DNA of 64,000 nt from the NCBI GenBank assembly GCA_002068015.1, contig MVRV01000182.1, forward strand, positions 1 to 64,000. Direction: 5' to 3'. The notes under the pieces were generated by a model. That model was not told the DNA's origin. It worked only from the letters and a program-made list of their open reading frames with translations, and did no database searches. The position numbers and the translations under genes are program-made. Source of the DNA: Smithella sp. PtaU1.Bin162. GTDB lineage: Bacteria; Desulfobacterota; Syntrophia; Syntrophales; Smithellaceae. Positions 1-64,000 of the stretch are shown here, one piece after another (position 1 is the first letter of the stretch; each line of letters begins with the position of its first letter).

Positions 1-1056
1 AGCCTGCTCCGATGAACCCTCGGCAAGGCTCTGGCTCGCTGCGGCAACCTGGGATGATGCTGTGGCCACCTGTTCGGAACCGTCGTTCAAATCACGGGCG
101 ATCTGACCGATGGGCAGCGCAATACTGCGGGCGAGGACAAACACACCGAGAATCGTAATCACCAAGAAGATGATGCCGATTATGACTATAATGATCGTCA
201 GTTGAGTAACGGGCGCCATGATCTCATCATAATCCTGGGTCAGGGAAATGCTCCACTGAGCCAACGGCACCGGTGCAAACCCGGCAATTTTCCTTATTCC
301 TTTGAAGACATAACCTTCGGTGCCGGTGCCACCGGTAAGCATGCGGGCCATGATTTTTTCCATGCCGGCTTCCTTGGACAGGTTCAAAGTGAGGATAAAG
401 TCTTTATTAGGATGGGCGATGATCACGCCTGTTTTATCAACCATATAGGCGTAACCGGTTTTCCCCAGTTTGGTCGAGGCCATTTTGTCGGTCAGGAATT
501 GAATATTGACGATCAGTCCCGCCACGCCGACAACATCCTTGCCCTTGGCATAGATCGGGGCGCCGAAAGTTAAAACGGAGTTACCCGTTGCCCTGGATTT
601 GGTTACGGCACCGACGTTAACTTTACCGGCTTTAGCCGCGTTGAAATAATCTCTGTCCGCAACATCTATACCCTTGTATTTGCCGTTTTGTCCGTCCGCT
701 ATAACTTTGCCGTCGAGTCCGCAGATAATAACTGTTTCGTAGGCATTGCCGCTTTGCTGAACCATGGCGGTTAATTCCGCCGTAGCTTTGTCGATTTCCG
801 CCTGTCCGCGTTTGGCGGCGGCATCAATTACTACATCTCTCGCGGCCGTCTGGGCGGCGATCTTCATTTCTTCCTGCAAGGCGACATCGGCCGTGTGCGC
901 AAGTCCTTTGGCGACTTCCATGGACTGAGAAAGGGCCAGTTCTTCCAGAGAATCCCCTGCTTTATAGATGGAAAAACCTCCAATTATTAATAAGGGAATA
1001 AGTACGACAAGAATTCCTCCCACCATCAATTTAACCCGCAGTGATAATTTTCCCAT
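1..1056 (-). CDS. Methyl-accepting chemotaxis protein, N-terminal part (cut by window edge)
   Basis: Open reading frame running off the left edge; 352 codons are visible. It starts at the ATG complementary to 1054-1056, preceded by a strong AAGGAGG ribosome site (1061-1067). The N-terminus has a membrane anchor (about residues 8-28), then a periplasmic region of some 230 residues with the look of a dCache ligand-sensing domain (YFNAAKAGK, VVGVAGLIVNI and the GYAYMVDKTGVIIAHPN segment), a second membrane helix near residue 295, and the beginning of the cytoplasmic part (QVAAASQSLAEGSSEQA), typical of the start of an MCP signalling domain. The signalling hairpin lies outside the window. It is divergent from the tol operon. 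The ligand cannot be told. Family assignment is confident; the C-terminus is unseen. Confidence 0.85.
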   Translation of the reverse strand, partial: MGKLSLRVKLMVGGILVVLIPLLIIGGFSIYKAGDSLEELALSQSMEVAKGLAHTADVALQEEMKIAAQTAARDVVIDAAAKRGQAEIDKATAELTAMVQQSGNAYETVIICGLDGKVIADGQNGKYKGIDVADRDYFNAAKAGKVNVGAVTKSRATGNSVLTFGAPIYAKGKDVVGVAGLIVNIQFLTDKMASTKLGKTGYAYMVDKTGVIIAHPNKDFILTLNLSKEAGMEKIMARMLTGGTGTEGYVFKGIRKIAGFAPVPLAQWSISLTQDYDEIMAPVTQLTIIIVIIGIIFLVITILGVFVLARSIALPIGQIARDLNDGSEQVATASSQVAAASQSLAEGSSEQA

Positions 1057-1361
1057 ATATCCTCCTTAAGCCTCACCTTATATAGTAGAGCTGTAGACTA
1101 TTTAGTCACTGATCTTTCCAATTAAAATCCAGGAATACGCAACCAACTCAGTTATCAACTCCTCACGCAAATAAAATGCCAAATAATAAAGTCAATTGTT
1201 AAATTCAATTAATTGCCAATAGTTACAGACGTTTGGCTGAATAATAACTCTGCGTCTTTAAGTTTAACGGTCTTTTCTTTCGTCACAAAGGCCGTTTTTT
1301 TCCAATGTCTCAAGAAAAATTCCAATTCCGCAGGAGATATGAGAGAAGCAAAAAAGATTTA

Positions 1362-1390
1362 TTGACAACATCATTTTTTTACTTTAGGTT
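1362..1390 (+). promoter_or_regulatory. Probable sigma-70 promoter of the tol operon
   Basis: TTGACA (1362-1367), 17-base spacer, TAGGTT (1385-1390), about 40 bases before the tolQ start. The rest of the divergent intergenic stretch 1057-1429 is AT-rich and holds nothing else I can name. Confidence 0.55.
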
Positions 1391-1429
1391 ACGCTCCAAG
1401 TTTTTAATCCCATCTCTGGAGATAAAAAA

Positions 1430-2149
1430 GTGAAAGATATTGGCTCTTTGGATTTAGGTGGAAATTTTCATGGCAGTCTCATTGGCATGATTCTCGATGC
1501 CGGGTTCATGGTTAAATTTGTTTTACTTTTACTCCTTGTTTTTTCTGTAGTATCTTGGGCGATAATTTTTCTGAAGTATAAATATTACCGGAATGTTAAA
1601 AAAGAAAACGAATCATTCAACGCAGATTACTTAAAAAGTTCCAAACTCTCCGATGTTTCGTCTGCTGCCAAAAAATATACCTATTCTACTACGGCGGAAG
1701 TTTTTCGTGTCGGCTATGGGGAACTGACAAAAATCAATAAAGTTTTTAAAGAACCATCCTCCAATGAAGAAGTCGGTTTTTCTTCTCTGGATAATGTAGA
1801 GAGGTCTTTAAATAAAGCCTGTAATTCCGAAATGACCAAGCTCGAAAGGGCGCTGTCGTTTCTGGCGACAACAGGTTCGGCCAGCCCCTTCATCGGTTTG
1901 TTCGGTACGGTGTGGGGAATTATGGATACGTTTAAAGGTATCGGCGCCCGTGGATCGGCGACTCTGGCTGTTGTCGCTCCCGGAATTTCGGAAGCTCTGA
2001 TTGCAACAGCCGCAGGACTTGCCGCAGCTATTCCGGCCGTTATTTTCTATAATTACTTTCTGAACCGTGCCAAAATAATGGTTCAGGAAATGGACAATTT
2101 TTCCGCTGAATTTTTGAATATTGTTGAACGGTATCTGGTACGAAAATAG
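1430..2149 (+). CDS. tolQ: TolQ, MotA/TolQ/ExbB proton channel family
   Basis: Inner-membrane channel subunit of the Tol-Pal machine, which uses the proton motive force with TolR to energise TolA and help outer-membrane constriction at division. The 239-residue protein has a first membrane helix at about 26-48, a cytoplasmic loop, and the conserved two-helix region at about 135-210 with SPFIGLFGTVWGI and the Ala/Gly-rich EALIATAAGLAAAIPA stretch diagnostic of the family. The start is a GTG with GGAGAT upstream (1418-1423). It is first in an operon with tolR 27 bases downstream. TolQ rather than ExbB is chosen because tolA, tolB and pal follow. Confidence 0.9.
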   Translation: MKDIGSLDLGGNFHGSLIGMILDAGFMVKFVLLLLLVFSVVSWAIIFLKYKYYRNVKKENESFNADYLKSSKLSDVSSAAKKYTYSTTAEVFRVGYGELTKINKVFKEPSSNEEVGFSSLDNVERSLNKACNSEMTKLERALSFLATTGSASPFIGLFGTVWGIMDTFKGIGARGSATLAVVAPGISEALIATAAGLAAAIPAVIFYNYFLNRAKIMVQEMDNFSAEFLNIVERYLVRK

Positions 2150-2176
2150 CCTCCGTTCATTTTTCCGGGAATTAAT

Positions 2177-2599
2177 ATGCGCTCTTTACACCGACGAAAC
2201 AACCAGGACAAAGCTCTGGCGGAAATCAACGTGACTCCGCTGGTTGATGTAATGCTGGTGCTTTTAATTATTTTTATGGTAACGGCCCCGATGCTTTCCA
2301 TGGGTATCGATGTAAATCTGCCGCGTGTTAAATCAAAAAGTGTGGATGTCGCCGAAGAAAAACTTGTCTTGACGGTTAATCAAACCAAAGAAATTTATTT
2401 AAATAAAACCAGGATACCGCTTAGTGAACTTAATTCCAAGCTGGAAGCCATATTTGCCAACAGAATTGATCGGGAAGTTTTTTTGCGTGCCGATAAAAAT
2501 GTGCCGTATGGCTTTGTTGTTGAAGTTATGTCGGAAGTGCGTAAAGCCGGTGTCGACAAACTCGGAATGATTACGGAGCCACCCGAGGATAAAAAATGA
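2177..2599 (+). CDS. tolR: TolR, ExbD/TolR family
   Basis: Partner of TolQ in the proton-driven Tol stator. The 140-residue protein has a short cytoplasmic N-terminus, one membrane helix (about 21-42) containing the conserved Asp at residue 24 in the LVDVMLVLLIIF segment that acts in proton relay in this family, and a periplasmic domain that ends in the KAGVDKLGMITEP motif shared by TolR and ExbD. The stop codon overlaps the tolA start by four bases (ATGA), implying coupled translation. Confidence 0.92.
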   Translation: MRSLHRRNNQDKALAEINVTPLVDVMLVLLIIFMVTAPMLSMGIDVNLPRVKSKSVDVAEEKLVLTVNQTKEIYLNKTRIPLSELNSKLEAIFANRIDREVFLRADKNVPYGFVVEVMSEVRKAGVDKLGMITEPPEDKK

Positions 2600-3333
2600 C
2601 GCCTCAGATGTTTAACAACGGCTACGGAACTAAAGAACCCGGCTTCTCCAACATGATAGTTCTTTCCCTAGTTGCCCATCTGATAGTGATCACGATTGTA
2701 TTTGTTTCCGTTCCTACAACCTCCCGGCACCTGACATTCGGGCCTGTTTATTCCGTTTCGCTCGTCAGTCCGGAAGTTGTTCTGTCCAGGAATCAAGAAT
2801 CATCGATAATGAAAGAAATTGAAAAATCAGCCGATGCGGGCAGCTCGGTTGTCTTCAAAAAAGAGATGAGCCGTTCTGTTTCCACTCCGGTAAAAAAAGA
2901 AGAAACAAACAAAGTGAATATTGAAAAGGCGATAAGTGCCATCAAGCAAAAGGAGCCGATACCGGAGGCATCTGCTCCTGTAATGGCCGCCGGCCGGGCA
3001 GTTCCCTCAACAGGTGTTAAAGTTTCAGGATCCGAAGTCAATGCTCAGAGGCAGGAGTATATCGGCGTCGTCTGGGCTAAAATTCAAAAAAACTGGTCAT
3101 TGCCACCGACCCTGGTGCCGAAGGAAAATATTGAAGCGGTAATTGCCGTCCGGATAGCAAGGAGCGGCGGACTGGAATTTGTGAATTTTGAAAAACGTTC
3201 CGGTAATAGCTATTTTGATGATGCCGCTCTGAAAACGGTCAAGAAATCGAGTCCGTTTCCACCGTTTCCCGCCAGATTGACGGATGGAAACATTGAAATC
3301 GGCATTCGTTTTCATTCCGCTCAATTCCGGTAA
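2596..3333 (+). CDS. tolA: TolA/TonB-type periplasm-spanning protein
   Basis: Links the TolQR motor to Pal and TolB at the outer membrane. The 245-residue protein has an N-terminal membrane anchor (about 20-39), a charged Lys/Glu-rich middle region (about 70-135), and a C-terminal TonB/TolA domain (about 150-245; YIGVVWAKIQKNWSLP, FDDAALKTVKKSSPFPPFP). It is much shorter than the roughly 420-residue E. coli TolA because the helical spacer is short. Its position between tolR and tolB supports TolA over TonB, though the C-terminal domain alone would not separate them. Confidence 0.85.
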   Translation: MTPQMFNNGYGTKEPGFSNMIVLSLVAHLIVITIVFVSVPTTSRHLTFGPVYSVSLVSPEVVLSRNQESSIMKEIEKSADAGSSVVFKKEMSRSVSTPVKKEETNKVNIEKAISAIKQKEPIPEASAPVMAAGRAVPSTGVKVSGSEVNAQRQEYIGVVWAKIQKNWSLPPTLVPKENIEAVIAVRIARSGGLEFVNFEKRSGNSYFDDAALKTVKKSSPFPPFPARLTDGNIEIGIRFHSAQFR

Positions 3334-3335
3334 AT

Positions 3336-4673
3336 ATGAAAGGTAAATATTTATTAATGAAAAGAAAATATATTCCGGCAGTATTAATTATCGCCTTTTG
3401 TTTGCTTGTCAGTTTAGCAGGTAATGTCCGGGCAAAAGTTTACATTGATGTAGATTCGCCAACTTTTCAACTCTTCCCGATAGCAGTTTGTGACTTCGTT
3501 GCAGTCGATTCCGAGATGGGACAGGCTCCGGGGAGCTCTCTGGCCGAAGAGATCAGCAGGTATCTGATGATGACCGGATATTTCAATTCTTTGAATAAAA
3601 AAAGTTTTCTGGATGAACAAAAAGAAGGTGAACCTTCTCTTGCCAACATTACCTTTTCCGACTGGTCTGTAATCGGCGCCGATTATCTGCTCAAAGGAAA
3701 TTTATTAATAAAAAACGGGAAAGCGGTTGCCGAATGCTGGTTTTTTGATGTGGTTCACGCAGAACTCCTCTTCAGCAAAAAATATAATGTACCGGACAAG
3801 GAACAAAAAAATCTGGCCAAAAGCATAGCTTCCGATATTTTATTTGCTTTAACCGGCGATCAGGGTGATTTTAACACCAGGATTGCTTTTGTAGCAAAAA
3901 AAGGAACTAAAGCGGATATTTACATTGTAAACTATGATGGTTTGGAACTGAAGGTTCTTACCAAGCATCAATCTATAATCGTTTCTCCCCGCTGGTCGCC
4001 GGACGGCCGGTTTCTGGCTTTTACATCTTTCAAGGATGGTAATCCTGAGGTTTATATTAAGGATATGAAAAACGGCGGGGAAAGAAAGGCGGCTTCTTTT
4101 GAAGGACTGAATTTGTGCGGCTACTGGTCGCCCGATGGGCAGAAAATATTGTTGACGTTGAGCAAGGACGGCAACGAAGAAATATACATTCTCGAAGTGG
4201 AAACCTTGAAACTGAAACGCTTGACCAGCAGTTATTCGATTGACGTATCTCCGGCCTGGTCACCGGACGGTAAAAAAATAGTTTTTGTTTCCAACCGTGG
4301 AGGGTCACCGCAAATTTATTTAATGGAGGCCGACGGCGGCAATATAAAAAGAATTACTTTCGAAGGAAACTATAACACCACCCCCTCCTGGTCGCCGCGT
4401 GGCGGACGGATTGCCTATGAAGGTTTGATCAATGGTAATTTTCAGATTTTTACTATTGACGAGGAGGGCAATAACCTGCTGCAGCTTACTTTTGGTGAAG
4501 CAGACAATGAATCTCCCTCCTGGTCTCCTTCCGGCAGGCAAATTGTCTATAGCTCGAGGACAAATTTAAAAAGTAAAATTTGTATTATGAATGCCAATGG
4601 ACTCAATGTCAGAGTTCTTAATGAAAATAACGGTAACCTGACTATGCCGATGTGGTCGCCGCGATTAAAATAA
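3336..4673 (+). CDS. tolB: TolB, Tol-Pal periplasmic beta-propeller protein
   Basis: Periplasmic protein that cycles between TolA and Pal. It has a signal peptide (hydrophobic stretch ending near VRA), an N-terminal TolB domain to about residue 180, and then a beta-propeller built from six repeats with the SPxWSPDG-type motif (SPRWSPDG, CGYWSPDG, SPAWSPDG, TPSWSPRG, SPSWSPSG, MPMWSP). A second in-frame ATG at 3357 gives an equally good signal peptide and has AAAGG upstream, so the real start may be there. It begins two bases after the tolA stop. Confidence 0.93.
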   Translation: MKGKYLLMKRKYIPAVLIIAFCLLVSLAGNVRAKVYIDVDSPTFQLFPIAVCDFVAVDSEMGQAPGSSLAEEISRYLMMTGYFNSLNKKSFLDEQKEGEPSLANITFSDWSVIGADYLLKGNLLIKNGKAVAECWFFDVVHAELLFSKKYNVPDKEQKNLAKSIASDILFALTGDQGDFNTRIAFVAKKGTKADIYIVNYDGLELKVLTKHQSIIVSPRWSPDGRFLAFTSFKDGNPEVYIKDMKNGGERKAASFEGLNLCGYWSPDGQKILLTLSKDGNEEIYILEVETLKLKRLTSSYSIDVSPAWSPDGKKIVFVSNRGGSPQIYLMEADGGNIKRITFEGNYNTTPSWSPRGGRIAYEGLINGNFQIFTIDEEGNNLLQLTFGEADNESPSWSPSGRQIVYSSRTNLKSKICIMNANGLNVRVLNENNGNLTMPMWSPRLK

Positions 4674-4687
4674 AACCAATTTTGTGG

Positions 4688-4718
4688 TTGTTATTTTTTA
4701 GTGTTTATCGTATATAAT
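4688..4718 (+). promoter_or_regulatory. Possible promoter ahead of pal
   Basis: A perfect TATAAT at 4713-4718 with a weak TTGTTA (4688-4693) at a long 19-base spacing, in the 229-base gap between tolB and pal. It could drive extra transcription of pal-cpoB. Weak evidence. Confidence 0.3.
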
Positions 4719-4902
4719 TATCCATCATGATAAGACCTGACTTTGACAGGAATGTTGAAAAACAACGCGGTTCCAGAGCTTCGCCTTGAAGATCATTTCG
4801 ATTTAATCGGTAATTTTCATTGACGTAAAATATCAATTGTGTTTAGTTTTTATAAAAGATCATTTAGCTAAATTTATTTACCAGCAGAAAGGAGATTGAA
4901 TA

Positions 4903-5511
4903 ATGAAAAGGAATTTCACGTGGGTAGGGATTATTATTGCGCTTGTATTTGCGTTGAGTATGTTTGGTTGCGCCGAAAAAAAAGCTCTGGTTCAGGAAGG
5001 TGCTTCTCAGGATCAGCAGATTGCCGCCGATAAGGCCGCAAAGGATAAGGCGGCGCGGGAAGAAGCAGATCGTCTGGCCAGAGAACGGGCGGCAAGAGAA
5101 GCCGCTGACCGTCTCGCCCGGGAAAAGGCTGCCAAAGAGCAGACCGCAAAAGTTGAAGCGGCAGGTGCCGGTGAGGATGCAGTGAAAGATATTTATTTTG
5201 ATTTTGATAAGTCCAACATTCGTCCGGACGCCCGCGAAGTTCTTAAAGCCAATGCCGATTATTTCCTGAAAAACAGTTCCGCTTCCATAGTTGTTGAGGG
5301 TCATTGCGACGAAAGAGGCACTGCCGAATACAACATGGCTTTGGGTCAAAGACGCGCCCAGGAAGCAAAGAAGTATCTTGTCAATCTGGGTGTAAAAGAC
5401 TCCAAGATGAAAACAATCAGTTACGGTAAAGAACGTCCTGTTGATAACGGTCACGATGAGAAGGCATGGGCGAAAAACCGCCGTGCCCATTTTGCAGTTA
5501 CCATTAAATAA
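4903..5511 (+). CDS. pal: Pal, peptidoglycan-associated lipoprotein
   Basis: Outer-membrane lipoprotein that binds peptidoglycan and TolB/TolA. There is a signal peptide with a lipobox-like SMFGC (Cys near residue 24), then an unusual Ala/Lys/Glu/Arg-rich helical linker (about residues 40-85, with a repeated ADRLARE unit), and the OmpA-like peptidoglycan-binding domain (about 92-202; DFDKSNIRPDAREVL, VEGHCDERGTAEYNMALGQRRA). A clear AAAGGAG site lies upstream. At 202 residues it is about 30 longer than E. coli Pal, owing to the linker. The next gene, cpoB, starts 18 bases on. Confidence 0.93.
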   Translation: MKRNFTWVGIIIALVFALSMFGCAEKKALVQEGASQDQQIAADKAAKDKAAREEADRLARERAAREAADRLAREKAAKEQTAKVEAAGAGEDAVKDIYFDFDKSNIRPDAREVLKANADYFLKNSSASIVVEGHCDERGTAEYNMALGQRRAQEAKKYLVNLGVKDSKMKTISYGKERPVDNGHDEKAWAKNRRAHFAVTIK

Positions 5512-5529
5512 CAGGCATAGAGGTAAGAC

Positions 5530-6363
5530 TTGAGAAATCTTCTTTATCTCGTTGTGCTGATTGTGTTGTTCTTTTTAACTGGATGCGCCACAACCGATGA
5601 TTTAAAAGCGATGCGCTCTGAATTAAATCAGAGTGTGGAAGATAAGCTTGCTGTTATTGATGCCAATGTGGTCGTTCTGAGAAAAGAACTCGGCAAAAAT
5701 GCCGAAGCTTTGGCGCAAACAAGAAAAGGTAATGCCAATACAGCAGCGGATATTACCGATTTACGCGATAATGTTCAACAATTACGCGGCCAGGTGGAAG
5801 CGCTGAAAAAAGACATAAGTCGCGGCACGAAGAAGGAAGAAGAGTACAAAGAAAAGATAGACAGTATACTTCTCAAAGTCAATTTTATTGAAAATTTTCT
5901 GGAAATCGGCAAAAAAGACGGTTCCAGTGAATCCGGAGATAAAACAAAAGCAGCAGGTAATGCCGTCACCAGAGATCCGACGAAAAAACAGGACAAGGAA
6001 ACCATGTATTCCACGTCCTATCAGACTTTTAAAGAAGGCAATTATGATAAGGCCAGAGCGGAATTCGAAAGCTTCCTGGCTGCATATCCTGATTCCGAGT
6101 ATTCGGATAATGCTCAGTTCTGGATCGGCGAATGTTACTTTTTTCAGAAGAACTACGAAAAAGCTATTTTGGAATACGAAAAAGTAACAAAGAATTTTCC
6201 GGGCGGCAATAAAGTGCCTTATGCTTTGTTGAAACAGGGATTGTCATTCCTTAAATTAAATGATAAGACCAGTGCCAGATTGATTTTACAACAGGTAATT
6301 AAAGATTACCCGAATACAAACCAGGCACGTATCGCGCGTTCAAAGCTGCAGGAAATCAAGTAG
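5530..6363 (+). CDS. cpoB: CpoB/YbgF, Tol-Pal system TPR protein
   Basis: Last gene of the tol cluster; in characterised bacteria CpoB coordinates outer-membrane constriction with peptidoglycan synthesis. The protein starts at a TTG (5530), has a hydrophobic signal followed by LTGC, so it is predicted to be a lipoprotein (E. coli CpoB is a soluble periplasmic protein), then a coiled-coil region (about 20-125) and C-terminal TPR repeats (about 155-275; YQTFKEGNYDKARAEFESFL, FWIGECYFFQKNYEKAILEYEKV). A terminator follows at once. Confidence 0.88.
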   Translation: MRNLLYLVVLIVLFFLTGCATTDDLKAMRSELNQSVEDKLAVIDANVVVLRKELGKNAEALAQTRKGNANTAADITDLRDNVQQLRGQVEALKKDISRGTKKEEEYKEKIDSILLKVNFIENFLEIGKKDGSSESGDKTKAAGNAVTRDPTKKQDKETMYSTSYQTFKEGNYDKARAEFESFLAAYPDSEYSDNAQFWIGECYFFQKNYEKAILEYEKVTKNFPGGNKVPYALLKQGLSFLKLNDKTSARLILQQVIKDYPNTNQARIARSKLQEIK

Positions 6364-6383
6364 CTTTTAAACAGTAAAAAATT

Positions 6384-6418
6384 AAAAAAAGGGCCGGCTT
6401 TACTCCGGCCCTTTTTTT
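6384..6418 (+). terminator. Rho-independent terminator after cpoB
   Basis: Perfect 7-bp stem GGGCCGG (6391-6397) / CCGGCCC (6405-6411), loop CTTTACT, followed by seven T. An A-run precedes it (6384-6390), so it can also terminate the facing Fe-S protein gene on the minus strand. Confidence 0.92.
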
Positions 6419-6473
6419 AGTGCCGAATGATCGGGAAGCCCGGTAAAATCATTTAGCAATGAGAAAAACACTT

Positions 6474-7739
6474 TTAAGCCTTCAGTATTGATAAAAAACG
6501 AGACCGGAAAGTATTGCTCAATAATGCGCGTTTAACCGGCTGCAAACGTAAAAAAGCACCTAGGAAGGTTCTCAAAAACTCATGGGTTAGGCTCTGTGGA
6601 TCATCAAAGAGCAAGTTCTGGAGAGTTCCTTTTTCCAGGCAGGAGAGGATGTATTTTTCCAGACCGTCTTCCGGATAAATTACCTTTTTGTCGGATTGTC
6701 CCATCAGAATTGCATTCTTAGTGCAGGCCCGCTGGCAGATTGTGCAGCCGAGACAGCTTTCCTTATCCACATTTATCGAAAAACTTCTGTCCGTAAATTT
6801 TTGCCTGCTCAGGGCGTGTACCGGACATGCCTCGACACACTTTCCGCAGCCTTTGCAAAGTTCTTTATTGATTACCGGCAATAATCCGGAAGTTACAAGT
6901 ATCCCCTGATAGCCGAATTTGTTAATGGACTTGATGAGATGGCAGCAACAGGAGCAGCATTGGCAAATGTATTCCACATTACGTTTTTCATTGTCGCCGT
7001 TGAGCATTAAACCAAGTTCCTGGGCGCGGGCCAGAGAATCCAGCATTTCCTGTTTATCAACTTTGCGGGCCAGTTTGTGGCGGATAAGATATTCGGCGGA
7101 GCGGCCGAAAGAACAGCAGGTTGCCAGTGGTATATTACATTTTTTCTCCTGCATGTGCAGAGCTTCATGCCGGCAGGAGCAAAGGCCGATGGCAAAAATT
7201 TCTGCCCCTTCGACGATTGCGCGTGCCCGCTGATAATCGAATATCTGTACATAATCATTAAGGAGGACGGAGTTATCATAAGGTATTGTACGCATTATGG
7301 CTATCTGCTGGCCCTGAGTTTTGTTGGCAATATATAGATCTCCTTCATTCAAGTAGGTATGAAGGAGATTAGACCAATGCCGGCTTTTTTCGGGATTACC
7401 CGTACGCATCAGAGTAAATTCATAGATACCGATGATGAAAGGTACGGGCATATAGATGTATTGATTTTTTTTATTATTCCATATGTCCATAACGAGACCA
7501 CTATCACAGAGTTTCTCCAGCATTGCCTGCAACCTCACTTTGGGAATGCCAGTGGTTCGCTCAATTCTATCAATGGAGGAAGGCCGGTAAGGCATCCGGG
7601 CTATCAAATCCGCTTCTTCTTTGCTGTAAAGATCCTGCAGAATTGCCGAAAATGACTGAGTATAAGGGACACGCAAGCTTAAACCATCGATCTTTTTCCC
7701 CAGTTTTTTGTAGATATCTTTTCCAACTATATGTCCCAT
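6474..7739 (-). CDS. Ferredoxin-type 4Fe-4S protein with N-terminal helical/HTH-like region
   Basis: A 421-residue predicted cytoplasmic iron-sulphur protein. The N-terminal 100 residues hold a likely winged-helix-type segment (SSIDRIERTTGIPKVRL, LCDSGLVMDI). Cysteine motifs follow: CSC at 187-189, C201, CC at 208-209, a dense cluster of six cysteines in eight residues at 259-266, and two ferredoxin motifs (CKGCGKCVEACP at about 295-306 and CLGCTICQRACT at about 329-340) for two [4Fe-4S] clusters. It probably handles electron transfer or redox sensing; substrate and partner are not evident. It stands alone, facing the tol operon. Such proteins are common in anaerobic deltaproteobacteria (family knowledge). 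Confidence 0.7.
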   Translation of the reverse strand: MGHIVGKDIYKKLGKKIDGLSLRVPYTQSFSAILQDLYSKEEADLIARMPYRPSSIDRIERTTGIPKVRLQAMLEKLCDSGLVMDIWNNKKNQYIYMPVPFIIGIYEFTLMRTGNPEKSRHWSNLLHTYLNEGDLYIANKTQGQQIAIMRTIPYDNSVLLNDYVQIFDYQRARAIVEGAEIFAIGLCSCRHEALHMQEKKCNIPLATCCSFGRSAEYLIRHKLARKVDKQEMLDSLARAQELGLMLNGDNEKRNVEYICQCCSCCCHLIKSINKFGYQGILVTSGLLPVINKELCKGCGKCVEACPVHALSRQKFTDRSFSINVDKESCLGCTICQRACTKNAILMGQSDKKVIYPEDGLEKYILSCLEKGTLQNLLFDDPQSLTHEFLRTFLGAFLRLQPVKRALLSNTFRSRFLSILKA

Positions 7740-7839
7740 GGATTCACCTCTGACGACAAAGCGGCAGTCTCAAATAATAGCAACAAAGATAACTGGACAA
7801 GCGGCATACTTTGAGCAGTATTGGGTATCATGCAGTATC

Positions 7840-9768
7840 CTAAACCGGGGAAATTTTAGCCTGCCCGGTTAAATTTGCAGCCAGATTTTCCAATTCGTTC
7901 CAGCGATGATATGCATAGTCCAGATCTTTATCCAGTTGAGCCAGCCTGTCGCTTGCGGTCCTGATTTTTGCGCCGTCGTTTTTTGCATAGAAGGTGGGAG
8001 AGTTTAAAGTGAGCGCCAGCTCCCGCTTCTCCTCTTCCAGTAGATCGATTATTTGCGGCAGTTCTTGAAGTTCGCGAGTCTCTTTAAAGGAAAGCCTGCG
8101 TTTCTCCGCCGGGAGCTTTTCTTTTTTGTTTTTTTCTTCCTTTGTTACTGTTTTGGATGAATCTACCCGAACCGTGCGTTGCGCAAGCCAGTCATCGTAA
8201 CCGCCGATGTACTCCTGCAGTTGCCCTTCGCCTTCAAAGACGATTGTGGAAGTCACCACGTTGTTGAGGAATGACCGGTCATGGCTTACCAGCAGAATTG
8301 TGCCTTTATATTGCAGCAGCCGGTCTTCTAAAAGTTCCAGCGTTTCGGTGTCCAGATCGTTGGTTGGTTCATCCAGTACCAGCACATTGGAAGGAAGGCT
8401 GAAAAGTTTTGCCAGTAGTAATCGATTACGTTCCCCGCCGGAAAGAGATTTGACCTGTGACATGATTTGTTCCGGAGGGAAGAGGAAATCCTGGAGATAA
8501 CCAATGATATGACGCGGTGAGCCGTCTATAAATACTGTGTCGTTGCCGGAGGCGATATTGTCCTTGAGTGTTTTTTCTTCAGCGAGTTGTGCCCGTAGTT
8601 GATCAAAATAGGCGGTTTGTATTCCGGTGCCCAGGCGGATACGGCCGTTTTGTGGCAGGAGTTCGCCGAGCAGGATTTTAAGGAGAGTGGTCTTACCGGA
8701 ACCATTGGGTCCGATAATGCCTACTTTATCGCCGCGGATTATCAAAGTAGAAAACTTTTCGACGATTTTTTTGTTTTCATAGGCAAAATTGATATTTTCA
8801 GCCTCCACAACTACCTTGCCGCCTCTTTCGGCCTCCTGAATGGCCAGCCGCGCGAGGCCTGTCCGACTCTGCCTTCGGGCACGTTCCCGGCGCATCTGCT
8901 CAAGAGCACGAACCCTGCCTTCATTACGGGTTCGCCGCGCTTTGACACCCTGGCGAATCCAGTCTTCCTCTCTGGCCAGTTTTTTGTCAAAATTCTGCCA
9001 TTGCTTCTCTTCCGCTTCCTGCATTGCCTGCCGGCGTTCGAGATACGTGCTGTAATTACAGGAAAATGATATTAGTTTCCCCCGGTCAATCTCCACGATG
9101 CGTGTGGCCAATTTCTGGAGAAACGCACGATCATGGGTTACAAATATAATGGTTTTATCATATTTCCGCAGGAATTCCTCCAGCCAGAGTATGGCATTTA
9201 TATCCAGATGGTTTGTAGGTTCATCAAGTAGCAGGATATCGGGATTGGTTACCAGTGCCCGGGCCAGGAAAACCCGGCGTTTCATTCCTGCTGATAAATG
9301 ACTGAATTCGGCATTTTCATTAAGGCCGGTTCGGGTAATGATTCTTTCCACTTGCAGGTGGTAATTCCAGGCGCCCACTGCTTCCATACGGTGCTGGACA
9401 CTATCTAATTTTGCCAGTAATTCATCGTTATTGCCGCTCCGGGCAAGCTGCAAGGTGAGGCAATGATAATTTTTTAACAATTCCATATACTTTATGCCGC
9501 CTGCGGCTACTATATCATAGACAGTGCCCGGCAGACCATCCGGGACATCCTGCTGCAGACGATTTATACTGATCTCGTTGCTTTTAGTAATATTACCCGT
9601 ATCCGGAACGATTTCGCAGGCAAGCATTTTCATCAAAGTGGACTTACCGGAACCGTTTCTTCCCAGAAGGCCGATTCTTTCACCGGCTTCAATTTGGAGT
9701 GTAGCTGCTGACAGCAGTTGCGGCCCTCCAAAACTTACTGAAACATTATTAATCCACATTAATCCCAT
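7840..9768 (-). CDS. uup: ABC-F family ATPase, Uup-like
   Basis: A 642-residue soluble protein with two ABC domains and no membrane part. Walker A motifs are GRNGSGKST (near residue 36) and GPNGSGKTT (near 356); signatures are LSAGMKRR and LSGGERNR; Walker B motifs are followed by DEPTNHLD and DEPTNDLD. The linker between domains is rich in Arg and Glu. The C-terminal extension (about 545-642) is a Lys/Glu-rich coiled coil as in Uup. ABC-F proteins act on ribosomes or DNA repair intermediates. The N-terminal ATG lies next to ABC domain 1. Uup is preferred over other ABC-F subfamilies because of the C-terminal coiled coil. Confidence 0.85.
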   Translation of the reverse strand: MGLMWINNVSVSFGGPQLLSAATLQIEAGERIGLLGRNGSGKSTLMKMLACEIVPDTGNITKSNEISINRLQQDVPDGLPGTVYDIVAAGGIKYMELLKNYHCLTLQLARSGNNDELLAKLDSVQHRMEAVGAWNYHLQVERIITRTGLNENAEFSHLSAGMKRRVFLARALVTNPDILLLDEPTNHLDINAILWLEEFLRKYDKTIIFVTHDRAFLQKLATRIVEIDRGKLISFSCNYSTYLERRQAMQEAEEKQWQNFDKKLAREEDWIRQGVKARRTRNEGRVRALEQMRRERARRQSRTGLARLAIQEAERGGKVVVEAENINFAYENKKIVEKFSTLIIRGDKVGIIGPNGSGKTTLLKILLGELLPQNGRIRLGTGIQTAYFDQLRAQLAEEKTLKDNIASGNDTVFIDGSPRHIIGYLQDFLFPPEQIMSQVKSLSGGERNRLLLAKLFSLPSNVLVLDEPTNDLDTETLELLEDRLLQYKGTILLVSHDRSFLNNVVTSTIVFEGEGQLQEYIGGYDDWLAQRTVRVDSSKTVTKEEKNKKEKLPAEKRRLSFKETRELQELPQIIDLLEEEKRELALTLNSPTFYAKNDGAKIRTASDRLAQLDKDLDYAYHRWNELENLAANLTGQAKISPV

Positions 9769-10032
9769 AAATAATATCTCGCTCTTTTTTATCTCGGTGA
9801 AAAAAATGTTCCACTCGCAACATCACTTATCACATTCTTTGGCTTACCGCATCATTCATCGTTAATTTTGGACTTTTACAGAACCGGAAAGAGACATTGT
9901 TGATATAATAGTATAATTAAGGTATCAGCTGGATGCATTCCACATTAATAGTTTTAAAATATGGGCAAATAACAGCGGGCAAATCCGAAAAATACCCTTT
10001 AACTCTGTATACTGTGAAAACAAATATTTTAC

Positions 10033-10061
10033 TTGACAAACAAATCAAAGTTGCATAGCTT
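10033..10061 (+). promoter_or_regulatory. Sigma-70 promoter of rplM-rpsI
   Basis: TTGACA (10033-10038), 17-base spacer, TAGCTT (10056-10061), giving a short leader to the rplM ATG at 10098. The remaining divergent gap (9769-10032) is AT-rich without other recognisable features. Confidence 0.65.
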
Positions 10062-10097
10062 GCATCTTTAAATTTTTATTACTTGGTGGTTTTTATT

Positions 10098-10526
10098 ATG
10101 AAAACTTATATGGCAAAAGCTGAGAAAATTAACAGCGAATGGTATATGGTGGATGCGTCGGGTAAAGTACTGGGGAGATTGGCTGCGGAAATAGCTCATC
10201 GTTTGCGCGGTAAACACAAGGCCATTTACACTCCGCATACCGATACCGGTGATTTTGTTATCGTCGTCAATGCCGAAAAAATTATGCTGACCGGTAAAAA
10301 ACTGACCGACAAAACCTATTATTCTTATTCAGGCTATCCCGGCGGATTAAGAGAAACGAGGGCCGGAAAAATGCTTGCCGAAAAACCGGAGAATTTGATC
10401 CGTATTGCTGTGCAGGGAATGTTACCTAAAACCAATCTGGGCAGAAAAATGCTGAAGAAACTGAAAATTTATAACGGCAATGCTCATCCGCATGAAGCCC
10501 AGTGCCCGCATGTTTTAACGGTTTAA
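10098..10526 (+). CDS. rplM: 50S ribosomal protein L13
   Basis: Large-subunit ribosomal protein, 142 residues, the same length as E. coli L13. Matches include [42 protein letters not shown] and [21 protein letters not shown] segments (read in parts). The ATG at 10098 is preferred over an upstream TTG at 10083 because it aligns with the family N-terminus MKTY and has GGTGG at a suitable distance. Co-transcribed with rpsI, as is usual. Confidence 0.97.
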
Positions 10527-10568
10527 TTTTTTAAAATAATTTTATTATTTCTGAATTTTGGAGAAGAT

Positions 10569-10967
10569 ATGACACAGACACAACAACGTTTTTATGCAAC
10601 CGGTAAGAGAAAAAGCGCCATAGCCCGCGTCTATATGAAATCGGGCAGTGGTAATATCGTAGTGAATAAAAGAAGCTATGAAGAATATTTCACTCGTCCC
10701 AGTTTAAAGATGATTATTCGTCAGCCTTTGGAGATTACCGGGAAAAACGGTCAATTTGATCTGTATGTCAATGTAAGTGGCGGCGGAGTTGCCGGCCAGG
10801 CCGGAGCGGTAAAACATGGAATTTCCAAAGCACTTTTGGAATATGATGTTCAGTTGAGGCCTATTTTAAAGAAGGCCGGTTTCTTAACCAGGGATGCACG
10901 GTCTAAAGAAAGAAAAAAGTACGGTCAACCGGGCGCAAGGAAAAGATTCCAATTCTCCAAGCGTTAA
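10569..10967 (+). CDS. rpsI: 30S ribosomal protein S9
   Basis: Small-subunit ribosomal protein, 132 residues. It has the N-terminal [12 protein letters not shown] motif and the conserved basic C-terminus ending in FQFSKR, whose last residues reach the P-site tRNA in ribosome structures. It has GGAGAAG just upstream and lies 42 bases after rplM. A hairpin with a T-run follows the stop. Confidence 0.97.
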
Positions 10968-10973
10968 ATTACA

Positions 10974-11000
10974 GGGGGGCTTCGAGCCTCCCTTTTTTTT
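10974..11000 (+). terminator. Terminator after rpsI, directly before argC
   Basis: Stem GGGGGGC (10974-10980) / GCCTCCC (10986-10992) with one G-T pair, loop TTCGA, then eight T. It ends only 11 bases before the argC start, so it may act as a partial terminator or attenuator between ribosomal-protein and arginine genes. Confidence 0.8.
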
Positions 11001-11011
11001 GGGGTTTTATA

Positions 11012-12046
11012 ATGAAAACAGCTATATTTGGAGCCAGTGGTTATACCGGGCAGGAGCTTATCCGGATTTTGTCGGGACATCCCGAAGTGTCACTTACCGC
11101 CGTTACATCGAGACGATTTGCCGGCAAAGAGATTGCAGAAATATTTCCATCTCTGCTGGGAATCACTTCGTTAAAATATCAGGATACGGCACCGGAAGAA
11201 ATAACAAAAATAGCTGATATTGTTTTTCTGGCCCTGCCTCATGGTGTTTCCATGGAAATAGCTCCCGTTTTCATTCGGGCCGGGAAGAAGGTGATTGATC
11301 TGTCCGCCGATTACCGTTTGCGGGATCTAGGCACTTACGAAAAATGGTACGGCAAGCATGTGAGCGCCGGTCTATTTAAGAATGCAGTCTATGGAATTCC
11401 AGAACTTTACAGGGAAGAGATCAGGGAGACGGCACTTGTCGCCAATCCCGGTTGCTATCCGACCAGTATTATTCTGGGATTGGCCCCGGCTTTAAAAAAT
11501 AAACTCCTGGATGTAAATACAATTATCGCGGATTCCGCTTCCGGTGTCAGCGGGGCAGGCCGGGAACCGCAAATCGGATCGTTGTTTGGTGAGGTTGACG
11601 GCGGATTTAAAGCATATAAAGTCGGGAAACACCGGCACACTCCCGAAATAGAACAGGAATTGAACAGGTTGGCCGGGGGAAAATTTGTAATTTCTTTTAC
11701 GCCGCATTTACTTCCCGTAAAACGGGGGATTTTGAGCACGATTTATGCGTCTTTAAAGAAGGATATTTCTATTGCCGATTTGTATTCTCTTTATTCATCT
11801 TTTTATACTGCGGAAAAATTTGTGCGTATATGCCCTGTCGGTACATTTCCCAATATTTCTTCCGTTTGCGGGTCCAACTTTTGTGATATTGGTCTTGCCG
11901 TTGATCCGCGGACAAAAAGAATAATTATTATTTCGGCAATTGATAATCTGATTAAAGGAGCGGCCGGGCAAGCCGTGCAGAACATGAATATACTTTGTAA
12001 CTGGAAAGAAGATACGGGATTGCAGATGGCCCCGCTTTATCCTTAA
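11012..12046 (+). CDS. argC: N-acetyl-gamma-glutamyl-phosphate reductase
   Basis: NADPH-dependent reduction of N-acetylglutamyl phosphate to the semialdehyde in arginine synthesis. The 344-residue protein has the N-terminal nucleotide-binding motif GASGYTGQEL (7-16) and the catalytic Cys148 in NPGCYPTS, plus the GKHRHTPEIEQ and FTPHLLPVKRGI segments typical of the type-1 enzyme. The rplM-rpsI-argC order is familiar from Geobacter and relatives (family knowledge). The rest of the arginine pathway is not in the window. Confidence 0.96.
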   Translation: MKTAIFGASGYTGQELIRILSGHPEVSLTAVTSRRFAGKEIAEIFPSLLGITSLKYQDTAPEEITKIADIVFLALPHGVSMEIAPVFIRAGKKVIDLSADYRLRDLGTYEKWYGKHVSAGLFKNAVYGIPELYREEIRETALVANPGCYPTSIILGLAPALKNKLLDVNTIIADSASGVSGAGREPQIGSLFGEVDGGFKAYKVGKHRHTPEIEQELNRLAGGKFVISFTPHLLPVKRGILSTIYASLKKDISIADLYSLYSSFYTAEKFVRICPVGTFPNISSVCGSNFCDIGLAVDPRTKRIIIISAIDNLIKGAAGQAVQNMNILCNWKEDTGLQMAPLYP

Positions 12047-12067
12047 ATAAATTCCTGTTGGAGAACT

Positions 12068-13534
12068 ATGCCAGTAAATATATTTCATACGGCAACGAGA
12101 AAAAAAGAAACCTTTAAACCGGTGAATGACGGGATGGTTGGTATTTACGTTTGTGGAATTACGGCTTACGATATATGCCATATCGGTCATGCCCGCGCCG
12201 CCGTCGTTTTTGACGTAGTTGTAAGACACTTAAGGGCGCGCGGTTACAGGGTGACCTATGTTAAAAATTTTACCGATATTGATGACAAAATTATCGATCG
12301 TGCCAAGAAAGAAGGAGTTGCCTTTACGGACATATCCGAAAGGTTCATCAAATTTCATAATGACGATATGGCTGCCCTCGGTGTAGAGACACCAACCATA
12401 ACCCCTAAGGCGACTGAACATATGGATGACATGATCGCACTCATCGGCGTGCTTGTAGAAAAAGGATTTGCTTATGCCGTCGACGGCGATGTGTATTTTG
12501 CAGTAGATAAATTTCATCAATACGGCAGGCTTTCCGGGCGTAACCTGGACGAGATGCTTGCCGGCGCGCGTGTTGATGTCAACGATAAAAAGAAAAATCC
12601 GATGGATTTCGCACTGTGGAAGGCCAGTAAAGAAGGTGAACCTTTCTGGGAATCACCCTGGGGCAAGGGCCGGCCGGGCTGGCATATTGAATGCTCGGCA
12701 ATGAGCAGGCGGTACTTAGGGGAAACTTTCGATATTCACGGCGGTGGCGAAGATTTGATTTTTCCGCATCATGAAAATGAAATCGCCCAGTCCCAGGCGG
12801 CGACAGGCAAGCCTTTGGCCAATTTCTGGATGCACAACGGCTTTGTCAAAATCAATTCCGAAAAGATGTCGAAGTCGCTGGGCAATATTTTCCCCATCAG
12901 GGAAATCTTGAAAAATTACCACCCGGAAGTTTTACGCCTTTTTATGCTGCAGAGCCATTACCGCAGCCCGGTTGATTATTCCACGGATTCTCTCAATGAA
13001 TCCAGAGCGGGATTGATCCGATGCTATGCAGCGCTGCAGCAGATCAAGGAAATTCCGGAAGTATCGGCCGGTAATGACGAAACTTCGACCGGAGTAAAGG
13101 ATTATATCGATAAAATAACCGAAGCAGTGGAAAACTTTGACGCAGCCCTTGATGATGATTTCAACACGGCACGCGGCCTGGGTTATGTTTTTGAGGTGGT
13201 GAGGCTTGTTAATAATTCTGCAATTGCGGGGAAAAATGCAGCGACCGAAAGTAAAGCCGCAGTTTTCCGGGAAGCCAAAAAAGCGTTCGAGCATTTTGGC
13301 GCAATTTTAGGCATTTTCCGGGATGATCCGGATCAATTTTTTGCAAACGACAAAAAAATGGAATGCGGTAAAAGAGGCCTCAACATGGCGGAAATTGAAG
13401 ATTTGATTAAAGGCAGACAAGAAGCAAGAATCGCCCGGAATTGGGAAAAAGCCGATGAAATTCGCAACAGGCTCGCCGCTCTTCATGTTTTACTCAAGGA
13501 TTCCAAGGAAGGCACCACCTGGTCGATAGAATAA
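12068..13534 (+). CDS. cysS: Cysteinyl-tRNA synthetase
   Basis: Charges tRNA-Cys. The 488-residue protein shows the class I HIGH motif (CHIGHARA), the KMSKS motif (KMSKSLGN near residue 267), the first zinc ligand Cys29 in YVCGITAYD, WHIECSAM with a further zinc ligand, and GGEDLIFPHHENE. The C-terminal anticodon region ends in ARNWEKADEIRNRL. It starts 22 bases after argC with GGAGA upstream and is likely co-transcribed. Confidence 0.97.
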   Translation: MPVNIFHTATRKKETFKPVNDGMVGIYVCGITAYDICHIGHARAAVVFDVVVRHLRARGYRVTYVKNFTDIDDKIIDRAKKEGVAFTDISERFIKFHNDDMAALGVETPTITPKATEHMDDMIALIGVLVEKGFAYAVDGDVYFAVDKFHQYGRLSGRNLDEMLAGARVDVNDKKKNPMDFALWKASKEGEPFWESPWGKGRPGWHIECSAMSRRYLGETFDIHGGGEDLIFPHHENEIAQSQAATGKPLANFWMHNGFVKINSEKMSKSLGNIFPIREILKNYHPEVLRLFMLQSHYRSPVDYSTDSLNESRAGLIRCYAALQQIKEIPEVSAGNDETSTGVKDYIDKITEAVENFDAALDDDFNTARGLGYVFEVVRLVNNSAIAGKNAATESKAAVFREAKKAFEHFGAILGIFRDDPDQFFANDKKMECGKRGLNMAEIEDLIKGRQEARIARNWEKADEIRNRLAALHVLLKDSKEGTTWSIE

Positions 13535-13546
13535 CCGCAGATTGAG

Positions 13547-13708
13547 AGGCTGTTGAAAAGGGCTCCCGGCATGCGCCGGGCAGGCATCTGCGGAGTAAAT
13601 CCGGCGAATGCCGGATACGCTTCGGCTCTCACTGCTCACGTACTTCTAAAGTACGCTCCGCTGCTCGATCCTCGCGATGCCTTGCAGCTAAACCTTTTTG
13701 AACAGCCT
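13547..13708. repeat. MITE-like palindromic element with terminal inverted repeats
   Basis: About 162 bp between cysS and ctp. Ends form an imperfect inverted repeat: AGGCTGTTGAAAAG (13547-13560) and CTTTTTGAACAGCCT (13694-13708). Inside are nested stems: GGCATC/GATGCC (13583-13588 / 13676-13681), CCCGGC-atgc-GCCGGG (13565-13580), ATCCGGC-gaat-GCCGGAT (13599-13616) and CGTACTT-cta-AAGTACG (13639-13655). No coding capacity. It accounts for most of the 304-base gap between cysS and ctp. Confidence 0.75.
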
Positions 13709-13800
13709 GTAAAAGGGAGGTTTTTCATCAGCCCCATTGATCCGGGTTTTCATTTTTAAAATCTCCGAAATATATGGAAAATATCAGGAAAGATGATATA

Positions 13801-13828
13801 ACCATACCGATTATATTTTCGGTATGGT
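13801..13828. promoter_or_regulatory. Perfect 10-bp inverted repeat before ctp
   Basis: ACCATACCGA (13801-13810), 8-base AT spacer, TCGGTATGGT (13819-13828), ending at the ribosome-binding region of ctp (ATG at 13839). It could be an operator or an mRNA hairpin that hides the ribosome site. No T-run follows, so a terminator is unlikely. Confidence 0.5.
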
Positions 13829-13838
13829 GAGGATTATT

Positions 13839-15158
13839 ATGAAAAAAATATTTAATAAGTGGTCTTGGTTGATTCTTATTCTTCTGGGAGGGTTTGTCCT
13901 TATCGGACCTCATACAGACAGCCTGGTATCCGCTCTGGATAAAGGGATATATAAAGACATCAAGACGTTCAATGAAGTTTTTGACATGGTCAAGAAAAAT
14001 TATGTCGATGAAGTCGAACCTCAGTCTCTGATTCAGGGCGCTATCAATGGCATGGTGAAAACCCTTGATCCTCACAGCGCTTTTATGAACGCCGATATGT
14101 ACAAAGAGCTGGAGGTGGAAACACAGGGACGTTTCGGCGGCATCGGCATCGAAATCACTCTTCTGAAAGATGTTCTGACAGTTGTTTCGCCGATCGAGGA
14201 TACGCCCGCTTATAATGCCGGTATAAAGTCAGGCGATCAGATCATCAAAATTGACGGCAAGTCCACCAAGGATATTACGATTATGGAGGCCGTCAAAAAA
14301 ATGCGCGGACCCAAAGATACCAAAGTAACAATTACCATCATGCGGGAAAATGCAGCCAAACCTAAAGACTTCGTTTTGACGCGCGCCATTATCCAGATCA
14401 AGAGCGTCAAAGCTAAAACCTTGGAGGATAATATCGGTTATATAAGAATAGCTTCTTTTCACGAAAGAACGTCGGATGATTTGCGCAATGCCTTGAAGGA
14501 AGTAACGGAAAAGTTATCTCCTCTGAAAGGTCTTGTTCTGGATTTAAGAAATGATCCCGGTGGATTATTGATTCAGGCGATAGAAGTTTCGGACATGTTT
14601 TTGAAATCAGGGATAATTGTTTCCACCCGAGGCCGGACCAAAAACATGGAGTCGAAAACAAACGCGCGGGACAATGGCAGTGAAATAACCTGTCCTATGG
14701 TTGTTCTGGTCAATGAAGGTACGGCAAGCGCCGCCGAAATTGTTGCGGGCGCCCTGCAGGACAACGGGCGGGCGTTGATTGTGGGAACACAGACATTCGG
14801 CAAAGCCTCGGTGCAGACAATAATTCCTCTCGAGAACGGTGCAGCGCTGAAACTTACCACTGCCCGTTATTATACACCGAAGGGCCGTTCCATCCAAGCG
14901 GAAGGAATCAAGCCGGATATAGTTGTCAAATATTTAAGGCAGACTGAAGATTTGACGGATAACGGCTGGGATGATCGAATTCGGGAAAAAGACTTGAAGG
15001 GTCATATTAAACCGGCGAAGGAAGACGGCACCAAACTCGACGAGAAACAAATTAAAGCGATCAAGGATTCTTCCGATCTGACCAAGGATAATCAGTTAAA
15101 AACGGCAATTGATATCTTAAAAAGCTGGGATATCATGAAAAAGAATCTGAACAGTTAA
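13839..15158 (+). CDS. ctp: Carboxy-terminal processing protease (S41 family)
   Basis: Periplasmic serine protease of the Ctp/Prc family, which trims C-termini of envelope proteins and peptidoglycan enzymes. The ATG at 13839 (GTGAGG upstream) gives 439 residues; an ATG at 13824 is in frame but worse placed. It has an N-terminal membrane/signal segment, a PDZ domain (GRFGGIGIEI, GIKSGDQIIKIDGKST), and the catalytic core with Ser in EGTASAAEIVAGAL and Lys in FGKASVQT. It is followed by an envelope gene set (deacetylase, TPR lipoprotein, second lipoprotein). Confidence 0.93.
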   Translation: MKKIFNKWSWLILILLGGFVLIGPHTDSLVSALDKGIYKDIKTFNEVFDMVKKNYVDEVEPQSLIQGAINGMVKTLDPHSAFMNADMYKELEVETQGRFGGIGIEITLLKDVLTVVSPIEDTPAYNAGIKSGDQIIKIDGKSTKDITIMEAVKKMRGPKDTKVTITIMRENAAKPKDFVLTRAIIQIKSVKAKTLEDNIGYIRIASFHERTSDDLRNALKEVTEKLSPLKGLVLDLRNDPGGLLIQAIEVSDMFLKSGIIVSTRGRTKNMESKTNARDNGSEITCPMVVLVNEGTASAAEIVAGALQDNGRALIVGTQTFGKASVQTIIPLENGAALKLTTARYYTPKGRSIQAEGIKPDIVVKYLRQTEDLTDNGWDDRIREKDLKGHIKPAKEDGTKLDEKQIKAIKDSSDLTKDNQLKTAIDILKSWDIMKKNLNS

Positions 15159-15192
15159 TTTTCCGGCAAACCGAGTTATTGAATATTAACTT

Positions 15193-16155
15193 ATGAAACT
15201 ATTAAAAAGTTTCTTCAAAGGACTGCTGCTATTTTTGATGATTGCTTCTCTTGCCGCTATAATTTACGTCTTGCAATGGGAAGAAGAGCCGCCGGAGATG
15301 AAGCAGCCGAAGAAAGAAGTAAACCAGGCGGAACCAGCCAAAGCGGTTTTACCGAAAGCACAGAAGGATAAAACAGTAAAGGAATCAACTGTTGCGCCTT
15401 CCAGAGTACCGGGGAAAGAAAAAGAGAAAATAGTCGTATCCAGTATCGGGAAAACCATCCAGACGCGTCAACTGGCGATAATTATCGACGATATAGGCAA
15501 TGACCTGGGTCCGGTAAGGGAGCTTTTGAAAATCGACGCCGATATAACCTTTGCCGTTATGCCTCTTTGCAATCATACGCGTGAGGCGGCGGAGATATTG
15601 CATAAGGCCCGCCGGGAAATACTTTTACATCTGCCCATGGAGCCAGCTTCCTATCCCCGGGAAAAGCCGGGTGCGGGCGCCCTGTTTACCGATATGAATA
15701 ATCAGGAACTTTTATTCCAGCTCAACAAAAACATGGCTGCGGTTCCCTATATCTCCGGTGTCAATAACCACATGGGATCTAAATTCATGGAGGATGAAGA
15801 GAAGCTGAAGGTGATTTTTGAAAATTTAAAGAAAAAGAATCTGTTTTTTATTGATTCACGCACAACGCCAAATTCCAAAGCTTCATCTGTTTCGGAAAAA
15901 ACAGGTTTGCCGCTGGCTTCCCGCAGGATATTTCTTGATAACAGCCGCGACTATGAGGCAATTTATAAGATACTTACCGAAATAGCCCACGAAACGGCAG
16001 ACGGAGATGTTGCCCCGCTTATCATAATCGGCCATCCCTATCCGGAAACTATCCGGGCCATTAAAGAAGCGACTAAAATTTTACGGGCAAAAGGAGTTGT
16101 TATTGTTCCTGTTTCCCGACTGGTAAAGAATAAAGCGCCGCAGGGTTCTTCGTGA
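15193..16155 (+). CDS. Divergent polysaccharide deacetylase family protein (YibQ-like)
   Basis: A 320-residue protein with an N-terminal membrane anchor (about 7-27), a Lys/Pro/Glu-rich linker to about residue 90, then a NodB-fold domain of the divergent deacetylase type: QLAIIIDDIGND near 95, LLHLPMEP, VNNHMGSKFM, FIDSRTTPNS and IIGHPYPETI near 275. The membrane anchor suggests action in the periplasm; the substrate is unknown. The pairing with ctp is seen in many proteobacteria (family knowledge). Starts 34 bases after ctp. Confidence 0.85.
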   Translation: MKLLKSFFKGLLLFLMIASLAAIIYVLQWEEEPPEMKQPKKEVNQAEPAKAVLPKAQKDKTVKESTVAPSRVPGKEKEKIVVSSIGKTIQTRQLAIIIDDIGNDLGPVRELLKIDADITFAVMPLCNHTREAAEILHKARREILLHLPMEPASYPREKPGAGALFTDMNNQELLFQLNKNMAAVPYISGVNNHMGSKFMEDEEKLKVIFENLKKKNLFFIDSRTTPNSKASSVSEKTGLPLASRRIFLDNSRDYEAIYKILTEIAHETADGDVAPLIIIGHPYPETIRAIKEATKILRAKGVVIVPVSRLVKNKAPQGSS

Positions 16156-16190
16156 ATTGCATTTCCGGTTGAAGAGAATAATTATTTCTT

Positions 16191-17879
16191 ATGCAAATAA
16201 AATACAAATATTTAATATTGGTTTTAGTGCTGATCAGCGTGGCCGTGAGCGGTTGCGGCTTGCGCTATCCGGCAATCGATAAGGATGAAAAGTCGGCTTC
16301 CGCAGCCTATCATTATTCACTGGGTGTTCTTTTACGGCTGGACGGACAGTTAGGTGAAGCAACCGAGGAATTGGAGAAGGCTATAGCCGCCGATCCCGAT
16401 TCACCTTATCTGAAAACCGAACTTGTTTCTCTTTATGCGGAAAAAGGCGAACTGGCCAGAGCCGTTTCTTTGGGAGAAAAGACGCTTTCCAATGATGCGG
16501 ACAACAGCGATCTGCACCTGATTATGGGTGGTTTGTATCTCAACTCCCGGGAATACGAAAAAGCCGTGCAGGAATACAAAAAGGTAATCGAACTGGATCC
16601 GCAAAATTTGATTGCCCATCTCTATCTGGCTACAATATATGCGGGTGAGAAAAAATATGACAAGGCGGAAGAAATCTTAAAAAACCTGTTGGTGCTGGAT
16701 TCCGACAACGTAATGGGTATGTACTACTACGCCAAAGTATTGGCGGAAATGAAGCGGTTTGATGAAGCAGCTTCGATGTACCAGAAAGTTATTGCCGTGA
16801 GGCCTCATTTTGAATCGGCAGTCTTCGATCTGGCCGCTGTTTATGAAAAACAAAAGAAAATAGGTGCTGCCGTCGAAGTTTATCGCAACTACATCGAAGC
16901 TAATCCTTCTCGCATAAATTTGCGGGTAAAAATAGGAGACCTTCTGATTAAGGATAAAAAATACGACGAAGCGCAAAAAGAATTTCAGGATCTTTTGGAA
17001 ATCACTCCCGATAACAGCGAAGCGAGAATGGCGCTGGGGCTTTTATATTACGAGCTGAGGCGTTTTGATCTGGCCATTCAGGAATTCTTGAATGTGTTGG
17101 AAAAAAATATAAGTGATGACAGAGTGCGTTACTTATTGGCCACTACTTATGAAGAAAATAATAACAGCAAGTTGGCAAAGGATGAATATCAAAAAATATC
17201 TTTTACATCCGATTTATATGTAAACGCCATAATTCATGTCGGCATGATTTTAAAGAAAGAAGGCAGACTAACAGAAGCAATTAACATCCTTACAGAATCC
17301 ATCACCAGGAAAAAAGGTCAGGTTCCCTTTTATCTTTACTTATCTTCCTTATACGAAGAAAATAAAGATTTGGCAGGTGCCGAAAATATTTTAAAAGAAG
17401 GAATTGCCGGTATTCCCGGTAATGTGGATTTACATTACAGCCTCGGTGTCATTTACGAAAAGACGAATCGTTTTCCGGAAAGTATTAAAGAAATGGAAAC
17501 GGTTTTGATCATTGATCCCAACCATGCTGATGCGCTTAATTTTATAGGTTACGGTTATGCCGACCGCGGTATTAACCTGGAGCAGGCCGAGCAGATGATT
17601 ATCAAAGCCCTGAAGATCAAACCGGGCAATGGTTATATGATGGACAGTCTGGGCTGGGTGCATTTCAAGCAAAACAAATTAGACAGTGCATTGAAAAACT
17701 TGAAGGAAGCGATGGAAATAATGCCTGCCGATGCCGCCATTATAGAACATCTGGGTGATGTCTATTCCAAGCTCGGCAAACTGAAAGAAGCACGGGAAAT
17801 GTATGAAAAAGCACTGAAGATTAATCCGCAAAATGAATCGCTGCAAAAAAAGCTGCAAGATTTGATAGAGAAGAAATAG
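16191..17879 (+). CDS. Large TPR-repeat lipoprotein
   Basis: A 562-residue protein made almost wholly of tetratricopeptide repeats from about residue 40 to the end (for example YHYSLGVLLRLDGQLGEA, YEKAVQEYKKVIELDPQN, YEKALKINPQNESLQKKL), roughly a dozen or more units. The N-terminus is a lipoprotein signal with VSGC. TPR proteins are scaffolds; in this setting an envelope assembly or secretion role is likely but not shown. It sits in one operon with the deacetylase before and a second lipoprotein after. Confidence 0.8.
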   Translation: MQIKYKYLILVLVLISVAVSGCGLRYPAIDKDEKSASAAYHYSLGVLLRLDGQLGEATEELEKAIAADPDSPYLKTELVSLYAEKGELARAVSLGEKTLSNDADNSDLHLIMGGLYLNSREYEKAVQEYKKVIELDPQNLIAHLYLATIYAGEKKYDKAEEILKNLLVLDSDNVMGMYYYAKVLAEMKRFDEAASMYQKVIAVRPHFESAVFDLAAVYEKQKKIGAAVEVYRNYIEANPSRINLRVKIGDLLIKDKKYDEAQKEFQDLLEITPDNSEARMALGLLYYELRRFDLAIQEFLNVLEKNISDDRVRYLLATTYEENNNSKLAKDEYQKISFTSDLYVNAIIHVGMILKKEGRLTEAINILTESITRKKGQVPFYLYLSSLYEENKDLAGAENILKEGIAGIPGNVDLHYSLGVIYEKTNRFPESIKEMETVLIIDPNHADALNFIGYGYADRGINLEQAEQMIIKALKIKPGNGYMMDSLGWVHFKQNKLDSALKNLKEAMEIMPADAAIIEHLGDVYSKLGKLKEAREMYEKALKINPQNESLQKKLQDLIEKK

Positions 17880-17919
17880 AATTGCTTTTCGCAGGGAAAA
17901 CCGGGCCCCGGCTGATGGG

Positions 17920-18711
17920 ATGTATAAAACTTTGCAAAATCGATCACATCTTTTCAAAAAAATAATTTATCTGCTGATTATTCCCTTTTTTGTTGCATCC
18001 TGTGCCGGACCTGCGGTTGTTCCGCAGTATCCGGCGACGGAAAAAATTCTTGCGGCAGTCTCCAACACTGTTTCCGAAGCCGATATGGTGAGCGCGATTG
18101 TGCAAATCGATCTGGTTACGCCGGGGGCTTATTATCCGGCCAAGGCCGCACTTCTTTTGAAAAAGCCGGCATATTTAAGGTTGGAACTTCTGCCGCTCAT
18201 GGGGCCGCCCGATTTTTTTCTTGCGGCAAATCTCCGGGAAATGAAAATTCTGGTGCCGGGAAAAGGCGAATTTTATCAGGGGCAACCCAGTGGCCATAAT
18301 CTGTCGCGATTTTTGCCCTGGCAATTCGATCTGGAAGATATGGTTGCCATATTTGCCGGCGGCTATCCGCCTTTAAACGGTGAGGTCAGTTATTTACGCT
18401 TTCCCGAGGCGGGTAATATGCGTATTGAAATGAAAGCCCGGTCAGGAATATCGCAGACAATCCGCATAGGACCGGACGGCCGTTTAAACAAGCTCGAACG
18501 CCGGGATAAGGAAGGGAATCCGATCTATATCGCCGAATTTGACGATTATGAAGAGAGCAAATCTATTGCCGGTAAAATCACGATCAGCATGGCTGATGGC
18601 ACAACTTCCATTACCGTAAAATATTCCGATCTCAAAATTGAAAAAGCAGGAGATCTGTCTGTCTTTGATCTATCCATACCTGCCGGTTTCAAGAAAATAA
18701 TCATGGATTAA
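17920..18711 (+). CDS. Lipoprotein with LolA/LolB-like (DUF4292-type) fold
   Basis: A 263-residue predicted outer-membrane lipoprotein with signal and lipobox VASC near residue 28. The mature part resembles the single-sheet lipid-binding proteins of the LolB/DUF4292 kind: YYPAKAALLLKKPAYLRLEL, DFFLAANLREMKILVPG, GKITISMADGTTSITVKYSDLKIE (read in segments). It could help carry lipoproteins to the outer membrane, but similarity was judged by eye only. Follows the TPR lipoprotein by 40 bases. Confidence 0.55.
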   Translation: MYKTLQNRSHLFKKIIYLLIIPFFVASCAGPAVVPQYPATEKILAAVSNTVSEADMVSAIVQIDLVTPGAYYPAKAALLLKKPAYLRLELLPLMGPPDFFLAANLREMKILVPGKGEFYQGQPSGHNLSRFLPWQFDLEDMVAIFAGGYPPLNGEVSYLRFPEAGNMRIEMKARSGISQTIRIGPDGRLNKLERRDKEGNPIYIAEFDDYEESKSIAGKITISMADGTTSITVKYSDLKIEKAGDLSVFDLSIPAGFKKIIMD

Positions 18712-18772
18712 TTTTTCAGAAGTACCGGGAAAGACTTTGTATAAAGGAATCCAGAGTGGGAAAATATGAGTC

Positions 18773-19381
18773 ATGCTTGTGAAGCGTATAAAAACGGTGC
18801 TGTTTGATCTGGGAAATGTTCTGGTGCACATTGATCCCGATGCCTTCTGGAGAAATCTTGGGTTCACGAGACCGGAAGAAGCATCTCCATTTGCGGAAAG
18901 CTATGCATCCTGGATCAGGCAATATGAAACAGGTTATATTGCCGGAACTGATTTTTTAAACGGCCTTTGTAATATTTTTAACAAGCGGTTCACGATCGGC
19001 CGGTTGGAGGCTGCCTTTTCCGGTATTATTCAGGAGCCGGTTGCGGGAATGAACGAGATTGTCCGCCGCATATCGTCCACAAATCAGACGGCACTGGCCA
19101 GTAATACCAGCGAAATTCATTACAATGCAAGCAGGATGAAATGTGAAACTCTCATGCTTTTACATAAATCCTATCTTTCCTATCAATTACATTCAATGAA
19201 ACCGGCAGGTGATTTCTACGAGGCAATTATCCGAGACCGGGGAGCAGCTCCGGCCGAACTATTATTTATTGATGACAACGCTGAAAATGTAAATGCGGCA
19301 AAAAGAGCCGGCATGCAGGGAATTCATTTCAAAAATACGGGACTGCTAAAGATCGCCCTGCAAAGTATCAATCTTCTTTGA
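18773..19381 (+). CDS. HAD-superfamily hydrolase
   Basis: A 202-residue soluble hydrolase of the YihX-like HAD group. Motif I is LFDLGNVLVHID (nucleophile Asp near residue 11), motif II is LASNTSEIH, motif III Lys near KPAGDFYEAII, motif IV is LFIDDNAENVNAAKRAG. Likely a small-molecule phosphatase; the substrate is unknown. It ends a plus-strand run and faces the YhaM-like gene. Confidence 0.85.
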   Translation: MLVKRIKTVLFDLGNVLVHIDPDAFWRNLGFTRPEEASPFAESYASWIRQYETGYIAGTDFLNGLCNIFNKRFTIGRLEAAFSGIIQEPVAGMNEIVRRISSTNQTALASNTSEIHYNASRMKCETLMLLHKSYLSYQLHSMKPAGDFYEAIIRDRGAAPAELLFIDDNAENVNAAKRAGMQGIHFKNTGLLKIALQSINLL

Positions 19382-19427
19382 AACTATACTTTTTTCTGAT
19401 TCTGTTTTGAAGATAAAGTATTAACGG

Positions 19428-20390
19428 TTAAAGCGGTTGTTTCTTTCTGTACAGATACCTTTCAAAGAACCGATTGTAGTTTGTCCAATCGGAATCAGCA
19501 TTGCCGGAATCACTGGTGAATGCTTGGAAGGCATGAAGCTTGGCGTCCAGATCGTCCATATAATGAACGGCGAGTGCCTCCATTGTTTTCGGTCGCTTGG
19601 GAGAACCGTATTCAAATTCTCCGTGATGGCTTAAAATAATATGGCGCAACTCCAGTGCCAGCTGTGTCGGGAAATCAGGAATAGCGGAGATTTTTTTGTC
19701 GATCATTTCCACGCCCATGACGATATGGCCGATTAATCTGCCTTCATCGCTATATTCAATGAGCTGGCTGTAGGAAAATTCGTAAATTTTCCCGATGTCA
19801 TGCAAAAGCCCGCCCGCGATCAGCATGTCTCTGTCCATCTCCGGGTAATGATCGGCGATTTTTATGAGCAGGCGCACAACGGAAAGTGTGTGCTCTAATA
19901 GTCCGCCCAGGTAAAAATGATGGAAACCTTTGGCGGCGGGGGCTCTCTGAAAAAGTTCAGCCGTTTTTTCCTCTTTAAAAAAAGCATAAAGTAACTCCTG
20001 AAGAGGTTTTTTCGTTACGCTGCCGATGGATTCAATAAGTTCGGCATACATGGCCCCCACGTCGCCTTTTGTGCCGGGAAGATAATCCGTCGGTTCCACT
20101 TCTTCCCAATTGCATTTTTTTATACCGGTGATGGAAATTTGCAAAGCGTTTTTATAATTAGCTGCCCTGCCGATAATGGTAATGATGTCGCCTTTTTTAA
20201 ATTCACGGTCGAGTTCCACGGCATTTTCCCAGACCTTGCCGTCGAGCTCACCCGTTTTATCTTTCAATTTTACCGTCAGGTAGGGGGAACCTTTTATGGA
20301 AAAAGCCATGTTTTTTTCCGCCACTAAAAAAGAGGAAGATACTTTCTCTCCCTGTTTGATATCTTTGAGATAGATTTCCTTTGCTTTCAA
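19428..20390 (-). CDS. 3'-5' exoribonuclease YhaM family (OB-fold plus HD domain)
   Basis: A 320-residue protein. Residues about 10-90 form an OB-fold nucleic-acid-binding domain (SPYLTVKLKDKTGELDGKVW region). Residues about 150-300 carry an HD phosphohydrolase domain: HHFYLGGLLEHTL, GGLLHDIGKIYEF (the HD pair), IILSHHGEFEYGSPK. This arrangement is that of YhaM, which degrades RNA and DNA from the 3' end with metal ions. It lies downstream of selB on the same strand. Confidence 0.88.
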   Translation of the reverse strand: MKAKEIYLKDIKQGEKVSSSFLVAEKNMAFSIKGSPYLTVKLKDKTGELDGKVWENAVELDREFKKGDIITIIGRAANYKNALQISITGIKKCNWEEVEPTDYLPGTKGDVGAMYAELIESIGSVTKKPLQELLYAFFKEEKTAELFQRAPAAKGFHHFYLGGLLEHTLSVVRLLIKIADHYPEMDRDMLIAGGLLHDIGKIYEFSYSQLIEYSDEGRLIGHIVMGVEMIDKKISAIPDFPTQLALELRHIILSHHGEFEYGSPKRPKTMEALAVHYMDDLDAKLHAFQAFTSDSGNADSDWTNYNRFFERYLYRKKQPL

Positions 20391-20519
20391 TTTTTATCCG
20401 CCTTTCGGAAAAGTAAATGTTTGTCTTGTGTCGCAATCGCGACTTTCCGAGCTTATAACAGTTTTATGTAAAAGTTGAAATGTCTTTCTTCCCGCCGCAG
20501 TATTCTGATTATCCGGATG

Positions 20520-22433
20520 CTATATTTTTTCTCTTAAAATGCGGTAATCCCCCACCCGAACAGTCAGTTTATCCATATCAAAATATTCCATGAGCGGGAT
20601 TATATATTTGCGGGACAGCCCGGTAAGTTCTTTAAAACTGGCCGGCGTCGCCTTGCCGTCTTTGATCAGTAATGCTTTATAAGAATTTCTCAATTGACCG
20701 AGAATTTCACGGGAAAAACAGAGCTCCTCATTGATTTTGATCAAATCACCGTCTTTCAGCATCAGCTTAACGATACTCTGGGCCTGGGGCCTCTGATCTT
20801 TGAATCCGGCAATAACATCGGTAAGAGCGGGTGGCGTGAGGCCTGCTTTTTGGTAAATTCCGGAAATGGCAAGGCGGATCGAATCAAGACCGCCCGTTAT
20901 CTGAACAGAGTGTCTGATCAGTCGCACATTATCTTTATCGCTGACGATGATTTCTTTTTTGGTGAGGTTGCGCAGGGCCATATTAAATAATTTTACCGAG
21001 ACCGGACGTTGCAGCGATGCCTTGAGCTCTTCTTTGGAAATTCCTTCCTGTAGAGGATTCTTTTCGTGATGAAGAGAGAGGTTACTAGTGATCAGCTCTT
21101 CGAGTTGATTGTAATAACGCTCGGAGATTGCAGTGGTGTCTTCACTGTCGAGAAGAAATGCCTTTCTCAGGGAAAATAAATTTTCCAGTGCTTCTTTAAT
21201 TTTTCCGGCGGTCACACCGAGTCGGTAGGCGATACCGCTCAGATTGATGCCGGAAAATCCGGATCTTTCCAAAATGACGGATATTTTATCCGGCAGTGAT
21301 CCGTTCATCAATTGGTTCAGATCGCCCATGATTTCTTCATTCCGTCTTTTATGTTTCACCGGCTGTGGATCGATAATCCGGCCGCCGCCGATAGTCGTAA
21401 CCGGCGAATAACTGCGCAGCACAAAATGTTCTCCACCGACAGTTACGGTTTTGCTGACAAGCGTCAGCTGGGCAAAAGCCTTCTCTCCCGGGGCAATTTC
21501 ATCTTTGTCGAGCAGAATCAGTCGGGCCATGACTTCACTGGTACCAGTGTGCAGACGCACCAGATCCCTGTTCTTCAGTTTTTTGAGATTAGCCGGCAGA
21601 TATTCGGCAAAAACATCCAGCCGTTGCGAAGGCCGGACTGTTTGCGGCCGCACCAGGACGTCACCGCGGGTGATATTTGATTTTTCCATGCCCTGGAGAT
21701 TGATTGCCGTGCGCTGTCCCATCCAGGCTTCTTCCACCGGATGATTGTGTACCTGGATTCCGCGAATGCGGGAAACCAAACCCTCCGGAAGAATTTGAAC
21801 TTCTTCTCCGACTTGAATACTTCCGGAAACGAGCGTTCCGGTAACAACTGTTCCGAAGCCTTTCATTGTGAAAATACGATCGACAGGTAGACGAAAGATA
21901 CCGTCATCCATTTTGGGGATAAGGTGTTCCACAACAGTATTTATTGCGGCCGTAAGATCGGAGAGTCCGTCACGTTTCACGGCGGATACCGGAATAACCG
22001 GCGCTCCTTCCAGAAAAGTTCCCTGAAAAAACTCGGTTATCTCCCCCTTAACCAGATCAAGCCAATCCTCATCCACCAGATCAGTTTTTGTCAAGGCGAC
22101 AAGGCCGGAAGATATACCCAGAAGTGAACAAATATGCAGGTGCTCTTTTGTCTGAGGCATGATGCCTTCATCGGCGGCGATGATCATCATCACCAGATCA
22201 ATCCCTGCCGCGCCGGAAACCATGGTTTTGATGAATTTTTCATGACCCGGCACGTCAACGATGCCGATCGTCCGGCCGGAAGGAAGGAGAAGCGAGGCAA
22301 ATCCCAATTCGATGGTAATGCCTCTTTCTTTTTCTTCTTTCAAACGATCGGTATCAATACCGGTAAGTGCTTTAATTAATGCTGTTTTTCCATGGTCGAC
22401 GTGTCCGGCTGTGCCGAGAACAAAATGTTTCAT
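20520..22433 (-). CDS. selB: Selenocysteine-specific elongation factor SelB
   Basis: GTPase that brings Sec-tRNA to UGA codons marked by a SECIS hairpin. The 637-residue protein begins with the G-domain (GHVDHGKT at 9-16, [19 protein letters not shown]), followed by EF-Tu-like beta-barrel domains and a long C-terminal part with winged-helix repeats (about 370-637) that bind SECIS RNA in studied SelB proteins. The length and the C-terminal extension separate it from EF-Tu. selA, selD and tRNA-Sec are not in the window. Its presence supports Sec decoding at 52832 and 55482. Confidence 0.95.
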
Positions 22434-22582
22434 ATTTTAAAAATAACAAACTCCCGTCTTTTTCACAACATTATAATTTTGCCACTTCGGGAATGTGTAA
22501 TATATGAACAAAAACACGGGAATATTTATTTGTTGAAAATGAAGCAGGGAATTGTTAGAAAAGACATGTAAAGAGGTGATGT

Positions 22583-23008
22583 TTGCGTATTTTAGGTCTG
22601 GATTACGGTGAAAAAAGAATCGGTGTTGCTGTTTGTGATGAATTGGGATTTACGGCTCAAGGGTTGCCGACGATTGAGAGAAAAAGCAAGAAACACGATT
22701 TGGAGATATTGGCTGCCGTAATCAAAAACTATGATATCGAAAAAATTGTCATTGGTTATCCTGTCCGTCTCGACGGTTCCGAAGGTATCCAGTGTAAAAA
22801 AGTTAATCGTTTTTCCATGCTGCTTACTGCAACTTTTTCTTTATCCGTAATTAAATGGCCGGAGACGCTTTCGACAAAGGAGGCAGAAGAAATACTGATT
22901 AGCTCCGGTGTGCACTGGAGAAAAAGAAAGAAAAAAATAGATAAACTGGCTGCTTGCATTATTCTTCAGAATTACCTGGATTCATTCAGCAATAAAAGCG
23001 TTAATTAA
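22583..23008 (+). CDS. ruvX: YqgF/RuvX, Holliday-junction resolvase-like nuclease
   Basis: RNase H-fold nuclease linked to rRNA processing and DNA recombination in bacteria. The 141-residue protein starts at a TTG (22583) with AGAGGTGA upstream. It has the family motifs LGLDYGEKRIGVAV (Asp7), VIGYPVRLDGSEG, WPETLSTKEAE and the C-terminal RKKKIDKLAACIILQNYL. It precedes mltG by 21 bases, a frequent pairing. Confidence 0.92.
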   Translation: MRILGLDYGEKRIGVAVCDELGFTAQGLPTIERKSKKHDLEILAAVIKNYDIEKIVIGYPVRLDGSEGIQCKKVNRFSMLLTATFSLSVIKWPETLSTKEAEEILISSGVHWRKRKKKIDKLAACIILQNYLDSFSNKSVN

Positions 23009-23029
23009 TCAGGCAAAATTAAAAATTGT

Positions 23030-24046
23030 ATGAAAAAATTAATTTTTAAAAAAATATATTACATTATTGTATTGTTTGCTGCCGGTATTCTTACTTTTTC
23101 AACTCTGCTGATTAATTATTCCATTAATTCCATCGATAAGAAGAACACCGCGGTGATTGTTGATATACCTACAGGTTCCAGCTTTTTGAAAATTACCGAA
23201 ATACTCAACGATGCCGGAATGATTAAGAACAGAATATTTTTTTATAGTTTGGCAATGGTCAGGCAGGCATTAAGCTCGATCCGTGCCGGAGAATATGAAT
23301 TCAATACTTCCATGACCCCTTATGATGTCATGAATAAGCTCCTGCATGGTGAAATCAAAACCTATAAATTGACCATACCGGAAGATTTATCAGTAAGGGA
23401 GATTGCACTCCGCCTTCTGGAATATAAACTAATCAATGAGGATGATTTTTTCGAATTGGCGGAAGATGAAGAATTCTTGAAATCATTGAATATTAAAGCC
23501 GATTCGATAGAAGGTTATCTCTTTCCGGAAACATATTACTTTGACCGGTCGATGAGCACTCGCCAGATTATGCGTATCATGGTCAGCCAGTTCTGGAAAA
23601 AAGTTACACCGGAAATGCTGGAGCGAGCTCAAACACTTGGTTTCAGTGCTCACAAATATATTACGCTGGCCTCAATTATCGGCAAAGAAGCAGGCGACAG
23701 GGCTGAAAAACCTTTGATTTCTGCGGTATTTCACAATAGATTAAAAAGAAAAATGCGGCTGCAAAGTGATCCGACCGCCGTCTATGATCTGGAAAATTTC
23801 GGAGGTGTCGTCCGGCGCAGTCATCTGAAAAGAAATTCACCGTATAATACTTATATAATCTATGGCTTGCCTCCCGGACCAATTGCCAATCCCGGTATGG
23901 ACTCGTTGTTAGCTGCTCTTTTTCCGGCAGATGTCAATTATCTTTATTTTGTTTCGCAGCGCGATGGCACTCATTTTTTTTCGGCTTCTCTGGATGTGCA
24001 CAATCAAGCTGTCTCCCGTTTGCGAATAAGCAGAAAGCAAAGATAA
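23030..24046 (+). CDS. mltG: Endolytic murein transglycosylase MltG
   Basis: Inner-membrane enzyme that cuts nascent glycan strands. The 338-residue protein has an N-terminal membrane helix (about 9-30), a LysM-like periplasmic region and the YceG catalytic domain, with IIGKEAGDRAEKPLISAVFHNRL holding the conserved Glu, LQSDPTAVYDL, and SPYNTY followed by GLPPGPIANPG. Together with the dcw cluster downstream it fits a cell-wall growth neighbourhood. Confidence 0.94.
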   Translation: MKKLIFKKIYYIIVLFAAGILTFSTLLINYSINSIDKKNTAVIVDIPTGSSFLKITEILNDAGMIKNRIFFYSLAMVRQALSSIRAGEYEFNTSMTPYDVMNKLLHGEIKTYKLTIPEDLSVREIALRLLEYKLINEDDFFELAEDEEFLKSLNIKADSIEGYLFPETYYFDRSMSTRQIMRIMVSQFWKKVTPEMLERAQTLGFSAHKYITLASIIGKEAGDRAEKPLISAVFHNRLKRKMRLQSDPTAVYDLENFGGVVRRSHLKRNSPYNTYIIYGLPPGPIANPGMDSLLAALFPADVNYLYFVSQRDGTHFFSASLDVHNQAVSRLRISRKQR

Positions 24047-24237
24047 ATTTTTGCATTATCTAAGTATTTAAAATAATTAAATTATATTTTAAATCGTTCT
24101 CTCCGGATCAATATTATTTCTCTCTATGATTTTTTTTCTTCCACTGTTTTTCCTCCGGTAATATCTTGTCTGAGACATTTCCATAATTTCCTTAGTAATT
24201 TTAAGCAAGTTAATCGGGGGGAAAATAAATTTTTTTC

Positions 24238-24266
24238 TTGACAAAGCCTGCGGTCGCCTCTATAGT
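24238..24266 (+). promoter_or_regulatory. Strong sigma-70 promoter of the dcw cluster
   Basis: TTGACA (24238-24243), 17-base spacer, TATAGT (24261-24266), close to consensus. Transcription would begin near 24273, at the MraZ-type boxes and about 35 bases before mraZ. Confidence 0.85.
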
Positions 24267-24273
24267 TGGCCAC

Positions 24274-24297
24274 GTGGAGTAAAGTGGTTTATTGTGG
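24274..24297 (+). promoter_or_regulatory. Three MraZ-type operator boxes
   Basis: GTGG occurs at 24274, 24284 and 24294, an exact 10-base period, just after the promoter -10 box and before mraZ. MraZ is known to bind tandem 10-bp boxes of the TGGG or AAAGTG kind upstream of its own gene, so these are likely autoregulatory sites. Confidence 0.7.
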
Positions 24298-24306
24298 AGG
24301 TAAGTA

Positions 24307-24753
24307 GTGTCTGTTTTTCGAGGCCAATATCATCATAATATCGACGAAAAAGGAAGAATAATCTTCCCGTCCAAATTCCGGGAAATATTTACGGAAAAAT
24401 ATGACAATCGGATGGTCATTACTAATTGGGACGGCTATTTGATGGTGTTTCCGTATGATGAATGGTGTGTAATCGAAGAAAAAGTTTCTCACCAGTCTAT
24501 TTTACGGAAAGAGGTGCGTGCGTTTCAGCGTTTCTTTATGTCGGGTGCTGTCGACTGTAACCTGGATGGGCAGGGACGAGTGCTTATTCCTCCCACACTA
24601 CGGGAATATGCTAAGCTGGAAAAAGATATTATTTTAGCCGGAATGATCAAAGTGATCGAAATCTGGTCGAAAGAACGTTTCGAGGAAGAGATGAAAAAAA
24701 CCGGTGTGGAAATTGATAAATCCACTAACTTCATCGCCGATTTGGGAATTTAA
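24307..24753 (+). CDS. mraZ: MraZ, transcriptional regulator of the dcw cluster
   Basis: DNA-binding protein at the head of the division/cell-wall cluster. The 148-residue protein has two SpoVT-AbrB-type domains (about 5-50, FRGQYHHNIDEKGRIIFPSKFRE; about 77-120, DCNLDGQGRVLIPPTLREYAKLEKD, in parts). GTG start with GGAGG (24296-24300) upstream. MraZ represses its own promoter in E. coli and other bacteria; the tandem boxes upstream agree with that. Confidence 0.95.
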   Translation: MSVFRGQYHHNIDEKGRIIFPSKFREIFTEKYDNRMVITNWDGYLMVFPYDEWCVIEEKVSHQSILRKEVRAFQRFFMSGAVDCNLDGQGRVLIPPTLREYAKLEKDIILAGMIKVIEIWSKERFEEEMKKTGVEIDKSTNFIADLGI

Positions 24754-24756
24754 AGT

Positions 24757-25692
24757 ATGGTTACCGACTTCTATCACGAGCCGGTAATGCTCACGGAAGT
24801 CATTGATTGGCTTTGTATCAGTAAAAACGGAATTTATTTGGATGGTACTGTAGGGGGTGCAGGCCATGCTTATACGATACTCAAGGAAACCGGCGGTTTT
24901 TTGGTTGGCATTGACCGGGATGATGCCGCTCTTGCGGCGGCTGAAAAAAAGCTGGCCGAGTTCGGTTCTCGCAAAGTTCTCATAAAGGCGGATTTTGCGG
25001 AACTCGGCAGAGTTTTGGAAAATCTGGGAATAAAAAAAGTTGACGGCGTTCTTTTGGATCTTGGTGTTTCTTCGCCGCAACTTGATCAGGCCGAAAGAGG
25101 CTTTAGTTTTAATCAGCAGGCGCCGCTCGATATGCGCATGGATCGCAGTTTGAAGCTAAGTGCTTACGATATTGTCAACAACTTTGCCCAAGAAGATTTA
25201 GAAAAAATTATTCGTACTTTCGGGGAAGAAAAAATGGCAGGAAGAATTGCAAGGGCAATATCGCAAAAAAGACGATTGTCTCCACTTTCCACTACTGTGG
25301 AGCTTGCGGCCGTTGTTGCTTCCGCTATGCCCGCTAAATTGCGCTGGCAAAAAATTCATCCCGCCACAAGAACCTTTCAGGCAATTCGCATAGCCGTTAA
25401 TAATGAATTGGACAGTATTAAACCGGCAATTGACTCTGCCGCGGCTGCTTTAAAAACCGGCGGACGAATCGCCGTTATTTCTTTTCATTCACTGGAAGAC
25501 CGGATTGTCAAAAATGAAATGCGCATCCTTACGGGAGTTTGCACTTGTCCCAAAGATGTGCCCGTTTGCGTCTGTAAGCCCAGGGCAATGCTCAAAGTTT
25601 TGACTAAAAAAGCATTGATTCCGGGGGGTCATGAAACAGAGACTAATCCGCGTTCGCGCAGCGCCAAGCTGCGTGTGGCCGAGAGGATTTAA
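24757..25692 (+). CDS. rsmH: 16S rRNA (cytosine1402-N4)-methyltransferase
   Basis: Methylates C1402 of 16S rRNA. The 311-residue protein starts with HEPVMLTEVIDWL, has the SAM motif DGTVGGAGHAYTIL, LLDLGVSSPQLDQAERGFSF, and the ending HSLEDRIVKNEM plus ETNPRSRSAKLRVAER. It follows mraZ by three bases, the normal dcw order. Confidence 0.97.
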   Translation: MVTDFYHEPVMLTEVIDWLCISKNGIYLDGTVGGAGHAYTILKETGGFLVGIDRDDAALAAAEKKLAEFGSRKVLIKADFAELGRVLENLGIKKVDGVLLDLGVSSPQLDQAERGFSFNQQAPLDMRMDRSLKLSAYDIVNNFAQEDLEKIIRTFGEEKMAGRIARAISQKRRLSPLSTTVELAAVVASAMPAKLRWQKIHPATRTFQAIRIAVNNELDSIKPAIDSAAAALKTGGRIAVISFHSLEDRIVKNEMRILTGVCTCPKDVPVCVCKPRAMLKVLTKKALIPGGHETETNPRSRSAKLRVAERI

Positions 25693-25693
25693 A

Positions 25694-26032
25694 ATGGCAC
25701 AGGCTATAAGTGCTCAAGAAATGACCTCTGTCCGGGAGGATAAAAAGGCTTCTTCCGGTATCAAGTATCCTACTTTTATCGTTATGGCCATAATGCTTAT
25801 GTTTGTTGCCCTGATCTATGTCGGCTCTCATATTCATATGACGGAACTGGAATACAAGGTTACGGCGGAATTGAGCGCTTATGATCGGATGCTGGAAGAA
25901 CAAAAAAAACTGAAGCTGGAATATGCGATGCTGAAGTCTCCGCAGCGTATCGAGGGAATAGCAAGAAGCAGATTGCAGATGTCTTATCCGGAAATAGATC
26001 AGATAATTGTCTTGAAAAATTCGGGAGAATGA
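25694..26032 (+). CDS. ftsL: FtsL-like cell division protein
   Basis: Small bitopic division protein, 112 residues from the ATG at 25694, one base after the rsmH stop. It has a cytoplasmic N-terminus, one membrane helix (about 26-45, FIVMAIMLMFVALIYVG) and a periplasmic coiled coil ending in a short motif (RIEGIARSRLQMSYPEIDQIIVL). Sequence conservation in FtsL is low; size, topology and position between rsmH and ftsI support the call. Confidence 0.85.
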   Translation: MAQAISAQEMTSVREDKKASSGIKYPTFIVMAIMLMFVALIYVGSHIHMTELEYKVTAELSAYDRMLEEQKKLKLEYAMLKSPQRIEGIARSRLQMSYPEIDQIIVLKNSGE

Positions 26033-26033
26033 T

Positions 26034-28010
26034 ATGGCAGTCGAAACGAAAAAATGGCTCAAGTTCAGGATTGTCAGTGTTTTGCTGATTTTTTTGGTAT
26101 TGTTTATTGCCTTGCTTTCCCGTGCTTTCCAACTGCAGGTATTGTCCGGGCAGAAACTGAAAACTCTGGCGCAGAAACAGCATACAACCACATTACAATT
26201 ACAACCGGAAAGAGGAGTTATCTACGACCGCAACGGGGAGAAGCTCGCGGCTTCCATTTTGGCTGATTCCGTGTGCGCCGATCCGTCGAAAATTGCCGAT
26301 CCCGTGAGAACATCAAGGCAAATATCGGAAATTCTCCATTTGGATAATGCTGCAGTCTTCAAGAAAATATCAGAGCCGAAAAGTTTTTGCTGGCTGGCCA
26401 GAAGAATTTCTCCGGAGCAGGCTGCTCATGTGGAGGCCGCAAATATTGAGGGAATAGCGGTAGTCAAAGAACCGAAACGTTTTTATCCCAACGGCGAACT
26501 GGCGGCACATATGCTTGGATTCGTGGGTTATGATGCAACCGGATTGGAAGGACTGGAAAAAAAGTATAACGAAGTCCTGAAGGGTAAGCCGGAAAAAGTG
26601 GCCTGGTCACGCGATGCCAAGGGCAAGAAATTGTTTTTACGGGCGGAAAATAATGAAACCAGGAAAGATGAAAACATAAATCTTGTTCTGACTATTGACA
26701 GTCGTATTCAGTATCTGGTGGAAACTCATCTGCAGGATGCCGTTTTGACCAAAGGGGCCAAAGGCGGGACGGCCATAGTTATGGATCCCAAAACCGGCGA
26801 GATTCTGGCCCTGGCAAATGAAGGCAGATTCAATCCCAATAACATTCATGGACTTACTCCGGAAAAATGGCGTAACCGCGCGATTACCGATTGTTTTGAT
26901 CCCGGCTCTACTTTCAAACCTTTTTTGGTAGCCGCAGCCCTGGAAGAAAAAGTCGTTAAAGAATCGGAAAAATTCTATTGTGAAAACGGAACTTTTATCG
27001 TTGCCGACCGCACTATCCATGAAGCGAACCGTCAGCGGCACGGAGTGCTGACTGTGGCGGATATATTGAAATACTCCAGTAATATAGGTTCGGTTAAAAT
27101 TGCGCAGAAGCTGGGTAAGGAAAAATTCGCCAAATACATTGAAAACTTTGGTTTTGGAATGAAAACAGGGATAGATCTGCCCGGGGAATCGGCAGGTCTG
27201 GTAAGACCGGTGCATAAATGGACGAAAGTTGATGCCGCAACAGTTGCTTTTGGCCAGGGTGTATCGGTTACAGCTATTCAATTGATTACGGCGATGTCGG
27301 CTATTGCCAATAACGGAGTGATGATGAAACCCTATATCGTGCGCGGCTTTGCCGATAAAAATGATCGTCTGATCAAAGTATATACGCCGACGGTTGTGCG
27401 GACGGTTGTTTCTCCGGGAGTGGCAAAAAGATTAACCGGTATGCTCACGGAAGTAGTCGGTGCCGTTGACGGAACCGGTAAAAATGCACGAATTGTCAAC
27501 GTGGCAGTAGCCGGTAAAACAGGAACTTCACAGAAATTCGATTTTGCCCGAGGAGTTTATTCCTCGGAAAAGGTGCGGACATCTTTCATGGGATTTTTCC
27601 CGGCGGATAATCCGCAGATCGCCATTTTAGTAATACTCGATGAACCGCAGCGCGATAAATGGGGCGGAGTGGCCGCGGCACCCGTGTTTCGCAATATCGG
27701 CGATCAAATACTGAATTGCTTTAAAACAAACATCCGGGAGACACCGGTATTTGAACAGGAAAAAACAAATAAAGTGGAGCTTGTTTCGGCCCGGGAGACT
27801 TTGATTTCCGCTGGTGCGGCCGCGGATGATGAGTCGGTTATGCCGGATTTTTTTAACTTGACGATCCGGGAAGCAATGAAAAAAGCCAAAACAAGATCAA
27901 TCGAGCTGAGAATATCCGGTAACGGATGGGCAGTACACCAGTATCCGCAGGCCGGTACTCCGCTTGGCGAAGAACGCGTTTGCAGCGTTACATTTGAAGT
28001 AGAAAACTGA
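26034..28010 (+). CDS. ftsI: FtsI/PBP3, division transpeptidase with C-terminal PASTA domain
   Basis: Septal peptidoglycan transpeptidase. The 658-residue protein has an N-terminal membrane anchor (about 12-32), a dimerisation domain, and the penicillin-binding domain with Ser292 in GSTFK, SSN at 348-350 and KTGTSQK near 488. A PASTA domain closes the protein (about 602-658, MPDFFNLTIREAMKKA). E. coli FtsI has no PASTA domain; this form occurs in deltaproteobacteria and Gram-positives. It starts one base after ftsL. Confidence 0.95.
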   Translation: MAVETKKWLKFRIVSVLLIFLVLFIALLSRAFQLQVLSGQKLKTLAQKQHTTTLQLQPERGVIYDRNGEKLAASILADSVCADPSKIADPVRTSRQISEILHLDNAAVFKKISEPKSFCWLARRISPEQAAHVEAANIEGIAVVKEPKRFYPNGELAAHMLGFVGYDATGLEGLEKKYNEVLKGKPEKVAWSRDAKGKKLFLRAENNETRKDENINLVLTIDSRIQYLVETHLQDAVLTKGAKGGTAIVMDPKTGEILALANEGRFNPNNIHGLTPEKWRNRAITDCFDPGSTFKPFLVAAALEEKVVKESEKFYCENGTFIVADRTIHEANRQRHGVLTVADILKYSSNIGSVKIAQKLGKEKFAKYIENFGFGMKTGIDLPGESAGLVRPVHKWTKVDAATVAFGQGVSVTAIQLITAMSAIANNGVMMKPYIVRGFADKNDRLIKVYTPTVVRTVVSPGVAKRLTGMLTEVVGAVDGTGKNARIVNVAVAGKTGTSQKFDFARGVYSSEKVRTSFMGFFPADNPQIAILVILDEPQRDKWGGVAAAPVFRNIGDQILNCFKTNIRETPVFEQEKTNKVELVSARETLISAGAAADDESVMPDFFNLTIREAMKKAKTRSIELRISGNGWAVHQYPQAGTPLGEERVCSVTFEVEN

Positions 28011-28017
28011 GGCGGCA

Positions 28018-29538
28018 ATGCAACTGGGACAACTGCTTGAAGGAATAAATATTATCAGCACTTCCGGAAAATTGGAGGGGGAAGTATCTTCTCTCTGTTA
28101 TTCGGCGGATAAATGCAAGGAAGGTTCTTTGTTTGTGGCTGTCGCCGGGTTAAAGCATGATGGGCATGATTTTATTCAGGAGGCGATTGCCCGCGGTACC
28201 AGGTATATAGTCCATGAAAAGGATTTGAGTTTCACTTCCCGGATAACGGCAATTAAAGTTGCCGACACGAGACGCGTGCTGGGGTTACTGGCCGGAAATT
28301 ATTTCCTTCATCCCTCTTCCGGATTATGCCTGATCGGTGTTACCGGTACAAGTGGAAAAACCACGGTAACTTATTTTCTCGAAGCGATATTGAAGACCGC
28401 CGGCTTTTCCTGCGGCGTGTTGGGTACAGTCAATTACCGCTATCACAATAAAATATTTCCGGCGCCCAACACAACGCCGGAATCATACGAAATGCAGAAG
28501 ATCCTTCGCGAGATGGCTGATCAAGGGATAACGCACGTTGTTACTGAAGTTTCCTCACATGCCCTGGATTTAAAAAGAGTTGATGATTGCGATTTTGACC
28601 TGGGCATCTTCACCAATCTGACACCGGAGCATCTCGATTATCATCCGAATATGGAGGCGTATTTTCAAGCCAAAAAAAGATTTTTTTCCGAAGTGCTGCC
28701 GCAAAGTAAAAAAAACCATCCACAAAAAATGGTCGTGAATAACGATGATTCCTGGGGACGGAGAATTCTTACGGAAGTGGACCTGCCGGCGCTCTCTTAT
28801 GGTCTGGGTGCAGACTGTTTTGTAAAAGCGCTCAATTATGAATCGACTCTTGCGGGTATCGGAGCGGAAATTCGCATCGGCGGCCGAAAGATTGATATAA
28901 CATCCAGGCTGATCGGCCGGTTTAATCTTTACAATATTCTTGCAGCAGCTGCGGTGGCTTCGATTCTGGGAGTTAATCCGGCGGCGATAAAAGAAGGTAT
29001 TGAGGGTCTGTCTTGTGTTCCGGGGCGTCTGGAAAAAGTCGATGCACCAGCTGATTTTTATGTCTTTGTGGATTATGCCCACAAGCCTGACGCTTTGAAT
29101 CAGGTTTTGCAGAATTTAACCGAGCTCAAGAAAAAAAATATAATTACGGTTTTCGGCTGTGGCGGCAATCGTGACCGCAGCAAACGACCGCTTATGGGTG
29201 AAACGGCGGTAATATACAGCGATCTTACTATTGTCACCTCGGATAATCCCCGTCTGGAAGATCCTGCGGCGATCATTCGGGAAATAGAAGCGGGGATCGA
29301 TCAGCGTAGAATTAAAAAACTGGAGGTTGATCAGTTGGAAATGCCGGGCGGTCTTCATTCCTATACGATAATTCCCGACCGGAAAAAGGCGATTGAGACG
29401 GCAATCGGTATGGCCCGGACTGCCGACATCGTTTTAATTGCCGGTAAAGGTCATGAAGATTACCAGATCCTGGGGACAAAGAAAGTGCCGTTTGATGATC
29501 GTGTTGTTGCTGCAAACGCTTTGAAGAGGAGAGCTTGA
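28018..29538 (+). CDS. murE: UDP-MurNAc-tripeptide synthetase, meso-DAP adding
   Basis: Adds the third residue to the peptidoglycan stem peptide. The 506-residue Mur ligase has the ATP site GVTGTSGKTTV (about 109-119), NTTPE, TEVSSHALDLKRV, and the substrate motif DNPRLEDP near residue 404, whose DNPR marks meso-diaminopimelate as the amino acid in this family. It lies seven bases after ftsI. Confidence 0.96.
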   Translation: MQLGQLLEGINIISTSGKLEGEVSSLCYSADKCKEGSLFVAVAGLKHDGHDFIQEAIARGTRYIVHEKDLSFTSRITAIKVADTRRVLGLLAGNYFLHPSSGLCLIGVTGTSGKTTVTYFLEAILKTAGFSCGVLGTVNYRYHNKIFPAPNTTPESYEMQKILREMADQGITHVVTEVSSHALDLKRVDDCDFDLGIFTNLTPEHLDYHPNMEAYFQAKKRFFSEVLPQSKKNHPQKMVVNNDDSWGRRILTEVDLPALSYGLGADCFVKALNYESTLAGIGAEIRIGGRKIDITSRLIGRFNLYNILAAAAVASILGVNPAAIKEGIEGLSCVPGRLEKVDAPADFYVFVDYAHKPDALNQVLQNLTELKKKNIITVFGCGGNRDRSKRPLMGETAVIYSDLTIVTSDNPRLEDPAAIIREIEAGIDQRRIKKLEVDQLEMPGGLHSYTIIPDRKKAIETAIGMARTADIVLIAGKGHEDYQILGTKKVPFDDRVVAANALKRRA

Positions 29539-29541
29539 CTG

Positions 29542-30996
29542 ATGGTTCTTGAATTTCCGCTGTTCACCGCAGGGGATGTATTGAAGGCGACCGGAGGTGT
29601 TTTGCTTTCCGGAGACGGGGGAGATTGCTTTTATGGAATTACGACTGATTCCCGTAAAGTGAATCCGGGAGATCTGTTTGTTGCCCTTGAAGGTGAAAAA
29701 TATGACGGCCATGATTTTTTAGAGAAAGCGTCACGGCAGGGTGCGGCCGGTTTATTGGTGCACGATAAGTCAGCAAATCCGCACATGACCGGACAGAATG
29801 GGAAAATAACCGTAATTCAGGTTGCCGATACATTGCAGGCACTGGGTGATCTGGCGCGGAATTATCGGAAGCGTTTTCCTATTCCGGTAATCGGATTGAC
29901 CGGTTCTTCGGGGAAGACGACAACGAAGGAGATGATGGCGGCAATCATCGGCAGAAGAAAAACAATTCTGGCGACGGAGGGTAATTTGAATAATCTGATC
30001 GGATTGCCCCAGATGATTTTCAGGTTAACAAAAGATTTCGAGCTGGCCATTTTCGAAATGGGTACAAACTGTCCCGGCGAGATCAGGCGGTTGACGCAGA
30101 TTGCCGCACCGGATATCGGTTTGATAACCAATATCGGTCCTGCCCATTTGGCCGGATTCGGATCGATGGACGGTGTCCGTGAAGAAAAGGGAAGCCTGTT
30201 TTTCAATATGGCGCCGTCCGGTACCGCTGTTGTCAATGTTGATGACGAGGCCGTACGTATTGCGGCGGAAAAATGGACCGGTAAACGTATTACTTACGGT
30301 ATGGGTATTGATGCCGATGTTACGGCCAGGGACATAGAAAAAAACGGTATCCGGGGTATGCGCTTTAATCTGATAATCGGCGATAAAAGCAACAAGATTG
30401 AAATGAAAACCGTCGGTGTTCATAATGTTTATAATGCACTTGCCGCTGCTGCAGCATCCTGGGCGGCGGGAGTCGACTGTAAGGCGATTGCCGAAGGGCT
30501 TTCTGAATTCCGCCCGGTTCCCGGGCGCATGCAGATGATCAAATTGCAGAACTGTGTTCATGTGTTGGATGATTCCTATAATGCCAACCCGGCATCGGTG
30601 CGCGAGGCGCTGATGACGCTGAAAGATTTGAAGAATAATCACAACGGCTACGTGTTTTTGGGCGATATGCTGGAACTGGGTTCATCCGCTGAAGAAATGC
30701 ATCGGAAAATCGGTATTCTGATGGCGACAATCGGTATTAACGCCCTTTTTTTAAAAGGGGAGTTTTCGTTGATTACGGCGGCCGGAGCACGGGAAGGCGG
30801 CATGCCTGAACAAAATATTTTCCTTTTGTCTCCGGATGAAGACGGTATGGCGTTTTTGAAAAATAATTTGAAGAAGGGCGATTGGATATTGGTAAAGGGC
30901 TCGCGCCGGATGAAGATGGAAAAAATTGTGGATCAAATATGTTTTATCTTCGGCAGAGATAAAAATGAAACAAAAAACGGCACAATGGCTCATTAA
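29542..30996 (+). CDS. murF: UDP-MurNAc-tripeptide:D-Ala-D-Ala ligase
   Basis: Adds D-Ala-D-Ala to the UDP-MurNAc-tripeptide. The 484-residue Mur ligase has the P-loop [14 protein letters not shown] near 116, [17 protein letters not shown], and [17 protein letters not shown] near 337, the last typical of MurF. It starts three bases after murE. Its D-Ala-D-Ala substrate must be made by a Ddl encoded elsewhere, as no ddl is in this cluster. Confidence 0.96.
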
Positions 30997-31013
30997 GCGG
31001 GAGTAAACGAAAA

Positions 31014-32093
31014 TTGATTTACCATTTATTATATCCTCTGCATACGGCTTTTTCATCCTTTAATGTATTTCGTTATATTACGTTTAGGACGATTTACGCG
31101 ACGATTACCGCGCTGGTTATTTGTTTCATTGTTGGCCCCTGGCTTATCCGGAAATTGCAGAGCATGCAAATTGGCCAGCAGATTAGAGAAGACGGTCCGC
31201 AAAGTCATCTGACCAAAAAAGGCACACCCACAATGGGTGGCATATTGATAATTTTTGCTGTTGTCGTTGCGACATTGCTCTGGGCCAATCTTACCGTAGA
31301 TTATATCTGGCTGATATTACTGGTGACGGTCGGATATGGTTTGATCGGCTTTATCGATGATTACCGTAAACTTGTTAAGAAAAACTCCCGGGGGCTGTCC
31401 GGTAAAAAGCGACTGGCGGCGGAAATAATGATTGCCCTCTTGGTGAGTATTGTTCTTTATATGAAGCCGGGTTTCAATTCACAGGTTGCCGTCCCGTTTT
31501 TTAAAACGGTTTTGCCGGATCTCGGCTGGGGTTACGTTCTGCTTTCGACATTCATCATTGTGGGTGCAGCCAATGCGGTAAATCTTACCGACGGATTGGA
31601 TGGCCTGGCTATCGGTCCGGCCATCATCTGCTTTGCCACTTATGTAATGTTTGCCTATTTTGCCGGTAATGTGAAAGTATCAAATTATCTGCAGATTCCT
31701 TATGTCGCAGGATCCGGTGAGCTCGCGGTGTTCTGCGGGGCGATGGTGGGTGCGGCCCTTGGTTTCCTCTGGTTCAATTCTTATCCGGCGGAAGTGTTTA
31801 TGGGCGATGTCGGATCGCTGTCGCTGGGTGGGGCGCTGGGGGTGATGGCGGTTATAACCAAACAGGAAATCCTGCTCGTCATTGTCGGCGGCATTTTTGT
31901 TATCGAAACATTTTCCGTTATTTTTCAGGTCGGCTATTTCAAACTAACCCAGGGAAAGCGTATTTTCCGGATGGCTCCGCTGCATCATCATTTTGAATTG
32001 AAAGGCTGGGCGGAACCGAAAGTCATTGTGCGTTTCTGGGTGATTTCCATTTTGCTGGCTCTGATGGCGCTGAGCACATTGAAATTGCGTTAG
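31014..32093 (+). CDS. mraY: Phospho-MurNAc-pentapeptide translocase
   Basis: Makes lipid I by moving phospho-MurNAc-pentapeptide to undecaprenyl phosphate at the inner membrane. The 359-residue polytopic protein starts at TTG (31014) with GGGAG upstream. Family motifs: [50 protein letters not shown] and the HHHFELKGW loop. Ten membrane helices expected. Confidence 0.96.
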
Positions 32094-32100
32094 AGGTAAT

Positions 32101-33444
32101 ATGGATCTTAAAGGTAAAAAAATAGTCATTATAGGTATGGGTAAGACGGGAATTGCCACCGCCCTGTTTTTGGGGTCGCAGGGTTGCCGGGTGGCGGTTA
32201 CCGATGAAAAACAAATTTCGCAATGGGGTGCGGATTTCGGCCGTATCGCCTCCGAGAAGTGGCTGAAGGCGGAAGCATACAATCCGGACATTTTAAACGG
32301 GGCGGACATGGTTGTCCCGTCACCCGGTGTCCCGCCGCATAATGATATTCTGTCCGCCGCGGTCAAAAAGAAAATTCCGGTGATGAGTGAAATTGAGCTT
32401 GCCTACCGTTTTTTGAAAAAGCCGCTTGTAGCGGTTACCGGGACCAACGGCAAAACGACGACAACAAGCCTTTTGGGTGAAATATTTGTCCGGGCGGGTA
32501 AAAAGGTGTTTGTCGGCGGCAATATAGGTAACCCTTTAATTGAATATGCCGGAACTGCACAGGAAGAAGATTTTGTTATTGCGGAAATAAGCAGTTTTCA
32601 ATTGCAGTGGATAGAAAAGTTTCATCCCTTTGTGGCAATTCTTTTAAATATAACATGCGATCATGTCGACTATCATGGTTCTTTTGATAAATACCGCAGT
32701 ATCAAAGCGGCAATTTTTGCCAATCAGGTGAAATCCGACCTCGCCATTCTCAATGCCGGAGATCCTTTTCAGGAAGCAATAGCGGCCGGTATCCGGGCAC
32801 AAGTATCCCGGTTCAGCTCGGCAAATGAGTTGAAAAAGGGAATTTATTTAAAAGAGAATAATCTTGTTCATGAGATGTTTGACGGTACCCGAGAACAATA
32901 TCCGCAGAACATGATCAAACTTCCCGGTTTGCATAATGTGGAAAATGTAATGGCCGCCGTAACGGCCGCCCGTTTTTGCGGCTGCAGCAGGGAAAGCATT
33001 ATCGCCGCAGTTGCCGGTTTCCGGGGATTGCCGCACCGGATTGAATATGCCGGTGAAAAAAGGAGTGTGAAATTTTATGATGACTCCAAAGGCACGAATG
33101 TCGGATCCGTTGAGCGGGCGCTGGATACATTCTCCGAGCCTGTCATATTGCTTTTGGGCGGGCGTGATAAAGACGGTGATTTTGAAACTTTGCGGCCCTT
33201 GCTCTCGAAAAAAGTCAAGAAAATAATCCTGTTTGGCGAAGCGCGCGACCGCATTGAATCGTTGATCGGCAATGTCGTGGTAACGGAGAAAAAACGAACT
33301 TTGCGGGAAGCTATAGAGGGAGCCTATAAGGATGCGGCGGCAGGGGACGTTGTCTTGCTTTCTCCCGGCTGTGCCAGTTTTGATGAATTTAGAAATTATA
33401 AAGAGCGGGGCAATTTTTTTAAAGAGGTGGTCAGGAAGCTTTAA
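32101..33444 (+). CDS. murD: UDP-MurNAc-alanine:D-glutamate ligase
   Basis: Adds D-Glu to UDP-MurNAc-L-Ala. The 447-residue Mur ligase has an N-terminal Rossmann part (KIVIIGMGKTGIATA), ATP site AVTGTNGKTTTTSL near 115, AEISSFQLQWIE, NITCDHVDYHGSFDKY, DDSKGTNVGSVERAL and LLSPGCASFDEFRNYKERG near the end. It follows mraY by seven bases, and its stop directly abuts the ftsW start. Confidence 0.96.
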   Translation: MDLKGKKIVIIGMGKTGIATALFLGSQGCRVAVTDEKQISQWGADFGRIASEKWLKAEAYNPDILNGADMVVPSPGVPPHNDILSAAVKKKIPVMSEIELAYRFLKKPLVAVTGTNGKTTTTSLLGEIFVRAGKKVFVGGNIGNPLIEYAGTAQEEDFVIAEISSFQLQWIEKFHPFVAILLNITCDHVDYHGSFDKYRSIKAAIFANQVKSDLAILNAGDPFQEAIAAGIRAQVSRFSSANELKKGIYLKENNLVHEMFDGTREQYPQNMIKLPGLHNVENVMAAVTAARFCGCSRESIIAAVAGFRGLPHRIEYAGEKRSVKFYDDSKGTNVGSVERALDTFSEPVILLLGGRDKDGDFETLRPLLSKKVKKIILFGEARDRIESLIGNVVVTEKKRTLREAIEGAYKDAAAGDVVLLSPGCASFDEFRNYKERGNFFKEVVRKL

Positions 33445-34554
33445 ATGGATGCTGGAGTAAAAAAAGAAGATAAATCACCGGACATTACTTTGCTTCTGGT
33501 TACTTTAATTTTGGTGACCGTGGGTACGGCTATGATTTATTCATCGAGCTCTATTATCGCGCTCGAGCGCTTTAAAGACGGCCAGTTTTTTTTAAAGAAA
33601 CAGATACTTTTTGTTTTTATCGGTCTTGTTTCCATGGTGTTGATGACTAAAATTCCGTATACGCAATTAAAAAAATTTGCATATCCCGGAGTAATTATAT
33701 CTTTTGTTTTACTTGCGCTGCTTTTGATTCCGCACGTAGGTCTCAAGCGCGGCGGCGCAACGCGCTGGTTGAACATGGGCTTTTTCTCCTTCCAGGTGAC
33801 GGAAATGGTTAAGATCGCGATGGTAATATTTCTCGCTCATCTGCTTACCCGCAAGGCTCATCAGTTGAAGAAATTTACCCGCGGTATTCTGATCCCGCTG
33901 TCTGTAACGGCGGTAATAATTTTACTGGTTTTATTGGAACCGGATTTCGGAACCGCGGTAATTATAGCGACAATTATGCTTTTAATGATGGGGCTCGCGG
34001 GATCAAGAATCAAGCATCTGCTGATTCTGGCGGCGGCTTTTATTCCTGTCGGCATCTGGCTTATCTGGCATAAAGGATACCGGCTGGCGCGGCTTACAGC
34101 ATTTCTGGATCCCTGGAAAGATGCAGACAATACCGGTTTCCAGATAATTCAGTCGCTCTTATCTTTCGGGTCGGGAGGTGCTTTCGGCGTGGGAATAGGC
34201 GACGGCATGCAGAAATTGTTTTATCTGCCGGAGCCTCATACCGACTTTATTTTATCCATCATTGCGGAAGAAAGCGGGTTTATCGGTGTGACTATCGTGA
34301 TTGTCATGTTTATGCTCTTTGTTTTACGCGGCTTCATGATTTCGCTCAGAGCGCCGGATCTTTTCGGTACGCTTCTGGCCGCAGGTTTAACAATGGTCAT
34401 TGCGCTCGAATCGTTTATCAATATTGCCGGAGTTATGGGTATAATTCCCCTCAAAGGCCTGGCGCTGCCTTTTTTGAGTTACGGCGGGACGTCTTTTATC
34501 ATGAGTATGACGGCGGTGGGGATTCTGCTCAATATATCGACGCAGAAAACATGA
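33445..34554 (+). CDS. ftsW: FtsW, septal peptidoglycan glycosyltransferase (SEDS)
   Basis: Integral membrane SEDS polymerase acting with FtsI. The 369-residue protein has about ten hydrophobic segments, the GGATRWLNMG motif after helix 3, LLEPDFGTAVI with the catalytic-site Asp, and the ending SYGGTSFIMSM. SEDS proteins include RodA, but the position between murD and murG identifies FtsW. Confidence 0.93.
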   Translation: MDAGVKKEDKSPDITLLLVTLILVTVGTAMIYSSSSIIALERFKDGQFFLKKQILFVFIGLVSMVLMTKIPYTQLKKFAYPGVIISFVLLALLLIPHVGLKRGGATRWLNMGFFSFQVTEMVKIAMVIFLAHLLTRKAHQLKKFTRGILIPLSVTAVIILLVLLEPDFGTAVIIATIMLLMMGLAGSRIKHLLILAAAFIPVGIWLIWHKGYRLARLTAFLDPWKDADNTGFQIIQSLLSFGSGGAFGVGIGDGMQKLFYLPEPHTDFILSIIAEESGFIGVTIVIVMFMLFVLRGFMISLRAPDLFGTLLAAGLTMVIALESFINIAGVMGIIPLKGLALPFLSYGGTSFIMSMTAVGILLNISTQKT

Positions 34555-34623
34555 GCGCTAAAGGGATAAAGATTTGAATGCCTTCTCAGAATTGATTATT
34601 GTTTGCTTTATCGGGGGGAACCC

Positions 34624-35709
34624 ATGCGCATTGTAATCGCGGGAGGAGGAACGGGCGGGCATTTATTTCCGGGCATTGCCGTTGCTGAGGAATTTATTAA
34701 AAGAGACGGAGAAACGAAAGTTCTCTTTATCGGGACAAAAAAAGGGATCGAAAGCAGGTTGCTCGGCCGGATCGGTTACGAGCTGAAAACCATCGATGTG
34801 GAAGGGATCAAAGGCCGGGGCTTAAAAGCTCTGGTAAAAGGTTTTTATCAGATTCCGCAGAGTATGTGGCAGTCCGGAAGAATATTGAAGCAATTTTGTC
34901 CACAGGTAGTTATCGGTGTTGGCGGCTATGCATCAGGTCCGGCGGTGCTTGCAGCATATTTCATGGGAATACCGACGGCGATCGCGGAACAAAATGCCGT
35001 CCCCGGTATTACCAATAAAATTTTAGGCAGATTTGCGGATAAAATATTTGTTACTTATGCTCAGACGTCGGCGCTGTTTCCGCAGACCAAAGTATCGGTA
35101 AGCGGTAATCCTGTGCGGGCGGCATTTACAGGCATACGCAGTCTGCCGAAAGAAAAAAATGATTATCGCTGCCTTTTGGTTTTCGGCGGTTCACAGGGGG
35201 CCGCGGCGATAAACAAAAGTGTTGTCGAGATGCTGCCGGAGCTAAGGAAAATGAACATGAAAATACGTGTCATCCATCAGACCGGGGCGCAGGAAGTGGA
35301 ATCCGTAAGTGAGGCCTACAGACGTTGCGGAGTTGAGGCCGAAGTTACACCTTTTATTGTCGATATGGCTTCCGCGTACAGAGGGGCGGATTTGATCATC
35401 TGCAGGGCCGGAGCAACATCGCTTGCGGAAATTACGGCGGCGGGGAAAGTACCGGTATTAATTCCTTTCCCCCGGGCGACCAACGATCATCAGACCAAAA
35501 ACGCCCAGGCCATGGCTGATGCCGGTGCGGCAATTATGATTCCGGAGAGAGAGCTCGGTGGCGGTAAATTATTTACGGTAGTGGAGGATCTGCTGAGTAA
35601 TGAAAAGAAATTGCAACTGATGGAAGAAAAATCGGCAAAACTCGGACTTATTAATGCGGCGGCAAATATAGTTGATGCCTGCCTGGGATTAACGGCGATG
35701 AAAAAATAA
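34624..35709 (+). CDS. murG: UDP-GlcNAc:lipid I GlcNAc transferase
   Basis: Makes lipid II on the inner face of the membrane. The start is taken at the ATG 34624, just after a G-rich ribosome site (34613-34618), which yields the family N-terminus MRIVIAGGGTGGHLFPGIA; 361 residues. Other motifs: GVGGYASGPAVLAA, AEQNAVPGITNK, VFGGSQGAAAIN, CRAGATSLAEITA and PRATNDHQTKNA. Confidence 0.96.
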   Translation: MRIVIAGGGTGGHLFPGIAVAEEFIKRDGETKVLFIGTKKGIESRLLGRIGYELKTIDVEGIKGRGLKALVKGFYQIPQSMWQSGRILKQFCPQVVIGVGGYASGPAVLAAYFMGIPTAIAEQNAVPGITNKILGRFADKIFVTYAQTSALFPQTKVSVSGNPVRAAFTGIRSLPKEKNDYRCLLVFGGSQGAAAINKSVVEMLPELRKMNMKIRVIHQTGAQEVESVSEAYRRCGVEAEVTPFIVDMASAYRGADLIICRAGATSLAEITAAGKVPVLIPFPRATNDHQTKNAQAMADAGAAIMIPERELGGGKLFTVVEDLLSNEKKLQLMEEKSAKLGLINAAANIVDACLGLTAMKK

Positions 35710-35725
35710 AAGGAATATTAAGTAA

Positions 35726-37135
35726 ATGGGCAAAGATAAAGAAACAGGGTTAATGCAGCGCAAGGTAAAATGCATCCACTTTGTAGGAATCGGCGGTATT
35801 GGCATGAGCGGCATTGCCGAAGTTCTCCTGAATCTCGGCTATAAAATCAGCGGCTCCGATGCCCAGCAGTCGGATACAACGCTGCGCTTGCAGAAGCTCG
35901 GTGCGGTGATCGCTCAGGGGCATAGTGCGGGCAATATCGGCAATGCCGATGTTGTGGTAACTTCCACTGCGGTCAAGGCGACAAATCCGGAAGTTCAGGA
36001 AGCCCACCTGCGGAATATCCCGGTGATTCCCAGAGCGGAGATGCTCGCTGAGCTTTTAAAAATGAAATTTTCCGTTGCGGTTTCAGGCAGTCACGGCAAG
36101 ACGACAACAACGTCCATGATTTCCACGATTTTGGCACAGGGTGGCCTTGATCCCACTATGGTCATCGGCGGGAAGCTGGCCAGTATCGGCAGCAATGCAC
36201 GCCTGGGGGACGGTGAAGTGATTGTTGCCGAAGCGGATGAAAGCGACGGGTCGTTTCTGAAACTTTCACCGACGATTGCCGTCATTACCAATATCGACCG
36301 GGAGCATCTGGATTATTATCCGGGGATAACGGAGATCAAGGATGCGTTTCTTAAGTTTGCCAATATAGTTCCTTTCTATGGTTGCACGGTCATGTGCATT
36401 GATAATGAACACGTGCGGGAAATTGCCCCGCAGATCAAGCGTAGAACGATAACATACGGCATTGAGCAGACGGCGGATTACCGGGCGCAGGATGTTAAAT
36501 TCCCGGGTGGCAAACCCAGTTATTGTCTCAGTTATAAAGGGAAAACTATTGATGAAATTGAACTTAAGGTACCCGGCCTGTTTAACGTTTATAATTCGCT
36601 TGCAGCGATCGCCGTCGGCCGCGAACTGGAGCTGGATCTTCCGACGATCAAAAAGGGGCTGTCCAGCTTCAACGGGGTGCATCGCCGGCTGGAAATCAAG
36701 GGTAATGCATCAGGTATAACCGTTATCGATGATTACGGCCATCATCCGACGGAGATAAAAGAAACTCTGGCGGCAGCCCGCCATATATGGAAGGAAAGAC
36801 GCGTTGTTGTTTTTCAGCCGCACAGATTTACCCGGACCAAGGCGCTTTTTGATGAGTTTACGAAAGCATTTACCGATGCTGATGTTCTGTTTTTAAACGA
36901 TATTTATCCGGCGAGCGAAGAGCCGATCGCCGGAATTAATTCGGCAGCATTGTGCGCGGCAATTAAAAAAACCGGTCATCCCCATGTGGAATATATTGCC
37001 GGCGCAGAGGATACGCTGGAACGTTTATTGAAGATCGTCCGTGCGGGCGATGCGGTATTTACTCTGGGTGCGGGCAGTGTCTATAAAATCGGTGAAGCGT
37101 TTTTAAAAAAGCTTGCGGCAGGGGAAGCGAAATAG
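35726..37135 (+). CDS. murC: UDP-MurNAc:L-alanine ligase
   Basis: First Mur ligase of the pathway. The 469-residue protein has the N-terminal HFVGIGGIGMSGIAEVLLNLG, ATP site SGSHGKTTTTSM near 123, EADESDGSFL, TNIDREHLDYY, DDYGHHPTEIKETL and QPHRFTRTK. It lies 16 bases after murG; a start at codon 10 (Met) is also possible. Confidence 0.96.
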   Translation: MGKDKETGLMQRKVKCIHFVGIGGIGMSGIAEVLLNLGYKISGSDAQQSDTTLRLQKLGAVIAQGHSAGNIGNADVVVTSTAVKATNPEVQEAHLRNIPVIPRAEMLAELLKMKFSVAVSGSHGKTTTTSMISTILAQGGLDPTMVIGGKLASIGSNARLGDGEVIVAEADESDGSFLKLSPTIAVITNIDREHLDYYPGITEIKDAFLKFANIVPFYGCTVMCIDNEHVREIAPQIKRRTITYGIEQTADYRAQDVKFPGGKPSYCLSYKGKTIDEIELKVPGLFNVYNSLAAIAVGRELELDLPTIKKGLSSFNGVHRRLEIKGNASGITVIDDYGHHPTEIKETLAAARHIWKERRVVVFQPHRFTRTKALFDEFTKAFTDADVLFLNDIYPASEEPIAGINSAALCAAIKKTGHPHVEYIAGAEDTLERLLKIVRAGDAVFTLGAGSVYKIGEAFLKKLAAGEAK

Positions 37136-37137
37136 AA

Positions 37138-38073
37138 ATGTCCGATAAAAAAGAAATCGCCGAAACATTGAGCGGCTGCACGGAGAAAATATTTTATGAT
37201 GAACCGATGTCGCAGCATACGTCGCTTAAGGTGGGCGGCAATGCGTCTGCCCTGATTGTAGTGGAAAACGAAGACCGTCTGATACAAATTATTCGGAGGC
37301 TGCGCGAGGCAGAAATAGCTTATCTGCCGGTGGGAAATCTGACAAATGTTATTGTGCGGGATGGCGGATACCAGGGAGTAATTCTGCTCATGAGCGGGTT
37401 GAACAAAATAGAATATCAGCAGATTCCGGGAAGCGGGCACTTTATATATGCTGAAGCCGGTGCGTCTCTGGCCAGAGTTGTGGGCATATCAGACGAGAGC
37501 GGATTGACCGGTCTTGAGTTTTGCGCCGGCATTCCGGGAAGCGTCGGCGGTGCAGTATGGATGAATGCCGGGGCATTCGGCAGGGAAATGAAGGATGTTA
37601 TTGCCGAAGTGTCGCTGCTTACCGATTGCGGCCGGAAAGTAACCCTGCCGAAGGACGAAATATCCTTTTGCTACCGCCGGGCTGTTTTGCCCGAAAAAGC
37701 GATAATTCTTAATGCACGATTGAAGGCAGAGAAAGGCGAACAGGGGCGGATAAAAGAAAAAATAAGAGAAATTATGGAACTCCGCCGGAAAAAGCATCCG
37801 CTTGCTTATCCCAGTGCCGGATCGGTTTTTAAAAATTTGCCGGGGCTTCCCGCCGGCCGGCTCATTGAAGAAATCGGCCTTAAGGGAAAGTCCATAGGAG
37901 ACGCCGAAGTTTCACCGCAGCATGCCAATTTTATTGTGAATAAAGGCAATGCTACCGCTTCCGATATTCTTACATTGATTGATTTTATTCAGAGCAAAGC
38001 CAGAGAAGAAAGAGGCGTTAATCTGGAGACGGAAGTTGTTATTATTGGAGAAGATCAGTGCCGAAGAAATTAA
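37138..38073 (+). CDS. murB: UDP-MurNAc dehydrogenase (UDP-enolpyruvoyl-GlcNAc reductase)
   Basis: FAD enzyme making UDP-MurNAc. The 311-residue protein has HTSLKVGGNASALI at the start, VGNLTNVIVRDGG, LEFCAGIPGSVGGAVWMNAGAFG, the YRR segment and the catalytic-loop motif YPSAGSVFKN (type II-like length). The last 16 bases overlap the ftsQ start. murB next to murC and ftsQ is common in this cluster. Confidence 0.95.
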   Translation: MSDKKEIAETLSGCTEKIFYDEPMSQHTSLKVGGNASALIVVENEDRLIQIIRRLREAEIAYLPVGNLTNVIVRDGGYQGVILLMSGLNKIEYQQIPGSGHFIYAEAGASLARVVGISDESGLTGLEFCAGIPGSVGGAVWMNAGAFGREMKDVIAEVSLLTDCGRKVTLPKDEISFCYRRAVLPEKAIILNARLKAEKGEQGRIKEKIREIMELRRKKHPLAYPSAGSVFKNLPGLPAGRLIEEIGLKGKSIGDAEVSPQHANFIVNKGNATASDILTLIDFIQSKAREERGVNLETEVVIIGEDQCRRN

Positions 38074-38903
38074 AGACAAGCCTTGAGGCCAAAAAGAACC
38101 GCTTGCGTCGTCGTTTTGTGAACGGCATCGGCGAGCTTATAGGCGCAATCGGTCTGCTCGTTTCCATAGCTCTGCTTTGTTTCCTGTTTATCTATGCTTA
38201 CAGCTATGCGTTGAGCACGCCTTATTTTGAAATCAGGGAAACAGCGGTGCGCGGGTTAAAGGAATTAACCGAAAAAGATATTTTAACTCTGGCTTCGGTT
38301 CCTCCGCGGCAGAATCTGCTCGCGGTGAATACCGATTCTCTGGTGAAAAAGATTTCCGCCAATCCCTGGGTGAAGAATATATATGTAGGAAGGGAACTTC
38401 CCGGAAGACTGGTGTTGGAAGTGCGGGAGAGAATCCCCGTGGCTATGGTCAAGCAGGCCAGTAATTTTTATCTCATGGATAACGAAGGTTTTGTTTTTAA
38501 AAAAGTGGGGAAAAGCGACGAAGTTGATCTGCCGATTCTTACCGGGGCAGGCAGTATGAAGAAAGAAAAATCAAAACTTTTATTAAGTGCGCTGGATTTG
38601 TTGAAAACAATATCAACTTCCGGGCGTTATGGTTATCTGGGGGCTGTATCGGAGGTGAACGTTGATGATGAATTCGGCATCTCCCTGCTTACTGATGCCG
38701 GCCTTTATCTGAAGATGGGTATGGATGATTATGAAAACAAACTACAGCAACTTGATGTTGTGATGATTGATCTGGAAAAAAGAGGCATGAAAAAAGGTTA
38801 CATCTGTGCGGATTTGCGTAACGTCTCCAAAATTACCATCCAGCGTAAAAATGCTTCCGGAAAAACGGAGTCGGGTAAAAAGGGGAAACAATACCGGACA
38901 TGA
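38058..38903 (+). CDS. ftsQ: FtsQ, cell division protein with POTRA domain
   Basis: Bitopic divisome protein, 281 residues from a GTG at 38058 inside the end of murB. It has a cytoplasmic basic N-terminus, a membrane helix (about 26-50), a POTRA domain (about 55-125; YFEIRETAVRGLKELTEKDIL, NPWVKNIYVGRELPGRLVLEVRER) and a FtsQ-type beta domain ending in ICADLRNVSKITIQRK. In many genomes ddl stands between murB and ftsQ; here it does not. Confidence 0.9.
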   Translation: MPKKLKTSLEAKKNRLRRRFVNGIGELIGAIGLLVSIALLCFLFIYAYSYALSTPYFEIRETAVRGLKELTEKDILTLASVPPRQNLLAVNTDSLVKKISANPWVKNIYVGRELPGRLVLEVRERIPVAMVKQASNFYLMDNEGFVFKKVGKSDEVDLPILTGAGSMKKEKSKLLLSALDLLKTISTSGRYGYLGAVSEVNVDDEFGISLLTDAGLYLKMGMDDYENKLQQLDVVMIDLEKRGMKKGYICADLRNVSKITIQRKNASGKTESGKKGKQYRT

Positions 38904-38949
38904 AACGGTTTTTGAGAACCGGATATTTAAAAAAGATGGAGAAAGACTA

Positions 38950-40176
38950 ATGGGCAGAAAAAGCAACGTTCTGGTAGGGCTCGATATCGGCACCACAAAG
39001 ACGACGGCGATTGTCGGCGAGATTACCGACACCGGCATTGATATCATCGGCATCGGTAACCAGCCGGCCAAAGAATTAAGAAAGGGCGGAGTCGTCAATA
39101 TCGAAAACACGGTGGAGGCCATAAAAAAGGCTGTTGAAGAAGCCGAGCACATGTCGGGATGTCGTATTAATTCGGCCTATGTCGGCATTGCCGGCAGTCA
39201 TATCAAGGGCCAAAACTCACTGGGTATTGTTGCTATTAAAGGACGGGAAGTCGGTGAAGAGGATGTCCAGCGGGCAATCGAAGCATCGAAGGCCATTGCC
39301 ATTCCCGTGGACAGGGAAATTCTGCATACGCTGCCGCAAAATTACGTCGTGGACGGACAGGATGGAGTCCGGGATCCGGTCGGCATGTCCGGTGTCCGTC
39401 TCGAAGCCAAAGTGCACATTGTCACGGGAGCGGCAGCTTCGGTTCAGAATGTTGTTAAATCGGTCAATCGTGTGGGACTGGATATTGAAGATGTTGTTTT
39501 GGAACAACTGGCCGCGAGCGAAGCGGTACTCTCCGCCGATGAAAAGGATCTGGGGGTGGTTTTGATTGATATCGGCGGTTCCAATACCGGCATCGCCATC
39601 TTTGCCGAAGGCAGTATCAAGCATACGGCGATACTGCCGGTTGGCGGGAACTACCTGACTTCGGATATCGCTACCGGGTTGCGTACTCCCTTCAATGAAG
39701 CGGAAAAAATCAAAATTAAATACGGCTGCGCTTTAACGGCGATGATTCCGAAAGAAGAAACAATTGAAGTGCCCAGCGTCGGCGGCCGGGAAGCGCGGGA
39801 AGTATCGCGCCAGATATTAGGCCGAATTATCGAACCGCGGATGGACGAGATATTGAATATGGCCTCCAAGGAAGTTGTCCGTTCCGGTTTTGAAGATCTG
39901 CTGGCGGCCGGAGTTGTTTTGACCGGCGGCGCATCGTTGCTTACCGGCATCAATGAATTGGCGGAGCAGATATTTGATATGCCGGTGCGCAGAGGAAATC
40001 CGTCCGGCGTGGGAGGCCTTTCCGATGTGGTGAATTCTCCGGCCTATGCCACCGGAGTAGGATTGATCGTTTACGGCAGTAAGCAATTATCCGGTGAATC
40101 TGTTTACAGAAAAACCGGTAATGTATTCGGCAATATGATTAAAACAATAAAAAAATGGTTTTTAGAATTTTTCTGA
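38950..40176 (+). CDS. ftsA: FtsA, actin-like division protein
   Basis: Actin-family ATPase that ties FtsZ to the membrane. The start is taken at 38950 (GGAGAAAG upstream), giving 408 residues and the family N-terminus VLVGLDIGTTKTTAIVGE. Further motifs: GIAGSHIKGQNS, LVDIGGSNTGIAIF-like VLIDIGGSNTG, VLTGGASLLTGI. The C-terminus has the amphipathic membrane-targeting helix (MIKTIKKWFLEFF). Confidence 0.95.
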   Translation: MGRKSNVLVGLDIGTTKTTAIVGEITDTGIDIIGIGNQPAKELRKGGVVNIENTVEAIKKAVEEAEHMSGCRINSAYVGIAGSHIKGQNSLGIVAIKGREVGEEDVQRAIEASKAIAIPVDREILHTLPQNYVVDGQDGVRDPVGMSGVRLEAKVHIVTGAAASVQNVVKSVNRVGLDIEDVVLEQLAASEAVLSADEKDLGVVLIDIGGSNTGIAIFAEGSIKHTAILPVGGNYLTSDIATGLRTPFNEAEKIKIKYGCALTAMIPKEETIEVPSVGGREAREVSRQILGRIIEPRMDEILNMASKEVVRSGFEDLLAAGVVLTGGASLLTGINELAEQIFDMPVRRGNPSGVGGLSDVVNSPAYATGVGLIVYGSKQLSGESVYRKTGNVFGNMIKTIKKWFLEFF

Positions 40177-40191
40177 AAGGAAGGGGTGCCC

Positions 40192-41343
40192 ATGTTTGAA
40201 TTGACTGAAGTATGCAGCGAAAGTTCGGCGAAGATTAAGGTGATCGGGATCGGCGGCGGGGGAGGAAATGCCGTGAACACGATGATTTCGTACTCCCTGG
40301 GGGGAGTTGATTTCATGATCGCCAATACCGATGCTCAGGCGCTGGGAGCATCAAATTCGCCGGTAAAAATCCAGATTGGCACGGAAATAACAAAAGGGCT
40401 GGGCGCAGGATCCAATCCGGAGGTCGGTAAAAAATCGGCATTGGAATCCCGTGACCAGCTGAGGCAGTATCTGGAAGGTGCGGATATGGTTTTTGTGACG
40501 GCCGGTTTAGGCGGCGGTACGGGAACCGGCGCGGCGCCGATTATTGCGGATATTTCCCGTGAATGCGGAGCTCTCACGGTTGCCGTTGTGACCAAACCTT
40601 TTCAGTTTGAAGGGAAAAAGCGCAATATGCAGGCGGAAGAAGGCATCGCCCTGTTGCGCGATACCGTTGATACGCTGATCGTCGTTCCCAATCAGCGCCT
40701 GCTTTCTTTGGGCGGCCGTAATCTGTCGCTTTTGGAAGCATTCAAAAAAGCGGATGATATTCTTTATCAGGCAGTCAAAGGCATTTCCGATTTAATTATT
40801 GTTCCGGGACTTATTAACCTGGATTTTGCCGATGTGAAAAACATCATGTGCAACATGGGTATGGCCCTGATGGGTACGGGAGTTGCCTCCGGTGAAAATC
40901 GCGCCGTGGAGGCGGCACAAAGGGCAATTTCGTCGCCGCTTCTGGAAGATAATACCATTCAGGGCGCTCATGGTATTCTGCTCAACATTACCGGCGGGCC
41001 GGATATGAGCCTGTATGAAGTCAACGAAGCTTCTTCCCTGATTCAGTCGGAAGCCCATGAAGATGCCAATATTATTTTCGGTACGGTCATTGATAAAAAT
41101 ATGGGAGATGAAATACGCATTACCGTCATTGCCACCGGTTTTGAAGATATTATGAAGAAAAAACAGGCTCCGGCCAATGTAACGCATTTAAGCAGCTTCC
41201 GTCTGGAAGATCTGACAACCCCCGCTTTTCTGCGTAAGGAAAAAGCAACCGGCAGTGCCAATGTTGTTACCGTGGGAGTTAATGACGATATCGACAATAT
41301 TGATATCGAGATTCCGACATTTTTGCGCAGACAGGCGGATTAG
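40192..41343 (+). CDS. ftsZ: FtsZ, tubulin-like division GTPase
   Basis: Forms the Z-ring. The ATG at 40192, behind AAGGAAGGGG, gives 383 residues. GTP-binding motifs: GGGGGNAVN near 21-29 and the tubulin signature GGGTGTG at 107-113; [11 protein letters not shown] near 205. The short variable linker ends in the conserved C-terminal peptide IPTFLRRQ, which binds FtsA and other partners. It ends the dcw cluster. Confidence 0.98.
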
Positions 41344-41409
41344 GACTATTCGTGGCAATCCGGGGCATTGATTAAAAAAAAGCAACCGGCCAGAGGCCAT
41401 GATAAGTAA

Positions 41410-43104
41410 ATGAATTGGAAACTGAAAAAAAAATATACAACCCTTCTGGAGAACGAAAAGGGTTATGTTAAAAAGAATTGGGGCACAAACAACACGGTTT
41501 GCCTTGCCTATCCTCATTACTACCGGGCGGGCATGGCGAACCTGGGCTTTCAGACAGTCTATAAGATATTTAACGATCAACCTTCCTTTCTTTGTGAAAG
41601 AGTGTTTCTGCCCGCAGCCGGTGACGAGGCCGAATTCGCCGCCGGCCGGGCGGAGTTTTTCAGTATCGAAAGCCAAAAACCGATTGGCGAATTCGACATC
41701 CTGGCTTTTTCCTTATCATTTGAAAACGATTATCCCAATATTTTAAAAATGCTGGAATTGTCGGGTATCCCGCTTTCCGCAGCGTGCCGTTCGGACGATT
41801 ATCCCCTGGTTGTCGGCGGCGGAATTGCCGCAACAATCAATCCCGAGCCCATTGCCTCTTTTTTTGATTTATTTATTCTGGGTGAGGCCGAAGAAGCATT
41901 ACCGGCATTTGCCCGTGTTTTTGAGGAAGCACGACTTCAGGGTCTTAGCCGCGGGGATATGCTGCTAAAGGTACAAAAAACAGTTCCCCAGGTTTATGTC
42001 CCCTGTCTATATGAAGTTAAATATTTCCCGGACAGCCGGATGGAAAGAGTCCGGGCAATTGTATCCGGTCTGCCGGAAAAAATAAAAATTCATCCCCCCG
42101 CAAATATAAATGCTTTTTGTACCGAAGAGGTAATAAGCGCCCCGCAGACGGAGATGGAAGATATGTATCTGGTGGAAGTGAACAGGGGGTGTGCCCGCAG
42201 CTGCCGTTTTTGTGCCGCGAGTTTCATTTACCGCCCGGTGCGTTTCCGCAGTTATGAAAAAATCGTGCAGTCCGTCGACAGGGGGCTCACGGTAAAGAAA
42301 AAAATCGGGCTGATCGGCACAGCCGTATCCGATCATCCGGAACTTGCCGGAATCGGCGAATATATTCTCGCAAAAAACGGTCAGGCCGGGATTGGTTCGC
42401 TCCGGGTCGACCAGATCAATCAAGAGATTGTCGGATTGCTCAAGGCCGGCGGTATTGAGACGGTGGCCCTCGCACCGGAAGCGGGCAGTCAGCGGCTGCG
42501 GAATCTTTTGCGCAAGGGCATTACCGAAGAAGATGTTCTTCGTGCCGCTGAACTGTTGATGGAAAAAGAAATACCGAATATACGCCTGTACTTCATGATC
42601 GGTCTGCCAACCGAAGAAGAAAAAGATATTGAGGCGATCATTGAGCTCGCCAAAAAAATTCAGCATCATGCCCGGCAGCATACCCGTGGCAAGAGAATAT
42701 TCCGCAGTATTACTCTCAGTATTAATCAGTTCATTCCCAAGCCGTCAACGCCCCTGCAATGGTGCGAACTGGCCGATGTCGGCACCGTAGGCCGCAAGAT
42801 TAAAAAAATAGTAAACGCTTTCGGCTGTGAAAAGCAGTTCAAAGTTATTCACGATGTGCCGAAATGGAATTACGTTCAGGCACTGCTTTCGCTGGGCGAC
42901 CGCCGGGTCGGGGAAATCCTGCTTGCCGTCCACCGGCTTTGCGGCAACTGGGCTCAGGCGCTCAAGGAAGTAAATGTTAATGCGGACTTCTATGTTTATC
43001 GCCGGAAACAATTTGACGAGATTCTGCCCTGGGAAATTGTTGATTTGGGAACGTCGAAAAAAGCCCTGATCAGCGAGTGCCAAAAAGCGATGGAGGGGAA
43101 ATAA
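41410..43104 (+). CDS. B12-binding-type radical SAM protein (TIGR03960-like)
   Basis: A 564-residue protein with an N-terminal cobalamin-binding-like region (to about 200; AYPHYYRAGMANLGFQTVYK) and a radical SAM domain with the [4Fe-4S]-binding CARSCRFC (Cys-x3-Cys-x2-Cys, near residue 259), GIETVALAPEAGSQRLR and YFMIGLPTEEEKD. It matches my memory of TIGR03960, often next to a TIGR03936 protein; function unknown, with rRNA or tRNA modification sometimes suggested. No canonical His for B12 binding was identified. It lies 66 bases after ftsZ. Confidence 0.8.
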   Translation: MNWKLKKKYTTLLENEKGYVKKNWGTNNTVCLAYPHYYRAGMANLGFQTVYKIFNDQPSFLCERVFLPAAGDEAEFAAGRAEFFSIESQKPIGEFDILAFSLSFENDYPNILKMLELSGIPLSAACRSDDYPLVVGGGIAATINPEPIASFFDLFILGEAEEALPAFARVFEEARLQGLSRGDMLLKVQKTVPQVYVPCLYEVKYFPDSRMERVRAIVSGLPEKIKIHPPANINAFCTEEVISAPQTEMEDMYLVEVNRGCARSCRFCAASFIYRPVRFRSYEKIVQSVDRGLTVKKKIGLIGTAVSDHPELAGIGEYILAKNGQAGIGSLRVDQINQEIVGLLKAGGIETVALAPEAGSQRLRNLLRKGITEEDVLRAAELLMEKEIPNIRLYFMIGLPTEEEKDIEAIIELAKKIQHHARQHTRGKRIFRSITLSINQFIPKPSTPLQWCELADVGTVGRKIKKIVNAFGCEKQFKVIHDVPKWNYVQALLSLGDRRVGEILLAVHRLCGNWAQALKEVNVNADFYVYRRKQFDEILPWEIVDLGTSKKALISECQKAMEGK

Positions 43105-43175
43105 TGATAAATCATCGACAATGCAGGATGTGCGGAAATCCGGTTATGATACTGAACCTGCCGGCAGACCAATAG
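43104..43175 (+). pseudogene. 23-codon remnant or mini-ORF with CxxC
   Basis: ATG at 43104 overlaps the last base of the preceding stop (TAATG), and a 23-codon frame runs to TAG at 43173-43175, directly before the ATG of the EamA gene. The peptide contains CRMCGNPV and a hydrophobic ILNLP stretch, which resembles the zinc-binding start of some SAM methyltransferases (CRxCG...ILDLG), so it may be the stub of a lost gene. It may also simply couple translation to the next gene. Low certainty. Confidence 0.35.
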
Positions 43176-44072
43176 ATGAAAATGAGGAATATATTTCATT
43201 CCCCTGATATTTTACTGGTGCTTGCGGCTTTTTTCTGGTCGGGCAATTTTATTGTGGGCAGGTTTGTCCGTGAGATTATTCCGCCTATCGGCCTGTCCTT
43301 CTGGAGATGGTTCTTCGCCTCACTCATTATTTTCTTTATTGCCCGGCCTCATTTAAAACGTGACTGGAAACAGATCAGGAAAAATTTTCCCCTGCTCTTT
43401 TTACTTTCTTTTATGAGTGTCGCCACATTTAATCCTTTGATTTATTCAGGGCTGCACTGGACGACATCTCTCAATGCTTTTCTGCTCCAGGCGGTAATGC
43501 CTGTTTTGATTGTATTCATGGCGTTTATTTTTTTTCGGGAAAAGATATTACCTCTCCAGGGGGCGGGAGTGGTTTTGTCTCTGATCGGAGCCTGTACAAT
43601 TATTGTTCACGGTGACTGGAAAATCTTGCAGGTGTTGTCGGTGAATCGGGGTGATCTGCTTATTTTCATCGCTGTTGCCTTTTATGCGGGATATTCCATA
43701 CTGATGCGCAAGTCGCCTTCCATCCATCCTTTGAGCTTTGCAACAGTTACCTTTGCCGCAGGTACTTTAACGCTTCTGCCCGTCTATATCTGGGAGAGCG
43801 TTTATATAATGCCAATGCCGCTTACCGTTTCATCGGTTCTGGCTGTCGGCTATGCGGCAATTTTCCCCTCGATCATATCATATATGTCCTATAACCGGGC
43901 GGTTGAACTCACCGGAGCAACCCGTGCCGGTATGTATGTTTATCTGATGCCGGTTTTCGGAAGTCTTATGGCCGTGGTTTTTTTAGGTGAGAGCTTCGAG
44001 TGGTTTCATCTTGTGGGTATTATTCTGATCATCCCCGGGATTCTTCTTGTAACCAGAATGAAAAAAAAGTGA
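43176..44072 (+). CDS. EamA-family (DMT) transporter
   Basis: A 298-residue membrane protein with ten predicted helices in two homologous halves, each of the EamA type (FFWSGNFIVGRFVREIIPPIGLSFWRWFFASLI region; second half AVAFYAGYSILMRKSP, GATRAGMYVYLMPVFGSLMAVVFLGE). Probably exports amino acids or other small metabolites; substrate unknown. An ATG at 43182 is an alternative start. Convergent with the THUMP methyltransferase gene, 21 bases apart. Confidence 0.85.
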   Translation: MKMRNIFHSPDILLVLAAFFWSGNFIVGRFVREIIPPIGLSFWRWFFASLIIFFIARPHLKRDWKQIRKNFPLLFLLSFMSVATFNPLIYSGLHWTTSLNAFLLQAVMPVLIVFMAFIFFREKILPLQGAGVVLSLIGACTIIVHGDWKILQVLSVNRGDLLIFIAVAFYAGYSILMRKSPSIHPLSFATVTFAAGTLTLLPVYIWESVYIMPMPLTVSSVLAVGYAAIFPSIISYMSYNRAVELTGATRAGMYVYLMPVFGSLMAVVFLGESFEWFHLVGIILIIPGILLVTRMKKK

Positions 44073-44093
44073 AGATGCTCTGCGGAAAGTATA

Positions 44094-45377
44094 TTAATCC
44101 TGCCGCCTGCCGGGACTTTTCCGGCTGCCTTTATATAAATCGTACTCCAGAAGGCGGCATTCAATCTCTCCGTTGTAGAGGATAGTTCTTTTTTTTGTTC
44201 GCAAACCGACTTTTTTAATCATTTCCAGATTACCGGTGAAGATGTATCCGCGATAGCCGTCTTCGGCTTTTTTAAAAAAATCACCGATGCCGGCATAGAT
44301 TGCTGTAAGCCGTGCCGTTTTGTTTTTATTCATTCCTTCCGGTGTCCGGCGAAGAATAATTTTACGGTCCGGTGAGAATCTTTCTTTTTGAAAGGATGAA
44401 TTTTTACGGCCGACTGTGTCCATCCTCTCACCATAAGGCGGATTCAGGATGATTATGCCGCCGCCTTCCGGAAGAATTGTTTTTTCATAGGGGCAGACGG
44501 CGAATTCGATCAGGTGATCGACACCGGCCGTCCGGGCATTGTGTTTGGCGGCGGATATCGCCTCCCGGTCAATATCCGTGGCGATTATTCTGACCGATAG
44601 TTTCTTGCCGGCGGAGCTGCGGGCTTTTTGGCGCAATTCTTGCCAGATATTCTCCGGAAATCCCTGAATATACATAAAACCGTAATTGTTCCGCAAAAGC
44701 CCCGGCGCACGATTTGCGGCGACAAGTGCCGCCTCTATGGCCATTGTTCCGCTGCCGCACATGGGATTGACAAAGGCTCCTTGCCCCTGCCAGCCTGTGG
44801 CTGCGATAACGGAGGCGGCAAGCGTCTCCTGCATGGGCGCCAGAAGAGGAATCTTGCGATAGCCGCGCAGCGCAAGGCGCTCTCCTGAAGTATCAAGATA
44901 AACGGCGGCCTGGTTGTTTTTCCAGTAAACATGAACAACCGCCTTGTCTTTATCCGGCCCGGAATCGGGGCGCTCTCCGCATTTATCACGAATCCGGTCG
45001 ACAATTGCATCCTTTACTTTGAGATTGACGAAGCGGGAATCGGTAATCAGCGGATTTTCGGCAATCGAGGTTACACAAAGATAGGCGGCTTTTCCGGAAA
45101 CGGCGATTATTGTCTCCCAGGGAAATTCATTGATCGATCCGTAAAGAGCGCCCGGTGTGCCGACCGGGAGTGTTTCCAGTAAATACAGGACCCGCTGAGC
45201 GGTACGCAGATGAAGATTTAAAACCATTGTATCTTCCAGGCTGCCTTCCGTCTGGATGGCCGTATCCAGATCTGCCAGCACCGGGAAACCTAAAGCGGTT
45301 ATTTCCGTCTGCAGATAAGGAGTTACTCCCTTCGCACAGGTCACCAGGATCTTATTTTTATTCTTCCATAAATCCAT
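44094..45377 (-). CDS. THUMP-domain class I SAM RNA methyltransferase (RlmL/Trm14-like)
   Basis: A 427-residue protein from the ATG complementary to 45375-45377 (AAGG upstream). The N-terminal part (about 5-155) holds a ferredoxin-like and THUMP RNA-binding region; the C-terminal part is a methyltransferase with FVNPMCGSGTMAIEAAL (SAM motif), ATDIDREAISAAKHNA and the catalytic NPPYGERM. The family makes N2-methylguanosine in rRNA or tRNA; the first half of E. coli RlmL is the nearest well-known case. A longer upstream frame adds 12 residues without family support. Confidence 0.85.
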   Translation of the reverse strand: MDLWKNKNKILVTCAKGVTPYLQTEITALGFPVLADLDTAIQTEGSLEDTMVLNLHLRTAQRVLYLLETLPVGTPGALYGSINEFPWETIIAVSGKAAYLCVTSIAENPLITDSRFVNLKVKDAIVDRIRDKCGERPDSGPDKDKAVVHVYWKNNQAAVYLDTSGERLALRGYRKIPLLAPMQETLAASVIAATGWQGQGAFVNPMCGSGTMAIEAALVAANRAPGLLRNNYGFMYIQGFPENIWQELRQKARSSAGKKLSVRIIATDIDREAISAAKHNARTAGVDHLIEFAVCPYEKTILPEGGGIIILNPPYGERMDTVGRKNSSFQKERFSPDRKIILRRTPEGMNKNKTARLTAIYAGIGDFFKKAEDGYRGYIFTGNLEMIKKVGLRTKKRTILYNGEIECRLLEYDLYKGSRKSPGRRQD

Positions 45378-45541
45378 GGTGACCTTGTAGCACAGCCTTG
45401 TACAAAATCGCAATCATTTGTATCAGGAAGGGTGCGGCCATGCCTATTACACTTAATTTACAGGATATTCCCCCAGATTTTGACGTTTATCAGGAGCAAG
45501 CCTCTTTCGGTGCCTTTTGCCGCTGATATTCCAATATCTCC

Positions 45542-45570
45542 TTGACAGTAAGGAGAGCTGTTCCTATACT
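45542..45570 (+). promoter_or_regulatory. Sigma-70 promoter of the DUF2284 gene
   Basis: TTGACA (45542-45547), 17-base spacer, TATACT (45565-45570), leaving a leader of about 120 bases before the ATG at 45699. The rest of the 321-base divergent gap (45378-45698) shows nothing else I can identify. Confidence 0.7.
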
Positions 45571-45698
45571 GCCTTCAATCAATAATAGACTGAAAAATCA
45601 GGGCACCGCCGAATTTTGTGATTATCCGTCCTGGAGCTTCAATTCATCATGCAATTCCGGCAGCAGATGCCGGATCAAAATATATCAAGGAGTTTATC

Positions 45699-46238
45699 AT
45701 GCAAACATCTGATCTCGAAAAATATTGTGCAAAGGCTCTTCAGTGTGGCGCCACTCATGCCAAAATAATTCATCCGAGTACGGTTGTAACCGGCGCCTGG
45801 GTGCGCTTCAAATGCCTGTATGGATGCCCCTACAAGGATCGTTACAGTTGTCCGCCTCATACACCAACACCGGAAGAAACCCAAAACGTGCTCAATTCGT
45901 ACAGCCGGGCAATACTGTTTCATGCCGAAGCACCTTCAACAAAGGAAAGGAATGAAAAAATGACTGCTTATCTTGACTACCTGGTCAAGATGGAGGGTGA
46001 ACTTTTCAAAGACGGTTATTATAAGGCATTTGTAATGCTGGCCGGGGCATGTACTTTGTGCAAACAATGCGGGAAAGTGGAGGGGATACCGTGCCGCCTT
46101 CCTGCGAAAACCAGGCCTTCCATGGAATCATGCGGAATCGACGTGTTTCAAACCGCCCGCAATCATGGATTTTCCGTCACACCGCTGAAGGAAAAAACGG
46201 AAACACGGAATATCTACTGTCTTATGCTGGTTGATTGA
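45699..46238 (+). CDS. DUF2284 predicted metal-binding protein
   Basis: A 179-residue cysteine-rich protein with the start at 45699 behind AAGGAG (45687-45692). Cysteines fall in DUF2284-like motifs: FKCLYGCPYKDRYSCPPHTPTPEET near residue 38-62, and CTLCKQCGKVEGIPCRLPAKTRPSMESCGID near 122-152 (read in parts), which could hold an Fe-S cluster. Biochemical function unknown. Frequent in anaerobes (family knowledge). Confidence 0.85.
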   Translation: MQTSDLEKYCAKALQCGATHAKIIHPSTVVTGAWVRFKCLYGCPYKDRYSCPPHTPTPEETQNVLNSYSRAILFHAEAPSTKERNEKMTAYLDYLVKMEGELFKDGYYKAFVMLAGACTLCKQCGKVEGIPCRLPAKTRPSMESCGIDVFQTARNHGFSVTPLKEKTETRNIYCLMLVD

Positions 46239-46274
46239 AGATAAAAGATTTCTCTTTTTATCAGCGGGAAAGTT

Positions 46275-47039
46275 TTATTTCATCCTGCTGAAAAGGACAC
46301 TGCCTAAAAGCAGCATAATTGCCGCAAAGATAACGATGACGCCGAAATCGAGATAAAAGGGAAAGACGTTTATATTGAGCAGAGCGCCCCGCACGCCGTC
46401 TACGGCATAGGTTAACGGATTGAGCTTAACGAGTCCCGTAAGCCAGGCGGGAAGTTTGTCGTCAATCGGGAAAAGAGCGCCGGAAAGAAAGAAAAGCGGA
46501 AAAACAAGAAATGCCGAGATTACCTGAAATCCCTCGAGACTCTCCAGAAGTGAGCCCAGGGCAAGACCCATGGACACAAGGGCAACCGATGTTATAAACA
46601 AAAGAAGCAGCGCCTGAGGAATACCCCATACATTGACGGCCGGGAATAAAAACGAAAACAAAAAAAGAACGGCGATTTGCAGCATAACATCCGTACAGCC
46701 GCCCAGGACTTTGCCCAGGAATATGCTGATGCGCGATACCGGCGCCACCAGTACGGCTTTCAGCACGTCGAGCTTGCGGTCCCAGACAATGTAGAGTCCG
46801 AAGAAAACCGAGCCGAAAAGCACCGACATGGTAAGCACCCCCGGATAAATATAATCCTGATAATTGATGGAGCTCATGTTGACGGTTGCTCCGATACCGG
46901 TTCCGAAAATAAAAAGCCACATGATCGGCTGGACGATGCTGGATACGATTCTGCTTTTTTCCCGCTGGAAAACCTTGAACTCCCTCCACCAGACGGCAAG
47001 TACACCCATTAACTCTTTTTGCAGGCGGTTTTCGTTCAT
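46275..47039 (-). CDS. ABC-2 type exporter permease
   Basis: A 254-residue membrane protein, start at the ATG complementary to 47037-47039, four bases after the ATPase gene. Six hydrophobic segments with the ABC-2 pattern (VQPIMWLFIFGTGIG, MSVLFGSVFFGLYIVWDRKLDVLKAVLVAPVSR in parts, FPLFFLSGALFPIDDKLPAWL, NPLTYAVDGVRG). Partner of the DrrA-like ATPase upstream; substrate unknown (drug, lipid or polysaccharide). Confidence 0.88.
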   Translation of the reverse strand: MNENRLQKELMGVLAVWWREFKVFQREKSRIVSSIVQPIMWLFIFGTGIGATVNMSSINYQDYIYPGVLTMSVLFGSVFFGLYIVWDRKLDVLKAVLVAPVSRISIFLGKVLGGCTDVMLQIAVLFLFSFLFPAVNVWGIPQALLLLFITSVALVSMGLALGSLLESLEGFQVISAFLVFPLFFLSGALFPIDDKLPAWLTGLVKLNPLTYAVDGVRGALLNINVFPFYLDFGVIVIFAAIMLLLGSVLFSRMK

Positions 47040-47043
47040 GAGT

Positions 47044-48021
47044 TTACTTTCCCTTCTGGCGGTAGCGTGCCACGGAATCAATCCAGCTGCCGGAGTCTTC
47101 CGCGGAATCATCCCGAATGTCGTGGCCGGTGAGTTTGATGAAAACATCGCTTAATGTAGGCACTCTTATTTCCACACATTCCACACCGGGAATCATGAAG
47201 AGCAGCCCGGAAAGGTGCAGATGGGCGTCTTTCATAGTTATTTCCAGCACGCCGTCATTGAACTTAACTTCCCTTACATAGGGCAGTGCTTTGATTTTTA
47301 CAAGCGGCGGCTCCTTGGTGCGAATTATAACCAGATCGCCGCCCATGGATTCCTTGAGATTGCCGGGTGCATTAAGAGCTATGATTTGTCCGTGATCGAT
47401 AATACCCACACGGTCGCAGACCTGGTCTGCCTCTTCCATGTAGTGAGTGGTGAGAATAACGGTGGTCTGTTCCTTCCGGGCCATTTTTCTGATGTAATCC
47501 CAGATACGCGCCCGGGTCTGGGGATCAAGGCCGAGTGTCGGCTCGTCGAGAAAAAGCGCCGCCGGGCGGTGCAAAAGTCCGCGGGCCATCTCCAGTCTGC
47601 GGCGCATTCCGCCGGAGTATGTGCGGGTCAGATCATTTCTGCGATCCGTGAGATCGACAAGCTGAAGCATTTCGCTGATTCTTTTTTTCCGGAGAGCGGA
47701 AGTAATGCCGTAGAGGCGTGCATGCAGTTCCAGGTTTTCGTATCCGGTGAGGATTGTATCGAGCGTCGGGTCCTGGAAAACAATGCCCACCTTGCTTCTT
47801 ACTGCGGAAGGACGTTGTACGATATCGTAACCGGCAATGGAAGCGCTGCCCGAAGTCGGGCGGATGATCGTACAGAGCATGCCGATAGTGGTGGTTTTGC
47901 CCGCGCCGTTGGGACCAAGCAGCCCGAATATCTCGCCTTTTTCGATGGAAAGATCGACACCGCGGACAGCCTGGATGGAGCCGTAAGATTTAGTCAATTT
48001 CCTGGTTTCAATGATTGCCAT
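47044..48021 (-). CDS. ABC exporter ATPase, DrrA-like
   Basis: A 325-residue ATPase from the ATG complementary to 48019-48021 (GAAGG upstream). Walker A GPNGAGKTTT near residue 37, Q-loop VFQDPTLD, signature YSGGMRRRLEMARGLL, Walker B ALFLDEPTLGLDPQTR, H-loop TTHYMEEADQ. The C-terminal DUF4162-like extension (about 225-300) is normal for the daunorubicin-type exporter group. Operon with the following permease. Confidence 0.9.
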   Translation of the reverse strand: MAIIETRKLTKSYGSIQAVRGVDLSIEKGEIFGLLGPNGAGKTTTIGMLCTIIRPTSGSASIAGYDIVQRPSAVRSKVGIVFQDPTLDTILTGYENLELHARLYGITSALRKKRISEMLQLVDLTDRRNDLTRTYSGGMRRRLEMARGLLHRPAALFLDEPTLGLDPQTRARIWDYIRKMARKEQTTVILTTHYMEEADQVCDRVGIIDHGQIIALNAPGNLKESMGGDLVIIRTKEPPLVKIKALPYVREVKFNDGVLEITMKDAHLHLSGLLFMIPGVECVEIRVPTLSDVFIKLTGHDIRDDSAEDSGSWIDSVARYRQKGK

Positions 48022-48047
48022 AACTGAAGCCTTCACACATGCCTCTT

Positions 48048-48191
48048 ATACCAAGTCGCATTCAAACGCTAACTTTGTTGGCAGTGTTGTCGGCTCATTG
48101 CCCGGCGCATGCAGGGTCCTCAACGTATGTATAAGACGCCTCGTCGCCTTCGCCTTGCCGCCGCGTTATCATTTTGAATGCAGCTTGGTAT
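48048..48191. repeat. MITE-like palindromic element with terminal inverted repeats
   Basis: About 144 bp upstream of the ABC ATPase. Ends: ATACCAAG at 48048-48055 continuing into GCATTCAAA (48058-48066), mirrored by TTTGAATGCAGCTTGGTAT (48173-48191). The inside carries CCCGGCGCATGC and a GC-rich CGCCTCGTCGCC stretch. No coding capacity. Different ends from the 13.5-kb element, so a second repeat family. Confidence 0.75.
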
Positions 48192-48349
48192 TAATATCAC
48201 CTGCCGACGGAAATTTCAACCGGCCGCAGATACAGGGAAGGAGATTATCGTCTCTATGAAAACCGTATGATCTGTTTCCTGCTTTTTACGGTCAATATAG
48301 ATGAAAGGCAGGTGTAATCAGGAAAAAGGCTGCTTTAGCTTTTCCTGTT

Positions 48350-49147
48350 TTAAACATGGCGATTGTTGCGGCCTTCCCGCCGGGCCGGGTCCTGACGATA
48401 GTACTCCTGAAGCACGCGATAAAGATCAGTCATACGGCTTTTCATTTCCCTGGGTCTGGCAAAAAAATGTTCGGTTGCCACAGCGAAAAATTCCGCTTCA
48501 TTCAATGCGCCGTAAGCGTCAAGAAAGGTATTTTTACCCTTATCGACTTCCCGGCAGAGATTGAGATACGCCCGGGAGCAGATTTTTACCCAGTGGTGAT
48601 ATTCTTTCCGGTTGGAAAGCGGTGGTGTGCCGTCCGCAGCGCCGTCGAGCATATCGAGCTTGTGTGCAAATTCATGGTAGACGACATTGTATCCCAGCTC
48701 GGGGTGAAGGCTGTCGTGCAGCGCCGCATCCCAGACGAGAATAATTTCACCTTGCTTGAAGGCTTGCCCGACAATGGGGTGAGATAGCTCTATGGGTTCG
48801 AGAACATTTTCAAAAAAGCCCGGTTTGTATTCAGGCGGGATAACGGTAGAAGGATAAACAATTATGGATTCGACATTTTCATAATAATTATGAGGAATAC
48901 CGAGAATAAGCAGGCAGGCCTGGGCAGAGATGGTGACACGGATTTCATCGTTCAGGATCAGGCCGCCGCACCCCTCCCAGCGTTTTTCCACTATGAATAC
49001 CTGAATAAGTTTACGCAAATGAGCACGTTCGGTATCCGTAAGCAGTAAGTAGTGGGTGACATTATGTTGCAGGATTTCTTCCCAGGCGGGAGGAAACGGA
49101 GCTTCCATGAGTTTCCTGCGGCGGCGATTGGTAAGCCATTGCAACAT
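48350..49147 (-). CDS. MtfA-like M90 zinc metallopeptidase
   Basis: A 265-residue soluble protein with the zinc motif VYHEFAHKLDMLDG (HExxH near residue 155) and downstream acidic residues of the peptidase M90 family. The N-terminal part has ILQHNVTHYLLLTDTERAHL and KRWEGCGGL. In E. coli, MtfA binds the repressor Mlc and so affects glucose uptake; whether that applies here is unknown. It lies 43 bases after the unrecognised secreted protein gene. An AT-rich hairpin (48319-48347) follows the stop. Confidence 0.88.
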   Translation of the reverse strand: MLQWLTNRRRRKLMEAPFPPAWEEILQHNVTHYLLLTDTERAHLRKLIQVFIVEKRWEGCGGLILNDEIRVTISAQACLLILGIPHNYYENVESIIVYPSTVIPPEYKPGFFENVLEPIELSHPIVGQAFKQGEIILVWDAALHDSLHPELGYNVVYHEFAHKLDMLDGAADGTPPLSNRKEYHHWVKICSRAYLNLCREVDKGKNTFLDAYGALNEAEFFAVATEHFFARPREMKSRMTDLYRVLQEYYRQDPARREGRNNRHV

Positions 49148-49190
49148 GGGATTACCTTTTCCTTCCAGGAGGGAAGAATAACTGAATTAA

Positions 49191-50375
49191 TTATTGCAAC
49201 AAAACGACTTTTTTATCCAGCAAAGAGGCCTTGCCCAGAGTAATTTTAAAATATTCCAGCATCAATTCTTCAATGATTTGTTCTTTGGGAGTGCCGGCAT
49301 AGGAGGCTTGTTTTTTCGTCTCACTTGTTTTGATTTTCCCGTTTTGAACAGCGAGAGATTGCCGCGCCTGCTGCAGGGCGGCATATTTTCCCAGTAAGTC
49401 ATTCTGGGGCAGGGCTGAAAGTTGTTGATAGTTGGCGACTATCTGTCTGGCCGCAGGCAATTTCGGCGATTCCAGGATTGTTTTTAAATTCGTCGCATTT
49501 CGTTTCATTCCCTTGATTATATGTCCCGTTTGGACAAAATTTATTCCCGACCAGCCGGCCCGGATCCATTGAAAAATCCCGGATCTGACCACGCATGGAG
49601 CAGTGCCGGATTCTACATGAACTCCCACTGAAAAATAGTCATAGATATAAGATTTAATCCAACCCAGCCCTGTCTTGGCCGAGCCGGTTTCGCCGGAGTA
49701 GTAGTAAGTCCAGTCGTCATCGTTTCCTATGATTATACCCTTTTTACCGACATCGGATACGTTAATCTGTTTCGAAATGGAGAGAAGCACCTGCCTTCCC
49801 TTGTGATTGAGAAGGATGTAGGCTTTTTTCAAATCATATTCATAATAGACGCCGGTGGTGAGATCCGGAGTAATCCCGTCGCGTTGTGATCCGCGGATGA
49901 TGACAGGTTTTCCGGAAGGCAGGATCGGTTTCCAGCTGACCGGCAATCTTTGCGATTCCCCACCGGGGATACCGTTCCACAAAGAATACCGAAGTGATGC
50001 CGGGCTGGTGAGAGAAGCCGGAATCTGGTCGCTGTAAGAGTATTGCAGGAAATTTGTGAAATTAATTCTGGTTTCGGATTCATAATAAGCTCCGGGGGCA
50101 TCCTGAAGATTGGGAAGCTCAAATTCTTTTGCGGACTTCTGCTCGAGAACATAGTCTACGACAGTAGCGACAGCCTGGTCATCAAGCCTCGCTTTGGGAT
50201 CGGCGCAGAATTGAACAAGTGTCATTGCCGCAGCGGGGATGGGGCTTGCAGTGTCCAAAGGCGGGGCGCCCGCCGCAGAGATCTGTGGCGGGAACAGTAT
50301 CAGCAGTGCAATAATCAGTGTTGTCAACAGCCGGCGTAATCCGGGGGCGGAGTTTCTTATCTTTTTTTTCATCAT
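49191..50375 (-). CDS. Secreted protein of unknown function
   Basis: I do not recognise this 394-residue protein. It has an N-terminal signal peptide (basic start, hydrophobic LLTTLIIALLILFPP, cleavage likely after SAA near residue 35), so it should be periplasmic or surface-bound. The middle (about 80-290) is rich in Tyr, Gly and Ser with beta-type patterns (GVYYEYDLKKAYILLNHKG, WTYYYSGETGSAKTGLGWI). The C-terminal 100 residues are helical and Lys/Gln-rich. One Cys near 57 and one near 269 could pair. Precedes the MtfA-like gene on the same strand. Confidence 0.65.
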   Translation of the reverse strand: MMKKKIRNSAPGLRRLLTTLIIALLILFPPQISAAGAPPLDTASPIPAAAMTLVQFCADPKARLDDQAVATVVDYVLEQKSAKEFELPNLQDAPGAYYESETRINFTNFLQYSYSDQIPASLTSPASLRYSLWNGIPGGESQRLPVSWKPILPSGKPVIIRGSQRDGITPDLTTGVYYEYDLKKAYILLNHKGRQVLLSISKQINVSDVGKKGIIIGNDDDWTYYYSGETGSAKTGLGWIKSYIYDYFSVGVHVESGTAPCVVRSGIFQWIRAGWSGINFVQTGHIIKGMKRNATNLKTILESPKLPAARQIVANYQQLSALPQNDLLGKYAALQQARQSLAVQNGKIKTSETKKQASYAGTPKEQIIEELMLEYFKITLGKASLLDKKVVLLQ

Positions 50376-50752
50376 TCGCTTTGTTTATGCCGGGTAATCC
50401 GGTAGAGTATTTTTATTTACAATGTCAGGCATTGGACTTGCCGGTCGTGCCTTCGGTATTGCAATTATCTATCCGTTGCCATTGGTTATTTGCTAAAGAA
50501 CTTCATGACGCGACATATAGTTTGTTGCATATCACAAATATGAAATAAATATCAGCACAATTATTGTTAAAATTTATGTGCCCAAGCAATTCAATGACTT
50601 ATTCTGGTCTGCGCAGACAATGTTTATGATGAAGTCTGAATTTCCATCTTGAATTTTTGAATACAGTAGCGTCAAAATATCTTGCGGCAGGCTTATAGTT
50701 ATGCTACCAGTGCGCCACTTTAAACAGCTATTTTACAAGGGATTCGCCATAT
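50376..50752. other. Divergent intergenic region without recognised features
   Basis: This 377-base AT-rich gap separates the secreted protein gene from the ABC-F gene. I see no convincing gene, RNA or repeat. It must hold two divergent promoters, but no clear -35/-10 pair stands out. Confidence 0.5.
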
Positions 50753-52387
50753 ATGATTCATTTCAGCGGCATTACCAAACAATATGGCCCGCAGGTCCTG
50801 TTTCGGGATGCCGGTTTTCAGATACTGCCCGGCAGCCGCAGCGGCCTTGTCGGACCAAACGGTGCGGGCAAAACAAGCATTTTTCGTCTGATTATGGGCG
50901 AGGAGGAGTTTGATGCCGGAGAAATCACGAAAGCGCGCGGTGTCGTCTGCGGCTATTTTTCCCAGGATGTCGGCGCCATGTCCGGCCGTTCGGCACTTCA
51001 GGAGGTTATGTCCGCATCCGAATCCGTAACCCGGTTGGGCCTGCAGATTCGCGAGATGGAAGCGGCCATGAGCGAGCCGCAGACGGAAGATGAAATGGCG
51101 GTTCTTCTGGAGAACTACGGCAATATTCAGTCCGAATTCGAGCACCGCGGCGGTTACGATCTGGAAAGCCGTGCACAAATTATTCTGACCGGCCTCGGCA
51201 TCGGCCCCGCCGATTACAACCACCCTGTGGAGACGTTCAGCGGCGGCTGGAAGATGCGCATAGCGCTGGCCAAAATACTTTCGATCAATCCTGATGTGCT
51301 CTTACTCGATGAACCCACAAACCACCTTGATGTGGAATCGATTATCTGGCTCGAGGAATGGCTCACCGGCTCATTTCAAGGTGCACTTCTCATGACCAGC
51401 CACGACCGCGAATTCATGAACCGCGTGGTGAACCGCATTGTTGAGGTGGCCAACCGCACGATTACCACTTACAGCGGCAATTATGACTTCTATCTGCATG
51501 AACGGGAAATACGGCGGGAACAACTTTTGGCGAGTTATCGCCGTCAGCAGGAAATGCTTGCCAAGGAAGAAGATTTCATTGCGCGCTTTGCCGCAAGGGC
51601 GTCTCATGCCTCGCAGGTGCAGTCACGCGTTAAAAAGATCGATAAAATTGAACGCATTGAAATACCCGCCGAACAGCGGACATTCCGGTTTGAGTTTGCC
51701 GAGCCGCCGCGCAGCGGCGATGATGTCGTTAAAATCGATAATTTAGGCAAGGTCTGGCCTCGTCCCGAAGGTGGCGTAAAATCAGTATTCGGCGGAGTTA
51801 CCGGCATTATCCGGCGTACGGAAAAGATCGCCGTAGTCGGTATCAACGGAGCCGGCAAGTCCACATTTCTAAAGGTGCTGGCCGGGGAGGCGGAGCCTTC
51901 GGCAGGCGCCCTGAGTATGGGCGTGAACGTTTATCCCGGTTATTTCAGCCAGCATGCTATGGATATTTTAGATCCGCAGAAGACCGTAATCGACACTCTG
52001 CAGGATGCCATGCCGCAGGCGCATTTGGGCACTCTGCGCAATTTGTGCGCCGCCTTTTTGTTTCAGGGTGATGATATTTATAAAAAGATCGATAAATTAT
52101 CCGGCGGCGAAAAAAGCCGCGTGGTTCTGGCGACGATGCTGGTAAAGCCCATCAATCTCTTGATCCTTGACGAACCGACGAACCATCTCGATATTCAGTC
52201 CCGCGAGACGCTTCTTACCGCGCTGCAAAACTTTACCGGCACGGTAGTGCTCGTGAGCCATGACCGCCACTTCCTACGCTCGCTCATCAACCGCGTCTTC
52301 GAAATCGATCACGGTGAGATGCGAATTTACAACGGCAGTTACGAATACTATCTCGAAAAATCCGGCCGGGAGCATCGTGCGGCCTGA
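50753..52387 (+). CDS. ABC-F family ATPase
   Basis: A 544-residue soluble twin-ABC protein. Walker A: GPNGAGKTSI near 34 and GINGAGKSTF near 364; signatures FSGGWKMRIALAK and LSGGEKSRVVLAT; Walker B followed by DEPTNHLD in both halves. The inter-domain linker (about 245-300) has the REQLLASYRRQQEMLAKEEDFIARF pattern (read in parts). No C-terminal coiled coil, unlike Uup, so it is a different ABC-F subfamily, likely of the translation-factor kind. Confidence 0.87.
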   Translation: MIHFSGITKQYGPQVLFRDAGFQILPGSRSGLVGPNGAGKTSIFRLIMGEEEFDAGEITKARGVVCGYFSQDVGAMSGRSALQEVMSASESVTRLGLQIREMEAAMSEPQTEDEMAVLLENYGNIQSEFEHRGGYDLESRAQIILTGLGIGPADYNHPVETFSGGWKMRIALAKILSINPDVLLLDEPTNHLDVESIIWLEEWLTGSFQGALLMTSHDREFMNRVVNRIVEVANRTITTYSGNYDFYLHEREIRREQLLASYRRQQEMLAKEEDFIARFAARASHASQVQSRVKKIDKIERIEIPAEQRTFRFEFAEPPRSGDDVVKIDNLGKVWPRPEGGVKSVFGGVTGIIRRTEKIAVVGINGAGKSTFLKVLAGEAEPSAGALSMGVNVYPGYFSQHAMDILDPQKTVIDTLQDAMPQAHLGTLRNLCAAFLFQGDDIYKKIDKLSGGEKSRVVLATMLVKPINLLILDEPTNHLDIQSRETLLTALQNFTGTVVLVSHDRHFLRSLINRVFEIDHGEMRIYNGSYEYYLEKSGREHRAA

Positions 52388-52798
52388 TGCAGCAATGACT
52401 TTCTTTTTTCATCCTCATCATCAGTCATTTCCCCCGCAGAGACAGTGAGCAATGCTTTCGAGTGAGGACCTCTGCCGGGAGACTTTGTCGTAATGGTTAA
52501 ATGTACATGTTTATCCCCGGAATGACATTGCGACACAGTCTAGGAATCTGGAATCCAGCCCGTCCATTGTCATTGCCCGGCTAGACCGGGTAATCCGGTT
52601 TCTGTAATTCTTCCAGCCCTTGAGGTGAAAGATTAAGAAGATTGTTTTTCCCTTCAGCCCTCGGTCATCAGCCTTTAGTCCAATTAAAAAAACCATTGAA
52701 ATAAAGAAAGTTGCAGTATATTGAAAAAACTTCCTGGCCATATTCTCCATGAGCTTGCTGCGGGGAGGTTCATTATTCTTCAACATGAGGATAAAATT
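52388..52798. other. Intergenic stretch with degenerate repeats
   Basis: The 411 bases hold no convincing gene. A palindromic repeat lies at 52568-52602 (CCCGG-ctaga-CCGGG core). Around 52510-52550 there are further pieces resembling the same repeat family (GGAATGACATTG, GGAATCCAG). A ribosome site (TGAGG, 52786-52790) belongs to the next gene. Confidence 0.5.
52568..52602. repeat. Short palindromic repeat, GTCATT-type, copy 1
   Basis: GTCATTGCCCGG, loop, CCGGGTAATCCGG. It shares its ends with copies at 54965 and 55869, all within the selenoprotein island. Confidence 0.6.
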
Positions 52799-53392
52799 AT
52801 GATCAACTTCAAAATATTTTCCGATTATATCTGACCTTTTTGTTATATCGGCAAGGGCATTGTCGAACGGTTGAAAAAGGAATACGCGATTGTTGAAAGC
52901 TGGGTAGGCTACGAGTTGCATCCGGAAACGCCTTCTTCCGGGGTGCTGCTTGCCGAAAGATTTCAACATTATGACCTGCCGGTTCTCCATGAGCAGATAC
53001 GATTACGCGGCCTGGAGTTCAGCCTTATTTTCGGCAACCGGACTCATCTTTATAATTCCCGGAAATCGCTTGCGGCCGCTGAATTTGCCCGGGATCTTGG
53101 AAAATTTGATTCTTTTCATGAGAATATGTTTCAGGCTTATTTTACTCATTGCCTCGATATTGACAATCCTGATGTAATTGCCGCCGTAGCTGTGAAAAGC
53201 GGTCTTGATGAAAAGGAAACACTTTGTGCCGTCCAAGATGGACGGTATATGCCGCGACTGGATGATGCCCGGAAGGAAGCCGAATCACTGAAATTAACCA
53301 GCATTCCTCTTTTCATCATCAATGATAAATATAAAGTCATCGGAGCGCAGCCGATGGAAATCTTCCGTGATCTGCTGGATAATATTGAATGA
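52799..53392 (+). CDS. DsbA/FrnE-like selenoprotein (Sec at codon 12)
   Basis: Thiol-disulphide oxidoreductase-like protein, 197 residues if the in-frame TGA at 52832-52834 is read as selenocysteine. The N-terminus then reads FKIFSDYI-U-PFCYIGKG, exactly where DsbA/FrnE proteins have CPxC, so U12 and C15 would form the redox centre. The rest fits the family: HPETPSSGV, an inserted helical region (LAAAEFARDLGKFDSFHENMFQAYF), and the cis-Pro segment LTSIPLFIINDKYKVIGAQP. TGAGG stands before the ATG. A SECIS-like hairpin follows the TGA. The stop overlaps the start of the ModF-like gene (ATGA). Without recoding, no start upstream of the active site exists in frame. SelB is encoded in this window. 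Confidence 0.85.
52849..52865 (+). promoter_or_regulatory. SECIS-like hairpin of the DsbA/FrnE-like gene
   Basis: Six-bp stem CGGCAA (52849-52854) / TTGTCG (52860-52865) with one G-T pair, loop GGGCA. The loop begins 21 bases after the UGA and starts with GG, as in bacterial SECIS elements such as that of E. coli fdhF. Confidence 0.65.
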
Positions 53393-54864
53393 AAAACAAC
53401 CTTCTTTTTGAACTGCGAAATGTAACTTATGAAATTGATGAACACCGGAGATTTGCCCATATCGACTGGCAGGCGGCTTCCGGCGAAACCTGGGCTGTCT
53501 ATGGTGCAGCCGGTTCCGGCAAATCATCTCTCTGTTCCATTTTTCAAAGTCTCCGTCTTGTAAAAGAAGGTGAACTGAAACTCCATTTTTTGGAAGGCAA
53601 GCCGGATGATTCCGTATATCGGGAAGTCGTTGAGGTCTCCTTCACCTCGACTCCCGTCCACTGGGGCGGAAGTTACTACCAGCAGCGTTATACGCCGAGC
53701 CAGATTGTCGATGTTCCGACAGTCGCCGAATACCTGAATATCGATCCATCCAATAGCGCCATCGCCGATGAATTGCTCGAGACCTTTCATCTTGCTGAAT
53801 TTAAAAATTCCGCCTGTATCAAACTATCCAACGGGCAGATGCGCAAATTATTAATCGTGGAAGCACTGATGCAAAAGCCGTCTCTTCTGATCCTCGACAA
53901 TCCTTTTACGGGCCTCGATATGGAAGGCAGAAAAGTATTGGACGAAAAGCTCACGCTGCTTGCGGCGCGCGGGCAGCTGATCATCTTCCTCATCAACCAT
54001 TTACGGGATCTGCCCACCTGTGTAACCCATGTGCTGGAACTGGAAAAATTTCAGGTAAAAAGAGCCGGGCCCAAAGATGAACTGCCGGAAGAAAAATCAA
54101 CTTCGGAATTATCAGCCGCTACTGACACTTATCCTAAATTGTTGCATCCAATACCCCGTTCTTATGAGTTTGCGGTCGCCCTCCGTAACGTAACGATTGA
54201 ATATGAGGGAAAGCGAGTCCTGGACAACATCAGCTGGACTGTCCGCAAAGGTGAGAAATGGGCACTTACCGGCGGCAACGGTTCAGGAAAATCCACACTG
54301 CTCAGTTTGATTACGGCGGACAACACTCAGGCCTACGAAAAAGAAATCTATCTTTTTGATCGGCGGAGAGGATCAGGCGAAACCATCTGGGATATTAAGG
54401 AACAAATCGGGTTCTTGTCGCCGGAGCTTCATTTGTATTTTACCAAAGCCCTGACCTGCACCCAGGTGGTTACATCAGGATTGAACGATACGATGCTCGC
54501 TAAAGCTCATTTGAGTGACAAAGAAAAACAATCCATGCAATCGTTCTTTACCTATTTTTCTCTTAATGATCTTTCCCGGCGCTACTTTCAGCGGATTTCC
54601 AAAACCGAACAGCGCATTGTCCTCCTAATCCGGGCGCTCATCAAAAATGCGGAAATGCTGATACTTGACGAGCCATACCATTATTTCGATGAGCAATTGA
54701 TCCGGCGCACCAACCGGCTTCTGGACTGGTATTGCCGCGATAAAACGCTGATCTTTGTTACTCATCACCCGGAAGAAATACCGGCCTCAGTCAATCAGAG
54801 AATGCACATGAATGCCGGAGTCGGCAAAATTATTTCCATATGTTATTCTGAGGAACCTGGGTGA
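53389..54864 (+). CDS. modF: ModF-like twin ABC ATPase
   Basis: A 491-residue protein with two ABC domains, close in length to E. coli ModF. Walker A: GAAGSGKSSL near 44 and GGNGSGKSTL near 298. The segment LFDRRRGSGETIWDIKEQIGFLSPELHL (read in parts, near 322-350) closely resembles ModF. Signature 1 is LSNGQMRKLLI; the second is degenerate (ISKTEQRIVLLIR), though Walker B ILDEPYHYFD remains. ModF is linked to the molybdate operon, but its role is unclear. It is translationally coupled to the selenoprotein upstream. Its last codons fall in a palindromic repeat, so the native C-terminus may be altered. Confidence 0.78.
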   Translation: MKNNLLFELRNVTYEIDEHRRFAHIDWQAASGETWAVYGAAGSGKSSLCSIFQSLRLVKEGELKLHFLEGKPDDSVYREVVEVSFTSTPVHWGGSYYQQRYTPSQIVDVPTVAEYLNIDPSNSAIADELLETFHLAEFKNSACIKLSNGQMRKLLIVEALMQKPSLLILDNPFTGLDMEGRKVLDEKLTLLAARGQLIIFLINHLRDLPTCVTHVLELEKFQVKRAGPKDELPEEKSTSELSAATDTYPKLLHPIPRSYEFAVALRNVTIEYEGKRVLDNISWTVRKGEKWALTGGNGSGKSTLLSLITADNTQAYEKEIYLFDRRRGSGETIWDIKEQIGFLSPELHLYFTKALTCTQVVTSGLNDTMLAKAHLSDKEKQSMQSFFTYFSLNDLSRRYFQRISKTEQRIVLLIRALIKNAEMLILDEPYHYFDEQLIRRTNRLLDWYCRDKTLIFVTHHPEEIPASVNQRMHMNAGVGKIISICYSEEPG

Positions 54865-54954
54865 CGAAGAATCTCTCGTTGTTAAACAAGGGGTTGCAAC
54901 CCCCTGTTTTGTTATTAGATTCTTCACCCCGCTGCTGCGGGATTCAGAATGACA
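54841..54954. repeat. Palindromic repeat covering the modF stop codon
   Basis: Nested inverted repeat: TGTTATTCTGA (54841-54851) against TCAGAATGACA (54944-54954), and GAAGAATCT (54866-54874) against AGATTCTTC (54917-54925), with a GGGGTTGCAACCCC hairpin in the centre. The first arm supplies the last codons and TGA of the modF-like gene. Confidence 0.65.
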
Positions 54955-54964
54955 ACCTCCCTCC

Positions 54965-54994
54965 GTCATTCCCCAGCTTGACTGGGGAATCCAG
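54965..54994. repeat. Short palindromic repeat, GTCATT-type, copy 2
   Basis: GTCATTCCCCAG, loop CTTGA, CTGGGGAATCCAG. Near-perfect stem. Confidence 0.7.
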
Positions 54995-55287
54995 TTATCT
55001 TTTTCTTTCCGGTATTGAGGGGGCAACTAGCGGGACGCCCTTAAAATTGTAAATTACTAGAAGGTTCGTTAGTTGAGGAAACAGTAATAGAGGCGCTCTT
55101 AACTTATTACCTCAATCCTGCACGTCATAGTTTAAAAATTAAATAATCCATCTGGGGAACTGTTGTATAAAGGATATGCGAATAAACCAAAAACAACAGG
55201 AGATACCCAGATGGTAAAAAAGCGAAATAAGGATAGCAGGAAAAAGCTAGTCAGTAGACACTTTAATCAGGGCGTTGAAAGAGCCAG

Positions 55288-55310
55288 GGGGAACGCTGGG
55301 GGGCGTCCCC
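55288..55310. repeat. REP-like hairpin
   Basis: GGGG-A-ACGC and GCGT-CCCC arms (one bulged A) around a G-rich loop, 43 bases before the selenoprotein Prx start. Similar hairpins flank REP-associated transposases in related bacteria (recollection only). Confidence 0.4.
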
Positions 55311-55352
55311 GACCTTTTCTTGTCAAAATAGAAAATCAAGAAGGCAATCAAT

Positions 55353-55820
55353 ATGTCCAGAATCGAACTCGATGTCCCGGCGCCGGATTTTACGCTGACC
55401 GATTTTGAAGACAAGAGCGTATCTCTTTCCCAGTTTGCCGGTAGAAAAAATGTCCTGGTGGTTTTTAACCGCGGTTTTTTCTGACCATTCTGCCGCGCGC
55501 ACATGGCGCAGTTGCGCCGGGATTATGAGCAGTTTGTCAAGCTGGATACGGAAATCATAGTTGCCGGACCGGAGAAGGCCGAAGCTTTCCGGGACTACTG
55601 GGCAAAAGAAGATTTACCCTTCATCGGTTTGCCCGATCCGGAGCACCGGATTCTGAAATTGTATGGTCAGGAAGTCAAATTGTTTAAGCTGGGAAGACTT
55701 CCCGCGCAAGTTCTGATTGATAAATCCGGAAAGGTAAGGTTTGTTCACTACGGTCATTCCATGTCGGATATTCCGCCGAATAATGAAATTATTAATTTGA
55801 TTGAAACGCAATTATCGTGA
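55353..55820 (+). CDS. Peroxiredoxin-like selenoprotein (Sec at codon 44)
   Basis: Redoxin-fold protein, 155 residues if the in-frame TGA at 55482-55484 is read as selenocysteine. The N-terminus APDFTLTDFEDKSVSLSQF is the AhpC/TSA start; then VLVVFNRGFF-U-PFCRAHMAQL, where relatives have CPFC; then the rest of the fold (FIGLPDPEHRILKLYG, PAQVLIDKSGKVRFVHYG). U44 and C47 would be the active pair, probably reducing peroxides. AAGAAGG (55337-55343) is the likely ribosome site for the ATG at 55353. The same frame is open on both sides of the TGA over the full family length, which argues against a chance stop. A SECIS-like hairpin follows. Confidence 0.87.
55505..55518 (+). promoter_or_regulatory. 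SECIS-like hairpin of the Prx-like gene
   Basis: GGCGC (55505-55509) / GCGCC (55514-55518) around loop AGTT; the loop begins 26 bases after the UGA, with G as its second base. Stem length and distance suit a bacterial SECIS, although the loop is small. Confidence 0.5.
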
Positions 55821-55868
55821 GGAATATCGAGGCCGTCAATAGTCATGGTTTTATGCCATCAAGAATTT

Positions 55869-55898
55869 CTGGATTCCCCGATCAAGTCGGAGAATGAC
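55869..55898. repeat. Short palindromic repeat, GTCATT-type, copy 3 (reverse)
   Basis: CTGGATTCCCCG, loop, CGGAGAATGAC: the same element as copies 1 and 2 in opposite orientation, between the Prx-like and glyoxalase genes. Confidence 0.65.
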
Positions 55899-55928
55899 AA
55901 CAGGGAACATAAGTAAGGAGGCAAGGAT

Positions 55929-56300
55929 ATGCAATTTACTTTCGCCCATAATAATTTCAATGTGCTTGATCTGGAGAAAAGTCTGGCCTTCTATAAGGAA
56001 GCTCTGAATCTTACGGAAATGCGGCGCTATGAGCCGCCGGATAAAAGTTTCATCCTTGTCTATCTTGGTGACGGCAAAATGCCGCATCAGTTGGAACTCA
56101 CCTGGCTGAAAGACAGAAAAGAGCATTACAATCTGGGTGACAACGAATTTCACTTGGCTTTCAAAGTGGATGATTTTGCCGCCGCTCATGCCCGGCATGA
56201 AAAAATGGGTTGCATCTGCTTTGAAAACAAAGCGATGGGAATCTACTTTATCCATGATCCGGACGATTACTGGATCGAGATCATCCCGCAGAAGAGATAA
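55929..56300 (+). CDS. gloA: VOC-family protein, glyoxalase I-like
   Basis: A 123-residue single-domain vicinal oxygen chelate protein. It begins with FAHNNFNVLDLEKSLAFYKEALNL (first metal His near residue 7), has HQLELTW with a metal-ligand Glu near 57, EFHLAFKVDDF, and ends with FIHDPDDYWIEIIPQ with the second Glu. All four usual metal ligands look present, so it may act on methylglyoxal-type adducts. AAGGAGG (55916-55922) is a strong ribosome site. The lactoylglutathione lyase call is by motif only, and other VOC functions are possible. Confidence 0.8.
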   Translation: MQFTFAHNNFNVLDLEKSLAFYKEALNLTEMRRYEPPDKSFILVYLGDGKMPHQLELTWLKDRKEHYNLGDNEFHLAFKVDDFAAAHARHEKMGCICFENKAMGIYFIHDPDDYWIEIIPQKR

Positions 56301-56316
56301 CCGGTGAAATAAAAGT

Positions 56317-56463
56317 ATGGTCGATTTTAGAATATTTTCCGATTATGGCTGAATCTTCTGTCATATCGGCAACCCGGATGGGATTGCCTCCGTTGTCGGT
56401 AAAAGCGGCCTTGATAAAAAGAAAACGAGGGAAGCCGTTATGGGTAGCCGACTATTTGATTAG
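56317..56463 (+). pseudogene. Internally deleted copy of the Sec-DsbA/FrnE-like gene
   Basis: From an ATG at 56317 the frame reads VDFRIFSDYG-U-IFCHIG with TGA at codon 12 (56350-56352), then jumps to NPDGIASVVGKSGLDKKKTREAV, which aligns with NPDVIAAVAVKSGLDEKETLCAV in the intact gene at 52799. About 104 codons are missing, in frame, and a TAG at 56461-56463 ends it. A hairpin with arms GGCAACCC and GGG-A-TTGCC (56368-56388) follows the UGA. The missing middle and lost C-terminus make it almost surely non-functional. Its end overlaps the stop of the facing permease gene. Confidence 0.75.
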
Positions 56464-57248
56464 TTTACCATTCTTTTACGCAGTCTTCTTACCGCGAAGA
56501 ATCCGATAATAACGATGAACACGACCATATAAAATAAGTCCCACAGGTGAATCATTTGGTAATGGTTCACACAGACGGCTCGTACAATGCGCACGGAATG
56601 GGTCAGCGGTAAAATTTCGACCAGTGGTTGAATATAATCGGGCAGATTGCTTATGGGAAATACTACTCCCGAAAAAAAGAACATCGGTGATATGAAACCG
56701 GTAAAATAGAAATTGAGCTGATTGATCGTCCGCACAAATGAAGTTATCAATAACGAGAGCGCTGCAAACATCATACCGGTCAGAAATCCAACCAGCGGAG
56801 CAAGCAGGCTGTAGGGAAGATGGATCACACCAAAGGAAGTCAGGATGCAAAGAACGGCAAAAGAGAAAAATAATCCTTTTGTTCCCGCCCAGATGATCTC
56901 ACCGACAATCAGGTCATTGGCAGTCAGTGGTGCCGCCAGCATCCCGTCATACACCTTATCGAATTGCAGCCGGATTAATGTGCCGTAGCTGCATTCGAAC
57001 GCTGCTGTGAACATCGCCGCTGTTACTAATAATCCGGTTCCCAGAAATTCTAAATAACCAAGCCCCTCCATTGATTGTGTTATGTAGGTGCCCAAACCGA
57101 GTCCGATACCCGCCAGAAATAAAAGGGGTTCCAAAAATGGCGGCAATCCGTTGCTGAAGATGTTTTTCGTATAAACCCGTGTGTGCCGGTACCATACGCT
57201 GAACAGACGCCAGTATAGAGGAGGAGCTATCATATCATTGGGTTTCAT
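56460..57248 (-). CDS. ABC-2 exporter permease, NodJ-like
   Basis: A 262-residue membrane protein with about six helices; motifs of the NodJ/ABC-2 group include FLEPLLFLAGIGLGLGTYI, FECSYGTLIRLQFDKVYDGMLAAPLT (in parts), FYFTGFISPMFFFSGVVFPI and LPLTHSVRIVRA. The start overlaps the end of the ATPase gene by 14 bases. The pair exports an unknown molecule; NodIJ exports lipo-oligosaccharides in rhizobia, but relatives are widespread. Confidence 0.87.
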   Translation of the reverse strand: MKPNDMIAPPLYWRLFSVWYRHTRVYTKNIFSNGLPPFLEPLLFLAGIGLGLGTYITQSMEGLGYLEFLGTGLLVTAAMFTAAFECSYGTLIRLQFDKVYDGMLAAPLTANDLIVGEIIWAGTKGLFFSFAVLCILTSFGVIHLPYSLLAPLVGFLTGMMFAALSLLITSFVRTINQLNFYFTGFISPMFFFSGVVFPISNLPDYIQPLVEILPLTHSVRIVRAVCVNHYQMIHLWDLFYMVVFIVIIGFFAVRRLRKRMVN

Positions 57249-58167
57249 TGAGTCCCCGCCCTGTCGTCTTCAGAAAGACGTCTTCCAGGTTAGTTTGCCG
57301 CAGATAATAATTTTCGCCGGCCATAGAACCGGCCAGCGTTCTCAGATATTCGAAGTCATTGGAAAACAGCCGCAGCACATGCTGCGACCGGTCAATCCGC
57401 ACGTGCTTTTGCAGGGCGCCATTAAACAGGTCTTGCATCGCATCGGCATCCAACAATTCCAGTACATATTTCTCGATATTCTTCGACAATAGTTCTCTCG
57501 GCGGTCCTTCCAGTATCCGCTGACCATTGTGCATTATCATCACTGTATCGCATATCTGAAAGGCCTCTTCCATGTAATGCGTCGTCAATAGTATTGTAGT
57601 TCCTTCTTTTTTCAAAAGCCGCAGTCTATCCCATATCAGATGCCTTACCTGCGGATCGAGTCCGGTTGTCGGTTCATCGAGTATCAGCAGACGCGGATTA
57701 TTCAGCAGCGCTCTGGCTATTACCAGCCTGCGCTTCATTCCACCGGAGAGCTCCGTTATCCGTGAATTTGCCTTTTCGGAGAGTTCCAGAAAATCCAGCA
57801 GATAAGAAATCCGTTTTTTCGCAACCTTGGCTTCGATGTCGTAGAATTTTGAATAGATCATCAGGTTTTGGATAACATTCAACTCATCGTCGAGATTATT
57901 ATCCTGCGGTACGACGCCTGCGAGGTATTTAATCTTTAGCTCTTCATGCTTCGGGTCATAGCCGAAGATACTCATCCGGCTTTCCGGTTCTTTATCTCTG
58001 GTGCATTTGCCGTAGATGATATTCATCATCGTTGATTTGCCCGCCCCATTAGGTCCGAGAAAACCAAAACATGTTTGTGCCTCAACCTCAAAACTAAGGT
58101 TGTTCAATGCCAGTATTTTAGGGAACTTCTTGCTTACGTTTTTTACAATAATTATCTTTTCCGCCAT
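57235..58167 (-). CDS. ABC exporter ATPase, NodI-like
   Basis: A 310-residue ATPase from the ATG complementary to 58165-58167. An open frame reaches back to 58281, but that extension has no ATPase character and overlaps the promoter of the efflux operon, so the inner ATG is preferred. Walker A GPNGAGKSTM near 41, Q-loop region GVVPQDNNLDDELNV (NodI-like), signature LSGGMKRRLVIARALL, Walker B LILDEPTTGLDPQ, TTHYMEEAFQ. Operon with the following permease. Confidence 0.9.
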   Translation of the reverse strand: MAEKIIIVKNVSKKFPKILALNNLSFEVEAQTCFGFLGPNGAGKSTMMNIIYGKCTRDKEPESRMSIFGYDPKHEELKIKYLAGVVPQDNNLDDELNVIQNLMIYSKFYDIEAKVAKKRISYLLDFLELSEKANSRITELSGGMKRRLVIARALLNNPRLLILDEPTTGLDPQVRHLIWDRLRLLKKEGTTILLTTHYMEEAFQICDTVMIMHNGQRILEGPPRELLSKNIEKYVLELLDADAMQDLFNGALQKHVRIDRSQHVLRLFSNDFEYLRTLAGSMAGENYYLRQTNLEDVFLKTTGRGLNETQ

Positions 58168-58264
58168 ACCGAAAGCATTTAGCAACTTTTTGCATGTTTT
58201 ACTAGTGTTAATGCCGATAGTTACGGTTAGTAGGAAGAAATCATTATCTGGTTTTTGTTTTCTG

Positions 58265-58293
58265 TTGACACGTCTTGCCAATAAAAATATACT
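58265..58293 (+). promoter_or_regulatory. Sigma-70 promoter of the efflux operon
   Basis: TTGACA (58265-58270), 17-base spacer, TATACT (58288-58293), about 40 bases before the tolC-like gene. Confidence 0.75.
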
Positions 58294-58338
58294 CTTGCCG
58301 CAGTTTCTGAATAAAATAAGCAGGATTGCCAGGCCCGG

Positions 58339-59634
58339 ATGAAAAAAATCTTTTTTCTGACATTTTCTTTTATAATTCTTTCCTCAGGTTATGTTTTCCC
58401 GCAGGATGCGGTTATCCGGGAAGGGGAAAATCTTTCCCTGGACCGCTGCGTGGAAATTGCCCTTAAGTATCATCCCGACCGGCTTTATTACAATTTCAGT
58501 GCCAGTGCCAAAGAAGCGCTTTGGGAGCAGGCCAAAAAAGAATACTATCCCCGGGTTGATCTCTCCTCCACCGGATATACACGCTATAACAAGATCTATA
58601 AAAATGATGACGATGTCTATACGACCATTACGCCTAACCGGAACAGTTATGCCGCGGGGGTGACTCTTACGCAAAAGATTTATGACTTCGGCAAAAGAGA
58701 GGCGACAGTGGCGACGAGCCGCTATTATTATGAATCGGCTCTTGCGGATATTGACGACAATACCCGAACGGTAATTAACGCTGTCCGGGAAGCCTACTAT
58801 GAACTCTTGCGGACCAAGCGGGAAAGGGCGGTTAATGAGGAAAAGGTGGAAAAATATCGGCTCCACAGTGAAAAGGCGCGCCTTTTTTATCAGGCCGGGA
58901 CGAAATCGCGCTATGATGTGACCAAGGCGGAAGTTGATTTGAGCAATGCCAAACTGGATCTGCTGCAATCGGAAAATGATCTCCAGCTCGCCGTGGTTTC
59001 TTTAAATAACGCCATGGGCATTTTTGAAGCTCCGGTTTATGACCTTGTAGATAATCTGGAATACCGGAAGGCCGGGATCAATCTGGAGGAAGCACTCACT
59101 CAGGCCTATGAGCGGCGTCCGGATCTGCGGTCGCTTACGCAGCAATTGGAGGCGGCCAGGCAGGCACTCGAGGCGGCCAGGCGCGAATATTACCCCAGCA
59201 TTAACGGAACGGCGGGCTATACTACCGACGGGAGTGAATATCCTTTATCTTCCGGCTGGAATGTCGGCATCAACCTCTCGCTAAATCTGTTTGAAGGTTT
59301 TGCGACAAAAAACAAGGTCGCGGAAAAAAATGCGGAGATCAAAAAAATTCAGGCCAAAATTGAAGCGCAGAAACTGCAGATAAATATGGAAGTCCGTAAA
59401 GCCTGGCTGAATATGGCCAAAGCCTCGCAAAGCATTACCGATACCGAACTGCAGGTGCGGCAGGCGACGGAAAATCTGGAACTGGCCAATCTGAAATATG
59501 AAGCAGGGCTGAACACCCCGCTCGAAGTAACGGATGCCACTGTTTCCTATGGCGATGCGAAATTAAAGCACATTAAATCTCTCTACGAGTATAAAAAGGG
59601 AGAAGCGAATTTGGAAAAGGCGATAGGACGATAA
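58339..59634 (+). CDS. TolC-family outer-membrane efflux protein
   Basis: A 431-residue protein with an N-terminal signal peptide and two outer-membrane efflux repeats of the TolC type (about 40-215 and 235-425; SLDRCVEIALKYHPDRLYYN, TLTQKIYDFGKREA, GINLSLNLFEGFATKNKV, LEVTDATVSYGDAKL). Long helical stretches match the periplasmic tunnel. First of three genes for a tripartite pump; the adaptor starts three bases after its stop. Confidence 0.92.
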   Translation: MKKIFFLTFSFIILSSGYVFPQDAVIREGENLSLDRCVEIALKYHPDRLYYNFSASAKEALWEQAKKEYYPRVDLSSTGYTRYNKIYKNDDDVYTTITPNRNSYAAGVTLTQKIYDFGKREATVATSRYYYESALADIDDNTRTVINAVREAYYELLRTKRERAVNEEKVEKYRLHSEKARLFYQAGTKSRYDVTKAEVDLSNAKLDLLQSENDLQLAVVSLNNAMGIFEAPVYDLVDNLEYRKAGINLEEALTQAYERRPDLRSLTQQLEAARQALEAARREYYPSINGTAGYTTDGSEYPLSSGWNVGINLSLNLFEGFATKNKVAEKNAEIKKIQAKIEAQKLQINMEVRKAWLNMAKASQSITDTELQVRQATENLELANLKYEAGLNTPLEVTDATVSYGDAKLKHIKSLYEYKKGEANLEKAIGR

Positions 59635-59637
59635 CAA

Positions 59638-60753
59638 ATGAAAGAATCGCGATTATTACACTTCAGTAGTGCAGTTTTAATATTCCTGCTTTGTTTAGCC
59701 TGCGGGAAAGGGGAACAGGCGCAGACTGGTTATCCGGAAGTAGCGGTCCATATGGCGCAGGCGGTTAAAAAGGATGTGCCGGTCGAAATAACGACAGTGG
59801 GCACCGTGGAAGCTTACCGTTCGATTACCGTTGCTCCCCTGGTTACCGGCCAGATTCAGGATATTTCTTTCCGGGAGGGTCAGGATGTGAAAAAGGGCGA
59901 CCTCCTTTTCACCATCGATCCTTCATCCTTTAGAGAAGAATTGCGCAAAGCCGAGGCCACACTTGCCAAAGAGCAGGCGCAGCTTAAAAACTATGAGGCC
60001 GAAGCCGCCCGGTATGACTTTCTCATGGAAAAAGGTGCGGTATCCAAATCGGAATATGATAAAAACAAAACCAGTGCGGCCGTTCAGGAGGCGTTTGTAG
60101 CCAGCTGCAAGGCGGCGGTGGAAGATGCCAAACTCAAACTGACCTATTGTTCCGTCCGGGCACCGATCGACGGACGGGCCGGTGCCTATCAGGTTAATAA
60201 AGGCACTGTTGTCACCGCCAATTCCACAAGCCTTGTTTCTCTCAATCAAATGGTTCCCGTTTACGTAAAATTTACCGTACCGGAAAAATGGTTTCCGGAA
60301 ATAAAGAAATACAACGCCACGGGGTCTCTGGCCGTTAAAGCAAGTCTTTCCGGCTATAGTGAAGGTGAAAAAGACGGAAAACTGGAGTTTATCGATAACA
60401 CGGTTGATCCGGAAACGGGTGTTATCAAGCTAAAAGCGCTTTTTCCCAATGCGGACCGATTTCTGTGGCCGGGACAGTTCGTAAATGTCAGCCTGTGGTT
60501 GACAATCGAGCAGGGTGCCGTCGTAGTGCCTGCTGCCGCAGTACAATTAGCGCAGGACAGCAAATATGTTTTCGTTGTCGGGGCGGATAAGACGGTCCGC
60601 AGAAGTCCGGTTGTTGTGGACAGGCTTTACGGCAAGGAAGCGGTTATCGCGGGCGGTGTCAAAGCCGGTGATCTCGTTGTAACCGACGGCCACTTCAAAT
60701 TGCGGGAAGGCTTTAAAGTGGTGGCGGCGCAGGATAGTAAAAAATCCAGATAA
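59638..60753 (+). CDS. RND efflux periplasmic adaptor (membrane fusion protein)
   Basis: A 371-residue adaptor with a lipoprotein signal (CLACGKG, Cys near residue 22), a lipoyl-like region (GTVEAYRSITVAPLVTGQI, FREGQDVKKGDLLFTIDP), a helical hairpin (about 95-150), the second lipoyl half (YCSVRAPIDGRAGAYQVNKG) and beta-barrel and membrane-proximal domains. Resembles the AcrA/MdtA group. It joins the TolC-like channel to the RND pump; substrates unknown. Confidence 0.93.
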   Translation: MKESRLLHFSSAVLIFLLCLACGKGEQAQTGYPEVAVHMAQAVKKDVPVEITTVGTVEAYRSITVAPLVTGQIQDISFREGQDVKKGDLLFTIDPSSFREELRKAEATLAKEQAQLKNYEAEAARYDFLMEKGAVSKSEYDKNKTSAAVQEAFVASCKAAVEDAKLKLTYCSVRAPIDGRAGAYQVNKGTVVTANSTSLVSLNQMVPVYVKFTVPEKWFPEIKKYNATGSLAVKASLSGYSEGEKDGKLEFIDNTVDPETGVIKLKALFPNADRFLWPGQFVNVSLWLTIEQGAVVVPAAAVQLAQDSKYVFVVGADKTVRRSPVVVDRLYGKEAVIAGGVKAGDLVVTDGHFKLREGFKVVAAQDSKKSR

Positions 60754-60771
60754 CAGAACAGGAAAAACACT

Positions 60772-63700
60772 TTGAACTTGTCGGAAGCATGGATACGCAG
60801 GCCGGTTATGACCATTCTGGTCATGGTGAGCGTTTTATTTTTCGGTATTTTCAGCTATCGCAGCCTGCCGATCAATAATCTGCCCAACGTTGATTATCCG
60901 ACGATACAGGTGACGGCAAACGTACCGGGCGCGAGCCCCGAAACTATGGCTTCAGTCGTCGCCACGCCGCTCGAAAAAGAATTTACTAAAATCGCCGGTT
61001 TGGAATCAATGTCTTCCCAAAACACGCTGGGGCAGACCACCATCACCCTGCAATTTTCTCTGGAAAAAAATATTGATGCCGCGGCGCAGGATGTTAATAC
61101 GGCAATTTCCGCCTCCCGCGGGCTCCTGCCGGACAGCACAACCATGCCCAATCCGCCCACCTACAAGAAAACTAATCCCGCCGATCAGCCGATCATGTAT
61201 TTTATTATGACTTCCGAGAGCATGCCCATGTCGGAAGTTCAGGATTATGCCGAATCTTTTGTGACGGGATATCTTTCCACGATCGACGGTGTTGCGGAAG
61301 TCAAAGTTATGGGGTCGCAGAAAAAGGCCTTCCGCATCAAGATCGATCCCGACGCCATGGCGGCCAAAGGCATCGGTTTAAATGAAGTCGCCGATGCCGT
61401 TAAACTCAATAATGTCAATATGCCGGGCGGATCGCTCGACGGTGACTACCAGAATGTCACACTCGATTCCGGAGGCCAGCTGACATCGGCTGCCGCATAC
61501 AACAAACTGGTCATCACAAGGAAAAACGGGAACCCCGTCCGCATCGAAGATATCGGCCGCGCCGTTGACGGCGTGGATTATGAAAAGGCCAAACTCTGGT
61601 TTTTGACCAGAGACAAGCAGTATACGGCGATTGTGCTGGCCATTTCCAAACAACCCGGCTCCAACACGGTGCGGATCGCCGAGGATATTCGCAAAGCCGT
61701 GCCGCGGCTTACCGCTATGATGCCCAAGGCGATCGAAATCTTTCTGCTTTACGACCAGTCCGTCTATATTAATGAGTCCATCGAAGATGTTCAGTTTACG
61801 CTGCTTTTGACGATCGGACTCGTTATTCTGGTTATCTTTCTTTTTATCCGCTCCTGGAAGCCGACGATCATCCCGGGTATTGCCGTGCCGCTTTCCATTA
61901 TCGCCACTTTTGCCGTAATGTATAAGCTGGGTTACAGCCTCAACAACCTCTCGCTGATGGCACTTACGCTATCAGTCGGTTTTGTCGTGGACGATGCCGT
62001 CGTCATGATGGAGAATATTATCCGGCGCATGGAAATGGGCGAATCGGCGATGGAGGCATCGCTCATCGGTTCCAAGGAGATCGGCTTTACGATTCTTTCC
62101 ATGACACTTTCGCTGATTGTGGTTTTTATTCCGATTCTTTTCATGGGCGGAATTATCGGACGCCTGTTCCGCGAATTTGCCGTGAGTATTGGTGTGGCGA
62201 TCCTGGTTTCCGGTATCATTTCGCTTACCCTGACGCCCATGCTGTGCAGCCGGATGCTCCAAGGAGTTACCGAAAAAAAGAAGGGGCGTTTTTATGAATT
62301 TTCGGAACGCATATTCGAAGGCATGCTGGATTTCTACAGCCGGAGCCTGAAATGGGTGCTGGTGCATCGCCGCTGGGCTCTCCTCTTCACTCTGGTAACG
62401 ATAGCCGCTTCGGTTTTTCTCTTTATGATGGTTAAAAAAGGATTTATTCCCTCGCAGGATCAGGATTATTTCCTGGTGGCAAGCCAGGCCGATGACAGGG
62501 TTTCCTTCGATTACATGGTGGCGCATCAGGAAATCATCAACGGCATGCTGCGCAAAGAGCCTGATACCAAGGCGGTATTTGCCTATGTCGGCGGCGGAAG
62601 CAACAACAGCGGATTTGCTCTCATTACGCTCAACGAAGGGAGTAAGCGCAAGGAGTCGGTAGATCAGATCATCAACAGGATTCGTCCGGAAATTAATTCC
62701 GTTCCGGGAGTTATGGCGTTTCCCTTCAACCCGCCGCCCATCAGTGTGGGGGGAAGGCACACCAATGCCGCCTGGCAGTTTACTCTGCAAACGAATAACC
62801 TGAGTGAACTGTATACTTATGCCGAACGGATGAAAGACAAGATGGCCGCCCTGCCGGGGCTGGCCGATGTGCAATCCGATGTGCAGGTCAAGAGTCCCAG
62901 AATCCAGATTGAAGTAGACAGGGAAAAAGCGGCCGCACTGGGATTGAACTTCAGCAAAATTCAGGAAATGCTTTTTTCCGCCTTCGGTTCGCGGTCGGTA
63001 TCCACAATTTACTCGACCAGCAATGAATATTACGTTTATCTGGAACTGGCCGAGGAGTTTCGCCGTGATCCGTCGGCTCTTGCCAAGTTGTACATCAAAT
63101 CCGATAAGGGCAAGTTGGTTCCGCTTTCCACCATCGCCCGGATCGAAGAAAAAGTTGTCCCTTTATCGGTGAATCATTCCGGGCAGCTTCCTTCCGCCAC
63201 CATCTCATTTAATCTCCGCGAAGGGTATCCGATTGATAAGGCAATGGAGGCGATAAACGGTCTGGCGCGCACGGAATTGCCGGCCAATATAACCGGCCAG
63301 TTTGAAGGTGCAGGTGCGGCCTTCAGCCAGTCCTTCGGCAATCTCGGCTTTCTGCTCCTGGTAACCGTTTTTATCATTTATGTTGTTTTGGGCATTCTTT
63401 ATGAAAGCTTCATTCACCCCGTCACGATTCTTTCGGCTCTGCCGCTTGCAGGATTCGGGGCGATTCTTTCACTGCTTGTCTTTAACCTGGAACTCGATAT
63501 TTATGCCTTTGTCGGAATCATCATGCTGGTGGGATTGGTCAAGAAAAACGGTATTATGATGGTTGATTTTGCTCTCGAAGCGGAGAAAAAAGAAAATCTC
63601 GATGCGGAAGCATCAATATACCAGGCCTGTATTATCCGCTTCCGCCCGATTATGATGACGACAATGGCGGCGCTTTTGGGTGCGCTGCCTATCGCCATCG

Positions 63701-63852
63701 GCTTCGGTGCGGGTGGATCTTCCCGTCAGCCGCTGGGGGTGGCGGTGGTCGGCGGACTGCTTTTTTCGCAAATGCTCACCTTATATGTAACTCCTGTTTT
63801 CTACATCTATCTGGATAAACTGAACCGCCGGAGACGCAAGTCCGGCCGGTAA
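60772..63852 (+). CDS. RND efflux transporter, AcrB/MdtB-like
   Basis: A 1026-residue inner-membrane proton-driven pump with the twelve-helix RND plan. It starts with LSEAWIRRPVMTILVMV (TTG start at 60772), and has the proton-relay pair DD in GFVVDDAVVMMENI near residue 403 and the Lys in GLVKKNGIMMVDFA near 925. Large periplasmic loops and the FIPSQDQDYFLV segment are typical of the HAE1 multidrug group. It ends the three-gene operon; the last 148 bases of the window hold no gene I can support. Confidence 0.95.
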   Translation: MNLSEAWIRRPVMTILVMVSVLFFGIFSYRSLPINNLPNVDYPTIQVTANVPGASPETMASVVATPLEKEFTKIAGLESMSSQNTLGQTTITLQFSLEKNIDAAAQDVNTAISASRGLLPDSTTMPNPPTYKKTNPADQPIMYFIMTSESMPMSEVQDYAESFVTGYLSTIDGVAEVKVMGSQKKAFRIKIDPDAMAAKGIGLNEVADAVKLNNVNMPGGSLDGDYQNVTLDSGGQLTSAAAYNKLVITRKNGNPVRIEDIGRAVDGVDYEKAKLWFLTRDKQYTAIVLAISKQPGSNTVRIAEDIRKAVPRLTAMMPKAIEIFLLYDQSVYINESIEDVQFTLLLTIGLVILVIFLFIRSWKPTIIPGIAVPLSIIATFAVMYKLGYSLNNLSLMALTLSVGFVVDDAVVMMENIIRRMEMGESAMEASLIGSKEIGFTILSMTLSLIVVFIPILFMGGIIGRLFREFAVSIGVAILVSGIISLTLTPMLCSRMLQGVTEKKKGRFYEFSERIFEGMLDFYSRSLKWVLVHRRWALLFTLVTIAASVFLFMMVKKGFIPSQDQDYFLVASQADDRVSFDYMVAHQEIINGMLRKEPDTKAVFAYVGGGSNNSGFALITLNEGSKRKESVDQIINRIRPEINSVPGVMAFPFNPPPISVGGRHTNAAWQFTLQTNNLSELYTYAERMKDKMAALPGLADVQSDVQVKSPRIQIEVDREKAAALGLNFSKIQEMLFSAFGSRSVSTIYSTSNEYYVYLELAEEFRRDPSALAKLYIKSDKGKLVPLSTIARIEEKVVPLSVNHSGQLPSATISFNLREGYPIDKAMEAINGLARTELPANITGQFEGAGAAFSQSFGNLGFLLLVTVFIIYVVLGILYESFIHPVTILSALPLAGFGAILSLLVFNLELDIYAFVGIIMLVGLVKKNGIMMVDFALEAEKKENLDAEASIYQACIIRFRPIMMTTMAALLGALPIAIGFGAGGSSRQPLGVAVVGGLLFSQMLTLYVTPVFYIYLDKLNRRRRKSGR

Positions 63853-64000
63853 TCCGACCATCCAATAGCTTACCGGACACGCCGTCATACAAATTACCGC
63901 ATGGGAGACTGTGCCGCAATGTAAAGAATAGACGGCCTGTTGCCCGAATCTCTTTTGCACTTACCGGAAACGTTTTTGATGAATTCTACGGCTTGTGTGA

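Follow-up and report, generated by a model that had tools for sequence, protein, structure and literature searches.

Selenocysteine-containing FrnE-type oxidoreductase genes in Smithella and related bacteria: conservation, SECIS covariation and gene neighborhood

Selenocysteine (Sec)-containing DsbA-like proteins were first reported in 2005, when a member of COG2761/PF01323 with a UxxC motif was described from the Sargasso Sea (PMC1088965). A listing of 2006 again included DsbA-like selenoproteins, among them one from Desulfotomaculum reducens (PMC1794560), and such proteins were also encountered in ocean surveys (PMC2398784) and tabulated in reviews of 2022 and 2026 (PMC9312934, PMC13188914), in line with the mention of published surveys in the original prediction for the present locus. 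The group designated "DsbA-like protein form 1" (PMC13188914) possesses the same domain as the protein discussed here, with Sec as the first residue of the CxxC motif and a downstream hairpin carrying a G in its loop. The type is therefore already known in bacteria, and the gene described in this article adds a member to it; compared with the published proteins, it belongs to another lineage, in which every gene-bearing family member carries the Sec form, but it does not differ in kind.

Among proteins containing Cys, FrnE of Deinococcus radiodurans (PDB 5cnw, 5co3, 5cp1, 5xwh) shares both fold and sequence with the protein under study, with 23-24% identity by structure alignment, although it has Cys where the latter has Sec and is longer, with a 260-residue chain. 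A mechanistic model is offered by NCgl2478 of C. glutamicum, a DsbA-family protein with a CPFC motif that acts as a mycothiol-dependent disulfide reductase and shows no oxidase activity (PMC8280269). This enzyme is a Cys protein with CPFC in place of UPFC and takes electrons from mycothiol, and it is likened to the present protein by description rather than by sequence alignment. Additionally, a peroxiredoxin (Prx)-like protein with a UxxC motif constitutes another selenoprotein family that is already known.

The locus was examined in a stretch of 64,000 nucleotides from Smithella sp. PtaU1.Bin162 (contig MVRV01000182.1), hereafter the window. A gene for a Sec-containing DsbA/FrnE-type thiol oxidoreductase of 197 aa, with the active site U12-P-F-C15 and referred to below as dsbA, occupies 52799..53392 on the plus strand. 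As had been proposed, the frame is open on either side of an in-frame TGA, running from the ATG at 52799 through this TGA at codon 12 (52832..52834, plus strand; read as Sec12) to the terminal TGA at 53390-53392 with no other break, and the translation begins MINFKIFSDYI-U-PFCYIGKGIV. The DSBA domain PF01323 spans residues 5-193, that is, the whole chain (Pfam, E 4.8e-24), and the cis-Pro segment expected in the C-terminal half is present, with P170 invariant across a 23-row alignment. Mechanical ORF calling yields only a 173-aa ORF starting from TTG 52871, which lacks the active site, demonstrating how Sec FrnE genes become truncated in such procedures. Comparison of the gene with its relatives gives a dN/dS of about 0.11-0.20, the majority of the codons lying 3' of the TGA, and by this measure the gene is under purifying selection. 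In the tree, the branch leading to the window copy has a length of 0.45, versus about 0.05-0.2 in the closest relatives; the raised dN and dS of this copy do not by themselves imply relaxed constraint.

The identity of the residue at codon 12 was assessed in 79 genomes of the same family and order, including the window genome, and in a phylum set of 395 genomes. In the former, dsbA occurs in 26 genomes (the window genome counted), each match contains exactly one internal TGA, and this TGA is codon 12 at all 27 loci of the 26 genomes, embedded in the conserved motif DY(I/V)U(P/S)(F/W)CY, with the codons 5' of it also conserved. The phylum set contains dsbA in 83 of 395 genomes, the best match in 67 of the 83 having one internal TGA, a count for which the codon position was verified in the fetched loci only. 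Across all fetched loci, the site is occupied by Sec at 52 and by Cys at 82, with no other residue observed, corresponding to 51 distinct Sec genes with TGA at the codon-12 site as against 82 Cys genes. A public contig, JAAYDW010000032.1, from a deltaproteobacterial metagenome-assembled genome that is itself a member of the relatives set (G011), also carries the TGA, as does a contig of the Bacillota isolate Alicyclobacillus mengziensis. Cys is found at the site in distant homologues from Gaiellales, Brevibacillus, Bathyarchaeota, Lokiarchaeota, Gammaproteobacteria, Binatota, and others, so that the TGA stands where these homologues have their first active-site Cys, as the original prediction had claimed. 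The tree requires eight changes between Sec and Cys, two of which are forced by well-supported branches, in line with the repeated Sec/Cys exchange described in the literature (PMC1794560). As far as gene sequences can establish a residue, this comparison provides decisive evidence that the TGA encodes selenocysteine. The set adds well-supported Sec FrnE genes with a covarying SECIS element and indicates that the Sec form is the rule in this bacterial family.

Two individual homologues deserve mention. The Alicyclobacillus mengziensis gene (L018, 6001-6579) encodes Sec, carries the SECIS described below, and shares a region of the tree with the Cys form of Brevibacillus; transfer is a possible origin for it. 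In the homologue of genome G008 (L110), about 37 additional residues are inserted in frame close to the C-terminus, where they separate the IENKY and KIVGAQP segments; the insert is perhaps derived from a short repeated element.

A hairpin whose loop begins with GG had been predicted 21 bases after the UGA, and the structure is present as described. The apical hairpin of the candidate SECIS (52848..52866, plus strand), delineated by folding and covariation, comprises arms at 52848-52854 and 52860-52866 (UCGGCAA and UUGUCGA, 7 bp) enclosing the loop GGGCA at 52855-52859, which starts 21 nt 3' of the UGA and holds the conserved G at 52856. The entire predicted SECIS region extends over 52835..52880 on the plus strand and includes a lower stem (52835-52841/52874-52880) for which the evidence is folding only. 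The minimum free energy of the window hairpin is -13 kcal/mol, with a z-score of -2.3 relative to dinucleotide shuffles, 3 of 200 of which fold equally well. At the fixed offset, 43 of the 51 distinct Sec genes have every pair of the 7-bp stem and the remaining 8 retain 6 of 7 (mean 6.84), versus a mean of 3.44 of 7 pairs at the same offset in the Cys genes, a control drawn mostly from other lineages. Compensatory changes among the Sec genes affect the pairs +16/+30 (G-C/A-U/U-A), +18/+28 (C-G/U-A), and +20/+26 (A-U/C-G); close relatives have the arms UCGGCAA/UUGUCGA, distant ones UCAGUAC/GUAUUGA or UCUGUAC/GUAUAGA, and the second loop base (+22) is G in 51 of 51 Sec genes. Shuffling of synonymous codons lowers the mean number of pairs from 6.84 to 5.06 in the Sec genes but not in the Cys genes (3.44 real, 3.77 shuffled), indicating more pairing in the stem than the encoded protein would impose. 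For the window sequence by itself, 14% of synonymous shuffles reach 7 of 7 pairs, a weak test, and the case for the SECIS therefore rests on the comparison across the family. No SECIS family of Rfam was matched, either at the gathering score or, for the local region, at a relaxed E-value.

The genome encodes the complete machinery for Sec incorporation. The Sec-specific elongation factor gene selB lies in the window itself (20529..22421, minus strand; TIGR00475, 356 bits, above cutoff), and elsewhere in the assembly tRNA-Sec (selC) is found on contig C49 (72.7 bits), selA on contig C29 (606 bits), and selD on contig C139 (374 bits), the last with one in-frame TGA of its own. A genome without selA, selD, and tRNA-Sec would have been incompatible with the selenoprotein reading, and all of these genes were found together with selB. 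Additionally, 15 of the window's 53 long open frames terminate in TGA, which shows that the code has not been globally reassigned. Taken with the conservation of codon 12 and the covariation of the stem, the machinery strongly supports the selenoprotein interpretation of a DsbA/FrnE-like protein with a UPFC motif and a bacterial SECIS.

Two alternatives to this interpretation concern the TGA itself. The codon could be a true stop, leaving a pseudogene or a product restarted downstream at TTG 52871, a view to which the 173-aa ORF from mechanical calling gives some encouragement; however, the restarted product would have lost its first strand and first helix together with the UPFC motif of the active site, and a stop would be difficult to reconcile with the conserved codons ahead of the TGA, the retention of the TGA in every family and order homologue found, the dN/dS of about 0.11-0.20, and the covarying SECIS stem. 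The chance that this explanation is correct is very slight, and the conserved in-frame TGA refutes it in practice. Alternatively, the TGA could be a sequencing error or a codon reassigned to another residue in this organism. The assembly is indeed a draft of 191 contigs, but separate assemblies from many species show the identical TGA, so it is not an error of sequencing, and the 15 of 53 long open frames ending in TGA as well as the complete Sec machinery contradict reassignment. Error and reassignment are accordingly rejected, with a likelihood that is smaller still and close to nil.

The structure predicted for the protein is consistent with the FrnE branch. The AlphaFold2 model has a pLDDT of 96, its top structural matches in the PDB are D. 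radiodurans FrnE (TM 0.89-0.91) followed by S. coelicolor SCO1869, and the best PDB sequence match is likewise FrnE (E 2.5e-14). Traits of this branch include the UPFC motif, which is of the CPFC/CPWC type, and the cis-Pro P170. Judged by eye, the protein has no signal peptide, and strand 1 starts at residue 2 of the model; a chain that begins directly with strand 1 and carries no export signal is probably cytosolic. Two further Cys residues, near positions 117 and 144, are missing from most relatives, suggesting that Sec12 and Cys15 form the working pair.

On the basis of the conserved RNA structure and the complete machinery, SelB bound to the hairpin just 3' of the UGA would deliver Sec-tRNA to codon 12. 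By analogy to Cys homologues, the selenolate of Sec12, located where the first helix begins, may then attack a substrate disulfide or mixed disulfide, Cys15 would resolve the intermediate to give a Sec12-Cys15 selenenylsulfide, and a cellular thiol or the thioredoxin system could reduce the Se-S bond. The most likely role, again by analogy, is that of a reductase or repair enzyme in the oxidative-stress response of an anaerobe, not that of a periplasmic oxidase, a preference based on the presumed cytosolic location and on NCgl2478 being a CPFC reductase without oxidase activity. Overall, the locus is explained best, and with high confidence, as encoding a cytosolic FrnE-type Sec oxidoreductase into which Sec is inserted by means of SelB and the hairpin, with the adjacent ATPase gene probably a chance neighbor.

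That neighbor (53389..54864, plus strand) encodes a two-domain cytosolic ABC ATPase of 491 aa with a ModF-like layout, matching PF00005 twice. Like ModF of E. coli (NF008186), it has two ABC domains in a single chain of about 490 aa, but its NF008186 score of 293.1 bits falls below the curated cutoff of 459 bits, and its assignment to the molybdate family, as originally proposed, is not supported at that threshold. The predicted ATGA overlap of stop and start is real (ATG 53389-53391, TGA 53390-53392). Such overlaps are frequent between adjacent bacterial genes. Homologues of the ATPase at E <= 1e-40 occur in 9 of the 79 genomes of the relatives set, the window genome counted, with 34-40% identity outside it, and in genomes G011 and G052 a homologue coexists with dsbA on different contigs. 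Adjacency of the two genes is confined to the window genome, which is 1 of 26 dsbA-bearing genomes in the order set, 1 of 83 such genomes across the 395 of the phylum set, and the single case among 39 compared neighborhoods, so a conserved pairing with modF in related genomes was not borne out.

Downstream of these genes lies a second UPFC selenoprotein gene, peroxiredoxin-like (55353..55820, plus strand; PF00578, E 8e-23), with Sec44 at 55482-55484, the motif FNRGFFUPFC, and a hairpin 3' of its UGA; nearly all family homologues keep the TGA. It follows dsbA on the same strand at a distance of 0.7-3.5 kb in seven genomes, namely the window genome and all six dsbA-carrying genomes of genus g2. 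Both genes are present in 16 genomes of the family and are not adjacent in 9 of them. The slot between the two genes is variable: in the window it holds the ABC ATPase, at L170 an Mrr-type nuclease, at L172 a C5-methyltransferase/Vsr/HNH set, at L173 proteins without a clear family, at L176 a TPR protein, and at L178 a LarA-like protein, while at L182 it is empty of genes. Several of the genes carried in the slot among relatives are restriction/modification or nuclease genes. The slot region of the window contains a palindrome (54884-54909) and a 19-nt inverted repeat (55148-55214), but a pattern and repeat search detected no pair of repeats flanking the slot, which thus provides no mechanism for its variability. 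Window positions 50000-56500 had no match among plasmid records, and apart from the Prx-like gene, no neighbor cluster accompanied dsbA at more than 6 of 39 loci.

These neighborhoods bear on which gene, if any, works together with dsbA. The selenoprotein and the ModF-like ATPase could be a functional pair, for instance with the oxidoreductase maintaining thiols that an ATPase of molybdate metabolism would need; both genes are intact, and the shared strand and ATGA overlap make co-translation probable in this genome. Against this stand the adjacency in only 1 of 26 and 1 of 83 dsbA-bearing genomes, the score below the ModF cutoff, and the position of the ATPase in a slot filled by unrelated genes in five relatives and by none at L182, and the pairing is improbable. 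The simplest reading is that the variable slot happens to hold an ATPase here whose start overlaps the dsbA stop, the ATPase probably being a chance neighbor. A literature search on ModF yielded nothing useful, and the proposal that this coupling might be novel is unsupported, with the ATPase under the cutoff and the adjacency in one genome. The coupling is dropped as a lead in favor of a testable replacement, the recurrent neighborhood of two UPFC selenoproteins. As a functional partner of dsbA, the Prx-like selenoprotein, with both proteins acting in one redox relay or stress response, is a tentative candidate that we consider rather unlikely, even though it shares the UPFC motif and lies 0.7-3.5 kb downstream on the same strand in the window and in all six dsbA-carrying genomes of genus g2. 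The nine other genomes with both genes, two genus mates among them, place them on separate contigs or at a distance of 26 kb; with the cutoffs applied, the Prx-like gene occurs in the absence of dsbA in 22 relatives; and the intervening genes are unrelated, so the arrangement is not a simple operon. A broader proposal, in which the FrnE-type and Prx-like UPFC selenoproteins work as a redox pair and the intergenic slot serves as a hotspot for the integration of defense-like or other cargo, is slightly more doubtful. In a shallow literature search, no publication describing dsbA paired with the Prx-like selenoprotein was found.

Two further small genes were observed near dsbA. At L172, L173, L176, and L178, representing four genomes of genus g2, there is a gene for a small protein that resembles members of the C-GCAxxG-C-C redox family (assigned by eye); it lies 0.8-2.2 kb upstream of dsbA and runs on the other strand. 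In the window, positions 55929-56300 encode a small glyoxalase/VOC-like protein, also assigned by eye, which also lies no more than 5 kb downstream of dsbA at L173, L185, L187, and L188.
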